NCBI GenBank assembly: GCA_017479935.1
Contig: JAFVBO010000049.1
Span: 1-64,000, forward strand
DNA: 64,000 bases
Origin: Lachnospiraceae bacterium
GTDB lineage: Bacteria; Bacillota; Clostridia; Lachnospirales; Lachnospiraceae
Reading direction: 5' to 3'
Below, one piece after another: positions 1-64,000 of this stretch. Each line of letters starts with the position of its first letter. Position 1 is the first letter of the stretch. The notes below the pieces were generated by a model. It did no database searches. It saw nothing but the letters and a program-made list of their open reading frames with translations, and was not told the DNA's origin. The position numbers were made by a program, and so were the translations under genes.

Positions 1-118
1 CTTGCACCCCGCTGCAAGCGGCGTAAAACAAAAGCTGGCATGCCAAGCCACAGGCAATTTGGAATGCGCGGAGCGCATTGCCTGTGGCTTCGTAACTGCT
101 CAGGTACTGAGCAGTTAC
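1..118. repeat. 118-bp structured dispersed repeat, copy 1
   Basis: Nearly identical, in inverted orientation, to 48456-48573; the only differences I see are in a short AGCTTTTG/AACTCTTG stretch. It holds three internal hairpins: a CTTGCA...TGCAAG stem-loop, a long stem built on AAGCCACAGGCAAT, and a GTAACTGCTC/GAGCAGTTAC palindrome at its right end. It lies just past the 3' end of xylA and may continue beyond the left window edge. No coding potential is evident. Confidence 0.85.
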
Positions 119-125
119 AGCAGAT

Positions 126-1430
126 TTACGAGAACAGAATATCGTTTACGAGGGTCTCCAAATACTCCTGACGGCCGCTGGGCACCTGAATGTTCGTCAG
201 GTTGGCGGCGTAGGCAGCCAGGCTCTCCAAGGTTTCCTTGCCTTCCACGATGCTCTTGCCGATGCCTTTCTTGTAGGAAGCGTAGCGCTCTTCCACAAAG
301 GCATCCAGGCGTCCGTCGGCGATCAGCGCGTCGGCCTTTAAGAGGCCAAGGGCAAAGGCGTCCATGCCGGCGATGTAGGAGAGAAGGATGTCCTCATAGG
401 TGTTGGACTGACGACGGGCCTTCGCGTCGAAGTTCAGACCGCCGTTTGTGAAGCCGCCGGCTTTTAAGACTTCATACATGCAAAGGGTTGTGTCGTACAC
501 GTTGGTCGGGAACTGGTCCGTATCCCAGCCAAGGAGCATGTCGCCCTGGTTGGCGTCGATGCTGCCGAAGATGCCGTTGACGCGGGCGGTGCGAAGCTCG
601 TGCTGGAAGGTGTGACCTGCTAACGTGGCGTGGTTCGCTTCGATGTTCATGCGGAAGTCATCCATCAGGTTGTACTTGCGCAGGAAGTTGGCGCAGGTTG
701 CGACATCGAAATCGTACTGATGCTTGGTGGGTTCCTTCGGCTTCGGCTCGATGTAGAAATCGCCCGTGAAGCCCTTGGCGCGGCCGTAGTCGCGTGCCAT
801 GGTAAGGAGTCTGGCCAGGTTGTCGAGTTCGAGCCCCATGTTGGTGTTAAGAAGCGTGTCATAGCCCTCGCGTCCGCCCCAGAACACGTAACCGGAAGCA
901 CCCAGCTTGATAGCGGCATCGATACCAGCCTTCACCTTGCCGGCGGCCATCGCGAAGACATCCGCCACGCAGCTGGTGCCTGCGCCGGCCATGTACTTCT
1001 TGTCGCCGAACATGTTGGCGGTGGCCCACAGAAGCTTGATGCCGGTCTCCTGCTGCTTCTGAAGCAGGTAGTCCGTGATGATCTCCAGGTTCTTGACGCT
1101 CTCGGCCAGCGTCTCGCCTTCCGGCGCTACGTCCACATCGTGGAAGCAGTAGTACTCGATGCCCAGCTTCTGCATCAGGTCGAAGGCGAAGTCGGCTTTC
1201 TTCTTGAAGCGCTCGATGCCGTAGGGCTCACCGAAGGTCTTGTCCATCGTGTCGCCGCCGAACATATCGGTACCGGACGCATTGATGGTGTGCCAGTAGC
1301 TCATGGCAAATTTCAGGTGATCCTTCATCTTGCGGCCGGCAACGACCTTTTCCGGATCATAGTAATGGAAGGCAAAGGGGTTCTTGCTCTCTTTTCCTTC
1401 GAACTGGATTTTCTGCTGATTGTATTCCAT
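126..1430 (-). CDS. xylA: Xylose isomerase
   Basis: Converts D-xylose to D-xylulose in the cytoplasm, the first step of the isomerase route into the pentose phosphate pathway. The 434-residue length fits the group II (clostridial/Bacteroides) type. Metal- and substrate-binding motifs are all visible: FHDVD near residue 100, [43 protein letters not shown] and LNFDAKARR. The ATG follows an AAGGAGG site. No xylulokinase or xylose transporter lies within view, so the gene stands alone with its own upstream region. The 118-bp repeat begins 8 bases past the stop and may serve as its transcript end. Confidence 0.97.
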
Positions 1431-1619
1431 AATACATCCTCCTTATTCCGTGTGACAGGCATTTTTGCTGTGCCATGCAACAGACATATCGGGGCAGTCA
1501 GAATGCTTTCATGACTGTTTTGCCTGTTGACTGGCCGTTTTCTTAAGGCTACAATACCATGGAAGCTCTCCCGCCGCAAGGACAGTCTTGCGCTGATGGT
1601 GTGACGATCTTGCTATCAA
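1431..1619 (-). promoter_or_regulatory. xylA upstream region with weak candidate promoter
   Basis: Reading the minus strand towards xylA, a TTGCGG-N17-TATTGT pair fits a weak sigma-A promoter about 130 bases before the start codon, followed by the AAGGAGG ribosome site next to the ATG. I see no clear XylR or cre operator. The promoter call rests on pattern only. Confidence 0.35.
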
Positions 1620-1811
1620 GTTACTATTCACGGGCCGGGTAGCAATGCAAGAGGTGCATTGCATGCTTGCACGCATAAGCACTCTTGCATTGCTACCCGA
1701 CTGCGAAAGCAGTCACTACCCATCAGTCCCAGGCAAGAGCACCGAAGGTGCGACATACGCCGTAGGCGGATGGCCTGGGACCTGATGGGTGGGTGACCCG
1801 TGAATCGTAAC
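1620..1811. repeat. Y-shaped foldback element bounded by CACGGGTC-type inverted ends
   Basis: The ends are inverted copies of one motif: GTTACTATTCACGGGCC on the left and its near-complement GACCCGTGAATCGTAAC on the right. Inside are two separate hairpins. One pairs GGGTAGCAATGCAAG with CTTGCATTGCTACCC (about 1637-1700). The other pairs CCCATCAGTCCCAGGC with GCCTGGGACCTGATGGG (about 1719-1789). The whole could fold as a three-way junction. The same end motif recurs at 12793 and 34090-34255. Confidence 0.75.
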
Positions 1812-1913
1812 GCGATAAAGAAGCGGGGAGAGGAAGCAAGACATACCCCAACGCCGGAAAAGAAGGAAAAGGTAGGCCCAAAGAAGCGGTGGAGAGGAAG
1901 AAAGAGGAACTTT

Positions 1914-2597
1914 ATGCTAAAGATTACGATATTGACTATATGTCCGGAGATGTTCGGAGATTTTCTTGCCTCGCACTGTATCGCCCTGGCGGAAAAGCGG
2001 CAGCTGGCAAAGGTGGAAATTGTGGACATTCGCGATTACGCAGGCGGAAGCTTTCGCAAGGTGGACGATTCGCCCTACGGAGGCGGCCCCGGCATGGTGC
2101 TGCGGGCGGAGCCTGTCTATGAAGCGATCATGGCGCATAAAGATGCGGGGAGCCGGGTTATCTTTCTGTCCCCGGCGGGCCAGACGTATCATCAAAAAAA
2201 AGCCCGCGCGTTGGCGCGGGCAGAGCATCTGATCTTGCTGTGCGGCCACTATGAAGGCATCGACGCCCGGATCTTGCCCTTTGTGGATGAAGAACTTTCC
2301 GTGGGAGATTACATCTTATCCGGCGGGGAAATTGCCGCCATGGCGGTGACGGATTCTGTGCTGCGGCTTCTGAAAGGAAACTTGAAAGAGGGGAGCGCGG
2401 AGGAAGAATCTTTTGAAGATGGGCTCCTGGAATACCCGCAATACACACGCCCGGTCGAATGCCTGGGGCAGAAGGTGCCGGAGGTGCTGCTTTCCGGCAA
2501 CCATGAAGCCATCGCAGAGTATCGCAAGGCGGAGTCCCTTCGCATGACCCGGGAAAAGCGCCCGGATTTGCTGAACAAAAGTCATTTTGTTTTCTGA
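1914..2597 (+). CDS. trmD: tRNA (guanine-N1-)-methyltransferase TrmD
   Basis: Methylates G37 of tRNAs that read CNN codons, using S-adenosylmethionine, to prevent +1 frameshifting. The 227-residue protein carries the trefoil-knot family signatures YGGGPGMV, LCGHYEGID and SVGDYILSGGE. I chose the ATG at 1914 because conserved sequence (MLKITILT) starts there and a GAGG-type ribosome site precedes it. The frame is open back to 1800, but that part is a Lys/Arg-rich 38-residue extension typical of untranslated purine-rich leader. The usual neighbours rpsP, rimM and rplS are absent: the gene sits between a foldback element and a convergent lipoprotein gene. Confidence 0.95.
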   Translation: MLKITILTICPEMFGDFLASHCIALAEKRQLAKVEIVDIRDYAGGSFRKVDDSPYGGGPGMVLRAEPVYEAIMAHKDAGSRVIFLSPAGQTYHQKKARALARAEHLILLCGHYEGIDARILPFVDEELSVGDYILSGGEIAAMAVTDSVLRLLKGNLKEGSAEEESFEDGLLEYPQYTRPVECLGQKVPEVLLSGNHEAIAEYRKAESLRMTREKRPDLLNKSHFVF

Positions 2598-2613
2598 TAA
2601 TCAGATGGATAAG

Positions 2614-2640
2614 GGTGACAGGGGACGGGCCTCTGTCACC
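2614..2640. terminator. Hairpin between convergent genes
   Basis: GGTGACAG pairs with CTGTCACC around a short GC-rich loop, between the stop codons of trmD and the lipoprotein gene. There is no strong T run, so it may act as a weak bidirectional terminator. Confidence 0.5.
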
Positions 2641-2643
2641 AAT

Positions 2644-3582
2644 TCAGTTCAATTCCGCCCAGGTCAGGGTGACCACCTGTGCGCCGGCGGCGTAGCTGCT
2701 CAGGTCATAAGGAGAAAAATAGAAGGTCAGGCCGTCTTCTGCGGTGGTGAAGGTCAGGTGACCGTTTTCGGTGTAATTCTCCAGGATGACTGCCGAAAGG
2801 TCGTCATACAAAAACCATTCCCGGTCGTAGGTTTCCAGCAGTTTTGTCTCTAAAAGGTCTGCCAGGCGGGAAGCGTCCGGGCAAAAGGAAGAGAGGGGAA
2901 GAACTTCACCGGAGGTTGAGTCAAAGGTGATGCCATCGTACCAGTAATTCGGGTGGACACCGCCCGTGTTGCTGTAATAGTAGGCGAGCAGACTGACATA
3001 ATGGTCATCGGCCCGCGCCACCTCCAGGGTGCATTCATACGCAAACTGGGAAATGTTCTCCCGCAGGCCATTTCCGATACAGTCCAGGGCAAAGCGCTCG
3101 TAGCTGTCGATTTCCGTGATGGCATCCTCATGAAGCAGTTCATTGTACTCGTCTAAGGAAGCGCGCAGGGCATCGTAGCCTCCCGTTTCCAGATAGACGC
3201 AAGGCCATACGCCCTGGACCAGCGTGCAGGTTCCGTCATCAGACAGGCGGGTTTCTTTGGTTTCCGCCACGACGATGGAAAGGGACGCCGCCGTGTGTTC
3301 CTGTGTCGGGTTGCTGGCAAGAGAGGCGGGCGGCCTGGAGGTCAGGAAAGAAGCGCTACCCGGCGGGGTAATTCCGTTGACTGCAGCGGTCTCCGCGACA
3401 AGTGCGCCGCGGCTTAAGGAAGCAGGCGTCTGGCTGCACGCTGTTACGCATAAAGCCAGGAAAAGCGCAGGCAGGCAGCGGGAAAGCGTGCGAAAAGGCC
3501 TGCGCCACAGAGCAGGCGATGCTTTTTGACTGCAATTCTTATATGCGATAGTGCCCGAGATACTGGCACAATGTTCATTCAT
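2644..3582 (-). CDS. Secreted lipoprotein with DUF4163/DUF3298 (PdaC/RsiV-like) domains
   Basis: A 312-residue protein with a basic N-terminus, a hydrophobic stretch and a lipobox ending VTAC near residue 50, so it is probably anchored to the outer face of the membrane. The C-terminal two thirds resembles the PdaC/RsiV extracellular module: a Tyr-rich DUF4163-like part (YLETGGYDALRASLDEYN) followed by the DUF3298 signature SNTGGVHPNYWYDGITFD. Family members include peptidoglycan deacetylase partners and lysozyme-sensing anti-sigma factors; no sigma factor gene is adjacent, so the role here is open. The ATG at 3582 follows a GGAGG site at good spacing. Confidence 0.8.
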   Translation of the reverse strand: MNEHCASISGTIAYKNCSQKASPALWRRPFRTLSRCLPALFLALCVTACSQTPASLSRGALVAETAAVNGITPPGSASFLTSRPPASLASNPTQEHTAASLSIVVAETKETRLSDDGTCTLVQGVWPCVYLETGGYDALRASLDEYNELLHEDAITEIDSYERFALDCIGNGLRENISQFAYECTLEVARADDHYVSLLAYYYSNTGGVHPNYWYDGITFDSTSGEVLPLSSFCPDASRLADLLETKLLETYDREWFLYDDLSAVILENYTENGHLTFTTAEDGLTFYFSPYDLSSYAAGAQVVTLTWAELN

Positions 3583-3617
3583 AAGAAGATTCCTCCAAAT
3601 TTATAGCGTGTCTCGCT

Positions 3618-3644
3618 ATTATAGCACAGTTGCTGTTACTGAAA
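3618..3644 (-). promoter_or_regulatory. Candidate promoter for the lipoprotein gene
   Basis: On the minus strand a perfect TATAAT lies 16 bases after TTTTCA, about 40 bases upstream of the start codon. Confidence 0.5.
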
Positions 3645-3728
3645 AGGCAACAGAAACTAACGAAACTGTATCAAAGAAGTACCGCTTCCTGCCCGGCAAT
3701 GAACTGACAAGTCATTGGTATACAGGCC

Positions 3729-3968
3729 GTCAATAATGGCGCCGGAGGCAGAGTTATATCGTTCGCAGTCTAAGTTCCGTCGGCCAGAACCACTATTTGC
3801 TCATCCCATTTGCAAAAAACATATCGCAGAACGCCGAACTCGCGCTTACGCGCTCAAACAGTCGGACGTTCTGCTCATAAAGCAAATGGGCTCTCGCAAA
3901 GTGGTTCTTTGGCCTCCTCCACATGACTGCTGCACGATATAATCTCTGCCTCCGACGCCATTGTTGAC
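3729..3968. repeat. 240-bp imperfect palindrome (foldback 1)
   Basis: The outer arms, 3729-3761 and 3935-3968, begin GTCAATAATGGCG and end CGCCATTGTTGAC and match over more than 30 bases. Pairing continues inward (CAGAACCAC with GTGGTTCT, CATTTGC with GCAAATG, GCAGAACG with CGTTCTGC) to a small central loop near 3845. The frames crossing it look like by-products of the symmetry rather than genes. Confidence 0.8.
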
Positions 3969-4098
3969 TTACATAATGTTCTGCCTTTTGTGGTATTTCA
4001 GGGACGTTTGATCCTTCTACGCGCTTAACTAATCCGAAAGTGAGCTGCCATTTTCCTTTGCCTTGTGTATAACCGCATGAGATACATAGATTGTCAAT
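3969..4098. other. Spacer between the two large foldbacks
   Basis: About 130 bases with no recognisable gene, promoter or repeat. A TTGTCAATAATAGG stretch at its right end resembles the GTCAATAATGG start of foldback 1, suggesting related borders. Confidence 0.4.
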
Positions 4099-4442
4099 AA
4101 TAGGCTGCGGCCGCGAATGGATCTGTTTGCTGTCATGCATGAGGAGGCCTAAGGCGGCGGACGAGAATTTCCAGGCAGATAGTGGGAGCAAGGGGAACGT
4201 ACCACTTATGGTAGCAAAGAGCTGCACTGACGAGAAATCGCGGTACCTCCCGTACCGCGATTTCAGGGGCACTCTAGGAACACCGTCATCAGACGGGGTT
4301 CCGTATGTGCCCCGACGGCTGTGCGGCTCTTTGCTGCTATTAGTGGTACGCCCCGAAGATCCCATATCTGCCGGAAATCTCTCCGACGTTTTAGGTCTCC
4401 TCATACATGATAGTTCCAAATCCTACGCGGCCGCGACCTATT
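4099..4442. repeat. 344-bp Y-shaped foldback (foldback 2)
   Basis: Long outer arms (about 4099-4225 and 4318-4442) match with scattered mismatches; landmarks are GCGGCCGCG near both ends, CATGAGGAGGCCTAA against TTAGGTCTCCTCAT, and GGCAGATA against TATCTGCC. The apex is not a simple loop but two hairpins: 4234-4264, a perfect 13-bp stem GAAATCGCGGTAC with a 5-base loop, and 4266-4313, GGGGCAC paired with GTGCCCC and capped by CCGTC/GACGG. The layout is a three-way junction. No convincing protein is encoded. Confidence 0.8.
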
Positions 4443-4513
4443 TTTGGCTCTCTCCTCTTCCGGGCAGGCAACTGCAATGACATGTCAGGTCACGATTGGA
4501 TTCAAAAACTGTC

Positions 4514-4542
4514 TTGAAGGCCCGTTTCATTTGCGTTATACT
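4514..4542 (+). promoter_or_regulatory. Promoter of the leucine-rich-repeat gene
   Basis: TTGAAG-N17-TATACT, about 40 bases before the start codon and with AGGAGGGG just upstream of the ATG. Confidence 0.65.
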
Positions 4543-4584
4543 TGCATAAACAGCGAAATCTGGACAGAACAGGAGGGGTTTCTT

Positions 4585-7359
4585 ATGAAACGGATGAAGA
4601 GAACGACAGCATGGCTGCTTTTGGCGTGCCTGGTGCTTGGAACAACGCCAGGGATGCATAGGGTGGTACGCGCGGAGGAAGAGACAGGAACAGCCGCGCA
4701 GGCGGCCGTGGAAGCGGAAGGAGATATCGCCGAGTCGGAAACGGAAGAAGATTATCGCCTGCCGGAGAACTGGCAGGAAGTGTATTCCTGGGGCGAGTCG
4801 GCAACAGATTTTTTCGCAGAGCTGGTGGAGAAGGGGCCGGATGCTCTTGCGGGCCGCATTGTTGCGCCGGAACTGGAGGAGTACTTTAAAGCCCGGGGAC
4901 AGGCTTGGGAGGAACTTGAGCAGGAAACGATCGAGGACATGAAGGACTCGCTTGGGGACCTGAAGATCACCTATGTGCTTCCGGTGGAAGCGGATCCGTA
5001 TGATGTGGCAATGATGGGGATTCCCGCTCTTGATGAGTTCTTTGAAGTAGAACTTTTGTTTGACGGCACATCGCCGGAAGGTGAGATCAGCGTGGGCCGC
5101 ATGGACGGTGAGATTTATCGCGTGAAGGACAAATGGTATTTCTGGCTGGACAGTGCTTCTCCTTCGCGCTTTGAGGGCAGCCTCGCAGAAGGCACCCTGG
5201 ACTGGGACGAATACGTGTATGTAGCCTCCGGTCAGGCGGATTATACCTATTACACCGAGGACGGTTACAATTACCGCCTGAAGAGAAACGGCGAGGCCAT
5301 CCTTACATCCGCCCCGTATGATGCGCAGTATGTGACTGTGCCTTCCGAGCTGGATGGGCACCCCGTGACAGAGATCAGCGATACCTGCTTTTCTTATCAC
5401 TCCAGCCTTTTAGAGGTTACGATCCCGGAGGGTGTTACCCGCATCGGGGATTATGCCTTCGAAAACTGTTATAAGCTGTACTCGGTTCAGCTGCCTTCCA
5501 CCCTGGAAACGATCGGGAGATACGCGTTTGAAGAGTGTGACGACTTGCAGGAGATTAACCTTGACACGGGCAGCTTAAAGACGATCGAAGAGTGGGCGTT
5601 TAACTGGTCTGGCCTCACCTCGGTTTTTGTTCCGGCAACGGTTACCCGGATTGGGGAGGGTGCCTTTGCAAATTGTTATGATCTGGAAAGGGTGACATTA
5701 AACGAAGGACTGACATCGATTGGGGCGTACGCGTTCGAATATGATACGATGCTGATGGTCATCACCCTGCCGGAAAGCCTTGAGGTGATCGGCGCCGGCG
5801 CGTTTGACGGGACGGTGCTGGAAAGCATCTGGATTCCGAAGGGCGTAAAAAGTATCGGCGCCGGTGCGTTTAGGGAAACCGCTATTGCGGCGTTTGAGGT
5901 GCATCCGGATAACGAAACCTACGCGGAGATCGATGGGGTTCTCTTTGAAAAGGCCACGCGCACGCTCGTCGCTTACCCGGGCGGGAAGGAAGAAACCGCG
6001 TACGAGGTGCCAAACGGCATTCTGGCCATCGGAGAACAGGCCTTCCGAGGAGCCAGGAGCTTAAGCAGCGTGACGCTTCCGGCGACGTTAAAAACGATCG
6101 GAAAGCAGGCCTTTTATGATACGCGCCTGACCGAGCTTTCTCTCCCGGAAACGGTCGAGAAGATTGAAGAGGAAGCGTTTGCAGGCTGCACGTATCTGAG
6201 CTGGATGGTTCTTCCGGAAACCATTACCGATATTCCGAAAGGCTGTTTCTCTTACAGCGGCATCAGCCAGATTACGCTCCCGAGCGGGCTTGTTTCCATC
6301 GGAGAAGAGGCATTTGCCGGCTGCAGCTCGCTGACGAGCATCACCCTGCCTTCCAGCCTTCGGACGCTGGGAAGCTACGCCTTTGCGAACACGGGGCTGA
6401 CGACGCTTATGCTGCCCGCCTCTCTGACCGAGCTGGGTGACAATGTGTTCCAGTACAGTTCGGTCTCGAATGTTTTCGTCTCCCCGGAAAACGCGACGTT
6501 CGCGGATATCGACGGCGTGCTTTTCCACAAGGGAGAGAAGAAACTGGTCTTCTATCCGCAGGGGAGAGAAGGCGCGTCGTACACGGTGCCGGAGGGCATC
6601 GTGAGCATCGGGGAAAACGCGTTTTACGAGACTTCGACCCTGACGGAGGTGGTGCTTCCCTCTACGCTTGCCAGGATAGAGGACTTCGCGTTCAGCTATT
6701 GCGAGAATCTTTCGGAGATTGTGATCCCGGGCGGGGTGGAGAAAGTGGGCGATTACGCGTTTGATGGCTGCAGTTCGCTTACGCGCGCGGTGCTTTCCGA
6801 AGGCGTGAAAGAATTAGGGGCGAATGCCTTTTCCTACACGGGAAGCTTAGGCGAGGTTTCCTTCCCGGCATCGCTCCGGAAAATCGGGGAGAACGCCTTT
6901 TCCAATTCAGGTATTACATCCGTCATCTTGCCGGAAGGGGTGACCGAGATCGGGGGGTACGCGTTCTCGTCCTGCGAATCTCTTACTTCTGTGGTGATCC
7001 CGGCAACTGTCACGACCCTGGGAGGCTATGCCTTCGCCTGGGACGGGGCGTTAAAAGAGATAACTCTGGCAGGCGGCGTGACCGAGATCCCGTTTGAGTG
7101 CTTCTACAACACGGCGATTGAGGAGATTGTCCTTCCGGATAGTGTGACCAAGATACAGAGCTGGGCATTTGAAGGCTGCGCATCGTTATCTTCGGTCACG
7201 ATCCCGGCTGCGGTCACATATATCAGTGACAGCGCTTTCGACGGATGTCCGGAGACCATGTCGTTAGTGGTGGAGCGCAATTCCTACGCGCAGAAATGGG
7301 CGGAGGAATACGGGATCCGCTATCGCTACAAGGACGCGAATGACTGGCTGTTCGGGTAG
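4585..7359 (+). CDS. Secreted BspA-type leucine-rich-repeat protein
   Basis: A 924-residue protein starting MKRMKRTTAWLLLACLVLG, a clear Sec signal peptide cleaved after about residue 30. Residues 50-230 form an acidic region without recognised homology. From about residue 260 onward run some 25 repeats of the TpLRR/BspA type (pattern LTSITLPSSLRTLGSYAF), twice interrupted by an EVHPDNETYAEIDGVLF-type insert. BspA-like proteins bind host matrix proteins or act at cell surfaces. No LPxTG motif or C-terminal membrane segment is visible, so it is probably released or bound non-covalently. The ATG at 4585 is preferred over upstream codons because of AGGAGGGG and the signal peptide. Many internal repeats make it prone to recombination. 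Confidence 0.9.
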   Translation: MKRMKRTTAWLLLACLVLGTTPGMHRVVRAEEETGTAAQAAVEAEGDIAESETEEDYRLPENWQEVYSWGESATDFFAELVEKGPDALAGRIVAPELEEYFKARGQAWEELEQETIEDMKDSLGDLKITYVLPVEADPYDVAMMGIPALDEFFEVELLFDGTSPEGEISVGRMDGEIYRVKDKWYFWLDSASPSRFEGSLAEGTLDWDEYVYVASGQADYTYYTEDGYNYRLKRNGEAILTSAPYDAQYVTVPSELDGHPVTEISDTCFSYHSSLLEVTIPEGVTRIGDYAFENCYKLYSVQLPSTLETIGRYAFEECDDLQEINLDTGSLKTIEEWAFNWSGLTSVFVPATVTRIGEGAFANCYDLERVTLNEGLTSIGAYAFEYDTMLMVITLPESLEVIGAGAFDGTVLESIWIPKGVKSIGAGAFRETAIAAFEVHPDNETYAEIDGVLFEKATRTLVAYPGGKEETAYEVPNGILAIGEQAFRGARSLSSVTLPATLKTIGKQAFYDTRLTELSLPETVEKIEEEAFAGCTYLSWMVLPETITDIPKGCFSYSGISQITLPSGLVSIGEEAFAGCSSLTSITLPSSLRTLGSYAFANTGLTTLMLPASLTELGDNVFQYSSVSNVFVSPENATFADIDGVLFHKGEKKLVFYPQGREGASYTVPEGIVSIGENAFYETSTLTEVVLPSTLARIEDFAFSYCENLSEIVIPGGVEKVGDYAFDGCSSLTRAVLSEGVKELGANAFSYTGSLGEVSFPASLRKIGENAFSNSGITSVILPEGVTEIGGYAFSSCESLTSVVIPATVTTLGGYAFAWDGALKEITLAGGVTEIPFECFYNTAIEEIVLPDSVTKIQSWAFEGCASLSSVTIPAAVTYISDSAFDGCPETMSLVVERNSYAQKWAEEYGIRYRYKDANDWLFG

Positions 7360-7434
7360 GCGATCAATTGGTACCGGAGGGGAGATTTTCGATGAGGATA
7401 TCTTTCTCTGGTACATGCACCGAAACGGAATATA

Positions 7435-7473
7435 GGAACGTGGGAACAAAGAGGGGCGGGTTTCCCGTGTTCC
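7435..7473 (+). terminator. Hairpin after the leucine-rich-repeat gene
   Basis: GGAACGTGGGAA pairs with TTCCCGTGTTCC (12 bp including two G-T pairs), followed by CTTAAAAAA. It lies 75 bases past the stop and 48 before the next start; weak terminator or attenuator. Confidence 0.4.
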
Positions 7474-7521
7474 TTAAAAAACCAAACGGCCCCATGTCTA
7501 TGGACAGAAAGGAGTTTAACC

Positions 7522-8088
7522 ATGGATTTACTTAGCATGTTAACGGGAGCAATGACCTCCCAGTCTTCCTTAAACGCGCTGTCTCAGAAGACCGGCGCGT
7601 CGAGTGATCAGCTGAGCAGCCTGCTTGGCTCGGCGCTGCCGATGCTGACCGGCGCGCTGCAGAACAACGCTTCCACCCAGGACGGTGCGGCGTCTCTTTT
7701 AAATGCCCTGACGCAGCACACCTCCACCGCTTCCGTGGCGGATCAGATCGCGAACGCGGATGAAGTGGACGGCGGCAAGATCTTAGGCCACATTTTAGGC
7801 GGCAACTTAAATTCCAGCATTTCCTCACTGGCAAACCAGAGCGGCCTGAACATTTCTCAGGTTACCTCCGCCCTCGGCAGCGTGGCACCGGCGCTTCTTA
7901 GCACCATCTCCGGCGCGCTTTCCAGCGGAAGCGGCAAGAAGCCTGGCTTTGATTTAAGCGATGGCCTGGACATGAACGACCTGATGGGCCTTCTGGCCAT
8001 GGGCTCCGGCGCAACTTCTGCCGCAAAGAAAGGCGGCATTCTGGGAATTCTGTCAAAGCTTCTTGGATTCCTGACCGGGAAGAAGTAA
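7522..8088 (+). CDS. DUF937 family protein
   Basis: A 188-residue Ser/Leu/Gly/Ala-rich protein beginning MDLLSMLTGAMTSQSSL. The patterns SALPMLTGAL, ADEVDGGKILGHILGG and LGSVAPALLSTISGAL are typical of DUF937 (YidB-like) proteins, which have no settled function. No signal peptide is evident. The C-terminus (GGILGILSKLLGFLTGKK) is amphipathic and could touch membranes. AAAGGAG precedes the ATG. It is separated from the upstream gene by a hairpin and followed by a terminator, so it is probably monocistronic. Confidence 0.85.
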   Translation: MDLLSMLTGAMTSQSSLNALSQKTGASSDQLSSLLGSALPMLTGALQNNASTQDGAASLLNALTQHTSTASVADQIANADEVDGGKILGHILGGNLNSSISSLANQSGLNISQVTSALGSVAPALLSTISGALSSGSGKKPGFDLSDGLDMNDLMGLLAMGSGATSAAKKGGILGILSKLLGFLTGKK

Positions 8089-8122
8089 AGAATAGCTTTT
8101 GTTGCATGAATGTGATATAAGC

Positions 8123-8174
8123 AGCCAGTACTCGATGACAGAGATATCTCTTGCCATCGGGTACTGGCCTTTTT
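8123..8174 (+). terminator. Rho-independent terminator of the DUF937 gene
   Basis: GCCAGTACTCGATG pairs with CATCGGGTACTGGC and is followed by CTTTTT. Confidence 0.8.
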
Positions 8175-8176
8175 AT

Positions 8177-8240
8177 GAAAGCCGAATTTTGTAAGCGATT
8201 GCGGGAGCTGCGAAGCAGCGGAGCAAGCGCGTCGGCTTTC
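8177..8240. repeat. Small foldback past the helicase gene end
   Basis: GAAAGCCGA pairs with TCGGCTTTC; within it GCTGC/GCAGC forms a second stem. It sits between the DUF937 terminator and the helicase stop and could end minus-strand transcription. Confidence 0.45.
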
Positions 8241-8271
8241 ATGTTTCGTGTAGCAGCATGCAGTGACGCGT

Positions 8272-10641
8272 TTACCACCCGGCCACTTTTGTCTTCATTT
8301 CTTTGATATCCAGCACGCCGCAGGCGAATCCTTTCCGCACCAGTTCCTCTGGAAGGTACTCATCGTACTTGTCAAACAGCGGCAGCTCTTTGGGATAAAT
8401 CAGCTCCAACGGATCGAAGGGCTTTGCCAGCTCTTCCTGCAAAACGGCGTAGAAGGTTTCCTCATCCGCCTGCATGGTAAACTGCATGTAAAACGGCCGT
8501 GCGGAGTCAAAGTTCTTCAGGCCAAGGCGCGCGCCGCACTTGATGCGCAGGAAGCGCTCCAGCGCCAGAAACGAGTAGGTTCCAAGCCAGGGAAGAAAGC
8601 ACCACATGCGCCCGCCCAGGTTGATGAGCTGCTTTTTTGTCACGCCGGCATGCAGCGCGGTAAAGCGGGCGTTAGTAAGACGCGTTTTCGCGTTTTCCAG
8701 CAGGTACGGGTACATCTTATCCTCTTCCAGCACTTTTTTCATCCGCTCCAGGATTTTCGTGTGCAGATCGCCGGGGCACTCGCCAAAGTAAGCCGGCACG
8801 CTTCCCTTTACCAGTTCGACGTAAACCTGATGACGCTTGTGATCGATGTCCAGCACGGTCCAGACGTGCCCGGCGATGGCCACCTTTTCCCCGATGGGCG
8901 GAGGGGAGACGATGGTGCCCAACTCCTGCGATTCACTTCGGACCGTATATTCTTCATTTTCCTGAAACACCCCGTAGAATTTATAGGAGTTAATCACGCG
9001 TTCCCCGGCCAGGCCGACAATCAGGCCGCCTTCTTCCGTCTGCTGGATGTGATCCCGCCGTATGAGCTCTAAAAGGAGCGTGCGGTAGTCTTCCTTGGTC
9101 ACCCGGTGAAAGTAGGTGAGGCTAAGCACCTTGTCCGCCAGGGCTTTAGGCGACAGTTCCCCGCAGGAGGCCAGCGTGCTCATGGTCTGGTGGTAGAGCA
9201 GGCTGTAAGGAAGGCGGGAGAGGCGCGGCGGTTCCACGAAGCGCTCTTCCACGTAGAGCTGAATAAGGGCGATGGCCTGCAGCAGCTTCCAGGGAATGGT
9301 GGAAGGAAGGAGCGCGCGGGCTTCCGGCTCGTCCTCCCGGATGACGAACCACATCTCCTGCGGGTCGCCCCGGCGCCCGGTGCGGCCCATGCGCTGCAAA
9401 AAGGAGGATACGGTCCAGGGGGCGTCGATCTGGAAGGCGCGCTCTAAGCGCCCGATGTCGATGCCTAGCTCTAAAGTGGAGGTGGTGACGGTGGTCATGT
9501 CGAAGCTGTTGTCTTTCATCATCTCCTCCGCCGTCTCGCGGTAGGAAACGGAGAGGTTTCCATGATGACTGAGGAAGCGGTCCGGCTCGCCTAGGCGCTC
9601 GCAGTACCTTCGCAGCGTGGTGGTGACGGCTTCGCACTCCTCGCGGGAGTTGACGAAGATGAGGCACTTTTTGCCACGCGTGTGTTCGAAGATGAAACCG
9701 AGGCCGGCATCCGCGCCGGAAGGGGCGGTGTCTGTTTTTTCCTCGATCATGTTTTCGGCCTGCGGGAGTGTGTCTTTCCCATTCGGCTGCAGGGGTTTCC
9801 GGCCCGCCTGCGGGAGTGTGTCTTTCCCATTCGGCTGCAGGGGTTTCCGGCCCGCCTGCGGGAGTGCGTTTTTCTCATTCACCTGTACCCGCGCCACAGG
9901 GCTCTCGGAGTCCTTTGGCGCGGGGGCTTTCTCCTGCTGATTTTGAATGTAATAGTGTGAAACCGAAATCCGCCATTTACTCTTGGCAGCGTCAAACTCC
10001 GGGATCAGGGTCTGCCTTCCGGTGCCACGGGACAAAAACTCGCCGGTGGCCTGCGGGTCACCCATGGTGGCAGACAGGCCAATGCGGCGGGGATTTACGC
10101 CCGCCAGCCTGGAAAGTCGCTCAATTAAGCATAGAGTCTGGCCGCCACGGTCGCCGCGCAGCAGGGAGTGCACCTCATCGATGACGATGAAGCGCAGATC
10201 GTGGAAGAGCTTCGGGATGGCGGCGTGCTTGCGCAGGAGCAGGGCCTCTAAGGATTCCGGCGTGATCTGCAGAATGCCGGAGGGGTGTTTCATGAGCCGA
10301 TCCTTGTGCGACTGCGCCACATCTCCATGCCAGTGCCAGACGGGGATGTTCCCTTCCGCGCAGAGATCTGTCAGGCGCTCAAACTGGTCATTGATGAGGG
10401 CCTTTAAGGGCCCGATGTAGATGCAGCCCACGGAGGCCGGCGGGTCTTCCGAGAACAGCGTGATGATGGGGAAGAAGGCGGCTTCTGTCTTCCCGGAGGC
10501 CGTGGAGGCGGTAAGGAGAAGGTTCTGATCGGTATTGAACAGAACATCCGCGGCGGCTACCTGGATGGCCCGCAAATTTTCCCAATGGTTTTGATAGATA
10601 AAATCCTGAATGAACGGGGCGTAACGGTCAAAGGCGTTCAA
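8272..10641 (-). CDS. Lhr-like superfamily 2 helicase (DEVH box)
   Basis: A 789-residue ATP-dependent nucleic acid helicase. Domain 1 has Walker A TASTASGKT (Lys near 51), DEVH at about 155-158 and SAT near 190. Domain 2 has SREECEAVTTTLRRY, TSTLELGIDIG and QRMGRTGRRGDP. A C-terminal Lhr-type region follows. Between the two RecA domains sits a low-complexity linker (about 235-310) with a 16-residue unit, KPLQPNGKDTLPQAGR, repeated at DNA level. I prefer the TTG at 10641 (AAAGGAG at ideal spacing) over the TTG at 10665. It resembles BrxHI helicases of BREX systems; the BrxC/D-like ATPase and TerB genes on the same strand at 19-22 kb may be its partners. No phage-defence role is shown. Confidence 0.9.
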   Translation of the reverse strand: MNAFDRYAPFIQDFIYQNHWENLRAIQVAAADVLFNTDQNLLLTASTASGKTEAAFFPIITLFSEDPPASVGCIYIGPLKALINDQFERLTDLCAEGNIPVWHWHGDVAQSHKDRLMKHPSGILQITPESLEALLLRKHAAIPKLFHDLRFIVIDEVHSLLRGDRGGQTLCLIERLSRLAGVNPRRIGLSATMGDPQATGEFLSRGTGRQTLIPEFDAAKSKWRISVSHYYIQNQQEKAPAPKDSESPVARVQVNEKNALPQAGRKPLQPNGKDTLPQAGRKPLQPNGKDTLPQAENMIEEKTDTAPSGADAGLGFIFEHTRGKKCLIFVNSREECEAVTTTLRRYCERLGEPDRFLSHHGNLSVSYRETAEEMMKDNSFDMTTVTTSTLELGIDIGRLERAFQIDAPWTVSSFLQRMGRTGRRGDPQEMWFVIREDEPEARALLPSTIPWKLLQAIALIQLYVEERFVEPPRLSRLPYSLLYHQTMSTLASCGELSPKALADKVLSLTYFHRVTKEDYRTLLLELIRRDHIQQTEEGGLIVGLAGERVINSYKFYGVFQENEEYTVRSESQELGTIVSPPPIGEKVAIAGHVWTVLDIDHKRHQVYVELVKGSVPAYFGECPGDLHTKILERMKKVLEEDKMYPYLLENAKTRLTNARFTALHAGVTKKQLINLGGRMWCFLPWLGTYSFLALERFLRIKCGARLGLKNFDSARPFYMQFTMQADEETFYAVLQEELAKPFDPLELIYPKELPLFDKYDEYLPEELVRKGFACGVLDIKEMKTKVAGW
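9770..9866. repeat. In-frame 48-bp tandem repeat in the helicase linker
   Basis: Two complete identical 48-bp units and a partial third, coding on the minus strand for repeated KPLQPNGKDTLPQAGR. Identity at DNA level indicates recent duplication. Confidence 0.9.
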
Positions 10642-10822
10642 GGGAAGGACTCCTTTCTGAGGCAATACTATCTTTTGTCATTGTATGCGTCCGGGGAGAT
10701 TTTGGCAAGGAAAAAGGATGATTCTCGGAAACTATCATGGCGATCGCCAGGAGGAGAAGGCACGTGGAGGCATGATGGCACCTCTTCTGATTACGCCTCC
10801 TTAAGAAAATCCTTAAAAATCC

Positions 10823-10851
10823 TTGACATGATTTGCACAAAGGGATACAAT
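10823..10851 (+). promoter_or_regulatory. Strong promoter of the Tat flavoprotein gene
   Basis: TTGACA-N17-TACAAT, close to consensus, about 80 bases before the start codon. The rest of the 290-base gap back to the helicase start shows no other clear feature. Confidence 0.8.
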
Positions 10852-10932
10852 ATAGGATGCAGTTTTTGAGGCATATTGCCCATAGAGCGGATCGCGTTCT
10901 TTGGGGTATAGAGAAAAGGAGAGTGCGTTATC

Positions 10933-12693
10933 ATGAAAAAGGAAAATTCCGGCATCAGCAGAAGAAGTTTCTTAAAGGGTGCCGCTGCAACAGCCGCCGG
11001 CGCTGCCGCATTCAGCGCCATGAATATGCCTGTACTGGCTGATGAAGAAGCCGCTGCTTCCGATGAGGCCATGACCGCTGAAAAGTGGATGAACACCAAG
11101 TGGAGCTTTGAGATTCCCCCGGCTCCGATTGATCCGAGCCTGATCGACCGTGAGTACACCGCCGACATCATCGTGGTAGGCGCCGGTATCGCCGGCCTCT
11201 GCACCGCTGTCAAGGCGAAGGAAGACGGCGCGGACGTTATCGTTTTCTCCGCCGGCCATGGCCCGACAGGACGTGGTGGTTCCAACCATGCGGCTGGCTC
11301 CAAGAAGCTGGATGCTCTGGGACTGGATTGGGGTCCGGAGCAGGAATCCAAGGAGATCAAGGTAGAGCAGATCGCCGGTACCTATCTCATGGATAAGAAG
11401 AAATGGGCGCGCTGGATCAACAACTCCCGTGAATCCGTGGATTGGATGATCGACAAGATGGAATCCCAGGGCTTAAAGACCTGCGTCGAGTTCGGTTACA
11501 ACGATGTCGATGACATCCTGACCGTTCCCCCGGCATCCCACAACTTCTACACCGATCAGATGCCTTTCGGCTCCCTGTTTGGCGCTCCGATGCAGGCGAA
11601 TGCCTACGCGGCTATCTTCCGCGATGAGATGGGCGGCCAGCTCGATTTCGAGATGGTAGCGCAGCAGCTTGTCCGTGAGGACAACAACACCGGTCGTGTC
11701 AGCGCGGTTATCGCTCTGGACAAGGACGGCAAGTATGTGAAGTACAACGCCAACAAGGCCGTTGTCCTGGCAACGGGCGACTTCTCCCGCAACCGTGACA
11801 TGATGGCCAAGTATGCCCCTTGGGTTTACAATGAGTACAAGGATTTCCTGAACTTCGACGAAGTTGATTACGATGCCGGCCTGATCTACACTGGCTTAAT
11901 GCCTGGCGATGGCCAGAAGATGGGTCTGTGGGTTGGCGCTGCATGGCAGAAGACCTTCCCGACCGCTCCGATGATCAACAGCGGCGTGCCTGGTCCCGCT
12001 CTGTTCAACGACATCACCAACTTCCTGGGCATCAACCTGGATTCCACCGGCCATCGTTTCCAGAACGAGGCCACGAACTTCGGTTTCGGTGCTTTCTCGC
12101 TGCTGCAGCTCCCTGATCAGATGGCATTTGGTATCTGGGATGCGGATTATGCGAAGGCTCAGGATTCCTGGGATTCCTTCGGATGCTGCGTAAGCTACGA
12201 AAACGGAATTAAGCCGAAGACCTCCGAGGAAGTGTTAGAGAGCTGGAAGGGCAGCTACACCATGGCTGACACCTTAGATGAGCTCCTGGATCAGCTGGGA
12301 TTTGAGGGTGAGGCCAAGGAAGCCGCGCTTAAGTCCATCGAGGATTACAACAAGTATGCGGAGCAGGGCTTAGATGAAGAGTTCCACAAGAACCCGAAGC
12401 TTTTGCAGACCATCAAGACGCCTCCGTTCTTTGGTTCCAAGACCGTGAAGAACTCCAACGCCATGGTATTCCTTACGATGTGCGGCGGCCTTCGCACCAA
12501 CGAGAAGATGCAGGTCTGCGACGCGGAAGACAAGCCGATCGAGGGTCTGTACAACACCGGTATCATGACCGGCGACTTCTACGCCAACAGCTACAACTTC
12601 GCAATCTACGGCCAGAACCTGGGCGGCACCTGCTGCACGCTGTCCTACCTGCTTGGCAAGGATCTGGCAGAGCTGTGCAAGGCTGAGGCATAA
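10933..12693 (+). CDS. Tat-exported FAD-dependent reductase of the fumarate/urocanate reductase family
   Basis: A 586-residue flavoprotein beginning with a twin-arginine signal (SRRSFLKG, then an Ala-rich stretch) and a Glu/Ala-rich linker. The FAD-binding Rossmann motif DIIVVGAGIAGL lies near residue 80, with the ATGDFSRN segment and C-terminal GGLRT and GIMTGDFYANSY elements typical of the succinate dehydrogenase/fumarate reductase flavoprotein fold. Unlike the flavoprotein at 29.7 kb it lacks an FMN-binding domain, so electrons must come from another exported carrier. Relatives reduce small dietary or host-derived enoates during anaerobic respiration; the substrate here cannot be read from sequence. 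It has its own strong promoter and terminator and precedes the D-serine genes. Confidence 0.85.
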   Translation: MKKENSGISRRSFLKGAAATAAGAAAFSAMNMPVLADEEAAASDEAMTAEKWMNTKWSFEIPPAPIDPSLIDREYTADIIVVGAGIAGLCTAVKAKEDGADVIVFSAGHGPTGRGGSNHAAGSKKLDALGLDWGPEQESKEIKVEQIAGTYLMDKKKWARWINNSRESVDWMIDKMESQGLKTCVEFGYNDVDDILTVPPASHNFYTDQMPFGSLFGAPMQANAYAAIFRDEMGGQLDFEMVAQQLVREDNNTGRVSAVIALDKDGKYVKYNANKAVVLATGDFSRNRDMMAKYAPWVYNEYKDFLNFDEVDYDAGLIYTGLMPGDGQKMGLWVGAAWQKTFPTAPMINSGVPGPALFNDITNFLGINLDSTGHRFQNEATNFGFGAFSLLQLPDQMAFGIWDADYAKAQDSWDSFGCCVSYENGIKPKTSEEVLESWKGSYTMADTLDELLDQLGFEGEAKEAALKSIEDYNKYAEQGLDEEFHKNPKLLQTIKTPPFFGSKTVKNSNAMVFLTMCGGLRTNEKMQVCDAEDKPIEGLYNTGIMTGDFYANSYNFAIYGQNLGGTCCTLSYLLGKDLAELCKAEA

Positions 12694-12763
12694 AAACCTC
12701 TTGCGGCGCAAGGAAACTTGCAGGCCGCGTTCCGACTTACAAGTATAAGTAAAGACCAAAAGG

Positions 12764-12793
12764 CCCTGGCAGGGAAACCTGCCAGGGTCTTTT
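12764..12793 (+). terminator. Terminator of the flavoprotein gene
   Basis: A perfect 10-bp stem CCCTGGCAGG/CCTGCCAGGG with GAAA tetraloop, followed by TCTTTT and preceded by AAAAGG, so it could work both ways. Confidence 0.9.
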
Positions 12794-12817
12794 CCTATTC
12801 ACGGGTCCATAGTAACG
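12793..12817. repeat. Solo CACGGGTC-core hairpin motif
   Basis: CCTATTCACGGGTCCATAG is a single copy of the motif that bounds the elements at 1620-1811 and 34090-34255. Here only CTAT/ATAG can pair around the TCACGGGTCC core. Confidence 0.6.
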
Positions 12818-12867
12818 CTTTTGATGATATTGTGCTAAAAAAATACAAAAAAAGACCACCCTCCCTG

Positions 12868-12896
12868 TTGACAACTACCAAAAAGAAGCGTATGGT
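12868..12896 (+). promoter_or_regulatory. Promoter of the D-serine operon
   Basis: TTGACA-N17-TATGGT, about 90 bases before the permease start; the predicted transcription start (about 12903) lies right beside the inverted repeat at 12907-12941. Confidence 0.7.
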
Positions 12897-12906
12897 TGCA
12901 TCAGAA

Positions 12907-12941
12907 TTAAATCAGATTTAAAAATGTTCAATCTGATTTAA
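12907..12941 (+). promoter_or_regulatory. Candidate operator of the D-serine operon
   Basis: An 11-bp inverted repeat, TTAAATCAGAT and ATCTGATTTAA, with a 13-base spacer, just downstream of the promoter. The XRE-cupin regulator at 17317-17871 is a plausible but unproven ligand. Confidence 0.5.
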
Positions 12942-12984
12942 AAATGATCGGCCACACGAAGGCCACGAAAGGAGAGTGCTTTTT

Positions 12985-14334
12985 ATGAGTACTGCATGGG
13001 TTGTAGCAGCAATTGTTTTATCAATTGTACTGCTGGTTCTGCTCACCGTCAAGGTGAAGCTTCATCCTTTTTTTGCGTTGATGTTTTCCGCGCTGTTTTT
13101 CGGCGTGATCATCGGGCAGAATATCAATGATGTGTTAAACGCGTTTACGAGCGGCTTAGGCGACACGATCGCCGGGATCGGTATCGTTATCGCGATCGGC
13201 ACCGTCATGGGCGCCCTTTTGGAGAAGAGCGGCGCGGCTGAGACGATGGCGGAGACCATCTTAAAGATCACCGGACCGAAGCATGCGGCCCTGGGTCTTG
13301 CAATCACCGGATACTTTGTTTCCATCCCTGTTTTCTGCGACAGCGCGTACGTTCTGCTCAGCCCCTTAGCCAAGAGAATGTCCCGCGACACCAAGGTCAG
13401 CATGACCACGATGGCTCTGGCCTTAGCCAGCGGTCTTCACGCGACGCACATGCTGGTTCCCCCGACGCCCGGCCCGCTTTCCGTTGCCGGTATTGTAGGC
13501 GCGGACCTTGGCATGGTTATCCTGCTTGGTATGATCGTTTCCATCCCCGTTGTGCTGGTGGCTTTGGCTGCGGCCAAGTTCTTCGGCAAGAAGTATGATT
13601 ACCTGCCCACCATCCCGGATGAGGAAGACCTGGGCGCGAATGCCAAGAAGGTTGGCCCCGTGGCAGCCTTCCTGCCGATCCTGCTTCCCATCGCTCTGAT
13701 GCTGCTCCGCACGATCGCCTCTCTGGAATCTCACCCCTTCGGAGAAGGCTTCATCGCTGCTTTCTTTAACGTAGTCGGTACCGCTACCTTCGCGCTGTTA
13801 ATCGGTCTGGTAATCGCGTTTGTCAACTATGTCCGCGTGAAACCCGAGGACAAGCAGGTCTGGACGTTTGACGGCGAGTTCGGCGAGGCCTTAAAGACGG
13901 CCGGCCAGATCGTTCTGATCGTTGGCGCCGGCGGCGGATTTGCCACTGTATTAAAGCTCTCCAACATCAGCGAGATCGTTACCACTGCCTTCTCGGGCGT
14001 GTCCCTGGGCATCCTGGTTCCGTTTATCATCGGCGCCATCTTCCGTACCTGCATCGGTTCCGGTACCGTCGGCATGATCACGGCCGCTACCATGCTGCTG
14101 CCTCTGATGGACGTTCTTGGCTTTACCAGCCCTATGGGCCGCGTCATCGCCATGCTGGCCTGCGCGTCCGGCGGTGCCATGATCTGGCACGGCAACGACG
14201 ACTTCTTCTGGGTTGTCACCGCAACCTCCGAGATGCCGGCTGACGTTGGATACAAGACCATCCCGATCATCAGTATCCTGCAGGCTGTGACGTCCCTGAT
14301 CTGCGTATACATTCTGCAAATGATCTTCCTGTAA
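12985..14334 (+). CDS. GntP-family permease, probable D-serine transporter (DsdX-like)
   Basis: A 449-residue integral membrane protein with about 12-14 hydrophobic segments and the GntP-family signatures GLGDTIAGIGIVIAIGTVMG and SIPVFCDSAYVLL. The family moves gluconate and related acids; DsdX, the E. coli D-serine/H+ symporter, belongs to it. The two genes that follow encode D-amino-acid PLP enzymes, which argues for D-serine or D-threonine rather than gluconate. The ATG at 12985 follows GAAAGGAG. It is the first gene of a three-gene operon with a strong promoter and a candidate operator just upstream. Substrate assignment is inference from neighbours. Confidence 0.85.
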   Translation: MSTAWVVAAIVLSIVLLVLLTVKVKLHPFFALMFSALFFGVIIGQNINDVLNAFTSGLGDTIAGIGIVIAIGTVMGALLEKSGAAETMAETILKITGPKHAALGLAITGYFVSIPVFCDSAYVLLSPLAKRMSRDTKVSMTTMALALASGLHATHMLVPPTPGPLSVAGIVGADLGMVILLGMIVSIPVVLVALAAAKFFGKKYDYLPTIPDEEDLGANAKKVGPVAAFLPILLPIALMLLRTIASLESHPFGEGFIAAFFNVVGTATFALLIGLVIAFVNYVRVKPEDKQVWTFDGEFGEALKTAGQIVLIVGAGGGFATVLKLSNISEIVTTAFSGVSLGILVPFIIGAIFRTCIGSGTVGMITAATMLLPLMDVLGFTSPMGRVIAMLACASGGAMIWHGNDDFFWVVTATSEMPADVGYKTIPIISILQAVTSLICVYILQMIFL

Positions 14335-14401
14335 GATATAGTTTTGGCTCCGACCCTGTGGCTTTCGCCATGGGGCGGTGCTATGATAGAGGAGAAAAGC
14401 A

Positions 14402-15514
14402 ATGAAACAGTCTGAACTGATGACCCCCGCCGTCATCTGCAACCTGGACGCGCTGGAGGGAAACTTAAAGAGATATCATGAAGCGGCGAAGGCAAACGGC
14501 AAGGAGCTTTGGCCGATGATTAAGACGCACAAGAGTACCGAAGTGGCGCGGATGCAGGTGGCAGCCGGCGCAACCGGTTTTCTTTGCGGCAACTTAGAGG
14601 AAGCGGAAGCCGTTTCCTACTTGGGAAAGAAAGTCATGTTGGCCTACCCGGTAGCGAGTAAGGAAAATATCGCGAAGGCCATCGAGATCGCGAAGAAGTG
14701 CGACTTTTATCTGCGCCTGGACGGCGTGGAGGCCGCAGCCATGATCGATGCGCAGGCGAAAGAAGCCGGCATCGTCATGAAGTACACGCTGATCATCAAT
14801 GCCGGTCTGGACCGCTTCGGTGTCAAGCCGGAAGATGCGGTGGACATGGCGAAGAAGCTGGCAGAGTTTAAGAACCTGAAATTCATGGGTATTTCCACTC
14901 ATCCGGGCCAGGTATACGCTGCCAAGAGCGCGGCGGAAGTCCCTGCCTATATCGAGCAGGAATACAACGTGATCAAGACCGCCGTGGACAGCCTGAAGGC
15001 TGCCGGCTTTACCTGTGAAATCGTTTCCACCGGCTCCACGCCGACTTTCTGGGGAACCATTCACAACGAGTACGTGAACGTGCTGCACCCCGGCAACTAT
15101 GTGTTCCATGACACTATTCAGATGTCCATCGACGTGGCGAAGGAAGAGGAGTGCGCCGTGTATATTTACGCAACCGTCATCTCCCATCCGCAGAAGGACC
15201 TGTACATCTGCGATGCCGGCACGAAGTGCTTTGCGCTGGATCAGGGCGCGCACGGCAACGATTCGATCAAGGGCTACGGCACGATCAAGGGTCATCCGGA
15301 GCTGACCATGTATGCGCTGTCCGAGGAAGTGGGCAAGATGCATGCGGACGGCCCCACCACGCTGAAGGTAGGCGATAAGATCGAAGTGATCCCGAACCAT
15401 TCCTGCCCGACGTTCAACAACACCAGCTACGCCATCGGCGTGCGCGGCGGTGAGGTGGAGCGGATTATCCATGTCGATTTCCGCGAGAATTCGACTTTTA
15501 AGGGAATTCGATAA
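14402..15514 (+). CDS. Fold-type III PLP enzyme: D-serine dehydratase/D-threonine aldolase (DSD1-like)
   Basis: A 370-residue enzyme with an alanine-racemase-like N-terminal barrel. The Schiff-base lysine is expected at Lys41 in the motif IKTHKS, and the C-terminal domain carries PNHSC (His333, Cys335), the zinc ligands that define the eukaryotic-type D-serine dehydratase/D-threonine aldolase group. It would cleave D-serine to pyruvate and ammonia or D-threonine to glycine and acetaldehyde. Standing between a DsdX-like permease and an unrelated dsdA, it may widen the substrate range of the operon. An AGGAG-type site precedes the ATG. Aldolase against dehydratase activity cannot be settled from sequence. 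Confidence 0.85.
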   Translation: MKQSELMTPAVICNLDALEGNLKRYHEAAKANGKELWPMIKTHKSTEVARMQVAAGATGFLCGNLEEAEAVSYLGKKVMLAYPVASKENIAKAIEIAKKCDFYLRLDGVEAAAMIDAQAKEAGIVMKYTLIINAGLDRFGVKPEDAVDMAKKLAEFKNLKFMGISTHPGQVYAAKSAAEVPAYIEQEYNVIKTAVDSLKAAGFTCEIVSTGSTPTFWGTIHNEYVNVLHPGNYVFHDTIQMSIDVAKEEECAVYIYATVISHPQKDLYICDAGTKCFALDQGAHGNDSIKGYGTIKGHPELTMYALSEEVGKMHADGPTTLKVGDKIEVIPNHSCPTFNNTSYAIGVRGGEVERIIHVDFRENSTFKGIR

Positions 15515-15519
15515 TCAAT

Positions 15520-15552
15520 AAAGCCGGGCTGGCGGCGTCTGGCCCCGGCTTT
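15520..15552 (+). terminator. Intra-operon hairpin before dsdA
   Basis: AAAGCCGGG pairs with CCCGGCTTT, followed by CGAAG rather than a T run. It probably lowers or stabilises dsdA transcript rather than ending transcription fully. Confidence 0.5.
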
Positions 15553-15603
15553 CGAAGATTGCCCGTGTGATTGCTAAGCGCATGGGTATTTGGGAGGTTA
15601 AGA

Positions 15604-16947
15604 ATGATGGATGCAAAGAAATATATCGATACCATTCCGGCCGTGAAAGATGTGGCCGAGAAAAAGGAAACCGTGTGGGTGAACCCGCGTTTTCTGCCCT
15701 TTGAGGTGACCGATGGCGTCTGCCAGCTGGTTGTCTCCGACGAGGACATCGCGGATGCCGAGGCACGCTTAGCGCGCTTTGCGCCGTTTATCATGCGGTG
15801 CTTCCCCGAGACGCGGGAGACGAACGGTCTGATCGAATCCCCGCTCGCGGATATTCCGAAGATGCAGAAGGCCCTTCAGGAGACCTACGGGGTTTCCATC
15901 CCGGGACGCCTGATGCTGAAGATGGACAGCCATCTGGCCATCGCCGGCTCCATCAAGGCTCGCGGCGGCATTTATGAAGTGTTAAAGCACGCGGAAGATC
16001 TGGCCACCCTTGCCGGAAAACTGCGCGTGGACGAGGATTACGCAAAGCTCGCCGACGATGAGATGAAGGCCTTCTTTGGCCAGTACACGGTGCAGGTTGG
16101 TTCCACCGGAAACCTGGGCCTTTCCATCGGTATCATGAGCGCCGCGCTGGGTTTCAAGGTGAAGGTGCACATGTCCGCCGACGCGAGACAGTGGAAGAAG
16201 GACCTGCTGCGCAGCAAGGGCGTGGAAGTGATCGAGTACGCGGACGACTATTCGAAGGCCGTGGCGGAAGGCCGCCGAAATTCGGATGCCGACCCGATGA
16301 GCTACTTTGTGGACGATGAGAAGTCCGTCAACCTGTTCCTTGGCTACGCGGTTGCCGCGAAGCGCCTGAAAGCGCAGTTTGATGAGATGGGCATCGTCAT
16401 CGACGAAGCGCACCCGCTGATCGTGACGATCCCGGCCGGCGTGGGCGGAGCGCCCGGCGGCGTGGCCTATGGCTTAAAGCGCGTCTTTAAGGACAATGTC
16501 CACTGCTTCCTGGCAGAGCCTGTCATGTGCCCGTCCGTGCTTCTGGGTCTGGCGACACAGGAGTACGAGAAGGCCAATGTGCATGAATTTGGCATCTCCG
16601 GCGTGACCGAGGCCGACGGCCTGGCCTGCGCGGCCCCTTCAGGCTTTGTCACCCGCATCCTGCAGAACCTTGTCTCTGGCGACTTCACCGTGGACGATTA
16701 TCGCCTGTACGACTACCTGCGTCTGCTGCATGGCACGGAAGGCAAGCTGATCGAGCCGTCCAGCTGCGCGGCCTTCATCGGCCCTTGCATGCTGCTTCAG
16801 TACGAGGCATCCCGCCAGTACTGCGCCGAGCACGGCCTGGACGAGAAGCGTCTGGCTAACAGCGTTCAGATCGCGTGGGCGACGGGCGGCCGTCTGGTGC
16901 CGGAAGAGATCTGGAAAGAGTATTTGGCGAAGGAAATGAAGCACTAA
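15604..16947 (+). CDS. dsdA: D-serine ammonia-lyase
   Basis: Converts D-serine to pyruvate and ammonia with PLP. The 447-residue protein aligns along its whole length with E. coli DsdA as I remember it: TVWVNPRF, ARFAPFI, the PLP-lysine motif AGSIKARGGIYEVL (Lys118, same number as in E. coli), VGSTGNLGLSIGIMSAALGFKV, HMSADARQWKK and the PAGVGGAPGG phosphate loop. GGGAGG lies 6 bases before the ATG at 15604; a second ATG follows at once. Last gene of the permease/DSD1/dsdA operon; convergent with the XRE-cupin regulator across a run of three hairpins and a terminator. Confidence 0.96.
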   Translation: MMDAKKYIDTIPAVKDVAEKKETVWVNPRFLPFEVTDGVCQLVVSDEDIADAEARLARFAPFIMRCFPETRETNGLIESPLADIPKMQKALQETYGVSIPGRLMLKMDSHLAIAGSIKARGGIYEVLKHAEDLATLAGKLRVDEDYAKLADDEMKAFFGQYTVQVGSTGNLGLSIGIMSAALGFKVKVHMSADARQWKKDLLRSKGVEVIEYADDYSKAVAEGRRNSDADPMSYFVDDEKSVNLFLGYAVAAKRLKAQFDEMGIVIDEAHPLIVTIPAGVGGAPGGVAYGLKRVFKDNVHCFLAEPVMCPSVLLGLATQEYEKANVHEFGISGVTEADGLACAAPSGFVTRILQNLVSGDFTVDDYRLYDYLRLLHGTEGKLIEPSSCAAFIGPCMLLQYEASRQYCAEHGLDEKRLANSVQIAWATGGRLVPEEIWKEYLAKEMKH

Positions 16948-17054
16948 GCCAATAGGGAAAAGGAAATAAGGAAGAGTAGATAGGGACGATCTATTTTGCG
17001 GGCTTGCAAAATGGAGCATTCCTATCTGCTTTTAGGAAGCTTCCGGAGGCTGGG

Positions 17055-17223
17055 TTGCATGGGGAACAGGGCGTTTCGAGGCAAACCCCATGCAAATAAG
17101 AAGCTAACGATAGCTGAGTTGCATGGGAAACAAGCTATTTCGAGCGAAATCCCATGCAAGTAGGAAGCTAGGGAGGGCTAGATTGCATGGGAAACAAGAT
17201 ATTTCGAGCGAAAACCCATGCAA
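17055..17223. repeat. Three tandem 41-nt hairpins with exact 64-bp period
   Basis: Hairpins at 17055-17095, 17119-17159 and 17183-17223 share the arms TTGCATGGG...CCCATGCAA and a TTTCGAG loop region. The 23-base spacers resemble each other too (AGGAAGCTA-type). The array lies between the convergent ends of dsdA and the regulator gene. Confidence 0.85.
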
Positions 17224-17263
17224 AATAAAAGTTGCCTTCGCCCGAACCAAGTTTAAGAAGCGA

Positions 17264-17310
17264 GAAAAGCGCAGGCAAGGAGGAAAAACAAGCCTTTGCC
17301 TGCGCTTTTC
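17264..17310. terminator. GCGCAGGC-type bidirectional terminator
   Basis: A perfect 15-bp stem, GAAAAGCGCAGGCAA with TTGCCTGCGCTTTTC, giving A/T tails on both sides. The same stem core occurs twice at 40037-40141 and twice at 45601-45700. Confidence 0.85.
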
Positions 17311-17316
17311 AATTTG

Positions 17317-17871
17317 CTAGAAGCCGGACGAGCGCACCGCAAACAGGTACACGGCGTCTTCCGTGCCGGAGTTGTGCCAGCAGTGGGGCAGCATTTCCGG
17401 GATGCGTACACTGTCGCCGGGGTGCAGAAGGTAGGTGGCGGTGTCTGTGACGAGCTCTAAGGTGCCGGAAAGCTGAAAGCCGATTTCCTCGCCTTTGTGG
17501 CCAAGAGGGCTTTCGGCTGTCTGGTTTCCGGGGCTGACGTACATCAGGTATCCGGAGAGGTCGCCCGCTAAGTCCGGCGTGATGAGTTCATAGCGAATGC
17601 CGTTGTTGTAATAATAGCTGCGGTTTCCGGCTGCTACGATTTCCGGCGTAGCCGAAAGTCCTTCATCGGTCATGAACAGGCGAAACAGCGGGACTTCTAA
17701 TGCGGCTGCAATCAGACGGAGCGTGTTTAAGGATGGATTGGCCTGGCTGTTTTCGATCTGGCTTAGCATGGAGACCGTGACATTTGCCTTTTCGGCCAGC
17801 TCCTTCATGGTCATGCCTTTTTCTTTTCGATAGTTTTTAATCGTTTGACCGATTTGTGATAAATCTTCCAT
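17317..17871 (-). CDS. XRE-family regulator with C-terminal cupin domain
   Basis: A 184-residue DNA-binding protein. Residues 1-65 are an XRE helix-turn-helix (MKELAEKANVTVSMLSQIEN); residues 105-180 form a cupin with GHKGEEIGFQLSGTLEL and PGDSVRIPEMLPHCWHN. Such proteins usually sense a small metabolite through the cupin. It is convergent with the D-serine operon and lies downstream of the HemW-like gene on the same strand. Regulation of D-serine use is plausible through the inverted repeat at 12907-12941 but is not shown. The ATG follows AAAGG. Confidence 0.9.
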   Translation of the reverse strand: MEDLSQIGQTIKNYRKEKGMTMKELAEKANVTVSMLSQIENSQANPSLNTLRLIAAALEVPLFRLFMTDEGLSATPEIVAAGNRSYYYNNGIRYELITPDLAGDLSGYLMYVSPGNQTAESPLGHKGEEIGFQLSGTLELVTDTATYLLHPGDSVRIPEMLPHCWHNSGTEDAVYLFAVRSSGF

Positions 17872-17929
17872 AACGATGCCTTTCTGACAGGTAAACGGGA
17901 TGTAAGCGACGGCACAGGTGATTTTTGTG

Positions 17930-18943
17930 TTATGCCTCTGTCACCAGGTCGCAGGCGATCATTTCAAAGCGGGCGGAGTACTTTTCGTAGCGTGTGAGAT
18001 CCTCCGTGTTCCGATAGCTGTTTCCATCCATGCGGGTAAAGGCTCCGGCGCCAAGGCCAAGAACGGAAGTGTTCGGGGCAAGAGACGCGGGAACGGCAGA
18101 TCCCGGATGGGCGGTCTTGTTTTGCAGATCGGATTGCTGGCTCGTATCGGGTGTGGCAGACTCAGAAGGTAAAGCTGCGGGATTAAGCTGATACAGGCTG
18201 GGGCAGACTTCGTGATACCCACGCGAGGGCAGGTAATCATCGGCGATCGTGCGAGTTGCCTGCAGCACTTCGTCGGTCGGCTTTACCGCCTTCTTTAAGA
18301 ACAGACGCTTTTCAGTTTCGTACAGATCCCGAACCAGATCCTTATCCTCCGGGTTCCAGGCGCGAAGCAGGATGGCGCTAGCGCCGAGGTCGGCTGCAGC
18401 CTTTAAGGAGGCGCGGAAGCGCTCAGCGGTATCCGCAGGCGCTCCTTGAAGGAGCATGACGGACAGATCCGATGCGCCGTTTTTCCGAAGCTCTTCTGCT
18501 GTGGCGACCGTGTCCTTAAAGGTGTGCGGGTAGCGGAGCGCAGAGAGAACATCGTCCGAGGAGGACAGCATGCGAAGGAGGACACGGCCGTTTTCCGGCA
18601 GGGACAGATGCATGCCCTCGTGGATGGTGGTGGCAAGCTCCGGATCAAGAACCCAGGTAAAGCGGCAGTCCGGCGCCAGGTGGAAAGCATTTTTGAGCTC
18701 CGCTAAGACGTGCGGGACATCCTTGGAATCGCGCAGGAGTGACGGGGTTCCGAAGGAGATCGTGACCTCCGGGACCGTGAGGTCCTCAAAGTCCGGCGCG
18801 GCGCTCCCTATTTCCTTGATGAGCGCTTTGCAGTAGAGGGAAAGCTCGGTCAGCTTTCCGATCGTGATCGTGCGGCTGACGTAAAAGTCACGGCTGACAC
18901 TGGCCGGGAAGTATAGATGGAGGGGAAGAAGCTCCGTGCTCAT
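17930..18943 (-). CDS. HemW/HemN-like protein lacking the radical SAM cysteines
   Basis: A 337-residue protein whose outline follows HemW (coproporphyrinogen III oxidase-like radical SAM proteins): LPLHLYFP at the start, VTISFGTPSLL in place of the usual FGGGTPS, a middle part like GLPGQT (LLQGAPADT), and the C-terminal VLGLGAGAFTRMDG. The cluster-binding CxxxCxxC is gone: Ser15, Asp19 and Val22 stand where the three cysteines should be. It cannot bind the usual 4Fe-4S cluster, so SAM chemistry is unlikely; haem binding or a structural role remains possible. Residues 260-300 form a Ser/Pro-rich linker. AAGGAG precedes the ATG. It lies between the XRE-cupin gene and the BrxC/D-like ATPase on the same strand. 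Confidence 0.75.
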   Translation of the reverse strand: MSTELLPLHLYFPASVSRDFYVSRTITIGKLTELSLYCKALIKEIGSAAPDFEDLTVPEVTISFGTPSLLRDSKDVPHVLAELKNAFHLAPDCRFTWVLDPELATTIHEGMHLSLPENGRVLLRMLSSSDDVLSALRYPHTFKDTVATAEELRKNGASDLSVMLLQGAPADTAERFRASLKAAADLGASAILLRAWNPEDKDLVRDLYETEKRLFLKKAVKPTDEVLQATRTIADDYLPSRGYHEVCPSLYQLNPAALPSESATPDTSQQSDLQNKTAHPGSAVPASLAPNTSVLGLGAGAFTRMDGNSYRNTEDLTRYEKYSARFEMIACDLVTEA

Positions 18944-19028
18944 AATAGTAACTCCTTATCTTAAGAACCAAGGAAACATGCCTGCAAGCAGTCAGTTTCC
19001 CTGTTTTCATACAGTTCTGTGCTGATAG

Positions 19029-20348
19029 TTAGAGTTCAAACTCGGCAAAATCTTCGGATGTTTCCTGCGATTCCACCTCATTTTTCGCGTAGGTGAAGCG
19101 GTCGGAGCCAAGGAGCGTGGCAACTTTCAGCTCAGGGTTCTGGTAGATGATGTCCAGCACCTCGATGAAATCGCGGATCACCTCGCGCGGGGTGATGTGC
19201 GAATCCGAGCCGATGCGGCCGAATTCGATCCGGATGAAATCCGCCATGTCCTCCTCGGTGACGATCTGCGTGTAATCGTACAGAACCGAATGGATGTCCG
19301 CCAGCTTTTCAATCAGGATCAGCATCTCCTCGTAGGTGAGAGGCTGCAGGCGGATGACGGGCGATAAGAGATCCTTGTGCTCGCCGGTCGCGGTGAAATG
19401 GCCTTCCGCCAGGCGCGAGCGCAGCGCTTCGTAGCTGTAGACGCCGCGGCGCTTGTCCTCCATGCACTGCGGGGTGCCGGACAGGATCAGCCCTAAGTGC
19501 GCGGCCTTGCCCTGCATGGCGTCGTTGTACATGGTGAGCAGCTTTTCGTAGTTGTACTGGCGGGTGACGGAGTTGGGGATTTTGTAAAGGTTCACGAGCT
19601 CATCGATCAAAATGAGCATTCCGGAATATCCTGCCTGCTTAAGGAAGCTGGCGAAGATTTTCAGATATTCATACCAGTCATCGTCCGTGATGCAGAGGTT
19701 CACGCCAAGCTCCGCGCGCGCCTCCGTCTTTGTGTTGTATTCCCCGCGAAACCATTTGATCACCTTTGCTTTGGTCTCCTCGTCGCCGTTCACGTACGAA
19801 CGGTAATACAAGGTTAAGAGCCGGGCAAAGTCGAAGCCGTGCACGAGCTCGTTTAAGGAGGAGATGACCTGGGCGATTTTGCGCTCCACCAAAGGGGCCA
19901 GGCCGGGATCGCCGATGAGGAGTCCGCTTTCTTCCAGCGCTTCCTGCTGCACGGAGTTGATCCAGCGGTCCAGGATGAGAGTCAGGGCGCCGCCTTCCGG
20001 TTTGGTTTTGGTGGACATGTTGCGCACAAGCTCGCGGTAGGTGGCCAGGCCTTGCCCGCGGGTGCCCTGCAGGCGCCGTTCGGGCGACAGATCCGCGTCC
20101 ACCACGACAAAATTTTTCGCCATCACGTAGTTGCGGATGGTCTGCAGCAGGAAACTTTTGCCGCTTCCGTAGTTGCCGACGATAAAGCGGAAGGACGCGC
20201 CGCCATCCGCCACCAGATCCACATCGCGCAGAAGCGCGTCAATTTCATCTTTTCTCCCGACCGCGATATAAGAGAGCCCCACGCGCGGCACAACGCCGCC
20301 CTTTAAGGAGTTCATCAGGGTTTGGGCAATTCGTTTCGGTATTTTCAT
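19029..20348 (-). CDS. BrxC/BrxD-type P-loop ATPase (PF10923-like)
   Basis: A 439-residue ATPase with Walker A VGNYGSGKS (Lys64) and Walker B MLILIDE (Asp249, Glu250), plus the family features RFIVGNYGSGK, VDADLSPERRL and LILSGTP. It resembles the ATP-binding proteins of BREX type 2 (BrxD) and similar stand-alone ATPases, which are thought to load or control partner helicases on DNA. The start at 20348 is set by AAAGGCG and by conservation (MKIPKRIAQTLMNSLKGG). It follows the TerB-domain gene with a 100-base gap on the same strand, so they are probably one operon. A likely helicase partner lies at 8272-10641. Confidence 0.85.
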   Translation of the reverse strand: MKIPKRIAQTLMNSLKGGVVPRVGLSYIAVGRKDEIDALLRDVDLVADGGASFRFIVGNYGSGKSFLLQTIRNYVMAKNFVVVDADLSPERRLQGTRGQGLATYRELVRNMSTKTKPEGGALTLILDRWINSVQQEALEESGLLIGDPGLAPLVERKIAQVISSLNELVHGFDFARLLTLYYRSYVNGDEETKAKVIKWFRGEYNTKTEARAELGVNLCITDDDWYEYLKIFASFLKQAGYSGMLILIDELVNLYKIPNSVTRQYNYEKLLTMYNDAMQGKAAHLGLILSGTPQCMEDKRRGVYSYEALRSRLAEGHFTATGEHKDLLSPVIRLQPLTYEEMLILIEKLADIHSVLYDYTQIVTEEDMADFIRIEFGRIGSDSHITPREVIRDFIEVLDIIYQNPELKVATLLGSDRFTYAKNEVESQETSEDFAEFEL

Positions 20349-20450
20349 GGGCAAACGCCTTTCATGGGTAGTGTAGCAATTACTGAAGGCTAGTAGATCG
20401 TTCTGCAAATAACTGCACCAAATGACTTGCCTAAATTTCCATCTGCTTCA

Positions 20451-22010
20451 TCAAAAAATCTTGAAGTAGCCAGGAAACAAAGAACGCAGGTCTTCCAGGT
20501 AGTCTTCCACCACTTCTCCGTCTTCCAGCACGTTATCGGCAAATTCGTCAAACAGCTTTTCGTTGATGCTGTCGTTTAACACAGAGGGCATCAGGCCGGC
20601 AGCTTTCACCCAGGCCGTACTTTCTCCGGTCAGCAGGCAGGTCAGGTAGCGCTGCTCATTTTTGTTTAGGAGAGCGGCAGTCGGGGCAGGTTCCTGGAAA
20701 TCGGGTGTAACCGGCGACGCGTTGGCTTCTGTGAAAGGAGTCTCCTGCGCCGCGTTGGCTCCCGCAAAAAGAGTTTCCTGCGCCGCACCGTCACTTGCCT
20801 TCTCCCCTGTGGGCAGCGGCTCCTGCCCGTCCTCGCCATCCACCTCGTCTCCGATGGCCAGCTTCCCCTGCGTGACGGCCGCGTCCCTTCGGATTTGGTC
20901 CAGGCGGGAAAAGTCGATGGAGACGACCGGCGCTTTCGCCTTTTCCTGCTCGTCCAGGTAGCCCTTGCATTCCTCCCTGACCAGCGTCAGAAGCCACTGC
21001 GTGGAGAGCCCCTGCTTGATCGGATGCGGATAATGAAAGGCTTCCCGCGAAAGAGAATCGATCGTGCGAAGGAGCCCCAGGAGCTGCTGCTTTTGCTGCG
21101 TGGACTGCACCGGCGTGTGGCGGGACCAGATGCCGCGGCGCAGCTGGTAGGTGGATACGCGATCCACGACATAATCGCGATCCGGCAACTTCTTTCCGTC
21201 GTAAAAAACGGCGGAGGAAAAGAGGCGCCCGGGAACCAGGACCAGGCTGGCGACAAAAGCCGATGTCCAGTCCTTGTGCAGATATTTCTTGTAATAATCC
21301 CGGACTTTTTTGCAAACCTGGGCTGTGATGGCGTAAACTTCCTGCTTCCTTTCCCCGCAGAAGCGGGAGCGAGCCAGGTAACCTGCGGCGAGCTGATCAG
21401 CTGCCAGCGCAATGGTTTCGTCCGGATGCTCGTCCAGATGAAACAGTACATCCACCGCGAGGTCCTGTTGTACCTGGGGTGAATCGGATAAGAGCGAGGG
21501 ATCCAGATTATAATAAATGACGTAATCAAACAGCCAGCTGGCCAGGTCCGCGTCCAGATCCGGGTTCAGGGTGTGGTAGTCGCTCTGAAATTTGGAAAGC
21601 TTTAAAAAGCCATCTAACGGGCTGTCGCACCCGATCTGGTTGATCAGCTCGTAGCAGTACAGGCAGACGTAGGCGTCCGGCGCTTTTGTCAGGTTCCCCT
21701 TCCGCAGCTCGGTGCGCCAGGTGAAATATCCGCGCAGTTCTGCGTTGGTCAGGCTTTGATAGGTCGGGAAAAACCGCTTCACCGGCTGCGTGTAGGGGTG
21801 ATCGTCCTCGTAGGTCTGCATCAGCCGCGCCTGCTTGATAAAGAGAAGCTCCCGGGACTGGCGGCCGAACAGGACCGTTTTTTCCAGCTCCCGGATCGTA
21901 CGGATAGGCGCGGGAACGGTCTCTTCGCGCCCCGGCGCAGGCGGCGGGATCTGCTCGTCGTGATAGATCATCCGGCCAAATAAGTCGGCCGCGTTCGGGG
22001 AATTATACAT
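20451..22010 (-). CDS. TerB-N/TerB-C domain protein
   Basis: A 519-residue protein. The N-terminal two thirds matches TerB-N: RQSRELLFIKQARLMQTYEDD, FFPTYQSLTNAELRGYFTWR and YVCLYCYELINQIG. The C-terminus matches TerB-C: LNDSINEKLFDEFADNVLEDG. Between them is an acidic linker with two copies of an AAQETxF-xxAN unit. TerB-domain proteins occur with predicted DNA-processing and stress-response modules; the exact role is unknown. I chose the ATG at 22010 because AAGGAGG precedes it, rather than the ATG at 22031. It is the first gene of the minus-strand row TerB, ATPase, HemW-like, XRE-cupin. Confidence 0.85.
   Translation of the reverse strand: MYNSPNAADLFGRMIYHDEQIPPPAPGREETVPAPIRTIRELEKTVLFGRQSRELLFIKQARLMQTYEDDHPYTQPVKRFFPTYQSLTNAELRGYFTWRTELRKGNLTKAPDAYVCLYCYELINQIGCDSPLDGFLKLSKFQSDYHTLNPDLDADLASWLFDYVIYYNLDPSLLSDSPQVQQDLAVDVLFHLDEHPDETIALAADQLAAGYLARSRFCGERKQEVYAITAQVCKKVRDYYKKYLHKDWTSAFVASLVLVPGRLFSSAVFYDGKKLPDRDYVVDRVSTYQLRRGIWSRHTPVQSTQQKQQLLGLLRTIDSLSREAFHYPHPIKQGLSTQWLLTLVREECKGYLDEQEKAKAPVVSIDFSRLDQIRRDAAVTQGKLAIGDEVDGEDGQEPLPTGEKASDGAAQETLFAGANAAQETPFTEANASPVTPDFQEPAPTAALLNKNEQRYLTCLLTGESTAWVKAAGLMPSVLNDSINEKLFDEFADNVLEDGEVVEDYLEDLRSLFPGYFKIF
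20695..20790. repeat. In-frame duplicated linker in the TerB gene
   Basis: Three related units around GAGTYTCCTGCGCCGC, encoding AAQETLFAGAN and AAQETPFTEAN on the minus strand, between the TerB-N and TerB-C domains. Confidence 0.7.
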
Positions 22011-22167
22011 GGAACGGGCCTCCTTTCTCATGGGTGGTTCTCATGTTTTGCATCTGAATCAAAGGAAATTCGACAATGCGTACCCTTTATTATAGCCTTT
22101 TTGGGGCAGGGAGGCAAGGGGGATTCTTAAGTAAAAGGACGCTAAAATATCAACGATTGTCACTGGT

Positions 22168-22237
22168 AAAAATGCATGGATTACATATTTCATGCTCATA
22201 AAATATGCAATCCATGCATTTTTCATGAGCATGAAAT
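22168..22237. promoter_or_regulatory. Two interleaved perfect hairpins
   Basis: Stem A: AAAAATGCATGGATT at 22168-22182 with its exact complement at 22209-22223. Stem B: ATTTCATGCTCAT at 22187-22199 with its exact complement at 22225-22237. The order A-B-A'-B' means they exclude each other or form a pseudoknot. Located between the divergent TerB and AAA_14 genes, 75 bases before the latter. Confidence 0.7.
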
Positions 22238-22312
22238 GGAAATGAGGTTGCCTTGCGCTTCCCAATATGATAGAATGTTTGTGCAAGAACCGCACCACAA
22301 GGGGGAAATGCG

Positions 22313-23659
22313 ATGCTGGAAAGAAAAGTCATGAAGGAGCTGGAAGCCTGGAAACGGCAGACAGGGAAGAAAACCTGCCTGCTTTTGTACGGCGTCCGGC
22401 AATGCGGAAAAACTTTTATTATCCGGGAATTCGGCAGAAAATATTATCGGAATGTAGTGGAATTGAATTTTATCCAGACGCCCGCCTTAAAAGAGATTTT
22501 TCAGGGGAGTCTGGAGGTAGATCATCTGCTTCAGGTCTTATCACTGTATTTTCCGGATGCGAAGATCGAGCCAGGAGATACGTTGCTCTTTTTTGATGAG
22601 CTTCAGGAATGTCCGGAAGCGAGAACGTCGCTAAAATTCTGGGCAGAAGATGGCAGGTATGATGTCATTGCCTCAGGATCACTGTTGGGGCTTCCTATGA
22701 AAAATACGGTTTCCATTCCCGTTGGATATGAAACTCCATTGGAAATGTTTCCGCTTGATTTCGAAGAGTTTTTATGGGGCCTGGGGATTTCGTCTGAAAC
22801 AATCAGGATGCTGGAAAAATACATGAATGGCGAACCGAAGATTCCAGATGCCATACATGATAAAATGATGGAGTATTTGCGACAATATATCGTGGTTGGG
22901 GGAATGCCGGATGTTGTGAATGAATTCCTGGGTTCAGGAAATTATCAGCAGGTGCATCGTGTGCAGGAACGCATTCTTTCCGACTATCAGGATGATATTG
23001 CGAAATATGCTTCCGGAGCCGACAGAGTGAAAGCACGAAATTGTTATCTGTCTATTCCCAGGCAGCTTGCAAAAGAAAATCACAAATTTCAGTATTCTGT
23101 TGTGGAGAAAAAAGCAACAGCACGCAAATTCGAGAATAGTCTGGACTGGCTGTCAAATGCCGGCATGATTCGGTATTGCTATAACGTCAGCCTTCCAGCC
23201 TTTCCGCTGATGGCGTATGTGAAGGAAGATCAATTCCGGGTTTACCTAAGCGATATAGGATTGTTTGTATGTTTTTATGGTTATCAGGTGAAGGCAACTA
23301 TCTTATCAGATAAATTGGAAGGGCCTGCCAAAGGCGGGATTTATGAGAGTCTGATCGCGGATATTCTATATAAACAGCGGATTCCGCTCTATTATTATAA
23401 AAAAGAAGATTCCACTTTGGAAATCGAATTCCTGTTGGAAAAAGATGGAAAGCCGGTACCGGTGGAGGTAAAGGCAAAAAAAGGACCAACCAAGTCATTG
23501 AATGAAGTGTTGAAAAAACCAGAAGTAGCGGTTGGCTATAAGCTTTCTTCACAAAACTCAGGGGTTGATGATAAGAAAATCACATTACCCCTATACATGG
23601 CTTTGTTTTTCGGAAAGATGGAAGAAGTTGAAAAAGAACAGGGAGGCAATGATCTATGA
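22313..23659 (+). CDS. AAA_14/DUF4143 ATPase
   Basis: A 448-residue protein of a family common in anaerobes and archaea. N-terminal AAA_14 domain: Walker A YGVRQCGKT near residue 30, Walker B LLFFDELQECP near 97, and SGSLLG. The middle has the VGGMPDVVNEF and LSDIGLF motifs of DUF4143. The end, IEFLLEKDGKPVPVEVKAKKG, resembles a PD-(D/E)XK nuclease fold core. Function is uncertain; some are thought to act in mobile-element maintenance or defence. Base composition is visibly more AT-rich than all neighbours, suggesting transfer. GGGGGAA precedes the ATG. Its stop overlaps the next start (ATGA). Confidence 0.85.
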   Translation: MLERKVMKELEAWKRQTGKKTCLLLYGVRQCGKTFIIREFGRKYYRNVVELNFIQTPALKEIFQGSLEVDHLLQVLSLYFPDAKIEPGDTLLFFDELQECPEARTSLKFWAEDGRYDVIASGSLLGLPMKNTVSIPVGYETPLEMFPLDFEEFLWGLGISSETIRMLEKYMNGEPKIPDAIHDKMMEYLRQYIVVGGMPDVVNEFLGSGNYQQVHRVQERILSDYQDDIAKYASGADRVKARNCYLSIPRQLAKENHKFQYSVVEKKATARKFENSLDWLSNAGMIRYCYNVSLPAFPLMAYVKEDQFRVYLSDIGLFVCFYGYQVKATILSDKLEGPAKGGIYESLIADILYKQRIPLYYYKKEDSTLEIEFLLEKDGKPVPVEVKAKKGPTKSLNEVLKKPEVAVGYKLSSQNSGVDDKKITLPLYMALFFGKMEEVEKEQGGNDL

Positions 23660-25041
23660 TTGATAAGAAAAAAATCCGCCTGATGTCCAGAACGGAAATC
23701 CTGAAAGATATTGTGGATCAGATAGAAAACGATTACGCCGGCCAGGATGCGCTTCCTGCTGAGGCGCATGGCATTGGGATCAAGTACCTGCAGGCGATGG
23801 GAACTTTGGAATCGCTGCACGCCATGGAGGACCGGTTTTTAAACGACATGGTGCAGTTGTACCTGGCGTCGCTTAAGGTACCCGGCGTACGTTTTGCGGT
23901 TTCTGACAGCCGGGATTTTAAAAACTACTGGCGAGGTTTTTCGGCTGAAACCCGGGGGCAGGTTCTGTTTGTGACGGAGGCCATTCCGGAGAGCGGGCTT
24001 GTGGCCGGCGACCGGATCGTAAAGCTGAACCAGATGGAACCGAGGCTGTTTTTTAATCAGAACGGGATGCGGGACAAAGACGAGCCTCTTTCCGGGGATG
24101 AGAAGTGGGATGCGTTTTTCAATCACACCGGATTTGTGTATGTGGAAAGGCAAAAAGAAGCGGCGGAGCCGGAAACGCTGCGCATTCTTTTAAAGGAATT
24201 TCCCCTGCCGAAGGCAGCGGAAAAAGAAAGCGTGAGAATGTGCGAGACGGAGGACGGAAACCTGCTTCTTCGCCTGCCTGATTTTGAGGAGGAAGAGCCG
24301 GTGAGGGAAGCCGCCGCGTGGCTGGAGGAGAAGCTGGCCGGGCGGCAGGAGTTTGCGGCAAAGGAGGCCGGGCAGCAGGAGCAAACAGAAAAGGTGGCCG
24401 GGCAGCCAGAACTTGTGGAGGGCCGGCTGGCTGGCATCACCCTGACCTTAGACCTCACCGGCTGCCCGGGCGGCGCGCCGGAAAACCTTGTCCCGCTTCT
24501 TCAGTTCCTTGTCAAAGAGCCGCAGAGCCTGGGCGATTTCTGGGGGCAGGCAGTGGAAAAGACCCATTACACGGAGCGCGTCTGTGATCTTTTAAGGCTT
24601 CAGATGGAGCCGTATGTAAACGCGCCGGAGGAGGAAATCCGCGCTTTTGCCGCAGAGCGCCTGAAGGAAATCGATGCCATGCAGGAGAAGGCTGCTGGCC
24701 ACGGGGCTATGCAGGAGAAGGCGGCCGGCCACGGGGCTATGAAGGAGCCGGAAGGACAGCCTGAGTCCCCGCTGTCGGAAGATTTGGAGCCGGTTCAGGT
24801 GCTGGACGAGCCGGAGCTTATGATCCAGCCGAAGCCCGGGATCGGGCAGGTTGTCCTTAAGGTGGATGGGGAAACCGGCGGTGAGGCGGAATGGCTGGTC
24901 ACGCGCCTTGCTGCGCTGCCGCATGTGCGCGTTTCCGGCGGGAAGATGAGCGGCACGGGCTTTTTTGGCAACTATGTAACCATGGACTATACCGGCGGTG
25001 TTACCTTCACCTATCCGGCGACCAAGTGGGAGATCATATAA
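23656..25041 (+). CDS. S41 peptidase-like protein, probably catalytically dead
   Basis: A 461-residue protein without signal peptide. A PDZ-like stretch (SGLVAGDRIVKLNQM) and the S41 core (LTLDLTGCPGGAPENLVPLL, then the C-terminal VSGGKMSGTGFFG) point to carboxyl-terminal processing peptidases. Where S41 enzymes have the Ser of a SAxE-type motif, this one reads TGGEAE (Gly409), so the nucleophile appears lost. Two Gln/Glu/Gly-rich inserts carry in-frame repeats, including an exact MQEKAAGHGA duplication. It is translationally coupled to the AT-rich ATPase by an ATGA overlap, yet is itself GC-rich like the rest of the window. Confidence 0.65.
   Translation: MIDKKKIRLMSRTEILKDIVDQIENDYAGQDALPAEAHGIGIKYLQAMGTLESLHAMEDRFLNDMVQLYLASLKVPGVRFAVSDSRDFKNYWRGFSAETRGQVLFVTEAIPESGLVAGDRIVKLNQMEPRLFFNQNGMRDKDEPLSGDEKWDAFFNHTGFVYVERQKEAAEPETLRILLKEFPLPKAAEKESVRMCETEDGNLLLRLPDFEEEEPVREAAAWLEEKLAGRQEFAAKEAGQQEQTEKVAGQPELVEGRLAGITLTLDLTGCPGGAPENLVPLLQFLVKEPQSLGDFWGQAVEKTHYTERVCDLLRLQMEPYVNAPEEEIRAFAAERLKEIDAMQEKAAGHGAMQEKAAGHGAMKEPEGQPESPLSEDLEPVQVLDEPELMIQPKPGIGQVVLKVDGETGGEAEWLVTRLAALPHVRVSGGKMSGTGFFGNYVTMDYTGGVTFTYPATKWEII
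24674..24742 (+). repeat. In-frame 30-bp tandem repeat in the S41-like gene
   Basis: Two near-identical 30-bp units and a partial third encode MQEKAAGHGA twice and then MKE. A related Gly/Gln/Glu repeat (EAGQQEQTEKVAGQPE) lies upstream near 24360-24415. Confidence 0.8.
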
Positions 25042-25365
25042 TAGAGCAGCATGCAGCGCTTGTTCCCGCAGAGAGCTATACATGCAAAACATTGCTCGCA
25101 TGCGATATTATTTGATGTGGCGCGGCCGCAAGGTGGTTTTTTATGTCAGAGCGACTGCAGGGACAGGAAACTGTGACCAAAACCGACCATTGCGAGCGCG
25201 GTGATTGTCAAAGACTGGCGGAGATGGTAAGGTAAGGACAAAAGTCCGTTTTGTACAGCCACCGGATAAAGAAAAGCCTTTCGCGCGGGAGAAGAACGGA
25301 AACCCCATGTTGGCGCGAGGTTTTATCCCCGGGGCAAGTCTTACATTTAGCAGGAGAGTAAACCA
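25042..25365. other. Gene-free leader before the GH2 gene
   Basis: No gene seen. It holds a GGAC-AAAA-GTCC mini-hairpin near 25236, a longer imperfect stem pairing TTCGCGCG with TTGGCGCGAGG (about 25275-25320), and an AGGAGAG ribosome site before 25366. I found no convincing promoter or operator. Confidence 0.4.
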
Positions 25366-27711
25366 ATGATTCGAGTATCTTTTAACGACGGCTGGAAATA
25401 CCGTCACACAGATTATGCAGATGACTGGAAGGCAGTGACCCTTCCGCATGACGCGATGCTGCCCGAGCCGCGCACGCCGGAGAGCCCCAGCGGCACCAAC
25501 GCAGGCTTTTTCGAAGGACATGATTATGAGTACGTGAAGGAGTTTGATGCCCCGAAGGACGCGGCCTACATTGAATTTGAAGGCGTGTATCACCGCGCGG
25601 AAGTCACACTGGACGGGGAGAGCGTGCCGGCGCATCCCAACGGCTATTTTGGCTTCCAGATTCCCGTCACCGAGGGGCATCATACGATCCGCGTGCTGGC
25701 GAAGAACAGTGACCAGCCCAACTCCCGCTGGTACTCCGGCGCGGGCATCTATCGCCCGGTGAGCCTCGTGTGCCTTCCAAAGGATCATATCAACCCGAAC
25801 AGCATCGACATTAAGACAGTGGATTATCAGACGCGCACCATCTGCATCACGTTCGAGACGGTTGGCGAAAAAGACTGCTTTATTTCTATCTTAGATGGTG
25901 AAAAAGAGATTACCCGGGTGAAGCCGGCCAAGAGTTCGGTGAAGTTTTCTGTGCCGGAGGCGGAGCTTTGGTCGCCGGAAAATCCGAAGCTGTACACTGC
26001 GCGCTTTACCTTTGGGGAGGACGTGCAGGATGTGCGCTTTGGCATCCGCACCGTGGCGGTGAGCGCGAAGACCGGCCTTTGCATCAATGGAAAGCGGGAA
26101 ATCCTCCTGGGTTCCTGCATGCATCATGACAATGGCATGCTTGGTGCGGTGGGACATCCGTTCGCGGAGCGCCGGAAGGTTGAGCTTCTGAAAAAGGCCG
26201 GCTACAACGCCATCCGCAGCTCCCACAACCCGATCAGCAAGGCCATCCTGGATGCCTGCGATGAGCTGGGCGTTATGGTGATGGATGAGTACGTGGACAT
26301 GTGGTACATCCACAAAACGCAGTTTGACTACGCGTCGTTTGTGGAGAAGAGATGGAAGGAAGACTTACGGCTGCTGGTGCAGAAGGACCGCAATCACCCG
26401 TCGGTCGTGATGTACTCCATCGGAAACGAAGTCGCCGAGACGGCCCAGGAAAAGGGCATCGCCCTGACAGGACAGATGCGCGACTACCTGCACACGCTGG
26501 ATGATCGCCCGGTCAGCTGCGGAATCAACATCTTCTTCAACTTCCTTTCCTCCATGGGATTTGGCGTTTATTCGGACGAGAAGGCCAAGCAGGAGGCTGC
26601 CAAAGCGGCCAAGAGCAAGGGAAAGCCGGCGAAGAAGAAGGCGGTCGGAAGCGAGTTCATCAACAACATCGCCGGCTTCTTCGGCGCGGGCTTCATGAAG
26701 TTCGGCGCCACGCTGCACGGAAGTGATGTAAAGACGAAAGGCGCGTTTGCGAAGATGGACGTGGCCGGCTACAACTACGGCGTCAATCGCTACAAGAAGG
26801 ATTTAAAGAAATATCCGGACCGCGTGATCTTAGGATCGGAAACGTTCTGCAACGACGCCGTCACCTTCTATGATCTGGCGGTGGAAAATCCGGCCCTGAT
26901 CGGTGACTTTGTGTGGACCGGCCTGGATTATCTGGGCGAGATCGGCCTTGGCGCCTGGGAGTACAAGGATTACGCCCCGGTTTTCGAGCACGACCACAAC
27001 TGGCTGACCGCCGGCTGCGGCACGATCGACCTGGTGGGAACGGAAACCAGCCAGATGGCCTACACGCAGGTGGCCTTCGGCATGAGCCCGATCCGCATCG
27101 GCGTAGTTCCGGTGTGCTTCTCCGGCGAGAAGCACTCGCCCGGCGCCTGGCGCACGACGAACGCGGTGGAAAGCTGGAGCTGGAACGGCTGCGACGGAAA
27201 GCAGGCAACGGTAGAAGTGTACGCCCGCGGCGCGGAAGCGGAGCTCCTCTTAAACGGCCAGAGCGTGGGAAGAAAGAAGCTGCCGAAAAATCAGCAGACA
27301 AAGTTTGCGCTGCCCTACCAGGCAGGCGAGCTGACGGCCGTCGTGTACGACGCGGCTGGAAAGGAAACTGCCCGCACCAGTCTTGTCACGGCAGGGGATG
27401 AGACGGAGCTGCGCCTGCTCCCGGAGAAGAATGTGCTTCAGAAGGGCGAGCTGCTGTACGTGCACCTGCGCTACACCGACAAGAACGGTACGGTGAAGCC
27501 GGTGGTGCGCGGCAAGATCGACATAGAGGTGCAGGGCGGAAAGCTGCTGGCCCTCGGAAACGCCTGCTCCTACAACCCGGTCGGCTATCAGGTAACCTCT
27601 ACGGATACCTATTACGGCGAGGCGCTGGCCATCATCGAGCCGCTTGGCGATGTGACCGTGAAGGCGAAGAGCCCGTATGGAGCGAGTGAAGTAAGCGTGA
27701 AGTGCGAGTAG
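25366..27711 (+). CDS. Glycoside hydrolase family 2 (beta-galactosidase-type)
   Basis: A 781-residue cytoplasmic glycosidase (no signal peptide). Order: sugar-binding beta-sandwich (residues 1-170, with SRWYSGAGIYRPV), immunoglobulin-like domain, then the TIM barrel with GSCMHHDNGMLG, SSHNPIS, acid/base SIGNE (Glu355) and nucleophile ILGSE (Glu492), and two C-terminal domains. A Lys/Ala-rich insert near residues 405-430 (AKQEAAKAAKSKGKPAKKK) is unusual. Beta-galactosidase, beta-glucuronidase and related activities all occur in GH2; the exact sugar cannot be read. AGGAGAG precedes the ATG. The TetR regulator downstream is convergent across a terminator. Confidence 0.88.
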   Translation: MIRVSFNDGWKYRHTDYADDWKAVTLPHDAMLPEPRTPESPSGTNAGFFEGHDYEYVKEFDAPKDAAYIEFEGVYHRAEVTLDGESVPAHPNGYFGFQIPVTEGHHTIRVLAKNSDQPNSRWYSGAGIYRPVSLVCLPKDHINPNSIDIKTVDYQTRTICITFETVGEKDCFISILDGEKEITRVKPAKSSVKFSVPEAELWSPENPKLYTARFTFGEDVQDVRFGIRTVAVSAKTGLCINGKREILLGSCMHHDNGMLGAVGHPFAERRKVELLKKAGYNAIRSSHNPISKAILDACDELGVMVMDEYVDMWYIHKTQFDYASFVEKRWKEDLRLLVQKDRNHPSVVMYSIGNEVAETAQEKGIALTGQMRDYLHTLDDRPVSCGINIFFNFLSSMGFGVYSDEKAKQEAAKAAKSKGKPAKKKAVGSEFINNIAGFFGAGFMKFGATLHGSDVKTKGAFAKMDVAGYNYGVNRYKKDLKKYPDRVILGSETFCNDAVTFYDLAVENPALIGDFVWTGLDYLGEIGLGAWEYKDYAPVFEHDHNWLTAGCGTIDLVGTETSQMAYTQVAFGMSPIRIGVVPVCFSGEKHSPGAWRTTNAVESWSWNGCDGKQATVEVYARGAEAELLLNGQSVGRKKLPKNQQTKFALPYQAGELTAVVYDAAGKETARTSLVTAGDETELRLLPEKNVLQKGELLYVHLRYTDKNGTVKPVVRGKIDIEVQGGKLLALGNACSYNPVGYQVTSTDTYYGEALAIIEPLGDVTVKAKSPYGASEVSVKCE

Positions 27712-27732
27712 ATCATTTGTAACTTTTCGTAT

Positions 27733-27749
27733 CTGCTCAGATACTGAGC
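27733..27749. repeat. Short TGCTCA...TGAGCA palindrome
   Basis: Same core as the palindrome at the end of the 118-bp element (97-118 and 48456-48482), seen here alone after the GH2 gene. A further half copy (GCTGAGCAGTTAC) lies near 63535. Confidence 0.5.
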
Positions 27750-27769
27750 ATTATATTACAATCTTAACC

Positions 27770-27803
27770 AAATCCCCTGGCTTTTGAGAGCCGGGGGATT
27801 TTT
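27770..27803. terminator. Bidirectional terminator between GH2 and TetR genes
   Basis: AAATCCCCTGGCT pairs with AGCCGGGGGATTT (13 bp, one G-T), followed by TT on the plus side and flanked by A-rich sequence on the other. It reaches into the TetR stop codon. Confidence 0.8.
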
Positions 27804-28341
27804 ACGCAATCTCGCTCAACATCTGCGCATACGCCTCGCGCGTACACGGCTTCGCCCTTCCGTATTCCAGCCACCGGCGCAGCGCTGCCATCAGGCCGGT
27901 GGTGTGGTATAGAACACTTAAATCGGCCTTCTCTTGCTCCGAAAACACACCGCGCTTTACAAGCTCTGCCGATACGGCTGCCATGATATCCTGCAGCACG
28001 AGGGAAAAATACCAGTTTCCCTGCACGCCAAAATAATATCGGTACAGCCACTCGTTTTCATCCAGATGCGTCAGTACCCGTAAGAAGATCCCCGCACGGG
28101 CCTTTGGATCGGTATAGTTTTCCGCAAAATCCTCAAAACCCAGGTGCGACAGCGCCTCTCGTTCGTCGGTCGCGATCAAATCATACAAATCCCGGTAATG
28201 CGCATAGAATGTGGCGCGAGAAATCGCTGCCGCGTCACAGATCTTTTTGACGTTGATGTTTTTGTGGCCTTCCCGAATCAGATCGCGAAAGGCAGATCGA
28301 ATGATCTGCTCGGTCGTACGTTGGCGAATTTCCTTTGGCAT
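27802..28341 (-). CDS. TetR/AcrR-family transcriptional regulator
   Basis: A 179-residue protein with the N-terminal TetR helix-turn-helix (TEQIIRSAFRDLIRE, then ICDAAAISRATFYAHYRDLYDL) and a C-terminal domain resembling the TetR_C group of clostridial regulators (YRYYFGVQGNWYFSLVL). It is divergent from the membrane-anchored protein gene at 28576. A TTACAC-TTTT-GTGTAA palindrome in the shared upstream region is the natural candidate operator. AAAGGA precedes the ATG. Confidence 0.9.
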   Translation of the reverse strand: MPKEIRQRTTEQIIRSAFRDLIREGHKNINVKKICDAAAISRATFYAHYRDLYDLIATDEREALSHLGFEDFAENYTDPKARAGIFLRVLTHLDENEWLYRYYFGVQGNWYFSLVLQDIMAAVSAELVKRGVFSEQEKADLSVLYHTTGLMAALRRWLEYGRAKPCTREAYAQMLSEIA

Positions 28342-28401
28342 AGTCTTATTCCTTTCATTTCAGCGCTGCAAAGGACCTGCTGGAAAAGGTCTATTCTTTG
28401 T

Positions 28402-28417
28402 TTACACTTTTGTGTAA
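28402..28417. promoter_or_regulatory. Candidate TetR operator
   Basis: A perfect palindrome, TTACACTTTTGTGTAA, 60 bases upstream of the TetR start in the intergenic region shared with the divergent gene. A further TTACAC half-site lies near 28460. Confidence 0.5.
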
Positions 28418-28575
28418 TTGCTTTGTTTCCATACACCAATTCTATTACGTTTACTTACCTTACACAACTGCTTTTTTGTAAATTGTATCATTTGCTCCTT
28501 CCATCTACACTGTGTTCGCATGGCAGCAACATGCAAAGCCATACCTTGCAGAGAGAACATAAGGAGAATTGAATC

Positions 28576-29613
28576 ATGAAAACCCATCCTAACATCTTGC
28601 GATGCGCAGCACTTCTTTGCAGCATCGTTTGTCTGACACAGTCGTTTATGATGGCCAAGGCAGCAGAAACGTACACGGTAGCGGATGTCAAAACCGGTGA
28701 TGTGATCTGCTTTGGCACTCCCGATGAGGCGAGCGGATTTGACGGAAAGTGGCTGGTATTAGATCCCAGCAAGACAAACACCGGAGCTGACGGAATGTTC
28801 CTGACGACTTTGAACCTTGTTGGCAGCGCGGATGGTTCGACGCTTTTGTTCCGCGAAATCGGTGATGTATCTGTGTCCTTCTCGGACCGCGGCGAAGCCT
28901 TCGCGGCTGAACATCCCGGTGTGACCGACTACCGTGGAAGTGACCTGCAGCTTTGGTGCGCCGCCTTCCCGGAAAAGTATCTGTCTGATGCGGAGACGCT
29001 TGCGCTGCTTCCAACCTACCTTTCGGACGAGGCCATTGTGATCCCTGGTTTCAGCATTCCGCTTCCCGGCGCAACAAACGGAACGGTGGATTTTGATCCC
29101 GCGCCGGAGGTGTTAGACGGGGATCAGATTTTCATTCTGTCCGTGAAGGAGGCGACGAACGAAAGCTACGGTTTTGCAGACAACCGCTCCCGCGTGGCTT
29201 TTTTCAAGGGAACGGAGGGCGGCTACTTTCTGCGTTCGCCCCATATTCCTACCTTCCCGCTTGACGTAGGATTTGTCTTTTCTTTCGGTGCCGTCATGGA
29301 CTATCCCGTGAACGCGAAGAGCTTGTATGAGATGAGCACATACGCCCGCCCTGCCTGCAATCTGGACAGTTCTAAGATCACGAACCTGGAAGCGCTTGCC
29401 ACCGTGGACGGCCGCACCATCTGGCGCGCCAGCTTTGAAGGCGGAGAAGCCAACGAAACCTCCTACGATCTTTCCCTGCCCGTGGTAGGCGAGGTCATGG
29501 ACCTGGCTGGCATGGTCCGGACAGCTTTTATCGTCGTCGTGGTTGTGCTCGTTCTTTTGCTGGCGCTGATTGTGAGAGGAATTGTGCGGCTAGTCCGCAA
29601 GAAGAAGGCGTAA
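28576..29613 (+). CDS. Membrane-anchored surface protein, DUF6273-like
   Basis: A 345-residue protein with an N-terminal signal peptide (cleavage probably after MMAKAAE near residue 30), an extracellular domain, and one C-terminal membrane helix (TAFIVVVVVLVLLLALIV) followed by RKKKA, so it is anchored with the bulk outside. The domain opens with DVICFG...GKWLVLDPS...LLFREIGDV, like the DUF6273 proteins of clostridial cell surfaces, often found with other surface modules; no function is known. AAGGAGA precedes the ATG. Divergent from TetR and followed by two hairpins. Confidence 0.75.
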   Translation: MKTHPNILRCAALLCSIVCLTQSFMMAKAAETYTVADVKTGDVICFGTPDEASGFDGKWLVLDPSKTNTGADGMFLTTLNLVGSADGSTLLFREIGDVSVSFSDRGEAFAAEHPGVTDYRGSDLQLWCAAFPEKYLSDAETLALLPTYLSDEAIVIPGFSIPLPGATNGTVDFDPAPEVLDGDQIFILSVKEATNESYGFADNRSRVAFFKGTEGGYFLRSPHIPTFPLDVGFVFSFGAVMDYPVNAKSLYEMSTYARPACNLDSSKITNLEALATVDGRTIWRASFEGGEANETSYDLSLPVVGEVMDLAGMVRTAFIVVVVVLVLLLALIVRGIVRLVRKKKA

Positions 29614-29654
29614 CGGCAGTGTTTTACTCTTGAGGTAGATTATGGACGTGGCGT

Positions 29655-29680
29655 GGGGCGTGAAAAGGGCTCCACGCCCC
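29655..29680 (+). terminator. Hairpin past the surface protein gene
   Basis: GGGGCGTG pairs perfectly with CACGCCCC; no T run follows directly. Confidence 0.5.
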
Positions 29681-29705
29681 GCAAACAAGCGCCAAAGAAA
29701 CAAAA

Positions 29706-29742
29706 AAAGAGGGCAGCGTGCGAAATGCACGCTGCCTTCTTT
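29706..29742. terminator. Bidirectional terminator between convergent genes
   Basis: A 16-bp stem, AAAGAGGGCAGCGTGC with GCACGCTGCCTTCTTT (one G-T pair), GAAAT loop and A/T tails on both sides; ends the flavin reductase transcript on the minus strand. Confidence 0.9.
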
Positions 29743-29753
29743 GAACAGTCAAA

Positions 29754-31667
29754 TTAGATCTCAGCTGCGATGGTTTCCGCTACGGCGTAGCCAAAGCCCA
29801 TGCCGCAGTCAAAGCCCATGCCGTACTGCTTGCCGTCCTTCTCCTCGATGGAGCCAAGAACGTCGCCGGCGCCGTAGAGACCGGAGATGGCCTCGCCGCC
29901 TTCGTACATAGGAGCCTTTAAGACGTGGCCGGCGTCATCGGCGCAAAGGCCAGCGCTGGTCAGGTAGAAGGTAGGATCGACCTTGATCAGGTTGATGCCC
30001 TGGAACACGTCGATGTAAGGGCAGTTGCCGCGGCCGAATTCATCCTTTGTGCCGGCCAGGGCAGCGGCGTTGTTGGCCTCGATGGCAGCTGCCAGGCCCG
30101 GAAGATTCAGCTCTTCGGCAGCGGCTTCGACGGTGTCGTAGTGAAGAACTTCACCGCGGTTGTACATCGCCTCGTAGGTGTTGAAGCCGTAGTCAAGGTA
30201 ATTCTTCGTGGACGGAGCGGAGTTCTCGTCAAAGACGTACCAGAACTCGTCGCCATTCGCGGGATCCAGCTTGCACTTCGCCATCTTCTCGTGGTTTCCG
30301 CTCATGATGTTGCCGACGCTGTCGCCAGACTTGTTCACCATGATACCAGGCGTGGAGTAGTGGATGAAGGCCAGCTCAAAGTAGGTGGAGCTGGACAGGT
30401 AGCCGGGCAGGTACTGGCCGATGCATTCCATCGCGGAACCGGCAGCTAAACCAGCCTGGATGCCGTCACCGGTGGAAGCGGAGCAGCAGTTGAAGAACTT
30501 GCCGACGTAATCCGGATAGTACTCCGCGATCATGTCCGCGTTGCGGGCGAAACCGCCGGAGGAAAGCAGGACAGCCTTCGCGTTGACGGTCAGCTTGTAG
30601 CCGTTCTCCTCATCGTTCGACTTCACGCCGACGGCCTTGATACCGGTTACCTTGCCGCTCTCGTCCTGGATGAGCTCGGTCATCTTGGTCATGTACTTGA
30701 TTTCGCCTTCGGGGTGCTTTTCGATGCGCTGAGCCAGAGCCATCATGGCATAGCCGGCGCCGCCCATGTAGCAGCCGGGGGCTAAGTACATCGTGGTTCC
30801 GTAGGTGACTTCGCCTTCGAAGGAACCTAAGGTCATGAAGCCGATACCGATGCTCTTAAACCACTCGGCGGCTTCACCCAGCTTCGCGTAAGCCACGCGC
30901 TCGAAAGGCATCTTGCCTTCGTAGTGATCCATCTCGGGCTTGATCATGCCGTTAAGAAGAGCGATCCAGGCGTCGATGTCCAGGTTGTAAGGCTGGGTGG
31001 ACTTGCCGTCCACATCGTAATTGGAGAGGGTCGGAGCGCCGATGGCAGCCACGCCGGAGTAGGTCATGGCCATGGAACCGCCGGGGATGCCTCTCTTCTC
31101 CACAACCAGGACCTTCTTGCCCAGGTCAAGGAGCTTCGCAGCCGCGACTAAGCCTGCGGTGCCGGCGCCTACGACGACGACATCGACATCCAGGGTCTCT
31201 TCCGCGTTCACATCCTCTTCCGCGACAGCGCCGAAGAAATCGGTCAGCTCATAGCCGGCCAGCTGGATTGCCTGCATAACGGCAACCTTGATGGCCATGG
31301 AGGTGGTGGAGCAACCGCGCAGGTTGGGAACGTTGACGCTCTGGTTGGCTACGATGGCCTTCGGGATACGGGCACAGGCATAGTTGCCGATACCGATGGT
31401 TTCCTTGTGGGAGACGACCTTGCAGTCGGTGATGACGCCGTCAAAGATGGACGTCGAAACATAGACATAATCCTCATGACCCATTGCCTTGGTCATGTAC
31501 TTGCCATCGCGATGGCCTTCCGCGTTGGCTTCGGTAGCGGGGACTTCAACGGCTTCCGCTTCGCCATCCGCGAAAACGGTGGCATTCATCATACCGGCGG
31601 CAGCTAAGGTGGCAGCGCCTGCGGCAGCACCCTTTAAGAAGCTGCGGCGGGAAATTTTCTTGCTCAT
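29754..31667 (-). CDS. Tat-exported FMN/FAD reductase (flavocytochrome c-type, haem-free)
   Basis: A 637-residue protein beginning MSKKISRRSFLKGAAAG, a Tat signal. Residues 50-140 form an FMN-binding domain with GCSTTS, whose Ser123 matches the covalent flavinylation site. From about 155 runs the FAD domain (VVVVGAGTAGLVAAAKL) with the fumarate/urocanate reductase layout. It would take electrons through bound FMN and reduce an unsaturated organic acid outside the membrane. No flavin transferase (ApbE) lies in view. AAGGAGG sets the ATG at 31667. The divergent LysR gene is its likely regulator. Substrate unknown: fumarate, urocanate or another enoate are all possible; histidine-degradation genes at 42-45.6 kb make urocanate worth testing. 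Confidence 0.88.
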   Translation of the reverse strand: MSKKISRRSFLKGAAAGAATLAAAGMMNATVFADGEAEAVEVPATEANAEGHRDGKYMTKAMGHEDYVYVSTSIFDGVITDCKVVSHKETIGIGNYACARIPKAIVANQSVNVPNLRGCSTTSMAIKVAVMQAIQLAGYELTDFFGAVAEEDVNAEETLDVDVVVVGAGTAGLVAAAKLLDLGKKVLVVEKRGIPGGSMAMTYSGVAAIGAPTLSNYDVDGKSTQPYNLDIDAWIALLNGMIKPEMDHYEGKMPFERVAYAKLGEAAEWFKSIGIGFMTLGSFEGEVTYGTTMYLAPGCYMGGAGYAMMALAQRIEKHPEGEIKYMTKMTELIQDESGKVTGIKAVGVKSNDEENGYKLTVNAKAVLLSSGGFARNADMIAEYYPDYVGKFFNCCSASTGDGIQAGLAAGSAMECIGQYLPGYLSSSTYFELAFIHYSTPGIMVNKSGDSVGNIMSGNHEKMAKCKLDPANGDEFWYVFDENSAPSTKNYLDYGFNTYEAMYNRGEVLHYDTVEAAAEELNLPGLAAAIEANNAAALAGTKDEFGRGNCPYIDVFQGINLIKVDPTFYLTSAGLCADDAGHVLKAPMYEGGEAISGLYGAGDVLGSIEEKDGKQYGMGFDCGMGFGYAVAETIAAEI

Positions 31668-31786
31668 GATAATATCCTCCTTCATGATGGGACAATCCAT
31701 AAATAGCAACGGCTGACAGGTCACGCCGGGGCGAAGCCATGCTTCGTTCATCAGTGACTATTTATGGTCATCGCACAGATATTGGT

Positions 31787-31816
31787 ATTATAAAAAATGC
31801 AACAAGCACTTGTAAA
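31787..31816 (-). promoter_or_regulatory. Promoter of the flavin reductase gene
   Basis: On the minus strand TTTACA-N18-TATAAT, about 120 bases before the start codon. Confidence 0.65.
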
Positions 31817-31839
31817 CTACCCCTTTCTTATAGTATTAT
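31810..31839 (+). promoter_or_regulatory. Promoter of the LysR gene
   Basis: TTGTAA-N18-TATTAT. Its -35 box overlaps that of the opposite promoter, so the two must compete. Confidence 0.5.
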
Positions 31840-31864
31840 AACCCAAAGGTTAGAACGAGGTTAT
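31838..31864. promoter_or_regulatory. Candidate LysR-binding site
   Basis: ATAACC at 31838-31843 and GGTTAT at 31859-31864, with an inner GGTTA, in the divergent LysR/flavin reductase region; overlaps the LysR promoter, fitting autoregulation. Confidence 0.45.
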
Positions 31865-31888
31865 GATGGAGAGTGAGGAGGTGTGAAG

Positions 31889-32803
31889 ATGTCGGAACAG
31901 AGCAGAGATAAAGTGCAATTCTCCTTTTTGGATCGCCACCTGGATGCATTCTGGATGGTGGCGGAGAAGGGAAGCTTTTTAGGCGCGGCCAAGGCTTTGT
32001 ACATCTCCCAGCCGGCACTCACAAAGCAGATCAACCGTCTGGAGGAACAGGTAGGCTTCCGATTGTTTAAAAGAAGCAACAAAGGCGCGGTGCTGACGCA
32101 GGCGGGGGAGAGGTTTCTTCTGGAGACCCACCGGCTGCAGGAGGAATATGAAACCCTGGTGCGGGACTGCCGGCAGATCGCCGCGAACGAGCGCGGAAAA
32201 CTGCGGGTTGGATACTTTGTGAACGTCCGGAGCAGCTATTCTCTGGTGGTGGCGGAGGCGTACCACAAACGCTACCCGGAAGAGGAGATGGAGCTTCTGG
32301 AGATCTCCACGGACAGCTGTCTGCGCGATTTACTTCGGGAGCGGGTGGATGTGTTCGCCGGCTATGATTCGAGGGGCTTTGACCGGGAGGATGTGGTGTT
32401 CTGCCCGTTAAAGAGCTGGGATTATTATGTCAATCTCCCGCCGGGGCATGTGCTGTGTGAGAAGGGGGAACTGGCCGCAGAGGATCTGGCCGGGCAGAAG
32501 TTGATGATGCCGCCCTACGGGATCTTTCGCGGAACGGATGCTTTGCTGGACCGGATCCGGAGCCTGGATCCCGGGACGGACATTATGACAGAGATTTATG
32601 ACAACACCACCTATTTCCGCTGCGCCATGCAGGGAAGGATTGCCGTGTACTTTGGGCATCCGGCGGAAGATCCCGCCTATGTGACGCGGCATCTGATCTG
32701 GGAGCCAAAGGCAGCTCACGGGATCATTTACCGGAAGAATCCGGCCGAAAACGTTTGGCGCTTTGTGACGCTGGCGAAGGAGCTGGACGCGTCGGGGAGC
32801 TGA
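31889..32803 (+). CDS. LysR-family transcriptional regulator
   Basis: A 304-residue regulator: winged helix-turn-helix in residues 12-75 (FWMVAEKGSFLGAAKALYISQPALTK is the typical layout) and a periplasmic-binding-like effector domain after about residue 95. It is divergent from the Tat flavin reductase and most likely controls it in response to the reductase substrate. GAGGAGG lies 6 bases before the ATG at 31889; a GTG at 31883 is the alternative. Confidence 0.92.
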   Translation: MSEQSRDKVQFSFLDRHLDAFWMVAEKGSFLGAAKALYISQPALTKQINRLEEQVGFRLFKRSNKGAVLTQAGERFLLETHRLQEEYETLVRDCRQIAANERGKLRVGYFVNVRSSYSLVVAEAYHKRYPEEEMELLEISTDSCLRDLLRERVDVFAGYDSRGFDREDVVFCPLKSWDYYVNLPPGHVLCEKGELAAEDLAGQKLMMPPYGIFRGTDALLDRIRSLDPGTDIMTEIYDNTTYFRCAMQGRIAVYFGHPAEDPAYVTRHLIWEPKAAHGIIYRKNPAENVWRFVTLAKELDASGS

Positions 32804-32824
32804 CAGGGGCGCTTCTGTCAGCTC
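32797..32824. terminator. Bidirectional hairpin between LysR and LacI genes
   Basis: A perfect 10-bp stem GAGCTGACAG/CTGTCAGCTC that includes the LysR stop codon and sits between the two convergent genes. Confidence 0.65.
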
Positions 32825-32828
32825 CTTG

Positions 32829-33869
32829 TCATATGGTGGTTTCCCGCCAGACAAGATCCGTCTGGGTGTGGACAATCCGGTAGTCCAGCGAGGGCTCCTT
32901 GATACGGGTCATCAAAAGCTGCACGGCGGTGAAAGCCATGATCTGTGTATGAATGTGAACCGTGCTCATCGTCGGGCGGCTGACCCGGGATTCAGGCGCG
33001 TCATCAAAGCCCAGGATGCGGACGTCCTCCGGAACGCTTTTTCCGATGAAAAACAGGGCGCGGAGGACATCCCGGGCCACGAAGTCGTTGGCACAGATGA
33101 ACACATCCGGCAATTCCTTTAAGGCATCCAGTTCTTTCGCAATCGTATCTATGTCATTACAGGAAAAACAGTACTTTTCTTCCACCGGAACACCGGCCAT
33201 TAACATGGCGCAGCGAAAAGCCGTGTAGCGCTCAAAGAAGGACTGGCAGTGGTCGTAATTCCCGATAAAGCCGATCTTTGTAAGCCCCTGGGAGATCATA
33301 CTGTTGACAAAACGGGTGATTTCCGTTGTGTTGTCCATGAACAGCTGATCTGCGTTCAGGGACAACCCGTCCCGCTTGGAAGGCGTATCCACGAAAAGGA
33401 TCGGGATGCCAAGGTCACATAGCATCTCGTCATACGGGCGGTCAAACATCTCGATGCAGAGGATGGCCTTTACCTGTTCCGGACGGAAGGTCATCGGGAG
33501 GGTTTTCTCCCGCAGATTTGCCTCGCTGACGCGGTGCGTATTCATCGTATAGCCGAGCTGTGAAATTTCACGCTGAAATTTGTCCAGCATCAGAGAAGCA
33601 AAGTGCGACTGTGTCAGAAAGACGGTGGTGAAAAGGGCAATTTCTCCTAAGTAGGAAGGCTGAGGCGCTGTACCTGCGGCTGTCTCGGATACGGCGGCAA
33701 GAGCGTTGACATAAGAGAACTGTTTATAGCCCATCTCCACGGCCTTTTGTAAGATTTTGTCCCGCGTGGCTTCGGCGAGGCCGTCGGAGTTGTTGATGGC
33801 TTTAGAAACCGTGTTGCGGGAAACACCCAATGCATCTGCAATATCTTGTATGGTCACTTTCTTTTTCAT
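32829..33869 (-). CDS. LacI-family regulator of the sucrose operon
   Basis: A 346-residue regulator: N-terminal LacI helix-turn-helix (VTIQDIADALGVSRNTVSKAINNSDG) and a sugar-binding C-terminal domain with the FICANDFVARDVLRAL and ILGFDDAPESRVSRP signatures. It is divergent from the amylosucrase/fructokinase operon and a perfect LacI-type palindrome lies on that operon's promoter, so it very likely represses sucrose use. I chose the ATG at 33869; a TTG lies two codons upstream. The ribosome site is weak (GGATG). Confidence 0.9.
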   Translation of the reverse strand: MKKKVTIQDIADALGVSRNTVSKAINNSDGLAEATRDKILQKAVEMGYKQFSYVNALAAVSETAAGTAPQPSYLGEIALFTTVFLTQSHFASLMLDKFQREISQLGYTMNTHRVSEANLREKTLPMTFRPEQVKAILCIEMFDRPYDEMLCDLGIPILFVDTPSKRDGLSLNADQLFMDNTTEITRFVNSMISQGLTKIGFIGNYDHCQSFFERYTAFRCAMLMAGVPVEEKYCFSCNDIDTIAKELDALKELPDVFICANDFVARDVLRALFFIGKSVPEDVRILGFDDAPESRVSRPTMSTVHIHTQIMAFTAVQLLMTRIKEPSLDYRIVHTQTDLVWRETTI

Positions 33870-33981
33870 TTGCAAACATCCATTCTGAAATAGTAAAATC
33901 GGCTACGAGGAGGCTTTTGGCCTGTGCAATCAGGAAATCCGGGCAAGTTTTTGAAAGTAGTTAAATCGAAATTGAAACATG

Positions 33982-34011
33982 AGTATAGCATAGGAAGAAA
34001 GTATATGTCAA
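33982..34011 (-). promoter_or_regulatory. Promoter of the LacI gene
   Basis: Minus strand TTGACA-N18-TATACT, close to consensus, about 110 bases before the start codon. Confidence 0.7.
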
Positions 34012-34089
34012 ATGGATCGGGCTGTCCCGTTATCGTAGTGCCATGCCAAGGCAAGAGTGCTTATGCATGCAAAACCCCTTTTGATGACT

Positions 34090-34255
34090 GGTGACCCGTG
34101 AACAGGAACGAATTGTGTGCAAATGCAAAATGAAGCTTGACAAGAAATGCAGGTAAATGTACTATATGATTTGCAAATGCACACAATACAGCGTGCGAAT
34201 GCACGGAGCCCGCATTGTGTTCCTCTGCTGTTACTATTCACGGGTCAATAGTAAC
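34090..34255. repeat. Foldback element bounded by CACGGGTC-core motifs
   Basis: Left end GGTGACCCGTGAACAGGAAC; right end, at 34230-34255, GTTACTAT and ATAGTAAC around a TCACGGGTCA core. The two ends are inverted relative to each other. Inside, ATTGTGTGCAAATGCAAA (34112-34129) pairs with TTTGCAAATGCACACAAT (34170-34187), and a further stem pairs ACAATACAGCG with CGCATTGTGT. Same design as the element at 1620-1811. Confidence 0.7.
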
Positions 34256-34294
34256 GGCATTCTTGAATTGCTAAGGAAGAGCTCCTTTCAAGGC

Positions 34295-34323
34295 TTGACA
34301 GGCGGGAACGGATATGATAGGAT
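34295..34323 (+). promoter_or_regulatory. Promoter of the amylosucrase operon
   Basis: TTGACA-N17-TAGGAT; predicted start near 34330, directly before the LacI operator. Confidence 0.7.
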
Positions 34324-34334
34324 GCCGATAGGAT

Positions 34335-34350
34335 CGTGAAACGTTTCACG
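34335..34350 (+). promoter_or_regulatory. LacI-type operator
   Basis: Perfect 16-bp palindrome CGTGAAACGTTTCACG with the central CG of LacI-family sites, placed just past the promoter -10 box and about 50 bases before the amylosucrase start. Confidence 0.85.
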
Positions 34351-34397
34351 CACAAGCAGGAAGAGTATTGAAAAAGCGAGCTGCGGGAGGATCTGAC

Positions 34398-36248
34398 GTG
34401 GAAGAGAGATTACAAGAGTGTTATGATGAATTGACACGTTTATATAAAGAACTTTACGGGGAAGACGAAGCCGGTTTTGCCTACTTCCTTGGCATGCTGA
34501 AAAGGAGTTATGAGGATCGCCGGGATTCTTTACGGAAGCGGGATGAAGAACGCCTCTTAAATCCGAATTGGTACCGCTCCGGGGATATGCTGGGCATGAT
34601 GCTGTACGTGGATGCCTTTTCCGGGAACTTACAGGGATTAAAAGAAAGGCTGCCGTATATGGAAGAATGCGGTGTCAACTACCTGCATCTGATGCCGCTT
34701 TTAAAAACCGTAAAGGAACGGAGCGACGGCGGTTATGCGGTAGCGGATTTCAGAACAGTACAGCCTGAGCTGGGCACCATGGAAGACTTAGAAAGTCTGG
34801 CAGATGAATGTCATGACAAGGGGATCAGCCTGTGCCTGGATTTCGTGATGAACCACACCAGCGAAGACCACGCCTGGGCGAAGGCGGCCAGAGCCGGAGA
34901 TCCCGTGGCAAAAAGCCGGTATTTCTTCTTTGATGACTGGACGATCCCGAATGAGTACGAGAAGACGGTTCCGCAGGTTTTCCCGACCACGGCGCCCGGA
35001 AACTTCACTTATCTGCCTGATTGCAACCAGGTCGTCATGACCTGCTTTTATCCCTTCCAGTGGGATTTAAACTACGCCAACAACATGGTCTTCCACGACA
35101 TGACGGAAAACCTTCTGTTCCTGGCAAACCGCGGGATCGATGTGATCCGGCTGGATGCGGTGCCGTACATCTGGAAGGAGCTGGGCACGAACTGCCGCAA
35201 TCTTCCGCAGGTGCACACCCTGGTTCGAATGATGAACCTGGCGGCTTATGTGGTCTGCCCGGGTGTTCTTCTTTTGGGTGAGGTGGTGATGGAGCCCGCC
35301 CGGGTGGTGCCGTACTTTGGAACGCCGGAGAAGCCTGAGTGCCAGATCCTGTACAACGTGACCACCATGTGCACTACCTGGCATACGCTGGCAACACGGG
35401 ATGTGCGCCTTTTAAAGAGCCAGATGGAGCAGGTTTTCGCGCTGCCGGTAAGCTGCGTGTTCCAGAATTATCTGCGCTGCCACGACGACATTGGCTGGGG
35501 CCTGGACTACCCCTTCCTGCAGCAGTTTGGCATGGAGGAGGTTCCCCACAAGAAATATTTAAATGATTACTTTACCGGGAAGTATCCGGGAAGCCCTTCG
35601 CGCGGAGAACTGTACAACGACGATCCGCGCCTTAAGGACGCAAGGCTTTGCGGGACTACCGCCTCGCTGTGCGGTCTTGAGACAGCGCAGACGGCGGAAG
35701 AAAGGAAGCTGGCGCTTTCCTGCGATGAGATGCTGCACGCGTTTATGCTGTCCCAGAGCGGCATTCCGGTTTTATACAGCGGCGATGAGATCGCCCAGAA
35801 GAACGACTATTCGTATCACGAGGATCCGGACCGCAAGGAGGACAGCCGCTACGTGCACCGCGGGCGTTTTCGCTGGGATCTGGCGGAGCATCGGACGGAC
35901 GATCAGACGGAGGAAGGCTGGATTTTTGAAGCCCTTCGCGATCTGGAAGAGATCCGGGCAGCGCACCCGGCCTTCCGGGCGGATGCCGCCTGCCGCGTGA
36001 TTGAGACCGGGTCGGATCAGGTGCTGGGCTTTGTAAGGCGGTATGAGGCTGCGCCGGGCGAGGAGGTCGTGTGCCTCTACAATTTCTCGCCCGAGCCCTG
36101 CGAGGTCGCTAACCCGGCCATAGGGGCTGCGTGCCTGGCAGCGGGAAAGCAAAGAAAAGACGAGTGCGAAAAGAGAATTTATTCGGAGGAAACCATTGCC
36201 CTTCCAGGGTATGGATTTGTGTGGATCAAAAAGAATGCGCGCGCGTAA
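34398..36248 (+). CDS. Amylosucrase-type GH13 enzyme
   Basis: A 616-residue GH13 enzyme. Amylosucrase transfers glucose from sucrose to a growing alpha-1,4-glucan and releases fructose. Visible: DFVMNHTSEDHAWA, YPFQWDLNYANNMVF, nucleophile IRLDAVPYIWK (Asp253), acid/base LLLGE (Glu295) and CHDDIGW (Asp363), all in amylosucrase rather than sucrose-phosphorylase context. No signal peptide. I prefer the GTG at 34398 (GGGAGG seven bases upstream) over the TTG at 34368. The next gene is a fructokinase, which would capture the fructose. Under LacI control. Sucrose hydrolase activity is a close alternative. Confidence 0.87.
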   Translation: MEERLQECYDELTRLYKELYGEDEAGFAYFLGMLKRSYEDRRDSLRKRDEERLLNPNWYRSGDMLGMMLYVDAFSGNLQGLKERLPYMEECGVNYLHLMPLLKTVKERSDGGYAVADFRTVQPELGTMEDLESLADECHDKGISLCLDFVMNHTSEDHAWAKAARAGDPVAKSRYFFFDDWTIPNEYEKTVPQVFPTTAPGNFTYLPDCNQVVMTCFYPFQWDLNYANNMVFHDMTENLLFLANRGIDVIRLDAVPYIWKELGTNCRNLPQVHTLVRMMNLAAYVVCPGVLLLGEVVMEPARVVPYFGTPEKPECQILYNVTTMCTTWHTLATRDVRLLKSQMEQVFALPVSCVFQNYLRCHDDIGWGLDYPFLQQFGMEEVPHKKYLNDYFTGKYPGSPSRGELYNDDPRLKDARLCGTTASLCGLETAQTAEERKLALSCDEMLHAFMLSQSGIPVLYSGDEIAQKNDYSYHEDPDRKEDSRYVHRGRFRWDLAEHRTDDQTEEGWIFEALRDLEEIRAAHPAFRADAACRVIETGSDQVLGFVRRYEAAPGEEVVCLYNFSPEPCEVANPAIGAACLAAGKQRKDECEKRIYSEETIALPGYGFVWIKKNARA

Positions 36249-36325
36249 AGCGGCGCTGATATACAGACAGGATTATGCGAAATACGAGCCGGGAAGCGGC
36301 CGCAAAAAGAGAAAGGAGCCGGATC

Positions 36326-37294
36326 ATGAAGAAGATGGATGTGGTAGCGTTGGGAGAGCTGTTAATCGATTTTACGGAAAATGGGGTGAGCGGCCAGGGT
36401 AATCCCCTGTTTGAGGCCAACCCGGGCGGAGCGCCTTGCAACGTGCTGGCCATGTTAAAGAAGCTGGACAAGAGCTGTGCGTTTATCGGCAAGGTGGGCA
36501 AGGATATGTTCGGCGCACAGTTAAAGAAGACCGTGGAGGACGCCGGCATTGACACGGAGTATCTGGTCATGGACCCGGAGGCTCATACGACGCTGGCCTT
36601 TGTCAAAACCTATCCGGGCGGAGACCGGGATTTCTCCTTCTATCGCGATCCCGGCGCCGACATGCTGCTGACGGCGGAAGAGGTCTCGGAGGAGGCGCTC
36701 AAAGAGGTGCGCATTTTCCACTTCGGCACCCTTTCCATGACGCATGAAGGCGTGCGGAAGGCCACGAAGAAGGCCGTTCGCCTGGCGAAGGAAAGCGGCG
36801 CGCTCATCTCCTTCGACCCGAACCTGCGCATTCCCTTGTGGAAGGATTTAAACGATGCGAAGGAGCAGATCTCCTGGGGACTTTCCCAGTGCGACATCTT
36901 AAAGATCGCCGACAATGAGATCGAATTTATGACCGGTGAGACCGACTTTGACAAGGGCGCTGCGATTTTGCAGGCGAAGTACCCGAACATTCAGGTGCTG
37001 AACGTGACCGCTGGCGCGGACGGAAGCTATTCCTACTATGGAAGCGATGAGAAGGTGTTTGTGCCGTCCTTTAAGCTGGGTGGAACCATTGAAACCACCG
37101 GCGCGGGCGATACCTTCTGCGCCTGCGTGTTAAACTATGTGCTGGAGAATGGAATTAAGGATCTTTCCGCGGAGCAGCGGAAGGATATGCTGTCCTTTGC
37201 CAACGCCGCTGCCTACCTGGTGACGACGAAAAAGGGAGCCATCTGCTCCATGCCCGAGCGGGCCCAGGTGGAGGCAATTCTGGAGGGCCGTTAA
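36326..37294 (+). CDS. PfkB-family fructokinase
   Basis: A 322-residue ribokinase-fold sugar kinase: GGAPCNVLAMLKKL in the N-terminal substrate region, SFDPNLR, and the catalytic/anion-hole motif TTGAGDTFCAC near residue 255. It would phosphorylate fructose to fructose 6-phosphate with ATP, completing cytoplasmic sucrose use after amylosucrase. AAAGGAG precedes the ATG. The stop overlaps the next start by one base (TAATG), so translation is coupled. Confidence 0.92.
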   Translation: MKKMDVVALGELLIDFTENGVSGQGNPLFEANPGGAPCNVLAMLKKLDKSCAFIGKVGKDMFGAQLKKTVEDAGIDTEYLVMDPEAHTTLAFVKTYPGGDRDFSFYRDPGADMLLTAEEVSEEALKEVRIFHFGTLSMTHEGVRKATKKAVRLAKESGALISFDPNLRIPLWKDLNDAKEQISWGLSQCDILKIADNEIEFMTGETDFDKGAAILQAKYPNIQVLNVTAGADGSYSYYGSDEKVFVPSFKLGGTIETTGAGDTFCACVLNYVLENGIKDLSAEQRKDMLSFANAAAYLVTTKKGAICSMPERAQVEAILEGR

Positions 37295-39309
37295 TGGGCG
37301 AAGAATACAGGAAAGCAAAGAAAAAAGGGGAGCGGGAGTGCGCCAGGGCCCAGAGTCTGGGAAAGTCGCCTTATCTTGCCTCTCTGGCTCAGACGGTGGC
37401 GAATCCGGACGCGCACTCCCTGGTGCCCCTTGGGGTCATGGAAATTCCCTTGTCGCTCATCGCCGGTACATTGACCGAAGGCAGAAAGAACGCCTTTTCC
37501 TGCGGGTTTATGCCGGTTTTGGATGAGGGATCGGAGTTTGCCGTCAAATGGGAGAAACTGTACGAGGCCCAGGTGACGGAAGGAATCCGCGACCCGATCC
37601 GCGTGGTGGAATATCGGCACCGGTTTTACGTGCAGGAGGGGAACAAGCGGGTTTCCGTGCTGAAGTACTTAGAGTCCGGCAAAATCGCGGCTACCGTCTC
37701 GCGCATGCTTCCGTCGCCGGAAGAAGAGCGGGAGGCAGAGCAGGGAGGCGAGAATTATCCGGAATTTCTGGAATTCTTCCGGCGCTCCCGCCTGTATGAT
37801 ATCGTGCTGTCGGGGCCAGGAGCCTATGCGGAGCTGGAAGAGATCTTCCGGGAAGACGGGATTTTGCCTGCGAAGGAAAGCGCACATGTCTGGACCGATG
37901 AGGAACGGCGGCGGGTGCGTTCGTGCTACACGACCTTTGAGATGAGCTATCTGGCGATCGTCAAGGACAACGAGCAGGCGCTTCCCCCCGGCGACGCCTT
38001 CCTTCTTTATCTGAAGGTCTTTTCCCCTCGCAGCCTCTTAGAAGGAAAGCGGGAGGATATCCGCCGCCGCATCGAACGGCTGCGGAAGGAATACGCAACG
38101 CGGGCCAACGATAACGGGCTGCGCCTTTTGAGTGCGCCGGAGGAGGAGAAGAAGGGATGGAAGCTGCTGTCCTGGCTGGGCAGAGGCGTGAGCTATTCCG
38201 CCGAGAACCCCTTACGGGTCGCATATTTGTACGAAAAGGAAGCAGATGAGTCTGGCTGGGTGTACGGGCATGAGCTGGGGCGCGAGGCAATTGATCACCT
38301 GTTTTCCCAGTTGGTTGTCACCCGCGCCTATGATTCCTGCGCGGACGAGGCGGCCACCCGGGCTGCCCTCGAAGACGCGGCGGCTTTAGGGTGCCGTACC
38401 ATCTTTACCACCTCGCCGTCCATGATGCCCGAGGCCATGCGCTTTGCCATTCGCCACCCGGACATCCACGTGTTTAACTGCTCGGTCAACCTGAAGGTGA
38501 ACGCGGTGCGCACCTATTACTGCCGCATGTACGAGGTGAAATTCCTGACCGGAGCCCTGGCGGCGGCGCTCTCGCCCACGCCGGAGATCGGCTATGTAGC
38601 GGACTACCCGATCTACGGAAGCATCGCCAGTATCAACGCGTTTGCGATCGGAGCCGCCATGATGCGGCCGGACAGCAAGGTGCGGCTCATGTGGGATACG
38701 CAGAAAGGGACGGATTGGCGCACCTTCTTTGAAAGCCAGGGAATTTCCATCATCTCCGGGCCGGATTACATTCGCCCCGACTCGCCCTTGCGGGAGTATG
38801 GGCTGTTTGAGCGCAAGGATGGGCAGACCATCCGCCTGGCGGCGGCCATGCCGGACTGGGCTCGTTACTATGAGCGGATGCTGCTCGATGAAATTTCTTC
38901 CTCCGGCCGCGAAGGCGGGACGAACGATCAGGCCGTCGGATACTGGTGGGGGCTTCCCGCCGGGGTCATCCAGCTGATTTTCTCGCCCAAACTCTCCCCC
39001 TATACGAGGCGGATGATGGAGGTGCTTCTGCGGGATGTGACGGAAGGGCGGCTGCAGCCGTTTTCCGGCGAGCTGCGCAGCCAGACGGGGCCGGTCTGTC
39101 CGGAAGGGCTTTCGCGCCCGGAAGGTACGGTCCAGCCGGATGGCACGGTGCGCATGAAGGAAACCCTTTCCGCGGAGGAGATCATCACCATGGACTGGCT
39201 GAACGAGAACGTCATCGGGGAGCTTCCCGCGGCATGGCAGTTCCCGGACAGCGCCCGCGGTACGCTCAAGATCAGCGGCGTGAAGGAAGAAGTGCGGGGC
39301 GATAAGTAA
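37294..39309 (+). CDS. ParB/sulfiredoxin-like domain fused to a BMP-type ligand-binding domain
   Basis: A 671-residue fusion. Residues 40-135 look like a ParB/Srx fold (VPLGVMEIPLSLI, then IRVVEYRHRFYVQEGNKRVSVLKYL). Residues 135-300 are helical and charged. Residues 305-560 match the BMP/PnrA/Med substrate-binding family (RVAYLYEKEADESGWVYGHE, IGYVADYPIYGSIASINAF, VRLMWDT). There is no signal peptide or lipobox, so unlike BMP lipoproteins it should act in the cytoplasm, perhaps as a ligand sensor. GGAGGG precedes the ATG. Coupled to the fructokinase by a one-base overlap. I do not know its function. Confidence 0.8.
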   Translation: MGEEYRKAKKKGERECARAQSLGKSPYLASLAQTVANPDAHSLVPLGVMEIPLSLIAGTLTEGRKNAFSCGFMPVLDEGSEFAVKWEKLYEAQVTEGIRDPIRVVEYRHRFYVQEGNKRVSVLKYLESGKIAATVSRMLPSPEEEREAEQGGENYPEFLEFFRRSRLYDIVLSGPGAYAELEEIFREDGILPAKESAHVWTDEERRRVRSCYTTFEMSYLAIVKDNEQALPPGDAFLLYLKVFSPRSLLEGKREDIRRRIERLRKEYATRANDNGLRLLSAPEEEKKGWKLLSWLGRGVSYSAENPLRVAYLYEKEADESGWVYGHELGREAIDHLFSQLVVTRAYDSCADEAATRAALEDAAALGCRTIFTTSPSMMPEAMRFAIRHPDIHVFNCSVNLKVNAVRTYYCRMYEVKFLTGALAAALSPTPEIGYVADYPIYGSIASINAFAIGAAMMRPDSKVRLMWDTQKGTDWRTFFESQGISIISGPDYIRPDSPLREYGLFERKDGQTIRLAAAMPDWARYYERMLLDEISSSGREGGTNDQAVGYWWGLPAGVIQLIFSPKLSPYTRRMMEVLLRDVTEGRLQPFSGELRSQTGPVCPEGLSRPEGTVQPDGTVRMKETLSAEEIITMDWLNENVIGELPAAWQFPDSARGTLKISGVKEEVRGDK

Positions 39310-39403
39310 AGGGTTCTACCGGGAAGCCGGGGGAGAAAAATGGCAAGACTTGCGTGGCTTTTGTGCAGGGACGACGAAACCGGCTTTCCGGGGGAGAAGA
39401 GAA

Positions 39404-40000
39404 ATGAAACTGTTGTGTCTGGCTGACAAAATCGATCCAGGTCTCTGGGATTACTACCGGCGGGAGAAGACCGCCGGGATCGACATGATCCTGGCTTGCG
39501 GCGATCTGCCGCCGAAGTATCTGGAATTTCTGGTGACCATGGCCAATTGTCCTCTTTTGTATGTGAGAGGCAACCATGATGAGCTGGTACACATGTCGCC
39601 ACCGGAAGGCTGCGAGTGTGTGGAAGATAAGCTTGTGACGGTGAACGGCCTGAAGATTTTGGGCCTGGGCGGATCCATGAAGTACCGGGACGGGGAAGAC
39701 ATGTACACGGAACGGCAGATGGCGAGGCGCGTGAGACTGGCCTCCTTAAAGACCATGCTCTCCGGCGGGGTGGACATCGTGATGACCCACGCCCCGGTGC
39801 GGGGGTACGGCGACCTTCCGGATATTCCTCACCAGGGATTTGATTGTTTCGACTCGTATCTGACCCACTTTCATCCACGTTTTCTGGTGCATGGGCATGT
39901 GCATGCAACCTACACAGCCGGGAAGTTTCAGCGTGTGCGGGAGCATCCTTCCGGTACGCGGATTATCAACGCCTATGAGTCCTATATGCTGGAATTGTAG
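39404..40000 (+). CDS. Calcineurin-like metallophosphoesterase
   Basis: A 198-residue enzyme with the full metallophosphoesterase series: CLADKID, ACGDLPPKYL, VRGNHDE, MTHAPVRGYGD and LVHGHVH. Small cytoplasmic members act on nucleotides, phosphoproteins or other phosphoesters; the substrate is unknown. The ATG at 39404 follows GGGGGAGAAG. Last gene of the sucrose operon by position, 94 bases after the BMP fusion; two GCGCAGGC hairpins follow. Confidence 0.9.
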   Translation: MKLLCLADKIDPGLWDYYRREKTAGIDMILACGDLPPKYLEFLVTMANCPLLYVRGNHDELVHMSPPEGCECVEDKLVTVNGLKILGLGGSMKYRDGEDMYTERQMARRVRLASLKTMLSGGVDIVMTHAPVRGYGDLPDIPHQGFDCFDSYLTHFHPRFLVHGHVHATYTAGKFQRVREHPSGTRIINAYESYMLEL

Positions 40001-40036
40001 GGCATGGAGAGATTTTTTTGGCTGGAAAATCAATTT

Positions 40037-40075
40037 GGCGCAGGCAAGACTCCAAAAGGAGCAGCTGCCTGCGCC
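40037..40075 (+). terminator. GCGCAGGC-type terminator, first of pair
   Basis: GGCGCAGGCA pairs with TGCCTGCGCC, then TTTGTG. Confidence 0.75.
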
Positions 40076-40098
40076 TTTGTGTTGGGAAAGAGAAGAGA

Positions 40099-40141
40099 AA
40101 AGCGCAGGCAAGACTCCCCGAAGGGCGACTGCCTGCGCTTT
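40099..40141. terminator. GCGCAGGC-type terminator, second of pair
   Basis: AAAGCGCAGGCA pairs with TGCCTGCGCTTT; it lies 21 bases past the CoA ligase stop and may serve both convergent genes. Confidence 0.75.
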
Positions 40142-40162
40142 ATTCCGTGAGAGGTGTGGAAA

Positions 40163-41554
40163 TCAAGCTTTCTGCGCAGGAATCTCATTCAGGATGACTC
40201 GCTTGGAGGCGTACAGGGCCCTGTCAGCGAGGGTGCAGGGCCGAAGCGAGACCACAACTTGCTCAAAGGCAGGCAGGCGGGAAGCCGGCCGGGCGGGAAG
40301 AGCCTGCAGAGCGGCGCGAATCGCGCCTTCATCCAAGGATTCTTGCGCAAGATTTTCCAGGTGCAGGATTTCCAGGTGCAGGACACCCGGAGCTGGCAAA
40401 GCGGCCCGGTAGTCCACGAGTTCCGGGAAGGCGAAAAGAATTTCATCCAGTTGCTGCATATCAGCCCTCCGGTGCACAGCCCCCAGGCGCCGTACAACAC
40501 TGCCGCAGGGGCAGCGTCCGGGAAGAAGGCGGGTGATGTCGCCGGTTTTGTAGCGGATCAGGGGAAGCGCTTCCATGCCGATGGTGGTGATGACCAGCTC
40601 GCCTTCCTGCCCGTCGGGAAGCACCGTGCCGTCCGGGCCGACGATTTCGGCGATGATATCATTCTCCCGAAGGTGCATACCTTCGTGAGCCGGGCAGGTG
40701 ATAGCACCAGCCATTCCCATCTCCCGGGAACCATAGTGGGGGAAGAGGCGCGTGCCTAAGAGGGCTTCGCAGACAGAAATTACGCTGGCCGGGCAGGCAT
40801 CGCCGCTGACGAGGGCGCGCTTTAATGAGCTGGGTTTGCAGGCGCGCAGGATTGACAGGAGCTGCGTTGGCATGCCGACAAAGGTGTCCGGGTGTCTGGT
40901 TTCCAGAAGCTCCTGATATTCTCCGTAGGTCAGTGCAGGTCCGGCAGGCAGGGGAACCCCACCGAGGCGCCGGATGGCTTCGCAGATCAGCTCTCCCAGG
41001 CCGAAGGCATGGGAGGAAGGAAAACCGATGAGAGTGACACTTCCGGGGAAAATCAATTCTCCCAGGCCGGCTTCGTAAAGCCGGATGGTGTTTTCCAGAT
41101 CGCCTTCCGTGTAAAAGACTCGTTTCGGGGCAGAGGTGGTGCCAGAGGTAGCGTCAGAAAAAAGAGGCCTTGTGCCAGATGTCGCACCAGAAATAAGACT
41201 CCTTGCGGCTGCAGAGCTTGTGGAAGATGACGATGCTGGCCCGGGAGACACGTCAGAAATCACGCGCCTGATCTGACTTTGCGAGGTCAGAAGAAGCCCA
41301 GGTGCATGCGCAGCCAGATCAGCCTCCGTCGTGAAAGGGAGGGAAGATAAGTCCGCCAGGCTGTTCAGATGGTCCGGGAGATTTCGGTAGAAGCCGCCCC
41401 GCTCTTTTTCCCGTGCAAGAAGGTCGTTTAGCTTGTTCAGCTGAAGGGTATCTAAAAGCTGCCGGGAGAGCGAAGGGCAGGAAGAGCCGGTGATGGCGCA
41501 AAGCCGCTCGTTTTCCTGGTTGAGAATAAAAGAATCAATTCTGGAACGCTTCAA
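40163..41554 (-). CDS. AMP-dependent CoA ligase of the Mop/Trs accessory cluster
   Basis: A 463-residue adenylate-forming enzyme like phenylacetate-CoA ligase: nucleotide loop SGTTSAPKR, YGSREMGMAGAI, ELVITTIGMEALPLIRYKTGDITRL and a Cys-bearing RCPCGS segment. It matches what I recall as the DVU_1553-type ligases that travel with Mop aldehyde oxidoreductases. Substrate unknown. A Ser/Thr/Ala-rich insert (SSSSTSSAAARSLISGATSG and onward) just before the nucleotide loop contains near-duplicates of the loop's own ATSGT. The TTG start at 41554 is set by GGAGG eight bases upstream. It is cut off from the rest of the cluster by gltS, ftcD, fchA and hutD. Confidence 0.8.
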   Translation of the reverse strand: MKRSRIDSFILNQENERLCAITGSSCPSLSRQLLDTLQLNKLNDLLAREKERGGFYRNLPDHLNSLADLSSLPFTTEADLAAHAPGLLLTSQSQIRRVISDVSPGPASSSSTSSAAARSLISGATSGTRPLFSDATSGTTSAPKRVFYTEGDLENTIRLYEAGLGELIFPGSVTLIGFPSSHAFGLGELICEAIRRLGGVPLPAGPALTYGEYQELLETRHPDTFVGMPTQLLSILRACKPSSLKRALVSGDACPASVISVCEALLGTRLFPHYGSREMGMAGAITCPAHEGMHLRENDIIAEIVGPDGTVLPDGQEGELVITTIGMEALPLIRYKTGDITRLLPGRCPCGSVVRRLGAVHRRADMQQLDEILFAFPELVDYRAALPAPGVLHLEILHLENLAQESLDEGAIRAALQALPARPASRLPAFEQVVVSLRPCTLADRALYASKRVILNEIPAQKA

Positions 41555-41708
41555 ATCCGATACCTCCGTAGCACAGTTTTGAATAGTTATTCGCAAATCA
41601 TGTATCGTTTTGGCACAGGCACCAAGGTGCATCGCGCTTCGCACACGGAAAAGAAATCAAAGTTATCAAATAACACAAAAAACTCTTCTCATTTTACATG
41701 ATTTCGTG

Positions 41709-41714
41709 TATAAT
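41709..41714 (+). promoter_or_regulatory. -10 box of the gltS promoter
   Basis: A perfect TATAAT, with a weak TTCTCA 17 bases upstream, about 95 bases before the gltS ATG. A small GTTAT/ATAAC hairpin lies shortly before it. Confidence 0.5.
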
Positions 41715-41807
41715 GACAACATCTACTTGTTCCGGGAGGCGGAGAAACCCGGAATGCGTCACAAAGCAATTTCCTGTCGTATGCAGGGAAGGAAAAGGAG
41801 GTTTTCT

Positions 41808-43052
41808 ATGGGATTTGAGACAATCGATGGTGTGTTCAACATCAAATGCGACCTGATCATGACAACCGCGATCGCAGCCGTACTGTTGCTTATCGGTTTC
41901 TGGATCAAGAAAAAGGTGCCGTTCTTTGCAAAGTATTGTATTCCGGCACCGGTTATCGGCGGCTTCCTGTTTATGTTCATCACCTTTGCGGGACATCAGA
42001 CAGGAGCATTCACCTTCAAGTTTGATACCACCTTCCAGAGCCCCTTCATGGTGGCCTTCTTTACGACGGTTGGTCTGGGCGCTTCCGTACAGCTGTTGAA
42101 AAAGGGTGGCATGCTTCTTGTCATCTACTGGCTGATTGCAGGGGTTGTTTCCATTCTTCAGAATGTGATCAGTGTAGGCGTTGCGGCTGTAACGGGTCTT
42201 GAGTATCCTTATGCCCTGCTTGCCGGCGCTATCTCCATGATCGGCGGACATGGCGCGGCTCTCTCCTACGGTACCGACTTCGTTAACTTGGGTTATCCTG
42301 CAGGCATCACGGTTGGCGCGGCAGCAGCTACCTTTGGTCTGATCTTCGCCGTCTTAGTTGGCGGCCCGGTGGCCAGACTGCTGATCGAAAAGAACAAGCT
42401 TACTCCGGATGATTCTGAAACGCTGGACAATTCCGTGGAAGAGATCAACAAGCGTCATGGCGAACCGCTTTCGCCTCTGGACGTTATTAAGAACGTGACG
42501 GTGATCCTGGTCTGTATGGCTGTCGGCAGCCAGATCTCCGGCTGGATCGGCACCCTGATCAAAATGAGCTTCCCGACCTACGTCGGCGCCATGTTCGTCG
42601 CCATGATCGTGAGAAACTTAAACGAGAAGTTCCATTGGTACAACTTTGATTTCGGTCTGGTGGACGGCATCGGCGATGTCATGCTGAACCTGTATCTGTC
42701 CATCGCTCTCATGAGCCTGAACCTGTACCAGCTGCTCGACCTCATCGGACCGGTTCTGCTGATCGTTATCATCCAGACCGTCGTTCTGATTGTGCTCTGC
42801 TACTTTGTGGTCTTCCGTATCCTGGGTAGCAACTATGATGCAGCCGTTATGTGCGCGGGTCTTCTGGGTCACGGCCTTGGCGCGACGCCGTCCGCCATCG
42901 TCAACATGACCGCTGTGAAGGATCGTTACGGCATGTCCCGTAAGGCCTTCATGATCGTGCCGATTGTCGGCGCGTTCCTGGTCGACATCATCTACCAGCC
43001 TCAGACGATCGCGTTCATCAAGTTCTTCGTACAGGGCTTCACCGGCAATTGA
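41808..43052 (+). CDS. gltS: Sodium/glutamate symporter GltS
   Basis: A 414-residue membrane protein with about 10-12 helices and the GltS landmarks GAISMIGGHGAALSYG and GLLGHGLGATPSAIVNM, the paired pore-loop motifs of the family. It couples glutamate movement to sodium. Here it precedes formiminoglutamate-handling genes, so it could bring in glutamate or export the glutamate released from histidine. AAAAGGAGG sets the ATG at 41808, well inside a longer open frame. A hairpin separates it from ftcD. Confidence 0.93.
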   Translation: MGFETIDGVFNIKCDLIMTTAIAAVLLLIGFWIKKKVPFFAKYCIPAPVIGGFLFMFITFAGHQTGAFTFKFDTTFQSPFMVAFFTTVGLGASVQLLKKGGMLLVIYWLIAGVVSILQNVISVGVAAVTGLEYPYALLAGAISMIGGHGAALSYGTDFVNLGYPAGITVGAAAATFGLIFAVLVGGPVARLLIEKNKLTPDDSETLDNSVEEINKRHGEPLSPLDVIKNVTVILVCMAVGSQISGWIGTLIKMSFPTYVGAMFVAMIVRNLNEKFHWYNFDFGLVDGIGDVMLNLYLSIALMSLNLYQLLDLIGPVLLIVIIQTVVLIVLCYFVVFRILGSNYDAAVMCAGLLGHGLGATPSAIVNMTAVKDRYGMSRKAFMIVPIVGAFLVDIIYQPQTIAFIKFFVQGFTGN

Positions 43053-43094
43053 TGAATTAGGAACAAATGGGCACCTGATGGTGCGTAAATGACG

Positions 43095-43140
43095 AGACAG
43101 CGTGGCTCCTTAAGAGAAAGCTCTTTCAGCCACGCTGTCT
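43095..43140 (+). terminator. Hairpin between gltS and ftcD
   Basis: A perfect 13-bp stem, AGACAGCGTGGCT with AGCCACGCTGTCT, without a following T run; may be a partial terminator or RNA-processing site. Confidence 0.6.
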
Positions 43141-43173
43141 ACATGTAAAGTTAAGAAAGGAAAAATCAGAAAC

Positions 43174-44088
43174 ATGGCAAAACTCGTAGAGTGTATACCA
43201 AATTTCAGCATTAGCCGCGAGCGGGATGCGGCGGGATTTGACGCCCTGGTCGAAGTGGCTAAGAGCGTTCCCGGCTGCCTTCTGTTTGACGCGCAGACCG
43301 ATGGAAATCACAACCGCAGCGTGTTTACGCTGCTGGGCTCCCCGGAAGCGGTGGAGGAAGTGGCCTTTTTGCTGACGAAAAAGGCTGCGGAGCTGATTGA
43401 TATGAACAAGCACACCGGCGAACACTCCCGCATGGGCGCCACCGATGTCATCCCGTTCGTTCCGACGATGGATGTGACGGTCGAAGAGTGTGTGGAGATG
43501 AGCAAGCGCCTGGGCAAGCGGATCTGGGAAGAGCTGCAGATCCCGTCGTTCCTTTATGAAGATTCGGCTACCCGTCCGGAGCGGAAAAACCTGGCGACCG
43601 TCCGCAAGGGACAGTTTGAGGGCATGCCCGCCAAGCTCCTTGAGCCTGACTGGGCACCGGATTTCGGCGAGAGAAAGATCCATCCGACGGCCGGCATTAC
43701 CGCCATCGGTGCGCGTCCGCCGCTGATTGCTTTCAACGTCAACCTGGCAACCTCGGATGTCCAGATCGCCAAAAACATCGCCAAGGTGATCCGTGCATCT
43801 TCCGGCGGCTTCGCGGCCTGCAAGGCGATGGGCTTCATGCTGGAGGACCGCGGCATCGCGCAGGTGTCCATGAACATGGTCAACTATGAGGTGACGAGTA
43901 TTCCGGTGGTGTACGAGATGATCCGCTCGCTGGCGGAGCGCTACGGAACGCACATTGTGGGAAGCGAGCTGGTTGGCCTGGCGCCCGCCAAGGCGCTGCT
44001 TGACTGCGCGGAATTCTATCTGAAGCTGGAGAATTTTGACTGCAAGAATCAGATTATGGAATATCATATCATTGACGCGATGCAGTAA
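43174..44088 (+). CDS. ftcD: Glutamate formimidoyltransferase
   Basis: A 304-residue enzyme that moves the formimino group of N-formimino-L-glutamate to tetrahydrofolate, releasing glutamate, in the last part of histidine breakdown. The sequence follows the FTCD N-terminal domains: VECIPNFSISRE, DGNHNRSVFTLLG, HTGEHSRMGATDVIPFVP (with the catalytic His in this stretch) and GARPPLIAFNVNL. The ribosome site (AAAGGA) is rather far from the ATG. Next gene is the cyclodeaminase that uses its product. Confidence 0.96.
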   Translation: MAKLVECIPNFSISRERDAAGFDALVEVAKSVPGCLLFDAQTDGNHNRSVFTLLGSPEAVEEVAFLLTKKAAELIDMNKHTGEHSRMGATDVIPFVPTMDVTVEECVEMSKRLGKRIWEELQIPSFLYEDSATRPERKNLATVRKGQFEGMPAKLLEPDWAPDFGERKIHPTAGITAIGARPPLIAFNVNLATSDVQIAKNIAKVIRASSGGFAACKAMGFMLEDRGIAQVSMNMVNYEVTSIPVVYEMIRSLAERYGTHIVGSELVGLAPAKALLDCAEFYLKLENFDCKNQIMEYHIIDAMQ

Positions 44089-44187
44089 AGGGAAGCTTAT
44101 CAGGAAGGCAGGCGGTTGCTCGTTTCACGCAGTTGCCTGCTTTCCTGTTTTGTGGCGTGGCGCATAAGCGCCGCGGGGAGGTATAAG

Positions 44188-44820
44188 ATGAAACTGGCCG
44201 ACTTACAGGTTCACGAATTTACGGATTTAGTCGCGTCGGACGCGCCCGCGCCCGGCGGCGGATCGGTGGCCGCGCTTTACGGCGCGATCGGCGCTGCGCT
44301 GACTGCCATGGTGGCCGGCCTGACTCAGGGCCGAAAGAAATACGCGGAGTACGCGGAGCATGCCGCGGAGGTTCAGGCGAAGGCAGCTGAGCTGCAAAAG
44401 AGGCTGATGGATGTCATGGACCGGGATACGGACGCGTTTTTGGTTGTCAGCGATGCGTTTGCGATGCCGAAAGAAACGGACGAGCAGAAACAGGCGCGCA
44501 GCGCCGCTATTCAGGAGGGCCTGAAGGGCTGCACGAAGACGCCGCTGGAGATGATGGAGCTGTGCGATGAGACGATCACGCTGGCACATTCGCTGCTCGG
44601 ACGGTTCAACGATACCAGCGCCAGCGATTTAGGCGTGTCGTTCCTGTCGCTTTCTGCGGGAATTCAGGGCGCGTGGCTCAATGTGCTCATCAACATCGGC
44701 TCGATCAAGGATGAGGCATTCGTGGCGGAGGCAAGGGCGAAAGGAAAAGCACTTCTCGCCCACGCGCTGCCGATGGCGGAGGAAGGGCATCTGACGGTGC
44801 TGGCGATGGTTGGCGCTTAA
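44188..44820 (+). CDS. fchA: Formimidotetrahydrofolate cyclodeaminase
   Basis: A 210-residue all-helical protein of the FTCD_C family, converting 5-formiminotetrahydrofolate to 5,10-methenyltetrahydrofolate and ammonia. Motifs: SDAPAPGGGSVAALYGAIGAAL at the start and DLGVSFLSLSAGIQGAWLNV later, with the central Asp of MDRDTDAF. Works directly after FtcD; in mammals the two are one protein. GGGGAGG sets the ATG at 44188. Confidence 0.94.
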   Translation: MKLADLQVHEFTDLVASDAPAPGGGSVAALYGAIGAALTAMVAGLTQGRKKYAEYAEHAAEVQAKAAELQKRLMDVMDRDTDAFLVVSDAFAMPKETDEQKQARSAAIQEGLKGCTKTPLEMMELCDETITLAHSLLGRFNDTSASDLGVSFLSLSAGIQGAWLNVLINIGSIKDEAFVAEARAKGKALLAHALPMAEEGHLTVLAMVGA

Positions 44821-44851
44821 AGCAGAATGGTGAGCGCCCAGCGAGGAAGAT

Positions 44852-45592
44852 ATGAAAAAACTTACGGAAAAAGACTATCTGGTCAGCACCTGGTCTGGGG
44901 GAAAAACGACTCAGATCGCGATCGCACCGGAAGGGGCCGTTTATGCGGACCGAACTTTTTTATGGCGCTTCAGTTCCGCGACAGTGGACCTGGAAGAATC
45001 GGATTTTACCGCGCTTCCGGACTATGACCGGCTGATTACGCCGCTAGATGGCTCCATGCGCCTGACGCACAGCTCCATGCCCGGGAAAGAGATTGTTCTT
45101 GCGCCTTATGACATTCATGCCTTTGACGGCGCAGATCAAACTCACTCTTGGGGGCGCTGCACGGATTTTAATCTGATGCTTCGAAAAGGCAAGTGTGGCG
45201 GGCGGATTACAACGATCCGGCTGAAGGAGGCCGGCGACCAGCCTCTTAAAGAGAGTGTGGCGCCATGCAGGAACGAAGAAGAAAAAGCTGTTGTATCCTT
45301 TGTCCCGGGGCCTTCATCAGAAGTGCTTCTGCTGTTTGCCGCAGAAGGAGAGGCGAAGGTTTTCCTGATGGGAGAGGGTGACTGGCAGGAAGAAGTTGCG
45401 TTACCGGGCGAGGTTTTGTCGCAGGCGAAAAGCGAGGTGTTGCTGGCGGAAAGCGAGGTGTCGCAGGCGAAAAGCGAAGTGTTGCTGGCGGAAAAGGAAG
45501 CGTTGCTTCTGGAGAAGGAAGATCTTTCTTCCCGGAAGATTAGTCTTCAGGGGAATGGATGCCTTCTGGCCGCAGAGGTGTGGCGCAAATAG
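44852..45592 (+). CDS. hutD: HutD-family protein with repeated tail
   Basis: A 246-residue member of the HutD (DUF886) cupin-like family, linked to histidine use in many bacteria; thought to govern flux, with no agreed reaction. N-terminal pattern WSGGKTTQIAIAP and FSSATVDLEESDFTALPDYDR match the family. Near residues 185-235 a Glu/Ala/Ser/Leu-rich stretch holds two copies of SQAKSEVLLAESEV-like units, a 42-bp tandem duplication likely to form a coiled coil, not usual for HutD. Third gene after ftcD and fchA; hutH, hutU and hutI are not in the window. Confidence 0.85.
   Translation: MKKLTEKDYLVSTWSGGKTTQIAIAPEGAVYADRTFLWRFSSATVDLEESDFTALPDYDRLITPLDGSMRLTHSSMPGKEIVLAPYDIHAFDGADQTHSWGRCTDFNLMLRKGKCGGRITTIRLKEAGDQPLKESVAPCRNEEEKAVVSFVPGPSSEVLLLFAAEGEAKVFLMGEGDWQEEVALPGEVLSQAKSEVLLAESEVSQAKSEVLLAEKEALLLEKEDLSSRKISLQGNGCLLAAEVWRK
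45418..45505 (+). repeat. In-frame 42-bp tandem repeat in hutD
   Basis: Two nearly identical units around GCAGGCGAAAAGCGAGGTG, encoding repeated SQAKSEVLLAE. Confidence 0.85.
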
Positions 45593-45600
45593 GTTTGCAG

Positions 45601-45637
45601 GCGCAGGCAAGAGCTTGAAAGAGAAGGCTGCCTGCGC
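45601..45637 (+). terminator. GCGCAGGC-type terminator of the hut operon
   Basis: GCGCAGGCA pairs with TGCCTGCGC followed by TTTTT. Confidence 0.8.
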
Positions 45638-45664
45638 TTTTTGGAAGCCCGGAGGAAGAGAAAG

Positions 45665-45700
45665 GCGCAGGCAAATCTCAAAAGAGAGAAATGCCTGCGC
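45665..45700 (+). terminator. Second GCGCAGGC-type terminator
   Basis: GCGCAGGCA pairs with TGCCTGCGC followed by TTTTC; lies 60 bases past the radical SAM gene stop and could serve both strands. Confidence 0.75.
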
Positions 45701-45759
45701 TTTTCAATTCAAATGAGAGAGGAAAAGTGCTTCTCCTTTCAAGTTTTTTGCGCCAGATG

Positions 45760-47169
45760 CTATACCTTGCTACGGTATAAGGCCCGACCGTCTACACCAG
45801 TCAGATTGTAAGCGCAGAATGGCACCATGCCAAACCTGCTGTCCACTTCGCAGATGTAGCAGCGGCGAAGGCGAGCAAGATCAAGGTTGTAGGCGTCCAT
45901 AAACACCATGCCGGACACGGCGAACGTAGTCTTTCTGGCTTCCTCCAGAAAGGCATCCAAAGAGGAAGTGTCAAACAAGCTGTTGTCTTCAGAAATTCCT
46001 GAACCGCCATCACAACAAGATTCCTTTGCAGGTAACCCGGGATCGCCGCAGCAACAGGACTCTTGATTGTTGTTGAACTCCCCACCGCTCCACTGCTCGG
46101 CCACGGAAAGGCGAGACTCGTCGGAGGAATGGCAGCAACATCCGCTGTTTCCGGGGATATGCCGGCTCAGCGCCTTTAAGCTGCCGTCCTTTAAAAGGCG
46201 GTATGTCGCGTGGAAAGAGCAATACGGGTTTTCGGCTCCACCGCCGGTGAAATGGGCGGTCTTGAAGGTTCCTTCGGTTTGCTCCTCCATCAGGCGGAGC
46301 ATTTTGGGGATGGTGATGGGCTTCTCCGGCCGGGGAAGCGCGCAGCGTCCAAAGTAGGATAGGGGCTGAAAATGTACCCCACGTACGGCGGGCATATGGC
46401 TTAGCGCGTAGCGCAGAATGTCTCCCACCTGATGCTCATTCACCCCGGCAGCGATGACAGGAACCAGGACGATGCCAAGCCCGGCCGCAGCGCAATTGGC
46501 GATAGCCTTTTCCTTTTCTGCCAGTAGTTTCCTACCGCGAAGAATTTCGTACACATCATCGCTTACGCCATCAAACTGAAGAAAGACGGTGTTCAGACCA
46601 GCTTGCTTTAATCGGGCGGCGTATCCTTCTTCGTGCGCAAGACGCAGGCCGTTGGTGTTCAACTGAAAGAAGGAGAAGCCCATGTCCCGGCCGAGCCGGA
46701 TGATGTCTGGAAGATCGTCCCGCATGGTTGGCTCGCCGCCGGAAAGCTGGATGTTGAAGGGGCCGCCATGGGCCATCAGATAGGCGTACTGCTGGCGGAT
46801 TTCTTCGAGGGGGACGTCCGTGTGCGTACTGTCACCGGCGCTCGCGAAGCAAACAGGGCAGCGCAGGTTGCAGCGATGGGTGAGTTCCAGAAGCACGCAG
46901 CATCCTTTGCTCTGATGGTCGTTACACAGACCGCAGTCATAGGGGCAGCCTAAGTCCGTCTGGCGGCCGTTTATGGGAACCTCGCGGGATTCGTTTCCCG
47001 ATGGCCAGGCAAGATAGGATTCAAAATCGCCCTCCCAGAGAAGCGCGGAAAAGTCTCCATGTTCCGGGCAGGTTTTGTCCATATAAACGCCATCCGGCGC
47101 CGTACGCAGGATGGCTGGAAGAGTCTTTAAGCAGACAGGGCAGACGCTGGTGGTTTCTGAAAAAATCAT
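45760..47169 (-). CDS. Radical SAM protein, TrsS-like
   Basis: A 469-residue radical SAM enzyme of the Mop accessory cluster. N-terminal CPVC and CPEHGDF, then CPYDCGLCNDH, then the cluster motif THRCNLRCPVCF (CxxxCxxC), GGEPTMRDDL and the C-terminal CYICEVDSRFGMVPFCAYN. It resembles what I recall as radical SAM (seleno)protein TrsS; here the frame is open throughout, so no in-frame UGA is needed. Between about residues 370 and 425 sits an unusual insert with CCCH, CCCGD and CCDGG clusters. Its substrate is unknown. Its ATG overlaps the stop of the C_GCAxxG gene (ATGA). Confidence 0.82.
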   Translation of the reverse strand: MIFSETTSVCPVCLKTLPAILRTAPDGVYMDKTCPEHGDFSALLWEGDFESYLAWPSGNESREVPINGRQTDLGCPYDCGLCNDHQSKGCCVLLELTHRCNLRCPVCFASAGDSTHTDVPLEEIRQQYAYLMAHGGPFNIQLSGGEPTMRDDLPDIIRLGRDMGFSFFQLNTNGLRLAHEEGYAARLKQAGLNTVFLQFDGVSDDVYEILRGRKLLAEKEKAIANCAAAGLGIVLVPVIAAGVNEHQVGDILRYALSHMPAVRGVHFQPLSYFGRCALPRPEKPITIPKMLRLMEEQTEGTFKTAHFTGGGAENPYCSFHATYRLLKDGSLKALSRHIPGNSGCCCHSSDESRLSVAEQWSGGEFNNNQESCCCGDPGLPAKESCCDGGSGISEDNSLFDTSSLDAFLEEARKTTFAVSGMVFMDAYNLDLARLRRCYICEVDSRFGMVPFCAYNLTGVDGRALYRSKV

Positions 47170-47594
47170 GGCAGGAGTCCTCTTTCCTGTAAAATTTCCA
47201 TACATTTCTGATAGGTGGCTGCAATGATACCGGGGCAGTATTCCAGGCGCTTGGCGGTGCTTCCAGCCGTGATGTCGCGGCAATCCGTCCCGCCGTATTC
47301 GATCAGCATCTCTTTCTCAAACCATTCCGTGAATTCCTTCAGCGCCGGGCGATGCTGCGGATCGTCTGTCCCGGTGTCCTCGCCTTTGCCGGTAAAGTAC
47401 GAAAGAATGCAGGCGCCGCCGGTCATGCAGCCGCAGCAGCCCAGGGAAAATCCCACGCCGCCGTTTAAGCCGCCCATGGCTTTGATGAGCCCCGGGTTTT
47501 CTTCTCCGATGGTTTCCAGCATGAGGATGGCCAGAATCTGCCCGCAAAAATAGCCACAGTTTGAAAGCTCCAGAATTCGATCGTACAGGTCCAT
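47166..47594 (-). CDS. C_GCAxxG_C_C family protein (DVU_1555-like)
   Basis: A 142-residue redox-type protein with the family pattern: NCGYFCGQ, GGLNGGVGFSLGCCGCMTGGAC and a C-terminal Cys pair (GTDCRD, EYCPG). Family members are thought to handle thiols, metals or electrons beside oxidoreductases. AGGAGG precedes the ATG. Its stop overlaps the start of the radical SAM gene, so the two are made together. Confidence 0.88.
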   Translation of the reverse strand: MDLYDRILELSNCGYFCGQILAILMLETIGEENPGLIKAMGGLNGGVGFSLGCCGCMTGGACILSYFTGKGEDTGTDDPQHRPALKEFTEWFEKEMLIEYGGTDCRDITAGSTAKRLEYCPGIIAATYQKCMEILQERGLLP

Positions 47595-47675
47595 TTTTTT
47601 CCTCCTGTTAAGGATGCTTTGGCAAGATTAGCCATTAGCACTTATGATATGCGTAGCAGCGCTGTATGGGGGCTT

Positions 47676-48194
47676 TTATGTGGAGACGCATTTTATGGCG
47701 ATCAAGGCCAGATACCGGCATTTCCCCTTGGGAACGCAGGAAATGTCCGCCCCGTTCCAGATAGCCTCCAGATAATATTCCCGCCACAGGGGCGTGATAT
47801 CCTCCAGGGACAGCACAGAGAAGCCGACTTCCTGAAGAGGCGGAAGCGGATCGTCGAAAAAGACGTCTGACCACAGAAGGAGACCGTCTGGCTTCAGGAT
47901 TCTGGCAGCTTCCGCAAGCGCCTGGGGAACATGGGCGGACACATAGAAAGAACACTCGCTAAGGACCGCATCGAAACTTTCATCCGGATAGCCGGTGGCC
48001 AGAAGGTTTCCTTTTTGTACGAGGGAAACCCGCGGCGCCAGATCAATCCCATCGGCCAGGTACCCCAAAGCGCGCAGAAGCGACACCGTGCTTCCGTCCC
48101 CGGCGCCAAGATCCAGAATGTGGGATCCGGCGGGCAAGGCTGCCTTCGTAAGAAGTTCTCGCGTAAATTCCTGACCGCCCGGATGGTTGTTCAT
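47676..48194 (-). CDS. SAM-dependent methyltransferase (DVU_1556-like)
   Basis: A 172-residue class I methyltransferase: motif I HILDLGAGDGSTVSLL, then GIDLAPR, and motif IV/post-I SFDAVLSECSFY with LAEAARILKPDGLLL. GGAGG sets the ATG at 48194, whose ATGA overlaps the stop of the small redox gene upstream; an ATG in a longer frame upstream lacks support. Substrate unknown, presumably part of maturing the Mop enzyme or its cofactor. Confidence 0.85.
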   Translation of the reverse strand: MNNHPGGQEFTRELLTKAALPAGSHILDLGAGDGSTVSLLRALGYLADGIDLAPRVSLVQKGNLLATGYPDESFDAVLSECSFYVSAHVPQALAEAARILKPDGLLLWSDVFFDDPLPPLQEVGFSVLSLEDITPLWREYYLEAIWNGADISCVPKGKCRYLALIAIKCVST

Positions 48195-48412
48195 TTGTCC
48201 TCCAGGGCCCGTTCCACGGACGCCACCTTCCCCAGCGCCAGCTCCTCGGGCACGTAGATAAAGCCGCACACAGGGCAGACGGGAAGCTCCACCGGAAAGC
48301 CGTTGTCCAGGTACATAAATTTGGCTTTTCCCTTCACAAGCGGCACTTTGCACTTCAGGCAGGTCAGTTTTCCTTCCGGGTCGATGGTATAATAGTTCTT
48401 TTCTGCAGGCAC
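48191..48412 (-). CDS. Small zinc-ribbon-like redox protein (DVU_1557-like)
   Basis: A 73-residue protein with two CxxC knuckles, CLKCKVPL and CPVCGFIY, that would bind one metal ion or act as a thiol carrier. GTG start after AAGGAGG. Translationally coupled to the methyltransferase. The 118-bp repeat lies just upstream, between it and the dicluster gene. Confidence 0.82.
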   Translation of the reverse strand: MPAEKNYYTIDPEGKLTCLKCKVPLVKGKAKFMYLDNGFPVELPVCPVCGFIYVPEELALGKVASVERALEDK

Positions 48413-48455
48413 GATAGATCCTCCTTTTTCAGACGCAGAGCAGTTGCGATCACCC

Positions 48456-48573
48456 GTAACTGCTCAGTACCTGAGCAGTTACGAAGCCACAGGCAATGCG
48501 CTCCGCGCATTCCAAATTGCCTGTGGCTTGGCATGCCAACTCTTGTTTTACGCCGCTTGCAGCGGGGTGCAAG
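48456..48573. repeat. 118-bp structured dispersed repeat, copy 2
   Basis: Inverted copy of 1-118 with the same three hairpins. It fills the gap between the dicluster gene stop and the redox gene start inside the Mop operon, so the operon transcript would contain it. Confidence 0.85.
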
Positions 48574-48595
48574 CGGCTGTGCTGAGTAGATACGA

Positions 48596-51199
48596 TCACC
48601 CTTCTCTTTTTACCACGGTCATGCGGTGGCTGTACGCGCTGTGCACCAGGTAGGCGCCGTCTTCTTCCACCGTGAATTTCACCCAGAAGGTGACATTGCC
48701 GACCCGTTTGCAGGCGATGGACAGCCCGGTTTCCTGATCTAAAATGGCATCGCCGGTTTTGCGCAGTTCGTCGATCACTTCGAGTACATCGTCAGTCAAA
48801 ATCATGCGGCTATCCATCAGACGCCGGGCTTCTTCGGTGAAGCGCAGGGGATAATCTCGTTTTTGCATGGCGGGTGCCTCCTGCCAAAGTTCGGTTAAAA
48901 GAGTGTTTTTCAGCGTCAGCCGGTTGTAGCGCTTCTCGCTGATGTCCGGCGGGGAGCCGGCGTCGGTGCCGTAGATGAGTTCCAGAATGTGGCGGGATTC
49001 GTGGCCCTCTCTGGCGAACCGGTCACGGCAGGCCATACAGTAGGTGATGTATGGCAGATCAGAACGCTCCAGACACTTGTCGGTCATCTCCTTGGCAACT
49101 TCCGGGTTCGCATACGAAGCCAGCCCGCCATAGCCACAGCAGGGGGAGCGGTCTCCGGAGTAGGGGGTCTCCACCAGTTCGATGCCCATCTGCGCCATCA
49201 GTTCGCGGATGGCGTTCTGCGTCTTTTCATCCCCGCGCGCGCCACAGGAATCGTGGAGGGCGACTGATCGACCATGAAAGTGCAGGCAGTCAGATGAAGC
49301 ATCAGTCTCATCTTCCGGCGCATCAGAATGGTTGCCGTTCAACAGGTCCGCTGCTTGTTGCCCCATGGGAGAGTCGGGAGACGGAACCGCCTCGCTTTCC
49401 GGCAGACCAATTTCCAGGAGGACGTCCCAGATCCCCAAAATCAGACCGGGCCAGAACTCGGATAGTTCTTTTTTGCAGCTGGGGCAGCCGGCGATGATTA
49501 TAGGGTCGCCTAAGCGGGAGAGTTCCTGACTTAAGAATGCGCGAGTCTGCTTCGTCAGCTCTTCCCGCCCGGCCCAGGAGGCGATGGCTCCGCAGCAGCC
49601 CAGCATCAGGCCCACACCGCCAGGGAGACGCCGGCACAGGTCTTCATACGCGGCTCGCACGGTCGCTGGGGCGATGGCAGAGGCCTGACAGCCGGGGAAG
49701 AAGACATATTTGCAGGTGCCTGCCAAAGTATCCAAGCCGGCGCCATCAGGTGCGAAGGAACCAGAGTCTGTCCAAGTATCTGCGCCGACGCCATTAGGTA
49801 CAAGGGAACTAGAGTCTGTCGGAGCATCGGCTTGTTCTCGCTCTTTCACGATGGAATAAGGCAGGGAACGTGGCTGCGGCCGGGCCAGAAACGCCTCCCC
49901 GTTGGAAAAGAGCATGTCCAGCAGGGCAAATTCGTGCGGCGCCAGCGGCATCTTGTCCGTCTCGACCATGTTTCGGCGGGCGGAACGGCAGATATGCGCC
50001 ATGTCGAACCCGTTGGGACAGGTGACGGTGCATTGCCCGCACAGGGAGCAGCTGTTCATGGGCTTGTTTAACTGGTGATCGCCCATGATGATCTGCGTAT
50101 TGTTGTAGATTTCCCTGCCGATGAGCCCGGGGTGCTTTTTATAGTGCGCCAGGAAAGCGCAGCTCTTCATGCACTCTTCGCAGTGGCAGTCGAGGCACCG
50201 GGAAGCTTCCTGTACGGCTTCCTCCCGGGTGTAAACCGCTCCGGCTTTCGAAACTCTTTCCAGGGCCGTGGCGGAGCTTAAATCCGTATACAGCCTGGAT
50301 TCTGACGGGCCTTCGTTTCCGCGGGTGTTGCGGGGGTCTAATCTTTGCGCCAGGCGATCCACCGTGAGGGCGGCTTTCTTGGCGCCGAAAGCCGCGGCCA
50401 TGACGCCGGTTTTGCCGGTTCCCAAGGTGCCGTCGGCGTGTGTAGCACCGTCATTTCCTTCCTTTCCACCGCACCCCATCACCAGCCTCTCCGCCTCATA
50501 GATCATGAGTGCCGGATCGCAGACCGCCTCCGGAAAGAAGCGGAGAGCCGCTTCCTCCGAAGCGCAGACGACATCGAAGGCGGCGCGCTTTTCCGCGAAG
50601 AATTCCGGCGTCAGGCGGCACCCGAACTCGAAATGGATTTCTTTTCCTTTCAGGCGGGAAAGCTCGAGGCGGAAAGCTTCCTCATCCAGAAAGCCGGCGG
50701 CTGCTTTCAGGAAGCCTTCAAAGCCGGCTTCCTCGCAAAAGACGGTGAGCGGGTACATTTTCTTTTCCAGCTCCCCGGCTAAAAACAGGGTAAACAGCCC
50801 GGAGCCGAAGATCGCCACCGTCTGCTTTTTACGCATGCGAAACACACCGCTTGCTTTCTTGGCCTGGCCGTAGCGGGAGACGGCCGCCTCCACCTCGCGG
50901 ATGGCGATGGCATCGCCGATCTCGGACAGGCGGCATTTTTTCTCGCAGGGCGCGTCGCACCCGGATGAGAGGACTAGGGGAAAAGGGGTCACCTTTTCAT
51001 AGAGAAGAAGGGCTTTGTTTAAATCCCCGGAGGCCGCAGCCTGCAAAAAAGCACGGGTGTCGAGCTTCAGCGGGCAGGCGGCGCTGCAGAAAGGAGGGTC
51101 CTCATAGACGCAGCGGGAGACCATGGAATCGACTTCTTCCTGGGCAATCTTGCTGACTTTATACACATGGGTCGAGCCACGTTCCTGTATCTGAGCCAT
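48596..51199 (-). CDS. GltD-like/dicluster CCG-domain oxidoreductase (DVU_1558-like)
   Basis: An 867-residue electron-transfer protein. N-terminus: FCSAACPL and CDAPCEKKCR, as in GltD-type proteins; a Rossmann stretch VAIFGSGLFTLFLAGEL; two 4Fe-4S motifs (CLDCHCEECMKSC and CSLCGQCTVTCPNG); then two CCG domains (FFPGCQAS with GCCGA, and HDSCGARG with CCGYGGL) as in heterodisulfide reductase HdrD or GlpC; and a short C-terminal domain. It probably links a soluble electron donor or acceptor with the Mop enzyme. The linker before the first CCG domain holds two copies of a TDSxSxxPxGxGxDT unit. AAGGGGG precedes the ATG. Confidence 0.85.
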   Translation of the reverse strand: MAQIQERGSTHVYKVSKIAQEEVDSMVSRCVYEDPPFCSAACPLKLDTRAFLQAAASGDLNKALLLYEKVTPFPLVLSSGCDAPCEKKCRLSEIGDAIAIREVEAAVSRYGQAKKASGVFRMRKKQTVAIFGSGLFTLFLAGELEKKMYPLTVFCEEAGFEGFLKAAAGFLDEEAFRLELSRLKGKEIHFEFGCRLTPEFFAEKRAAFDVVCASEEAALRFFPEAVCDPALMIYEAERLVMGCGGKEGNDGATHADGTLGTGKTGVMAAAFGAKKAALTVDRLAQRLDPRNTRGNEGPSESRLYTDLSSATALERVSKAGAVYTREEAVQEASRCLDCHCEECMKSCAFLAHYKKHPGLIGREIYNNTQIIMGDHQLNKPMNSCSLCGQCTVTCPNGFDMAHICRSARRNMVETDKMPLAPHEFALLDMLFSNGEAFLARPQPRSLPYSIVKEREQADAPTDSSSLVPNGVGADTWTDSGSFAPDGAGLDTLAGTCKYVFFPGCQASAIAPATVRAAYEDLCRRLPGGVGLMLGCCGAIASWAGREELTKQTRAFLSQELSRLGDPIIIAGCPSCKKELSEFWPGLILGIWDVLLEIGLPESEAVPSPDSPMGQQAADLLNGNHSDAPEDETDASSDCLHFHGRSVALHDSCGARGDEKTQNAIRELMAQMGIELVETPYSGDRSPCCGYGGLASYANPEVAKEMTDKCLERSDLPYITYCMACRDRFAREGHESRHILELIYGTDAGSPPDISEKRYNRLTLKNTLLTELWQEAPAMQKRDYPLRFTEEARRLMDSRMILTDDVLEVIDELRKTGDAILDQETGLSIACKRVGNVTFWVKFTVEEDGAYLVHSAYSHRMTVVKREG
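49727..49823. repeat. In-frame duplication in the dicluster gene linker
   Basis: Two diverged 48-bp units, each ending CAGAGTCTGTC on the plus strand, encode TDSSSLVPNGVGADTW and TDSGSFAPDGAGLDTL. Confidence 0.7.
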
Positions 51200-51226
51200 G
51201 GAAGGTACCCCCTTTCCTTGTGAAGA

Positions 51227-51252
51227 GGGGCTGCCGCTTTGGCGGCAGCCCC
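51227..51252. terminator. GC-rich hairpin between mop and dicluster genes
   Basis: A perfect 11-bp stem GGGGCTGCCGC/GCGGCAGCCCC. It lies within the operon, so it may set the ratio of the abundant Mop transcript to the accessory transcript. Confidence 0.65.
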
Positions 51253-51361
51253 CGGTTGGTGTTTATGGTCTTACCGCTTTCCTTTTCATAAAGAGGAAAA
51301 CGTGGGGGAGGAGGTGAGCATCACCTCCCGGCTTTCAGCCTGAGCCCCATAAAAGTTGCGT

Positions 51362-54118
51362 TTACTTTAATGCGTTCAGAGCGGCCAGCACCACTTCCGG
51401 ACGGGCGGGTACGCGGGTGATGCGCGCGCCGGTCGCGTTGTAGATGGCGTTTAAGATAGCCGGGTGAGGAGCATCTAACGGAGCCTCGCCGCAGCCGGCA
51501 GCACCGTAAGGACCGTTCGGGCGGTAGGTCTCGTTAAAGTGCAGCTCGATGTCATCCGGAACGTCGTTCGGGTACGGGATACCGCACTTCATCAGGCTTG
51601 TGTGCTTGGAAAGATCCTCGAAGTCCTCGGAGAGGGCAAGGCCGATACCCTGCGTTAAGCCGCCGTAGAAGTTGCCTTCCACCAGCAGACGGTTCATGAT
51701 GGTACCGACATCGGCCACGGCCGTGAACTTTTCAACCTTTACCTTACCGGTCTGGGTGTCTACGCAGACCTCCGGCAGGAAGATGGTGTACATGTAGGTT
51801 GCGAACGGATCGCCCTGGGCGGTATCCTGATCGATCGGATGATCCGCGCAGAAGGTGGTGACCCAGTTGCCTTCCACTTTCAGCTTTTTGCCGTCCGCCA
51901 CCATCTCATCGTAGGTGCGGTAGGTTCCGTCGTCCTTCTTCATCTCGGCGATGAGGGCTTCCGCCGCCAGACGGCAGGCGTTGCCGCTCATGACCTGGGA
52001 ACGGGAACCGCCGGCGGGACCGGAGTTCGGTGTGTACTTGGTATCGTTCATGACAAGGCGGATCTGCTCGGGCTTAATGCCTGCCTGACGCAGCGTCTCG
52101 TGCGCGGAGACTAACGCGCCCATGTCGGCGCCCTGTCCGTGATCTTCCCAGGAGACGTAGATCGTGACCGTGCCGTCCTTGTTCAGCTCGGCATACGCGG
52201 AGGAGGAGTCCACACCGTCCAGACCGCAGCCGTACACGCCAAGGGCAACGCCGATGCCGTATTTGTAGCGGCCATCGGAGGCGGCATTCTTTTCGGCTAC
52301 GCGCTTCTTGCCGGCTTCGTATAAAGGACGGGCCTTTTCAAACAGAGCCTCTTCGCAGTACACTTCCGGCGGATAGCCCGTCGGGATGGTGGTGTGCTCG
52401 GATTCCTTGTAGCAGTTCATGGCGCGCATCTCGAACGGATCGATGCCCATCTTGGCAGCCAGGCAGTCGATCGCGATTTCCGAACCCATGAAGGACTGTG
52501 GCGAGCCGTACGCACGGAACGCGGAACCCCAGGCGTGGTTGGTAAATACGGTCTGGCTCTTGTTGCGGATGGAGTTGATCCCGTAGCCGGCGCCGGTGAA
52601 CTGGGACAGACGCATGGTTAAGAGGTCGCCGAACTCGGAGTACGGACCGTGGTCCACATAGTTGTCGCCCCACAGAGCCAAGAGCTTGCCGTTCTTGTCC
52701 GCACCAAGCTTGATGTGCATGAAAGCAGGCGAGCGCTTGCCGGTGTAGGTGATGTTCTGATACTGGTTAAAGTTCAGGGACACAGGGCAGCCAAGGATCT
52801 TCGCGGCCGCGCCGATCAAAGCTTCGTTGGTCGGGGAGAACTTGTAACCGAAGGTACCGCCGGCGTGGTTTTGCACGAGGCGGAGCTTCTCCATCGGAAC
52901 GCCGATACCGGCGGCGATCATCGGCATGTGCAGGTGAATACCGATGGATTTGGAGTGCACGGTGACCATGCCGTCCTCGTCAATATAGCCGTAGCCGTTA
53001 TCCGGCTCTAAGTGCAGGTGCGGCTGGCGCGAGCAGTAGCTTTCGATTTCCACCTGCTGTTCGTCCGGAATGCTGTCCCAGTCGAAGTCCGGTCCCTTGA
53101 TACAGTTGGTCTCGAAGAAGACATTCGGGGTGCCGGGGTGGATTTCGATGGCGTCGGGCGCCATGGCATCGAGCGCGTTCATGTACGCAGGCAGCTCTTC
53201 GATGTCCACCTTGACGGCGTCTGCGGCGGCGCGGGCGTGGGCCTCGGTGTCAGCCGCGACGATAGCGATGGCATCGCCGAACTGGAAGATCTTGTCGGAG
53301 CAGAGAACCGGACGCTCAAAGCCGTCGGTCTTGTTGTGCTTCGGAAGCATGACCAGACCGTTGATCTGGTTGGTGCCGCCGGCCGCCAGGATATCCTTGT
53401 AGGTGATGACCTTGACAACGCCGGGCATCTTCTCCGCCTCGGAGATGTCAATGTTCTTGATGTTGGCGTGGGAAACCTTGGCCTGAGTCAGGGCAAGGCG
53501 CAGGCATCCGGGCATCTTTAAGGCATCGTCCGCGCCAAAGTCCCAGGTACCGGTCACCTTCTGGGCTGCCGAAGGACGAATGTAGGTGGTTCCCTTGATG
53601 GAATCGCCCGTGGGCTTGAAGAGCAGGTCTTCCTTCTTCATCTCACCGCGTAAGACAGCAGCCGCCGCCATGGTGGCGTCGATGAGCGGTTTGTAGCCCG
53701 TGCAGCGGCAAAGGTTGCGCTGCTTATTGAACCAGTCGCGCACTTCCTCGCGGGTGGGGCTGGGATTGTTCTCCAGAAGAACTTTCGCACTGATGATGAA
53801 GCCGGGGGTACAGAAACCGCACTGGGCGCAGCCATAGGCCATCCACGCGACCTGCAGCGGATGCATATCCTGAAGTGAACCCACGCCTTCAATGGTGAGA
53901 ATCTCGGCATTGTCCGGGACACGGCTCATCTTGGTCACACAGGATTTGGTGACCTTGCCGTTCATGATGACGTTACAGGCGCCACAGTGGCCTTCACCGC
54001 AGCCGATCTTGCAGCCGGTCAGGAGCAGGTGCTCACGCAGAACGGTTGCCAGAGTTTCGTCGGTTGACAGAACCAGGTTACGGGTGACGCCGTTGATTAC
54101 AAGCGTTTTCCTAATCAT
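51362..54118 (-). CDS. mop: Mop-type molybdenum aldehyde oxidoreductase
   Basis: A 918-residue single-chain molybdenum hydroxylase without an FAD domain. N-terminus: plant-type 2Fe-2S ([13 protein letters not shown]), then the second 2Fe-2S domain ([22 protein letters not shown]). Then the molybdopterin domains with [45 protein letters not shown] and the catalytic Glu in [13 protein letters not shown]. It tracks Desulfovibrio gigas Mop along the whole length as I remember it. Oxidises aldehydes to acids, passing electrons through the clusters. AGGAGG sets the ATG at 54118. Substrate could differ from aldehydes (related enzymes hydroxylate purines). Confidence 0.94.
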
Positions 54119-54140
54119 TTCGTTTCCTCCTTTACTCATC

Positions 54141-54407
54141 TTAGTGGCTGTGACCTCCGCAAGGGTCATGATCCGGTCCCTTTCCGGTCAGGTCCTTTAA
54201 GCGCTCGATCCCCCTCGCTGAATAAAAGATCAGCTGGGACAGGCTTCCGTCCAGGTTTTCGCCGGAGAGGCGGAGAAAATTGGCATTTTCGTAGTAATCG
54301 ATCGGAAGCTCGCGCCGGAAAACTTTTCCGGTTTTTTCATCCTTGACCTCCACGGTGACCATAGAGGCGGTGATTTCAAAATATTCGTTGTTCGGGTCTG
54401 TGCTCAT
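54141..54407 (-). CDS. Small protein leading the mop operon
   Basis: An 88-residue acidic protein (start at 54407; an ATG at 54440 would add 11 residues, and neither has a good ribosome site). Strand-rich middle (EITASMVTVEVKDEKTGK) and a C-terminal CGGHSH that could bind a metal ion. I do not recognise the family. It ends 22 bases before the mop start and is probably co-transcribed with it. Confidence 0.6.
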   Translation of the reverse strand: MSTDPNNEYFEITASMVTVEVKDEKTGKVFRRELPIDYYENANFLRLSGENLDGSLSQLIFYSARGIERLKDLTGKGPDHDPCGGHSH

Positions 54408-54629
54408 TTCCTGCGGCGTGTGCGTTTTAGCCCGGCACATTTTCGGGCGGTGGTGATACTGTAAAAAACAAGATACCTGATCTTATTTTACCCCTTGCAA
54501 GGAAAGCATAACAACTTACATTCAAAAACGATTCGGAGAAAAAAGCAAGTCGAAATTGTGCAATACGCACAAATATGAAAGCCGGAAGAAGGAAGAAAAT
54601 CGGGATTTGCACAGATTTATGTATTTAAA
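54408..54629 (-). promoter_or_regulatory. Upstream region of the mop operon
   Basis: AT-rich. On the minus strand TTGTTA-N18-TAAAAT (about 54492-54521) is a fair promoter candidate, followed by a short AAGAT/ATCTT stem with a run of T (attenuator-like). Confidence 0.4.
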
Positions 54630-54674
54630 TTGGACAGAGTTTTCCTGCAGAGTATTCTTGGTTCATTTCACGGA

Positions 54675-54703
54675 TTTACAAGCATGGGGGCTTCGGTTAT
54701 ACT
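54675..54703 (+). promoter_or_regulatory. Promoter of the cysteine desulfurase gene
   Basis: TTTACA-N17-TATACT. A second possible promoter, TTGGAC-N17-TATTCT, lies at 54630-54658. The leader then forms an imperfect hairpin, GCTTATGCCG with CGGTAAGC (about 54726-54764). Confidence 0.65.
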
Positions 54704-54801
54704 AAGATCAAGGAAAATTGTAAGTGGCTTATGCCGCAGGCGGTGTCTTTCGCCAGGCGGTAAGCATGCAGGTTTAAAATCGGGGATGAGGGAGGTTCGT
54801 T

Positions 54802-55989
54802 ATGTTTGTTTATGCGGATAATGCGGCCACGACACGCGTGAGCCGGACGGCGCTTGACGCCATGATGCCTTTTCTGACGGAACAGTACGGCAATCCGTCC
54901 AGCCTGTACGGACTGGGGCGGAACGCGGCAGAGGCCATCGACAGGGCCCGTAAAACCGTGGCTGACTGTCTGCATGCGAACCCGAGGGAGATCATCTTTA
55001 CCTCAGGCGGCAGCGAGGCGGACAATCAGGCGCTTCGCTCCGCCGCGCTCATCGGGGCAAGGAAGGGAAAACGCCACCTGATTTCCACGCAGTTTGAGCA
55101 TCATGCCATCCTGCACACGCTAAAAAAGCTGGAACAGGAGGGCTTTGAGGTGACCCTTCTTGCGCCCCACTCAGATGGGATCATCTATGCGGAGGACGTG
55201 GAGAAAGCACTTCGGGAGGATACGTGCCTCGTCAGCGTCATGTTTGCCAACAATGAGATCGGCACCGTACAACCGGTGAAGGAAATCGGAGCGCTGTGCC
55301 GGGAAAGAGGCATCCTGTTTCACACGGACGCCGTGCAAGCGGCGGGGCATATGCCGATCGACGTGGAGGACATGCAGATCGACATGCTTTCCCTCTCGGG
55401 ACATAAATTCCACGCGCCGAAGGGCGTGGGTGCTCTGTATGTAAGAAAAGGGATCTATCTGGAGAGCCTGATTGAAGGCGGCGGGCAGGAGCGAGGAAAG
55501 CGCGCCGGCACGGAGAACGTGGCGGGGATTGCGGCCTTGGCGGCCGCGCTGAAAGAATCCTGCCTTCACATGGAGGAGGATGCGAAAAAGACAGCGGCCA
55601 TGCGGGACAGACTGATCGAAGGGCTGTCGAGGATCCCGCACAGCTGCATAAACGGGAGCCTTGCGCACCACGTGCCGGGCACTGTCAACCTGTGCTTTGA
55701 AGGAGTGGACGGGGTGGCCCTTTTAATGCTGCTTGACAGGGAGGGAATCTGCGCCTCCTCGGGCAGCGCCTGCAATTCCGGCTCCGCGGACCCCAGCCAC
55801 GTGCTGCTGTCCATCGGGGTGCCCTACGAGGTGGCCCATGGATCGCTGCGGCTGTCGGTCGGGGAATACAACACCATGGAAGAGATCGACTACCTGCTGG
55901 AGGTGATCCCCAGGGCAGTCGCGGCTGTCCGGGACATGTCCCCTGTCTGGGCGGAGCTGTTGAGCGGAAAGAGGAGACACCTGATATGA
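54802..55989 (+). CDS. NifS/IscS-type cysteine desulfurase
   Basis: A 395-residue PLP enzyme that takes sulfur from cysteine for iron-sulfur clusters or cofactor sulfuration. Motifs: YADNAATTRV at the start, TSGGSEADNQAL, FEHHAIL, the PLP lysine SLSGHKFHAPKG, and the catalytic Cys in CASSGSACNSG. Standing beside the mop operon, it may supply the terminal sulfur of the molybdenum cofactor, but it is divergent and could serve general cluster assembly. No IscU-type scaffold follows; the giant ATPase gene begins 68 bases downstream on the same strand. Confidence 0.93.
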   Translation: MFVYADNAATTRVSRTALDAMMPFLTEQYGNPSSLYGLGRNAAEAIDRARKTVADCLHANPREIIFTSGGSEADNQALRSAALIGARKGKRHLISTQFEHHAILHTLKKLEQEGFEVTLLAPHSDGIIYAEDVEKALREDTCLVSVMFANNEIGTVQPVKEIGALCRERGILFHTDAVQAAGHMPIDVEDMQIDMLSLSGHKFHAPKGVGALYVRKGIYLESLIEGGGQERGKRAGTENVAGIAALAAALKESCLHMEEDAKKTAAMRDRLIEGLSRIPHSCINGSLAHHVPGTVNLCFEGVDGVALLMLLDREGICASSGSACNSGSADPSHVLLSIGVPYEVAHGSLRLSVGEYNTMEEIDYLLEVIPRAVAAVRDMSPVWAELLSGKRRHLI

Positions 55990-56057
55990 GAACACGCGGC
56001 ACAATCGGGGACCTGTGCTGCTAAGTAGACTTAACTTCAAGAGTGAGGGAGAATACA

Positions 56058-59000
56058 ATGTCAAAGTTGATGATAAAAAAGCTGGCAGCTTTGCAGCCAG
56101 GAACACGGGTAGCGATTAAGTATGAGGGCTCACCGGAGTTAACAGGCGTAGTTCTGGATACGGACGGGGAGGAGAGCTTTGAACTGGAATTAGAGGACGG
56201 AGGGAGTCTGATTGTGGACTTTCAGATTGTCACATCCTGTCGGGTTCTGACCGATAGCGAGAATGCAGGTCTTCAGAAAGGGAAGGCTGAGGAAGAGCCT
56301 GCCTCAAAACCTGCCGCGCAAGAGTCAGAACGAAAGGATGCCGGCAAGGCCCTCCAAGGCATTGACAAACAAGGCCAGCCCTATCCGCAGCCGCAGTTTC
56401 AACCGCAGGGCTATCCCTACCCATCTCCTCAGCCGTATGCGCAGCCCTGGCCGGCGTACCCGGGCCAGACTCCGCCTGCGTACCAGGGGATGCCGGCCTA
56501 TGCGCAAGGGCAGCCCGTGTATCCGGGCATGCCGGACTCGTCGTATTACCAGGGGCAGCCTGTGTATCCGGGTATGCCGGCCCCGTCTTATTATCAGGGG
56601 CAGCCGATTTTCCAAGGCGCCATCGCGCGCCCATCCTACTACCATGATTCGGTGGCCATGCCAGCCTACTCGCAGGAGGAGTTGCAGGCGCTGTTTCAGG
56701 AGCTGTCCAAGGAAGAGCGCAAGGGCCTGAACGGGTACTTTGAGAGCTTTAAATTCGGAATGAAAAACAACGATGCGGAGAAAAAGAACATCGCCGCCGT
56801 CAATATTCGAAAGGAAGTGGAGAAAAACGGCCTGACAAATCCGGCCATGACCGGTTTTGCGGGTGCCGTGCTTTTGCTGGTGAACCGGCACAAAGAAGCC
56901 GGCGACATGCTTTCCATGGCGGGGAAGATGCCGGAAGCGGCCGCCGTATATTATCAGGAAAAGGACTATGCGAAGGCCGGTGCCTGCGCGTACAGAGCTT
57001 TGCTTCAGGAGCTGTCCCGGGAGGACAGGGAAAAGTGTCTCCTGATTTTGGACCAGTCCTGCGTGTTTTCCAAGGATGTGTCGTTACTGCGGGATCTTCC
57101 GGAAAAGCTGCCCGTCGGAAACCGGGACATCTTAGACAGCATGTACCAGCACCTTGCCGCGCAGGGACAGATCCGCTTAAACCGCCCCCAGGGCTACAGT
57201 TCTGATTTCTTGCAGCTCCAGCAGGTCTACCCGGAAAAGAAAATGGAAGAAGCACTGGCGGAGGTAGAGAACCGGCTGGGGCAGATCACGAAAAAGGAGC
57301 CCCTGTTAAACGAGAAGAATGATGGACAGGGGGCTCTCGTAAACGGGGCTGCGGCGCCAGAAGACAAGCCGGTGATGAAGCCGGAGGAAAACCTGCAGAA
57401 GATCGGATGGGTGGAGAGCGTCAGCTGGATGAGCCGCAAGGGAAAAATCATGGATCTGGACGACAATGCGTACCCGTTCCAGTATGACAGCGCGGAGAGC
57501 AGACTCCAGAAGAAGCTGGCCTGCATCACCAAGGAGGAACTGAAGGCGGAGATGATCGCCGTCAACTTTACGGTGGGGAAGAAGGGCGAGGCCTTGTCCA
57601 TCCGCCAGGTAGGCGACATGGGCAATATGGCGCACCAGATCCTGAAATCCAACAGCAGCGCGGAGGTATTTCCGCTGGTGATCAAGTACCTGGAGCACGC
57701 GCCGGGGCAGAAGATGTCGCCGGATTGCCTGAACCTGCTCTTAAAGCGCGCGGCGTCCTATCTGAAAGAAAACGATCTGGACGGGGAGCTTCAGATTGCC
57801 ATCCGAACCAAGGAGCTGTTCCTGAAAAACACGGATCAGATCCAGAGAACCCTGGCCGGATATGACACGGTGGTGCAGTTCTTCGCGCAGACGAAGGATT
57901 ACAAACGGGCTGTGAACTATATGAAAGGAGCCCTTGCCCTGCCCGATCTGAGCACCGAATCCAAAATCGAGCGACACATGCAGTTCATCAACCTCTTAAA
58001 GGAAATGAACGAAGAGGAAGGCGAAACGGTCGAGAGCCTTGGCTGGATCTGTGAAGAGTGCGACAAGTTAGGGGAGTACTATGCCCTTTTGGATGAGTCT
58101 TCTTCCAGCCGCGAGGTGTTCCAGGTCCTGTGCCGGATCAACCGCTTCCTGATCAAGGCCGAGGCAGAGTTAAAGCTGGGGCGGCCTGAGGAGGCACGGG
58201 AAGATTTTAAGAAGGTGAAAGGCCAGACGGTGAGCGGTTCCATGAGGCAGCTGTATGACCGTCTGGAAAGCGAGTTCGCCCGGATGGCGGCGATGGAGGC
58301 ATTCCAGTCAAAGACCGCAGAGGGCGGGTATGAAGAAGAAAAAACGGCCGCGGAGGACGCTCTGGCAGAGGATGCCGGTTTGCAGGAGATGGAGCTTCAG
58401 AATAAGGAGCTTAAGGATCAGCAGCCGCAGGATCAGGAGGAGCCGGAAAAACAGGGCCTTCCTGCGGTCAGCCTGCGGGAAGAGGACGCGGAAGTCACCC
58501 GGAACAACCGTCAGACAGAGCGTTCTTTCGCAATGGAATACGCGGGTGAACAAAGGGAGGATATCGAGAGGGAGTATTCGTTCCTCCTGCAGGATTACAG
58601 CTACGAGGATCTGGACGCTTTTTCCTGCCCTTGCACGGAGAAAAAGGACATTATCGACTATGCCTTAAGCGTGGAGAAAGAAGGCCGCATCGCGGTCCTG
58701 CTGGCCTACTTAAAAGCCGGGTCTATGTACAATCCGGAGGTGCTGCCGGTGTATAAGGTGGCCGGGCTGGCGCTCAATAATCCTCTGGAGAGCCAGGACT
58801 ATTCCGCCGGCAATCTGATGGGACTCTTAGGGGAGATGGATCAGGAGTATGCCGTGTTCTCCGATTACTGCCTGACCGCCGCCGCCGTGCGTGCCGTCTA
58901 TTCGGGGCGCGACGCGTTTTCCTTTAATATCACGCCTTTCCTGGACAGCCTGCAGGCGCTTAGAAGATTTCCCGCGGTCTTAAAAGCGCTGGAAATCATG

Positions 59001-62000
59001 ATGGATTTCCATCAGGAGTACAAGGTTCCGATGGAGCGAATGGCAGCCTGCCACCATCTGGATGAGAAGGCCCAGAAAGAGCGGATGGAAACGGTGATCG
59101 CGCAGGCGACGATGTACTACGAGCAGTTTATTCAGACGCCGCCCCGCGGGGATGCCAATTTAAAGAGACTGTCCATCACGAAAAAAATCATATTCGATCC
59201 GCAGGGAAAGCTGGGGGTCCTGCTTCGCTATGCCGCTGAGAGGAACTTTGCTCAGCTGGATGATCTGAAGGAGGAATTCCGGGAAACCTGGCTTTCGGGC
59301 GGGGAGTTTCTGGAAGAAAACATCAGTGTGCAGGCGATTGACGACTTCATTTTTGACTGCTGGGATCAGGCGGATGCGCGTCACCATTCCACGCGCCTGC
59401 AGGGGCAGCGCATGAACAACCTGAGGTCCAATCTCCGGAAGATCTTGGAGGCGATCTGCGAGTGCTATCACCTTCTCGAATACCGGGAAAATGAAGAGAG
59501 CCGGGAGCGGGAAGATTATTATCGGATTCAGATGCCCAACCTGCTTGCGTTTCTGGAAGAGGCCATGGCCGCCTGCGAGGAGGAGACGGAGATCATGAAG
59601 GATGATCCGGAGCACCGGATGGGCCTGTATATCCTGAAGCTGACGCTCAAATCCGTGAAGCGGAAGGTGGACGGCAGCTGGGATGAGAACCTGGCACGCA
59701 TGTGCTTTGCGGACTTCCTGAAGACGGACTTTATTCTGCTGCGGGAGGACTTCCTGCCGGATCTGGAATCGCGCTTTTCCGCGCTGCCGGACTTTAACGT
59801 GCTCGCCCGCATCCGGGCGCACGCCGAAGAGCCGGAGGTCTCCTTCGAGGAGCGGATACGACAGATTTATTCCCGGGATCCGGGGCGGCATAATTTTGGC
59901 ACGGCCCGGCTGATCGGCCAGTATCTGACGGCCATGAAGCTGCCGGTTCCGGCTCTTCCGGATTATGCCGAGCAGTGCGTAAGCCAGGCGATGAACGTCT
60001 CCAGGCAAAAGTTAAACGATTTCCGCCGCGCGTACGCGCTGGGGATCGCCCAGGGGCAGATTCCGCAGAGCAGCGCATTCCTGGAAAATGCGGAGAGCAT
60101 GGTGCTGTACTGGTATGACGCCTGCTCTGAGCTGCAGAATTACGGCTTTGTCTGCCAGCTGGAGCAGCATATCCTTTCGTATATCCATGTGCTGGCGTCC
60201 AAGAAGGAGCTTCTCTTAAAGGAGCAGCTAAGCCAGCTGATCGCGAACAACGAGACGGCTTTTCAGGAGTATCCCGAGGCGGAGGAACGCCTGCGCGCGC
60301 TGATTGAGGAGCAGAATTTCACCGTGGCGGAGGATGAGATGAACCATCTGCTGCGGGGCGAGTTCATGCCCGACCTGGAAAAGCCGGAAGCGCTTACCTA
60401 TCTGCAGGAATTCTGGGAGGAGTTCGCGGCGGACTTTAAGCAGGTTTCGGATCTCTCCGTGTCGCTGCAGACCCTTCTGGTGGACAGGATGCGCCGGAAT
60501 AAGGAGCAGAAAGGCGCGGCCAACCTGGTGGAAAGCTGGCCCCGCTCCGGCGGACCTTCCTCCGAGGGAAAGGTGACGCAGCTTCTTACCTACCTGGGCT
60601 GGAACAACATCAGCGTCACCCGGAAATATCTGCCGGGCGACAACACGGAAGTCTACAAGATCACGCGGGATCAGGCTGTGAAAGGCCGCTTTTTCCCGCA
60701 GCACAATATTGCCGCCTTCAGCTCGATGATTTCACGGACGGGCTTTCTTGTGGTGTGCCTGTACGGGGCCTATGACAGCGTGAGCCTGCTCGAGAAGTTT
60801 AAACGAATGGAAGGCGTCGAGGAAAAGGCCATCCTGGTGGTCGTGGACGCAGCGCTGACCGCGCCGGAACGGCGCTCCTTAGCGCGCAAGATGAAGCAGA
60901 TTGTCCTGCACCACACGTTCCTGGTCTTAGACCGCGTGGGGATCTGCTATCTTCACAACCACTACCAGGGAAGCGTGATGAACCGGAAGCTGATGGCCAT
61001 CGGCATGCCGTTTTCCTGGCTGCAGCCCTATGTGGCGGAGTCCGGCAACTATATGCCGCCGGAGATGTTTATCGGCCGCGAAAAAGAGCTGCGGCTCATC
61101 GAAGAGTCCTCCTTTGCGCAGCCGGACAGCGTAAACCTGATCTATGGCGGCCGGCAGTTGGGAAAGACAAGATTACTGAAAAAGGCCGTGTCCGATGTGG
61201 AAAAGATCGGCGGGCAGCGGGCCGTGATTGTAGACCTGGTGCAGGCCGACATTGCGGCCTCCGCCTCCCGGATTTCCCGGAAGCTGGTGGACAAGGAGAT
61301 CCTGCCGGCGGAAGCGGTCACGGACAGCTGGGACAGCCTGATCGGCAGCATAAGACGGCGTTTAAAAGCCGGCGAGGAAGAAACTTTCCTGTCCGAGCAG
61401 GCTTCTGCATTAGCGGAAGGAGAGACGGCGCCCAGAGAAAAGTTTGGTGAGAGAATTCCGTACCTGCTTCTGCTGTTGGATGAGGCAGACGCCTTTATCA
61501 ACGACTGTGAGCAGTTCAATTACCAGCCGATCACCGAGCTGAAGATCCTGCAGGAGGAGATGCCGCAGCGGTTTAAGTTCGTGATCGCGGGTCTGCACGA
61601 TGTGGTTCGCTTCAACCGGAAATCCGCCTTGGGCAACAACGCCGGGCTGATTCACCTGAAGGGGATCCCGATCCGGCCGTTCACCAAGCAGGAAGCCACC
61701 CGGCTTCTCATGGAGCCCCTGTCATACCTGGGCTTTTCCATCGATGACGCCACCCAGGCATCGCAGATTGTTGCCACGGCAAACTATTTCCCGGGGCTTA
61801 TCCAGCTGTACTGTCAAAAGCTCGTGGAGTCGCTGCAGAACGCAGACTACGGCGGTTTTTCCGAGGCGGATACCCCGCCGTATCATATCTCCAACGACCT
61901 CATCGGGCGGGTGTTAGCCGATAACAATTTCATCCGGGAAATCCGGAAGAAATTCGAGAGCACCCTGATGCTGGAGAACCATTACTACCTGATCGCCCTG

Positions 62001-62273
62001 CTCTTAAGCCATATGATGTACGAGCAGGAAGAGCAGAAGGGATATACCGCGGAGGATATCCTGGAGGAGGCGAAGAAGCTGGGCATCGAAGCGCTTTCCA
62101 GACTGGATATGGAGCAGATGCAGGCCTTTTTGCAGGAACTGTATGATTTGAACGTTCTGCGGCACACCGCGAAGGATACTTATCAGTTCTCCTCGGACAA
62201 CTACAGAGGACTCATGGGAACCGAGCAGGAGGTGTTCGACCGCCTGATCGAGTACGGAGGGTATGAGAGATGA
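56058..62273 (+). CDS. Giant multidomain protein with prion-like N-terminus and C-terminal P-loop ATPase
   Basis: A 2071-residue protein of no family I recognise as a whole. Residues 1-70 look like a small beta-barrel. Residues 100-205 are Pro/Gln/Tyr/Gly-rich with repeats of GQPVYPGMP and SYYQGQP. Residues 210-400 are helical (TPR-like). A beta-rich patch near 450-515 (SRKGKIMDLDDNAYPFQYD) recalls cold-shock-like folds. Helical repeats run on to about 1480. The end (about 1640-2071) is an ATPase: FIGREKELRLIEES, Walker A GGRQLGKT (Lys1703), Walker B LLLLLDEADAF (Asp1808, Glu1809), arrangement like STAND NTPases, then a winged-helix-like tail. GAGGGAG sets the ATG. Overlaps the next gene by 11 bases. 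Confidence 0.75.
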   Translation: MSKLMIKKLAALQPGTRVAIKYEGSPELTGVVLDTDGEESFELELEDGGSLIVDFQIVTSCRVLTDSENAGLQKGKAEEEPASKPAAQESERKDAGKALQGIDKQGQPYPQPQFQPQGYPYPSPQPYAQPWPAYPGQTPPAYQGMPAYAQGQPVYPGMPDSSYYQGQPVYPGMPAPSYYQGQPIFQGAIARPSYYHDSVAMPAYSQEELQALFQELSKEERKGLNGYFESFKFGMKNNDAEKKNIAAVNIRKEVEKNGLTNPAMTGFAGAVLLLVNRHKEAGDMLSMAGKMPEAAAVYYQEKDYAKAGACAYRALLQELSREDREKCLLILDQSCVFSKDVSLLRDLPEKLPVGNRDILDSMYQHLAAQGQIRLNRPQGYSSDFLQLQQVYPEKKMEEALAEVENRLGQITKKEPLLNEKNDGQGALVNGAAAPEDKPVMKPEENLQKIGWVESVSWMSRKGKIMDLDDNAYPFQYDSAESRLQKKLACITKEELKAEMIAVNFTVGKKGEALSIRQVGDMGNMAHQILKSNSSAEVFPLVIKYLEHAPGQKMSPDCLNLLLKRAASYLKENDLDGELQIAIRTKELFLKNTDQIQRTLAGYDTVVQFFAQTKDYKRAVNYMKGALALPDLSTESKIERHMQFINLLKEMNEEEGETVESLGWICEECDKLGEYYALLDESSSSREVFQVLCRINRFLIKAEAELKLGRPEEAREDFKKVKGQTVSGSMRQLYDRLESEFARMAAMEAFQSKTAEGGYEEEKTAAEDALAEDAGLQEMELQNKELKDQQPQDQEEPEKQGLPAVSLREEDAEVTRNNRQTERSFAMEYAGEQREDIEREYSFLLQDYSYEDLDAFSCPCTEKKDIIDYALSVEKEGRIAVLLAYLKAGSMYNPEVLPVYKVAGLALNNPLESQDYSAGNLMGLLGEMDQEYAVFSDYCLTAAAVRAVYSGRDAFSFNITPFLDSLQALRRFPAVLKALEIMMDFHQEYKVPMERMAACHHLDEKAQKERMETVIAQATMYYEQFIQTPPRGDANLKRLSITKKIIFDPQGKLGVLLRYAAERNFAQLDDLKEEFRETWLSGGEFLEENISVQAIDDFIFDCWDQADARHHSTRLQGQRMNNLRSNLRKILEAICECYHLLEYRENEESREREDYYRIQMPNLLAFLEEAMAACEEETEIMKDDPEHRMGLYILKLTLKSVKRKVDGSWDENLARMCFADFLKTDFILLREDFLPDLESRFSALPDFNVLARIRAHAEEPEVSFEERIRQIYSRDPGRHNFGTARLIGQYLTAMKLPVPALPDYAEQCVSQAMNVSRQKLNDFRRAYALGIAQGQIPQSSAFLENAESMVLYWYDACSELQNYGFVCQLEQHILSYIHVLASKKELLLKEQLSQLIANNETAFQEYPEAEERLRALIEEQNFTVAEDEMNHLLRGEFMPDLEKPEALTYLQEFWEEFAADFKQVSDLSVSLQTLLVDRMRRNKEQKGAANLVESWPRSGGPSSEGKVTQLLTYLGWNNISVTRKYLPGDNTEVYKITRDQAVKGRFFPQHNIAAFSSMISRTGFLVVCLYGAYDSVSLLEKFKRMEGVEEKAILVVVDAALTAPERRSLARKMKQIVLHHTFLVLDRVGICYLHNHYQGSVMNRKLMAIGMPFSWLQPYVAESGNYMPPEMFIGREKELRLIEESSFAQPDSVNLIYGGRQLGKTRLLKKAVSDVEKIGGQRAVIVDLVQADIAASASRISRKLVDKEILPAEAVTDSWDSLIGSIRRRLKAGEEETFLSEQASALAEGETAPREKFGERIPYLLLLLDEADAFINDCEQFNYQPITELKILQEEMPQRFKFVIAGLHDVVRFNRKSALGNNAGLIHLKGIPIRPFTKQEATRLLMEPLSYLGFSIDDATQASQIVATANYFPGLIQLYCQKLVESLQNADYGGFSEADTPPYHISNDLIGRVLADNNFIREIRKKFESTLMLENHYYLIALLLSHMMYEQEEQKGYTAEDILEEAKKLGIEALSRLDMEQMQAFLQELYDLNVLRHTAKDTYQFSSDNYRGLMGTEQEVFDRLIEYGGYER

Positions 62274-63417
62274 GAAGAGCGGTGACGGGCTTTTGCATCT
62301 GCCTGAAAGGCGGCGAAAGATGAACGGACGGATTGGCGCGGAAGAAATATGGTATGGCCGGATGGGGAAAACCCTCCGGCTTTTGGAAGAAATCCGGGGC
62401 TGTCTTTTGGAGGAACGCTCCGCCATCCTTCTGTTTCCCGAAGGAATTTTTTGGGAGGAGACCTTTGCGAAAAAAGTGCGGCAGATGGCCGGAAACGCCA
62501 GCGCGCACCGGATGTTTAAGGAACTGATTGACACAGGCGATGACCCGGGCCGGCTGTGCCTGAAGGAACTGTGCTCGAAGGCGGTGCGCGACGAATACTG
62601 GCCCGGAGAGCCCATCGGACAGTTCCTGGGCGAAAAGAAGGAAATCACGTTTCACAACAATTTTCTGCTGGTGAGAGGGATCTGCTCCGGAAAGAGCCTG
62701 CGGGCCTGGCTTTCGTTCATCGAAGAGTATGAAAAGCACGTGAGGCAGGATGAACCTTCTGCGGTTTTTCTGTTGGAGTGCTGCCTGAAAGATGTGGAAG
62801 GATCGCTGCCCGTTCTGCGCTGCGAAACCGGCCTGCAGGACTGCCATATCTTCTGCCTGATGGCGGCGGAGGAAGCGGGGACGGCGAGTGCCTGGACGGA
62901 TTATCTGGCGGAGCTGGCGTATCAGGCCGGACGTGGGAATTCGGAATTCTGTGCCAGACTTCTGGCTCAGCCGAAAGAATTATTCCAGAATCCGGTGCAG
63001 ACGATCGTGGCATGTGCGGAGGGGTTTGAATTTGAAGGAGGCTTTCACGGCGAGGAAAGCGGGATAATGGAAAGCGCAAAATACATGGAAGCCGCAGAAA
63101 GCAAGGCGACGAGCGCTGTCTGGAAGGCCCAGGTGGTGCAGCTGTTTCCCAAGCTGGAGCAGTTCCGCTACCGGTTTATCAGCGAACACGAAGCCGGACT
63201 TCGCCACCATCTGCCTATCCCGGACGGAAACGGGGAGCAGATCACCGATCCGTTTGACCTGGAGTTTGGCAACCTGATCTACATCGTCCACATGGATGGG
63301 GTGCGATTTGCCCCCTCCGATTGGGAGAAAATCCAGTTCTGCCGTGCTGCCAGAAATACGCTGGCGCACAACAAGGTTTTGACGGTGGAAGAGGTGGAAC
63401 AGGTGATGAGGATGTGA
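62263..63417 (+). CDS. Unknown protein with C-terminal HEPN-like motif, partner of the giant ATPase
   Basis: A 384-residue protein; the start at 62263 overlaps the ATPase gene by 11 bases, and an ATG at 62320 (19 codons in) is an alternative. Most of it is helical without a recognised fold. The end, FCRAARNTLAHNKVL, holds Arg364-x4-His369 in the form typical of HEPN domains, which in many defence and toxin systems are metal-independent RNases. No membrane segment or signal. Tight coupling to the ATPase suggests they act as one complex. The HEPN call rests on this motif and the helical setting only. Confidence 0.65.
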   Translation: MRDEKSGDGLLHLPERRRKMNGRIGAEEIWYGRMGKTLRLLEEIRGCLLEERSAILLFPEGIFWEETFAKKVRQMAGNASAHRMFKELIDTGDDPGRLCLKELCSKAVRDEYWPGEPIGQFLGEKKEITFHNNFLLVRGICSGKSLRAWLSFIEEYEKHVRQDEPSAVFLLECCLKDVEGSLPVLRCETGLQDCHIFCLMAAEEAGTASAWTDYLAELAYQAGRGNSEFCARLLAQPKELFQNPVQTIVACAEGFEFEGGFHGEESGIMESAKYMEAAESKATSAVWKAQVVQLFPKLEQFRYRFISEHEAGLRHHLPIPDGNGEQITDPFDLEFGNLIYIVHMDGVRFAPSDWEKIQFCRAARNTLAHNKVLTVEEVEQVMRM

Positions 63418-63448
63418 AAGTTACCACGACATATGTTTAGAAACATGG

Positions 63449-63511
63449 AAAAAGGATGAAGGGAAGGGGCTGTCGCGCATTTTGCGACAGCCCCTTCCCT
63501 TCATCCTTTTT
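63449..63511 (+). terminator. 28-bp perfect hairpin terminator
   Basis: 28 consecutive paired bases (63449-63476 with 63484-63511), a 7-base loop, A5 before and T5 after, so it could end transcription from both sides: the ATPase operon and the Rpn gene. Confidence 0.92.
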
Positions 63512-63561
63512 CTGCTGTTTTTTAAGCAGGCTCGTGCTGAGCAGTTACGTTCTATTTTTGA

Positions 63562-64000
63562 CTACCGGCGGTCAGCACTCAAAGAATCAAGCTTTGCCTG
63601 AAGTGTTTCGATCATGGCAGACAGTTTTTCGATAGTCTGTTCTGCTTCCGTGGCTTTTCGCTCCGCGGCCAATGCCCGCAAATCCGCTTCTTGTGCACGA
63701 AGTCGTTCTCTTTCTGTGTTTATTTTTTCCTCCGCACGGCCTTCTTCACGGCCTTCTTCACGGCCTTCTTCACGGCCTTCTTCACGGCCTTCTTCACGGC
63801 CTTCCGCACGGCCTTCTTCACGGCCTTCTTTGCGACCAATCTCCAAACCTATCTCACGGCCTTCTTCGCGACCGATCTCCAAACCTATCTCTCGACCCTC
63901 TGACATGATATCTGCAAACTTCGCTGATAGAATCATATATTCTCGCCTCCATTCCTGGTTTTGTTTCGCGTAGAGAACTGCACGGTGCAAATCATGGATA
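63562..64000 (-). CDS. C-terminal part of an Rpn-family PD-(D/E)XK nuclease (cut by window edge)
   Basis: The 5' part lies beyond 64000. What is visible is the usual tail of Rpn/transposase-related recombination-promoting nucleases: a charged helical stretch (QNQEWRREYMILSAKFADIM), then many copies of EGREEGRE and EIGLEIGR, then a coiled coil (EQTIEKLSAMIETLQAKLDSL). The catalytic domain is not in view. The repeats come from a 12-bp DNA unit. These proteins promote RecA-independent recombination in E. coli relatives. Confidence 0.75.
   Translation of the reverse strand, partial: IHDLHRAVLYAKQNQEWRREYMILSAKFADIMSEGREIGLEIGREEGREIGLEIGRKEGREEGRAEGREEGREEGREEGREEGREEGRAEEKINTERERLRAQEADLRALAAERKATEAEQTIEKLSAMIETLQAKLDSLSADRR
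63737..63830. repeat. 12-bp tandem repeat inside the Rpn-like gene
   Basis: About eight units of CACGGCCTTCTT (minus-strand coding for GREE), all in frame; length change by whole units would keep the frame. Confidence 0.9.

Follow-up and report, generated by a model that had tools for sequence, protein, structure and literature searches.

In the REPIN, two REP palindromes lie in inverted orientation and are mobilised by RAYT (PMC3116915); each REP unit measures 20–40 bp (PMC3733652). Correia/NEMIS, ERIC and RUP are gene-free, dispersed intergenic MITEs with terminal inverted repeats and predicted long stem-loop transcripts; they are 100–200 bp long and mostly have TA termini and target-site duplications (PMC2229807). 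At quasipalindrome template-switch hot spots, imperfect inverted repeats can be kept paired without selection (PMC8794818, PMC7202029). In the Hin system, altering core nucleotides in one of the sites prevents ligation in the inverted orientation (PMC4817059).

Here we describe a 797-bp unit at positions 3698–4494 of the window, i.e., the whole 64,000-nucleotide stretch of DNA analysed, in a Lachnospiraceae-like MAG. We regard it as probably one copy of a non-autonomous, dispersed, MITE-like/REPIN-like mobile element that is unusually large and modular, its mobility being inferred from the dispersal of its copies. As in REPINs, an inverted pair of palindromes forms the unit, the spacer is variable, the position is intergenic and lone halves occur as likely relics. 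However, REP sequences occur in hundreds, whereas here the halves are ~240–355 bp long with nested hairpins and there are ~30 elements, which carry extra 19-bp palindromic ends and are accompanied by no RAYT gene flanked by the element's sequence. The resemblance to Correia/NEMIS, ERIC and RUP lies in gene-free, dispersed, intergenic copies with terminal inverted repeats; the differences lie in size (539–1035 bp for elements bounded by the inverted ends), two foldbacks, interchangeable cores and the lack of TA ends or a visible duplication. The autonomous element with the same ends that characterises MITEs was not found in the genome itself. Inverted sites with a matching core, as in invertible DNA, are present statistically, at the central dinucleotide of the ends. 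Quasipalindrome hot spots alone do not explain dispersed copies, shared ends and the fixed outward pairing of the halves. If mobile, the element would be akin in kind to MITEs and REPINs but far exceed them in size and intricacy.

The unit and its right half

The unit comprises two foldbacks, FB1 (left half) and FB2 (right half), within 19-bp palindromic inverted ends. It is flanked by two divergently transcribed genes, a leftward gene at 2644–3582 and a rightward leucine-rich-repeat gene, and no supported gene lies within 3698–4494. Its features and immediate context are as follows.

3618–3645, − strand: promoter-like site of the leftward gene 2644–3582 (consensus match only; just outside the element, context only)
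3698–3716, + strand: TIR-L, left inverted end, AATGAACTGACAAGTCATT; the conserved part begins at TGA (3700)
3729–3970, − strand: FB1, left half, type-1 long foldback, outward reading on the − strand (folding, pattern search)
3971–4092, no strand: spacer between FB1 and FB2 (alignment; ~40 to 120 bp, differing among copies)
4093–4447, + strand: FB2, right half, type-2 long foldback with two-hairpin apex (folding, covariance model, covariation)
4234–4264, + strand: apical hairpin 1, GAAATCGCGGTAC / GTACCGCGATTTC, 13 bp, perfect (covarying stem)
4277–4302, + strand: apical hairpin 2, GGAACACCGTCATCAGACGGGGTTCC, 10 bp with one internal A.G mismatch (pattern search, helix 10)
4476–4494, − strand: TIR-R, right inverted end, AATGACATGTCAGGTCACG; its reverse complement pairs with TIR-L
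4514–4542, + strand: promoter-like site of the rightward leucine-rich-repeat gene (consensus match only; just outside the element, context only)

A first-pass annotation of this DNA had described a Y-shaped, 344-bp foldback with a two-hairpin apex at 4099–4442. This structure is real: folded as RNA, the interval forms one unbranched long stem with two apical hairpins at its tip at −231.9 kcal/mol, compared with a mean of −116.8 for 100 dinucleotide shuffles, none of which was as low (0/100, z −21.1). The foldback lies where it had been placed but its stem reaches a few bases beyond, to 4093–4447, and it does not stand alone, being the right half of a 0.8-kb repeat unit. No supported gene covers it, in keeping with the earlier statement that no gene or transposase explains it. 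Not recognised at that stage were the second foldback at 3729–3970, the 19-bp inverted ends and the recurrence of both foldbacks and of the ends across the genome. Folding of the region around FB1 (3690–4010) gave a z score of −10.7. The inverted terminal repeats of AAV (parvovirus-type) likewise form a stem topped by two small hairpins. The likeness is one of shape only, as the present locus has no replication protein and is not at a DNA end, and no sequence relation is claimed.

Copies and architecture across the genome

A DNA search returned 18 matches in the same genome and none in 60 relatives. The pattern of apical hairpin 2 occurs 23 times in this genome and a conserved pattern from the FB1 right arm 27 times. 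Searching with a covariance model built on the FB2 core recovered 25 full-length copies besides truncated or interrupted ones. The genome holds ~29 type-2 (FB2) cores and 27 type-1 (FB1) cores, and ~30 elements. The genes that flank them are ordinary and unrelated to one another. Neither the 396 other family genomes searched with this model nor ~390 genomes sampled across the class yielded a hit. The hairpin pattern was absent from the GTDB contig collection, which may omit the genome itself, and from IMG/VR; the plasmid and phage collections yielded no match, and Rfam gave none at the gathering threshold, the matches at E up to 10 being no better than chance. As far as tested, the element is confined to one genome. 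The search for related elements suggested in the first-pass annotation succeeded within the genome and found none in related genomes, where a second copy had been asked for; the paralogues in the genome itself nevertheless serve the comparison then envisaged. Because the nearest TrmD relatives of the host, from ruminant-gut Lachnospiraceae MAGs, are only 60–65% identical, the host probably represents an undescribed lineage near Lachnospiraceae, as judged from this protein.

The two halves have a fixed relative orientation. Motif annotation of 39 regions, combined with core position lists, placed all 20 two-half elements in the outward (−)(+) arrangement and none in the (+)(−) or direct arrangement. 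Within this layout the cores occur in the combinations type-1/type-2, type-2/type-1, type-1/type-1 and type-2/type-2. The outer-arm segment GCTGTCATGTGGAGGAGGCC is common to type-1 and type-2 halves, the interiors of which are different, and the two halves are distantly related long quasi-palindromes. The outer arms around some cores are quite different, and so are the ends (e.g., contigs C26, C63 and C100; C and L numbers are our labels for contigs and for regions or loci, respectively). Besides two-half elements, there are lone halves, a collapsed half (C133:126514) and tandem hairpin arrays in place of one half (contigs C1 and C61), all of which look like products of decay.

In four FB1 copies (regions L132, L136, L139 and L153) a nested two-hairpin module occupies the same apex position, TGTTTG^AGCG, in stems of different sequence, which implies that apices have been exchanged between stems. 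We rejected the idea that this module (GGAGCGGAGCACTTAGCG...) is an independently dispersed element, as it is confined to these four FB1 apices.

Other repeats are associated with the elements. Tandem arrays of ~58–64-bp units with GCATGGG/CCCATGC hairpins, present at window 17049–17224 and in L129 (C1), L148 (C139) and L153 (C61), are common to many intergenic regions and in some cases substitute for half of a double-foldback element. At C63 ~11500–11780 (L138), one FB2 copy has its two apical hairpins separated by an inserted small foldback element of a different kind, with CTAG on either side as if duplicated. The repeat TTGCACCCCGCTGCAAGCGGCGTAAAACAA... is found at window ~1–150, inserted within an FB1 copy at C139:33772–34070 (L164) and near C139:46303.

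Pairing of the arms and the question of strand

Across 22 FB2 cores and 78 consensus pairs, 97.0% of cells are paired vs. 92.0% in shuffled alignments, and 30 of the 78 pairs show changes on both sides, compared with a shuffle mean of 9.3 and at most 9 for slid structures. Pairing in the FB2 core is conserved far better than sequence, and the arm mismatches, which had been read from the single copy as those of a structure under selection or aging after duplication, are indeed non-random in that pairing is retained while sequence changes. Apical hairpin 1 (helix 8) has 99.3% of its cells paired and double changes at five pairs. In apical hairpin 2, sequence and pairing alike hardly vary, and a 22-base pattern is identical in 22 of 23 copies. 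In FB1, more than one Watson–Crick pair type occurs at 36 of 69 pairs.

Strong covariation of this kind, together with conserved internal loops and the near-invariance of apical hairpin 2, is what would be expected if the halves were transcribed outward and acted as RNA (regulatory RNA, RNase III substrate or mobile-element RNA), with pairing under selection in the transcript. Of the two strands, the outward one does fold better in 25 of 27 FB1 and 21 of 22 FB2 copies, and it remains the better strand when G-U pairs are forbidden (26/27 and 21/22, respectively). However, this energy advantage derives partly from a few conserved mismatches (A.G, T.T) that are shared by descent. When wobble was assessed in a strand-neutral way, with pairs defined without G-U and on both strands, 1 × 1 mismatches over whole foldbacks were G.T and A.C in similar numbers (37:29 in FB2 and 18:21 in FB1), although a clear excess of G.U would be expected of an RNA, and counting by alignment gave 11:16 for FB1. 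Within the FB2 core alone, the strand-neutral count favors G.T over A.C by 20 to 3 cells and 9 to 3 pairs, a weak bias in the direction of RNA. An RNA reading based on a G.T:A.C ratio of 69:14 from an RNAalifold structure was dropped, since that structure had been picked on the same strand and the strand-neutral recounts removed most of the G.U excess. The only promoter-like sites are external to the element and face away from it, a promoter inside the spacer was discarded as a candidate because none is conserved among the copies, and the foldbacks match no Rfam family. We therefore consider a structured RNA unlikely. Pairing kept at the level of DNA fits the data at least as well, and covariation between paralogous foldbacks, even when strong, does not necessarily point to a functional RNA.

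Pairing could also persist without any selection on structure, if the arms of old duplicated palindromes were kept complementary by template switching and the covariation were a mutational by-product. The process is documented to create hairpin stems and to maintain them, with changes that look compensatory (PMC8794818). The outer arms agree with it, those of FB1 differing wholesale among copies yet pairing within each copy, as do the similar numbers of G.T and A.C mismatches over whole foldbacks. Fully corrected tracts are occasionally seen as well, at the T.T mismatch in the copy at C139:46303 and at the apex mismatch in the element at C21:52268. Yet almost every copy retains the A.G of apical hairpin 2, the T.T of helix 6 and a GCAA/GAAGA loop, and indiscriminate correction should have erased them. 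The near-invariance of apical hairpin 2 requires either sequence constraint or recent spread, and dispersal and the uniformly outward layout are left unaccounted for. As an explanation in its own right we hold this process to be possible but doubtful; since mismatches and internal loops are conserved, template-switch correction cannot account for everything by itself. For the mobile element that we favor, arm pairing would be kept partly because folded DNA is the substrate of the mobilising enzyme and partly by template switching during replication, in which one arm is copied onto the other. With ~30 paralogues in one genome, the family represents a natural experiment on the survival and pairing of long bacterial palindromes, and on selection for folded DNA or RNA vs. 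template-switch correction.

Inverted ends and the search for a mobiliser

The end pattern AATGANCTGNCATGTCATT has 25 matches in the genome at ≤2 mismatches and none in the control, and at least 13 elements carry the 19-bp ends in inverted orientation on either side. Within an element, the two ends agree at their central two bases (22 of 26 bases vs. 11.0 expected, p < 1/20000). A systematic re-scan, from the scoring of which the central bases were omitted, gave matches in 8 of 11 elements vs. 1.7 expected (p = 1e-4). The dinucleotide differs from element to element, so that several independent paired changes are required. Bases 1–2 of the 19-mer show no match beyond chance, which places the edge of the element near TGA; base 6 matches weakly (p ~0.05). 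The matched dinucleotide hints that the ends recombine via a short overlap, or that one end is copied onto the other, and being element-specific it gives a concrete lead on the chemistry of recombination. We saw no target-site duplication, but copies are 15–25% diverged and short duplications would have decayed.

A matched center would also be expected if the palindromic ends were recombinase sites that flip the segment between divergent promoters, with the central two bases having to match for inverted ligation. The serine invertase Hin, in which a single core change in one site blocks inverted ligation (PMC4817059), provides the analogy for a dinucleotide that is matched within and different between elements. 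Both core orders, type-1/type-2 and type-2/type-1, exist at different loci, and elements often lie between divergent genes. However, the genome has only two PF00239 loci, both encoding large serine recombinases (frames of 492 and 574 aa) without an end-like site nearby, and the sites are short compared with known invertase sites. The (−)(+) layout would be unaltered by inversion, which leaves no obvious functional switch, positions of the ends other than the center also agree slightly above chance (position 6, p ~0.05), and no inverted allele was seen in the one assembly. We thus judge an invertible switch to be very unlikely.

For the preferred mobile element, copies would have spread among intergenic regions through a trans-acting recombinase or transposase that would recognise the ends and probably also the folded single strand of the halves. 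Positions upstream of genes, or between divergent genes, would be those where insertions are tolerated, and insertions there may secondarily affect the genes. Based on simple ORF calls, 27 of 38 element flanks are upstream of a gene, a bias that insertion tolerance can explain. An apparent rule that FB2 always faces a promoter was rejected, as all copies had been oriented by FB2. More speculatively, and in our view improbably, the elements would constitute a new class that moves or flips via folded single-stranded or hairpin-ended DNA, with outward nested foldbacks as the enzyme-recognised ends, palindromic outer sites that recombine by a matched central dinucleotide, and cores that serve as interchangeable cassettes.

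No transposase or recombinase gene was found between or beside matching ends in the genome, and an end-pattern search of the same genome recovered only element copies and remnants. Solitary ends at C20:96471, C20:107891 and C133:45665 were considered as possible marks of an autonomous partner, and no transposase lies inside matching ends there. Lone halves and wide gaps contained no partner either; the interval C61:14771–15794 is filled with tandem hairpins. An IS110-like gene beside C139:10881 was dismissed as a partner, as it appears to be inserted into an arm. At C139:11260–12500 (L147), the IS110-like transposase gene adjoins an FB2 copy with a cut left arm, which suggests insertion of the IS110 into the foldback arm.

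Nine loci encode Y1 transposases (PF01797), without a foldback or convincing end sequence nearby. Two long Y1 frames (255 and 271 aa) are RAYT-like, and other short palindromes flank them. These genes, L258 (C27) and L259 (C87), have short palindromes of their own on their flanks (GGGGACGGTTCTCC... and TGTGACAGGGGACGGGCCTCTGTCAC), a textbook REP/RAYT layout within the same genome.
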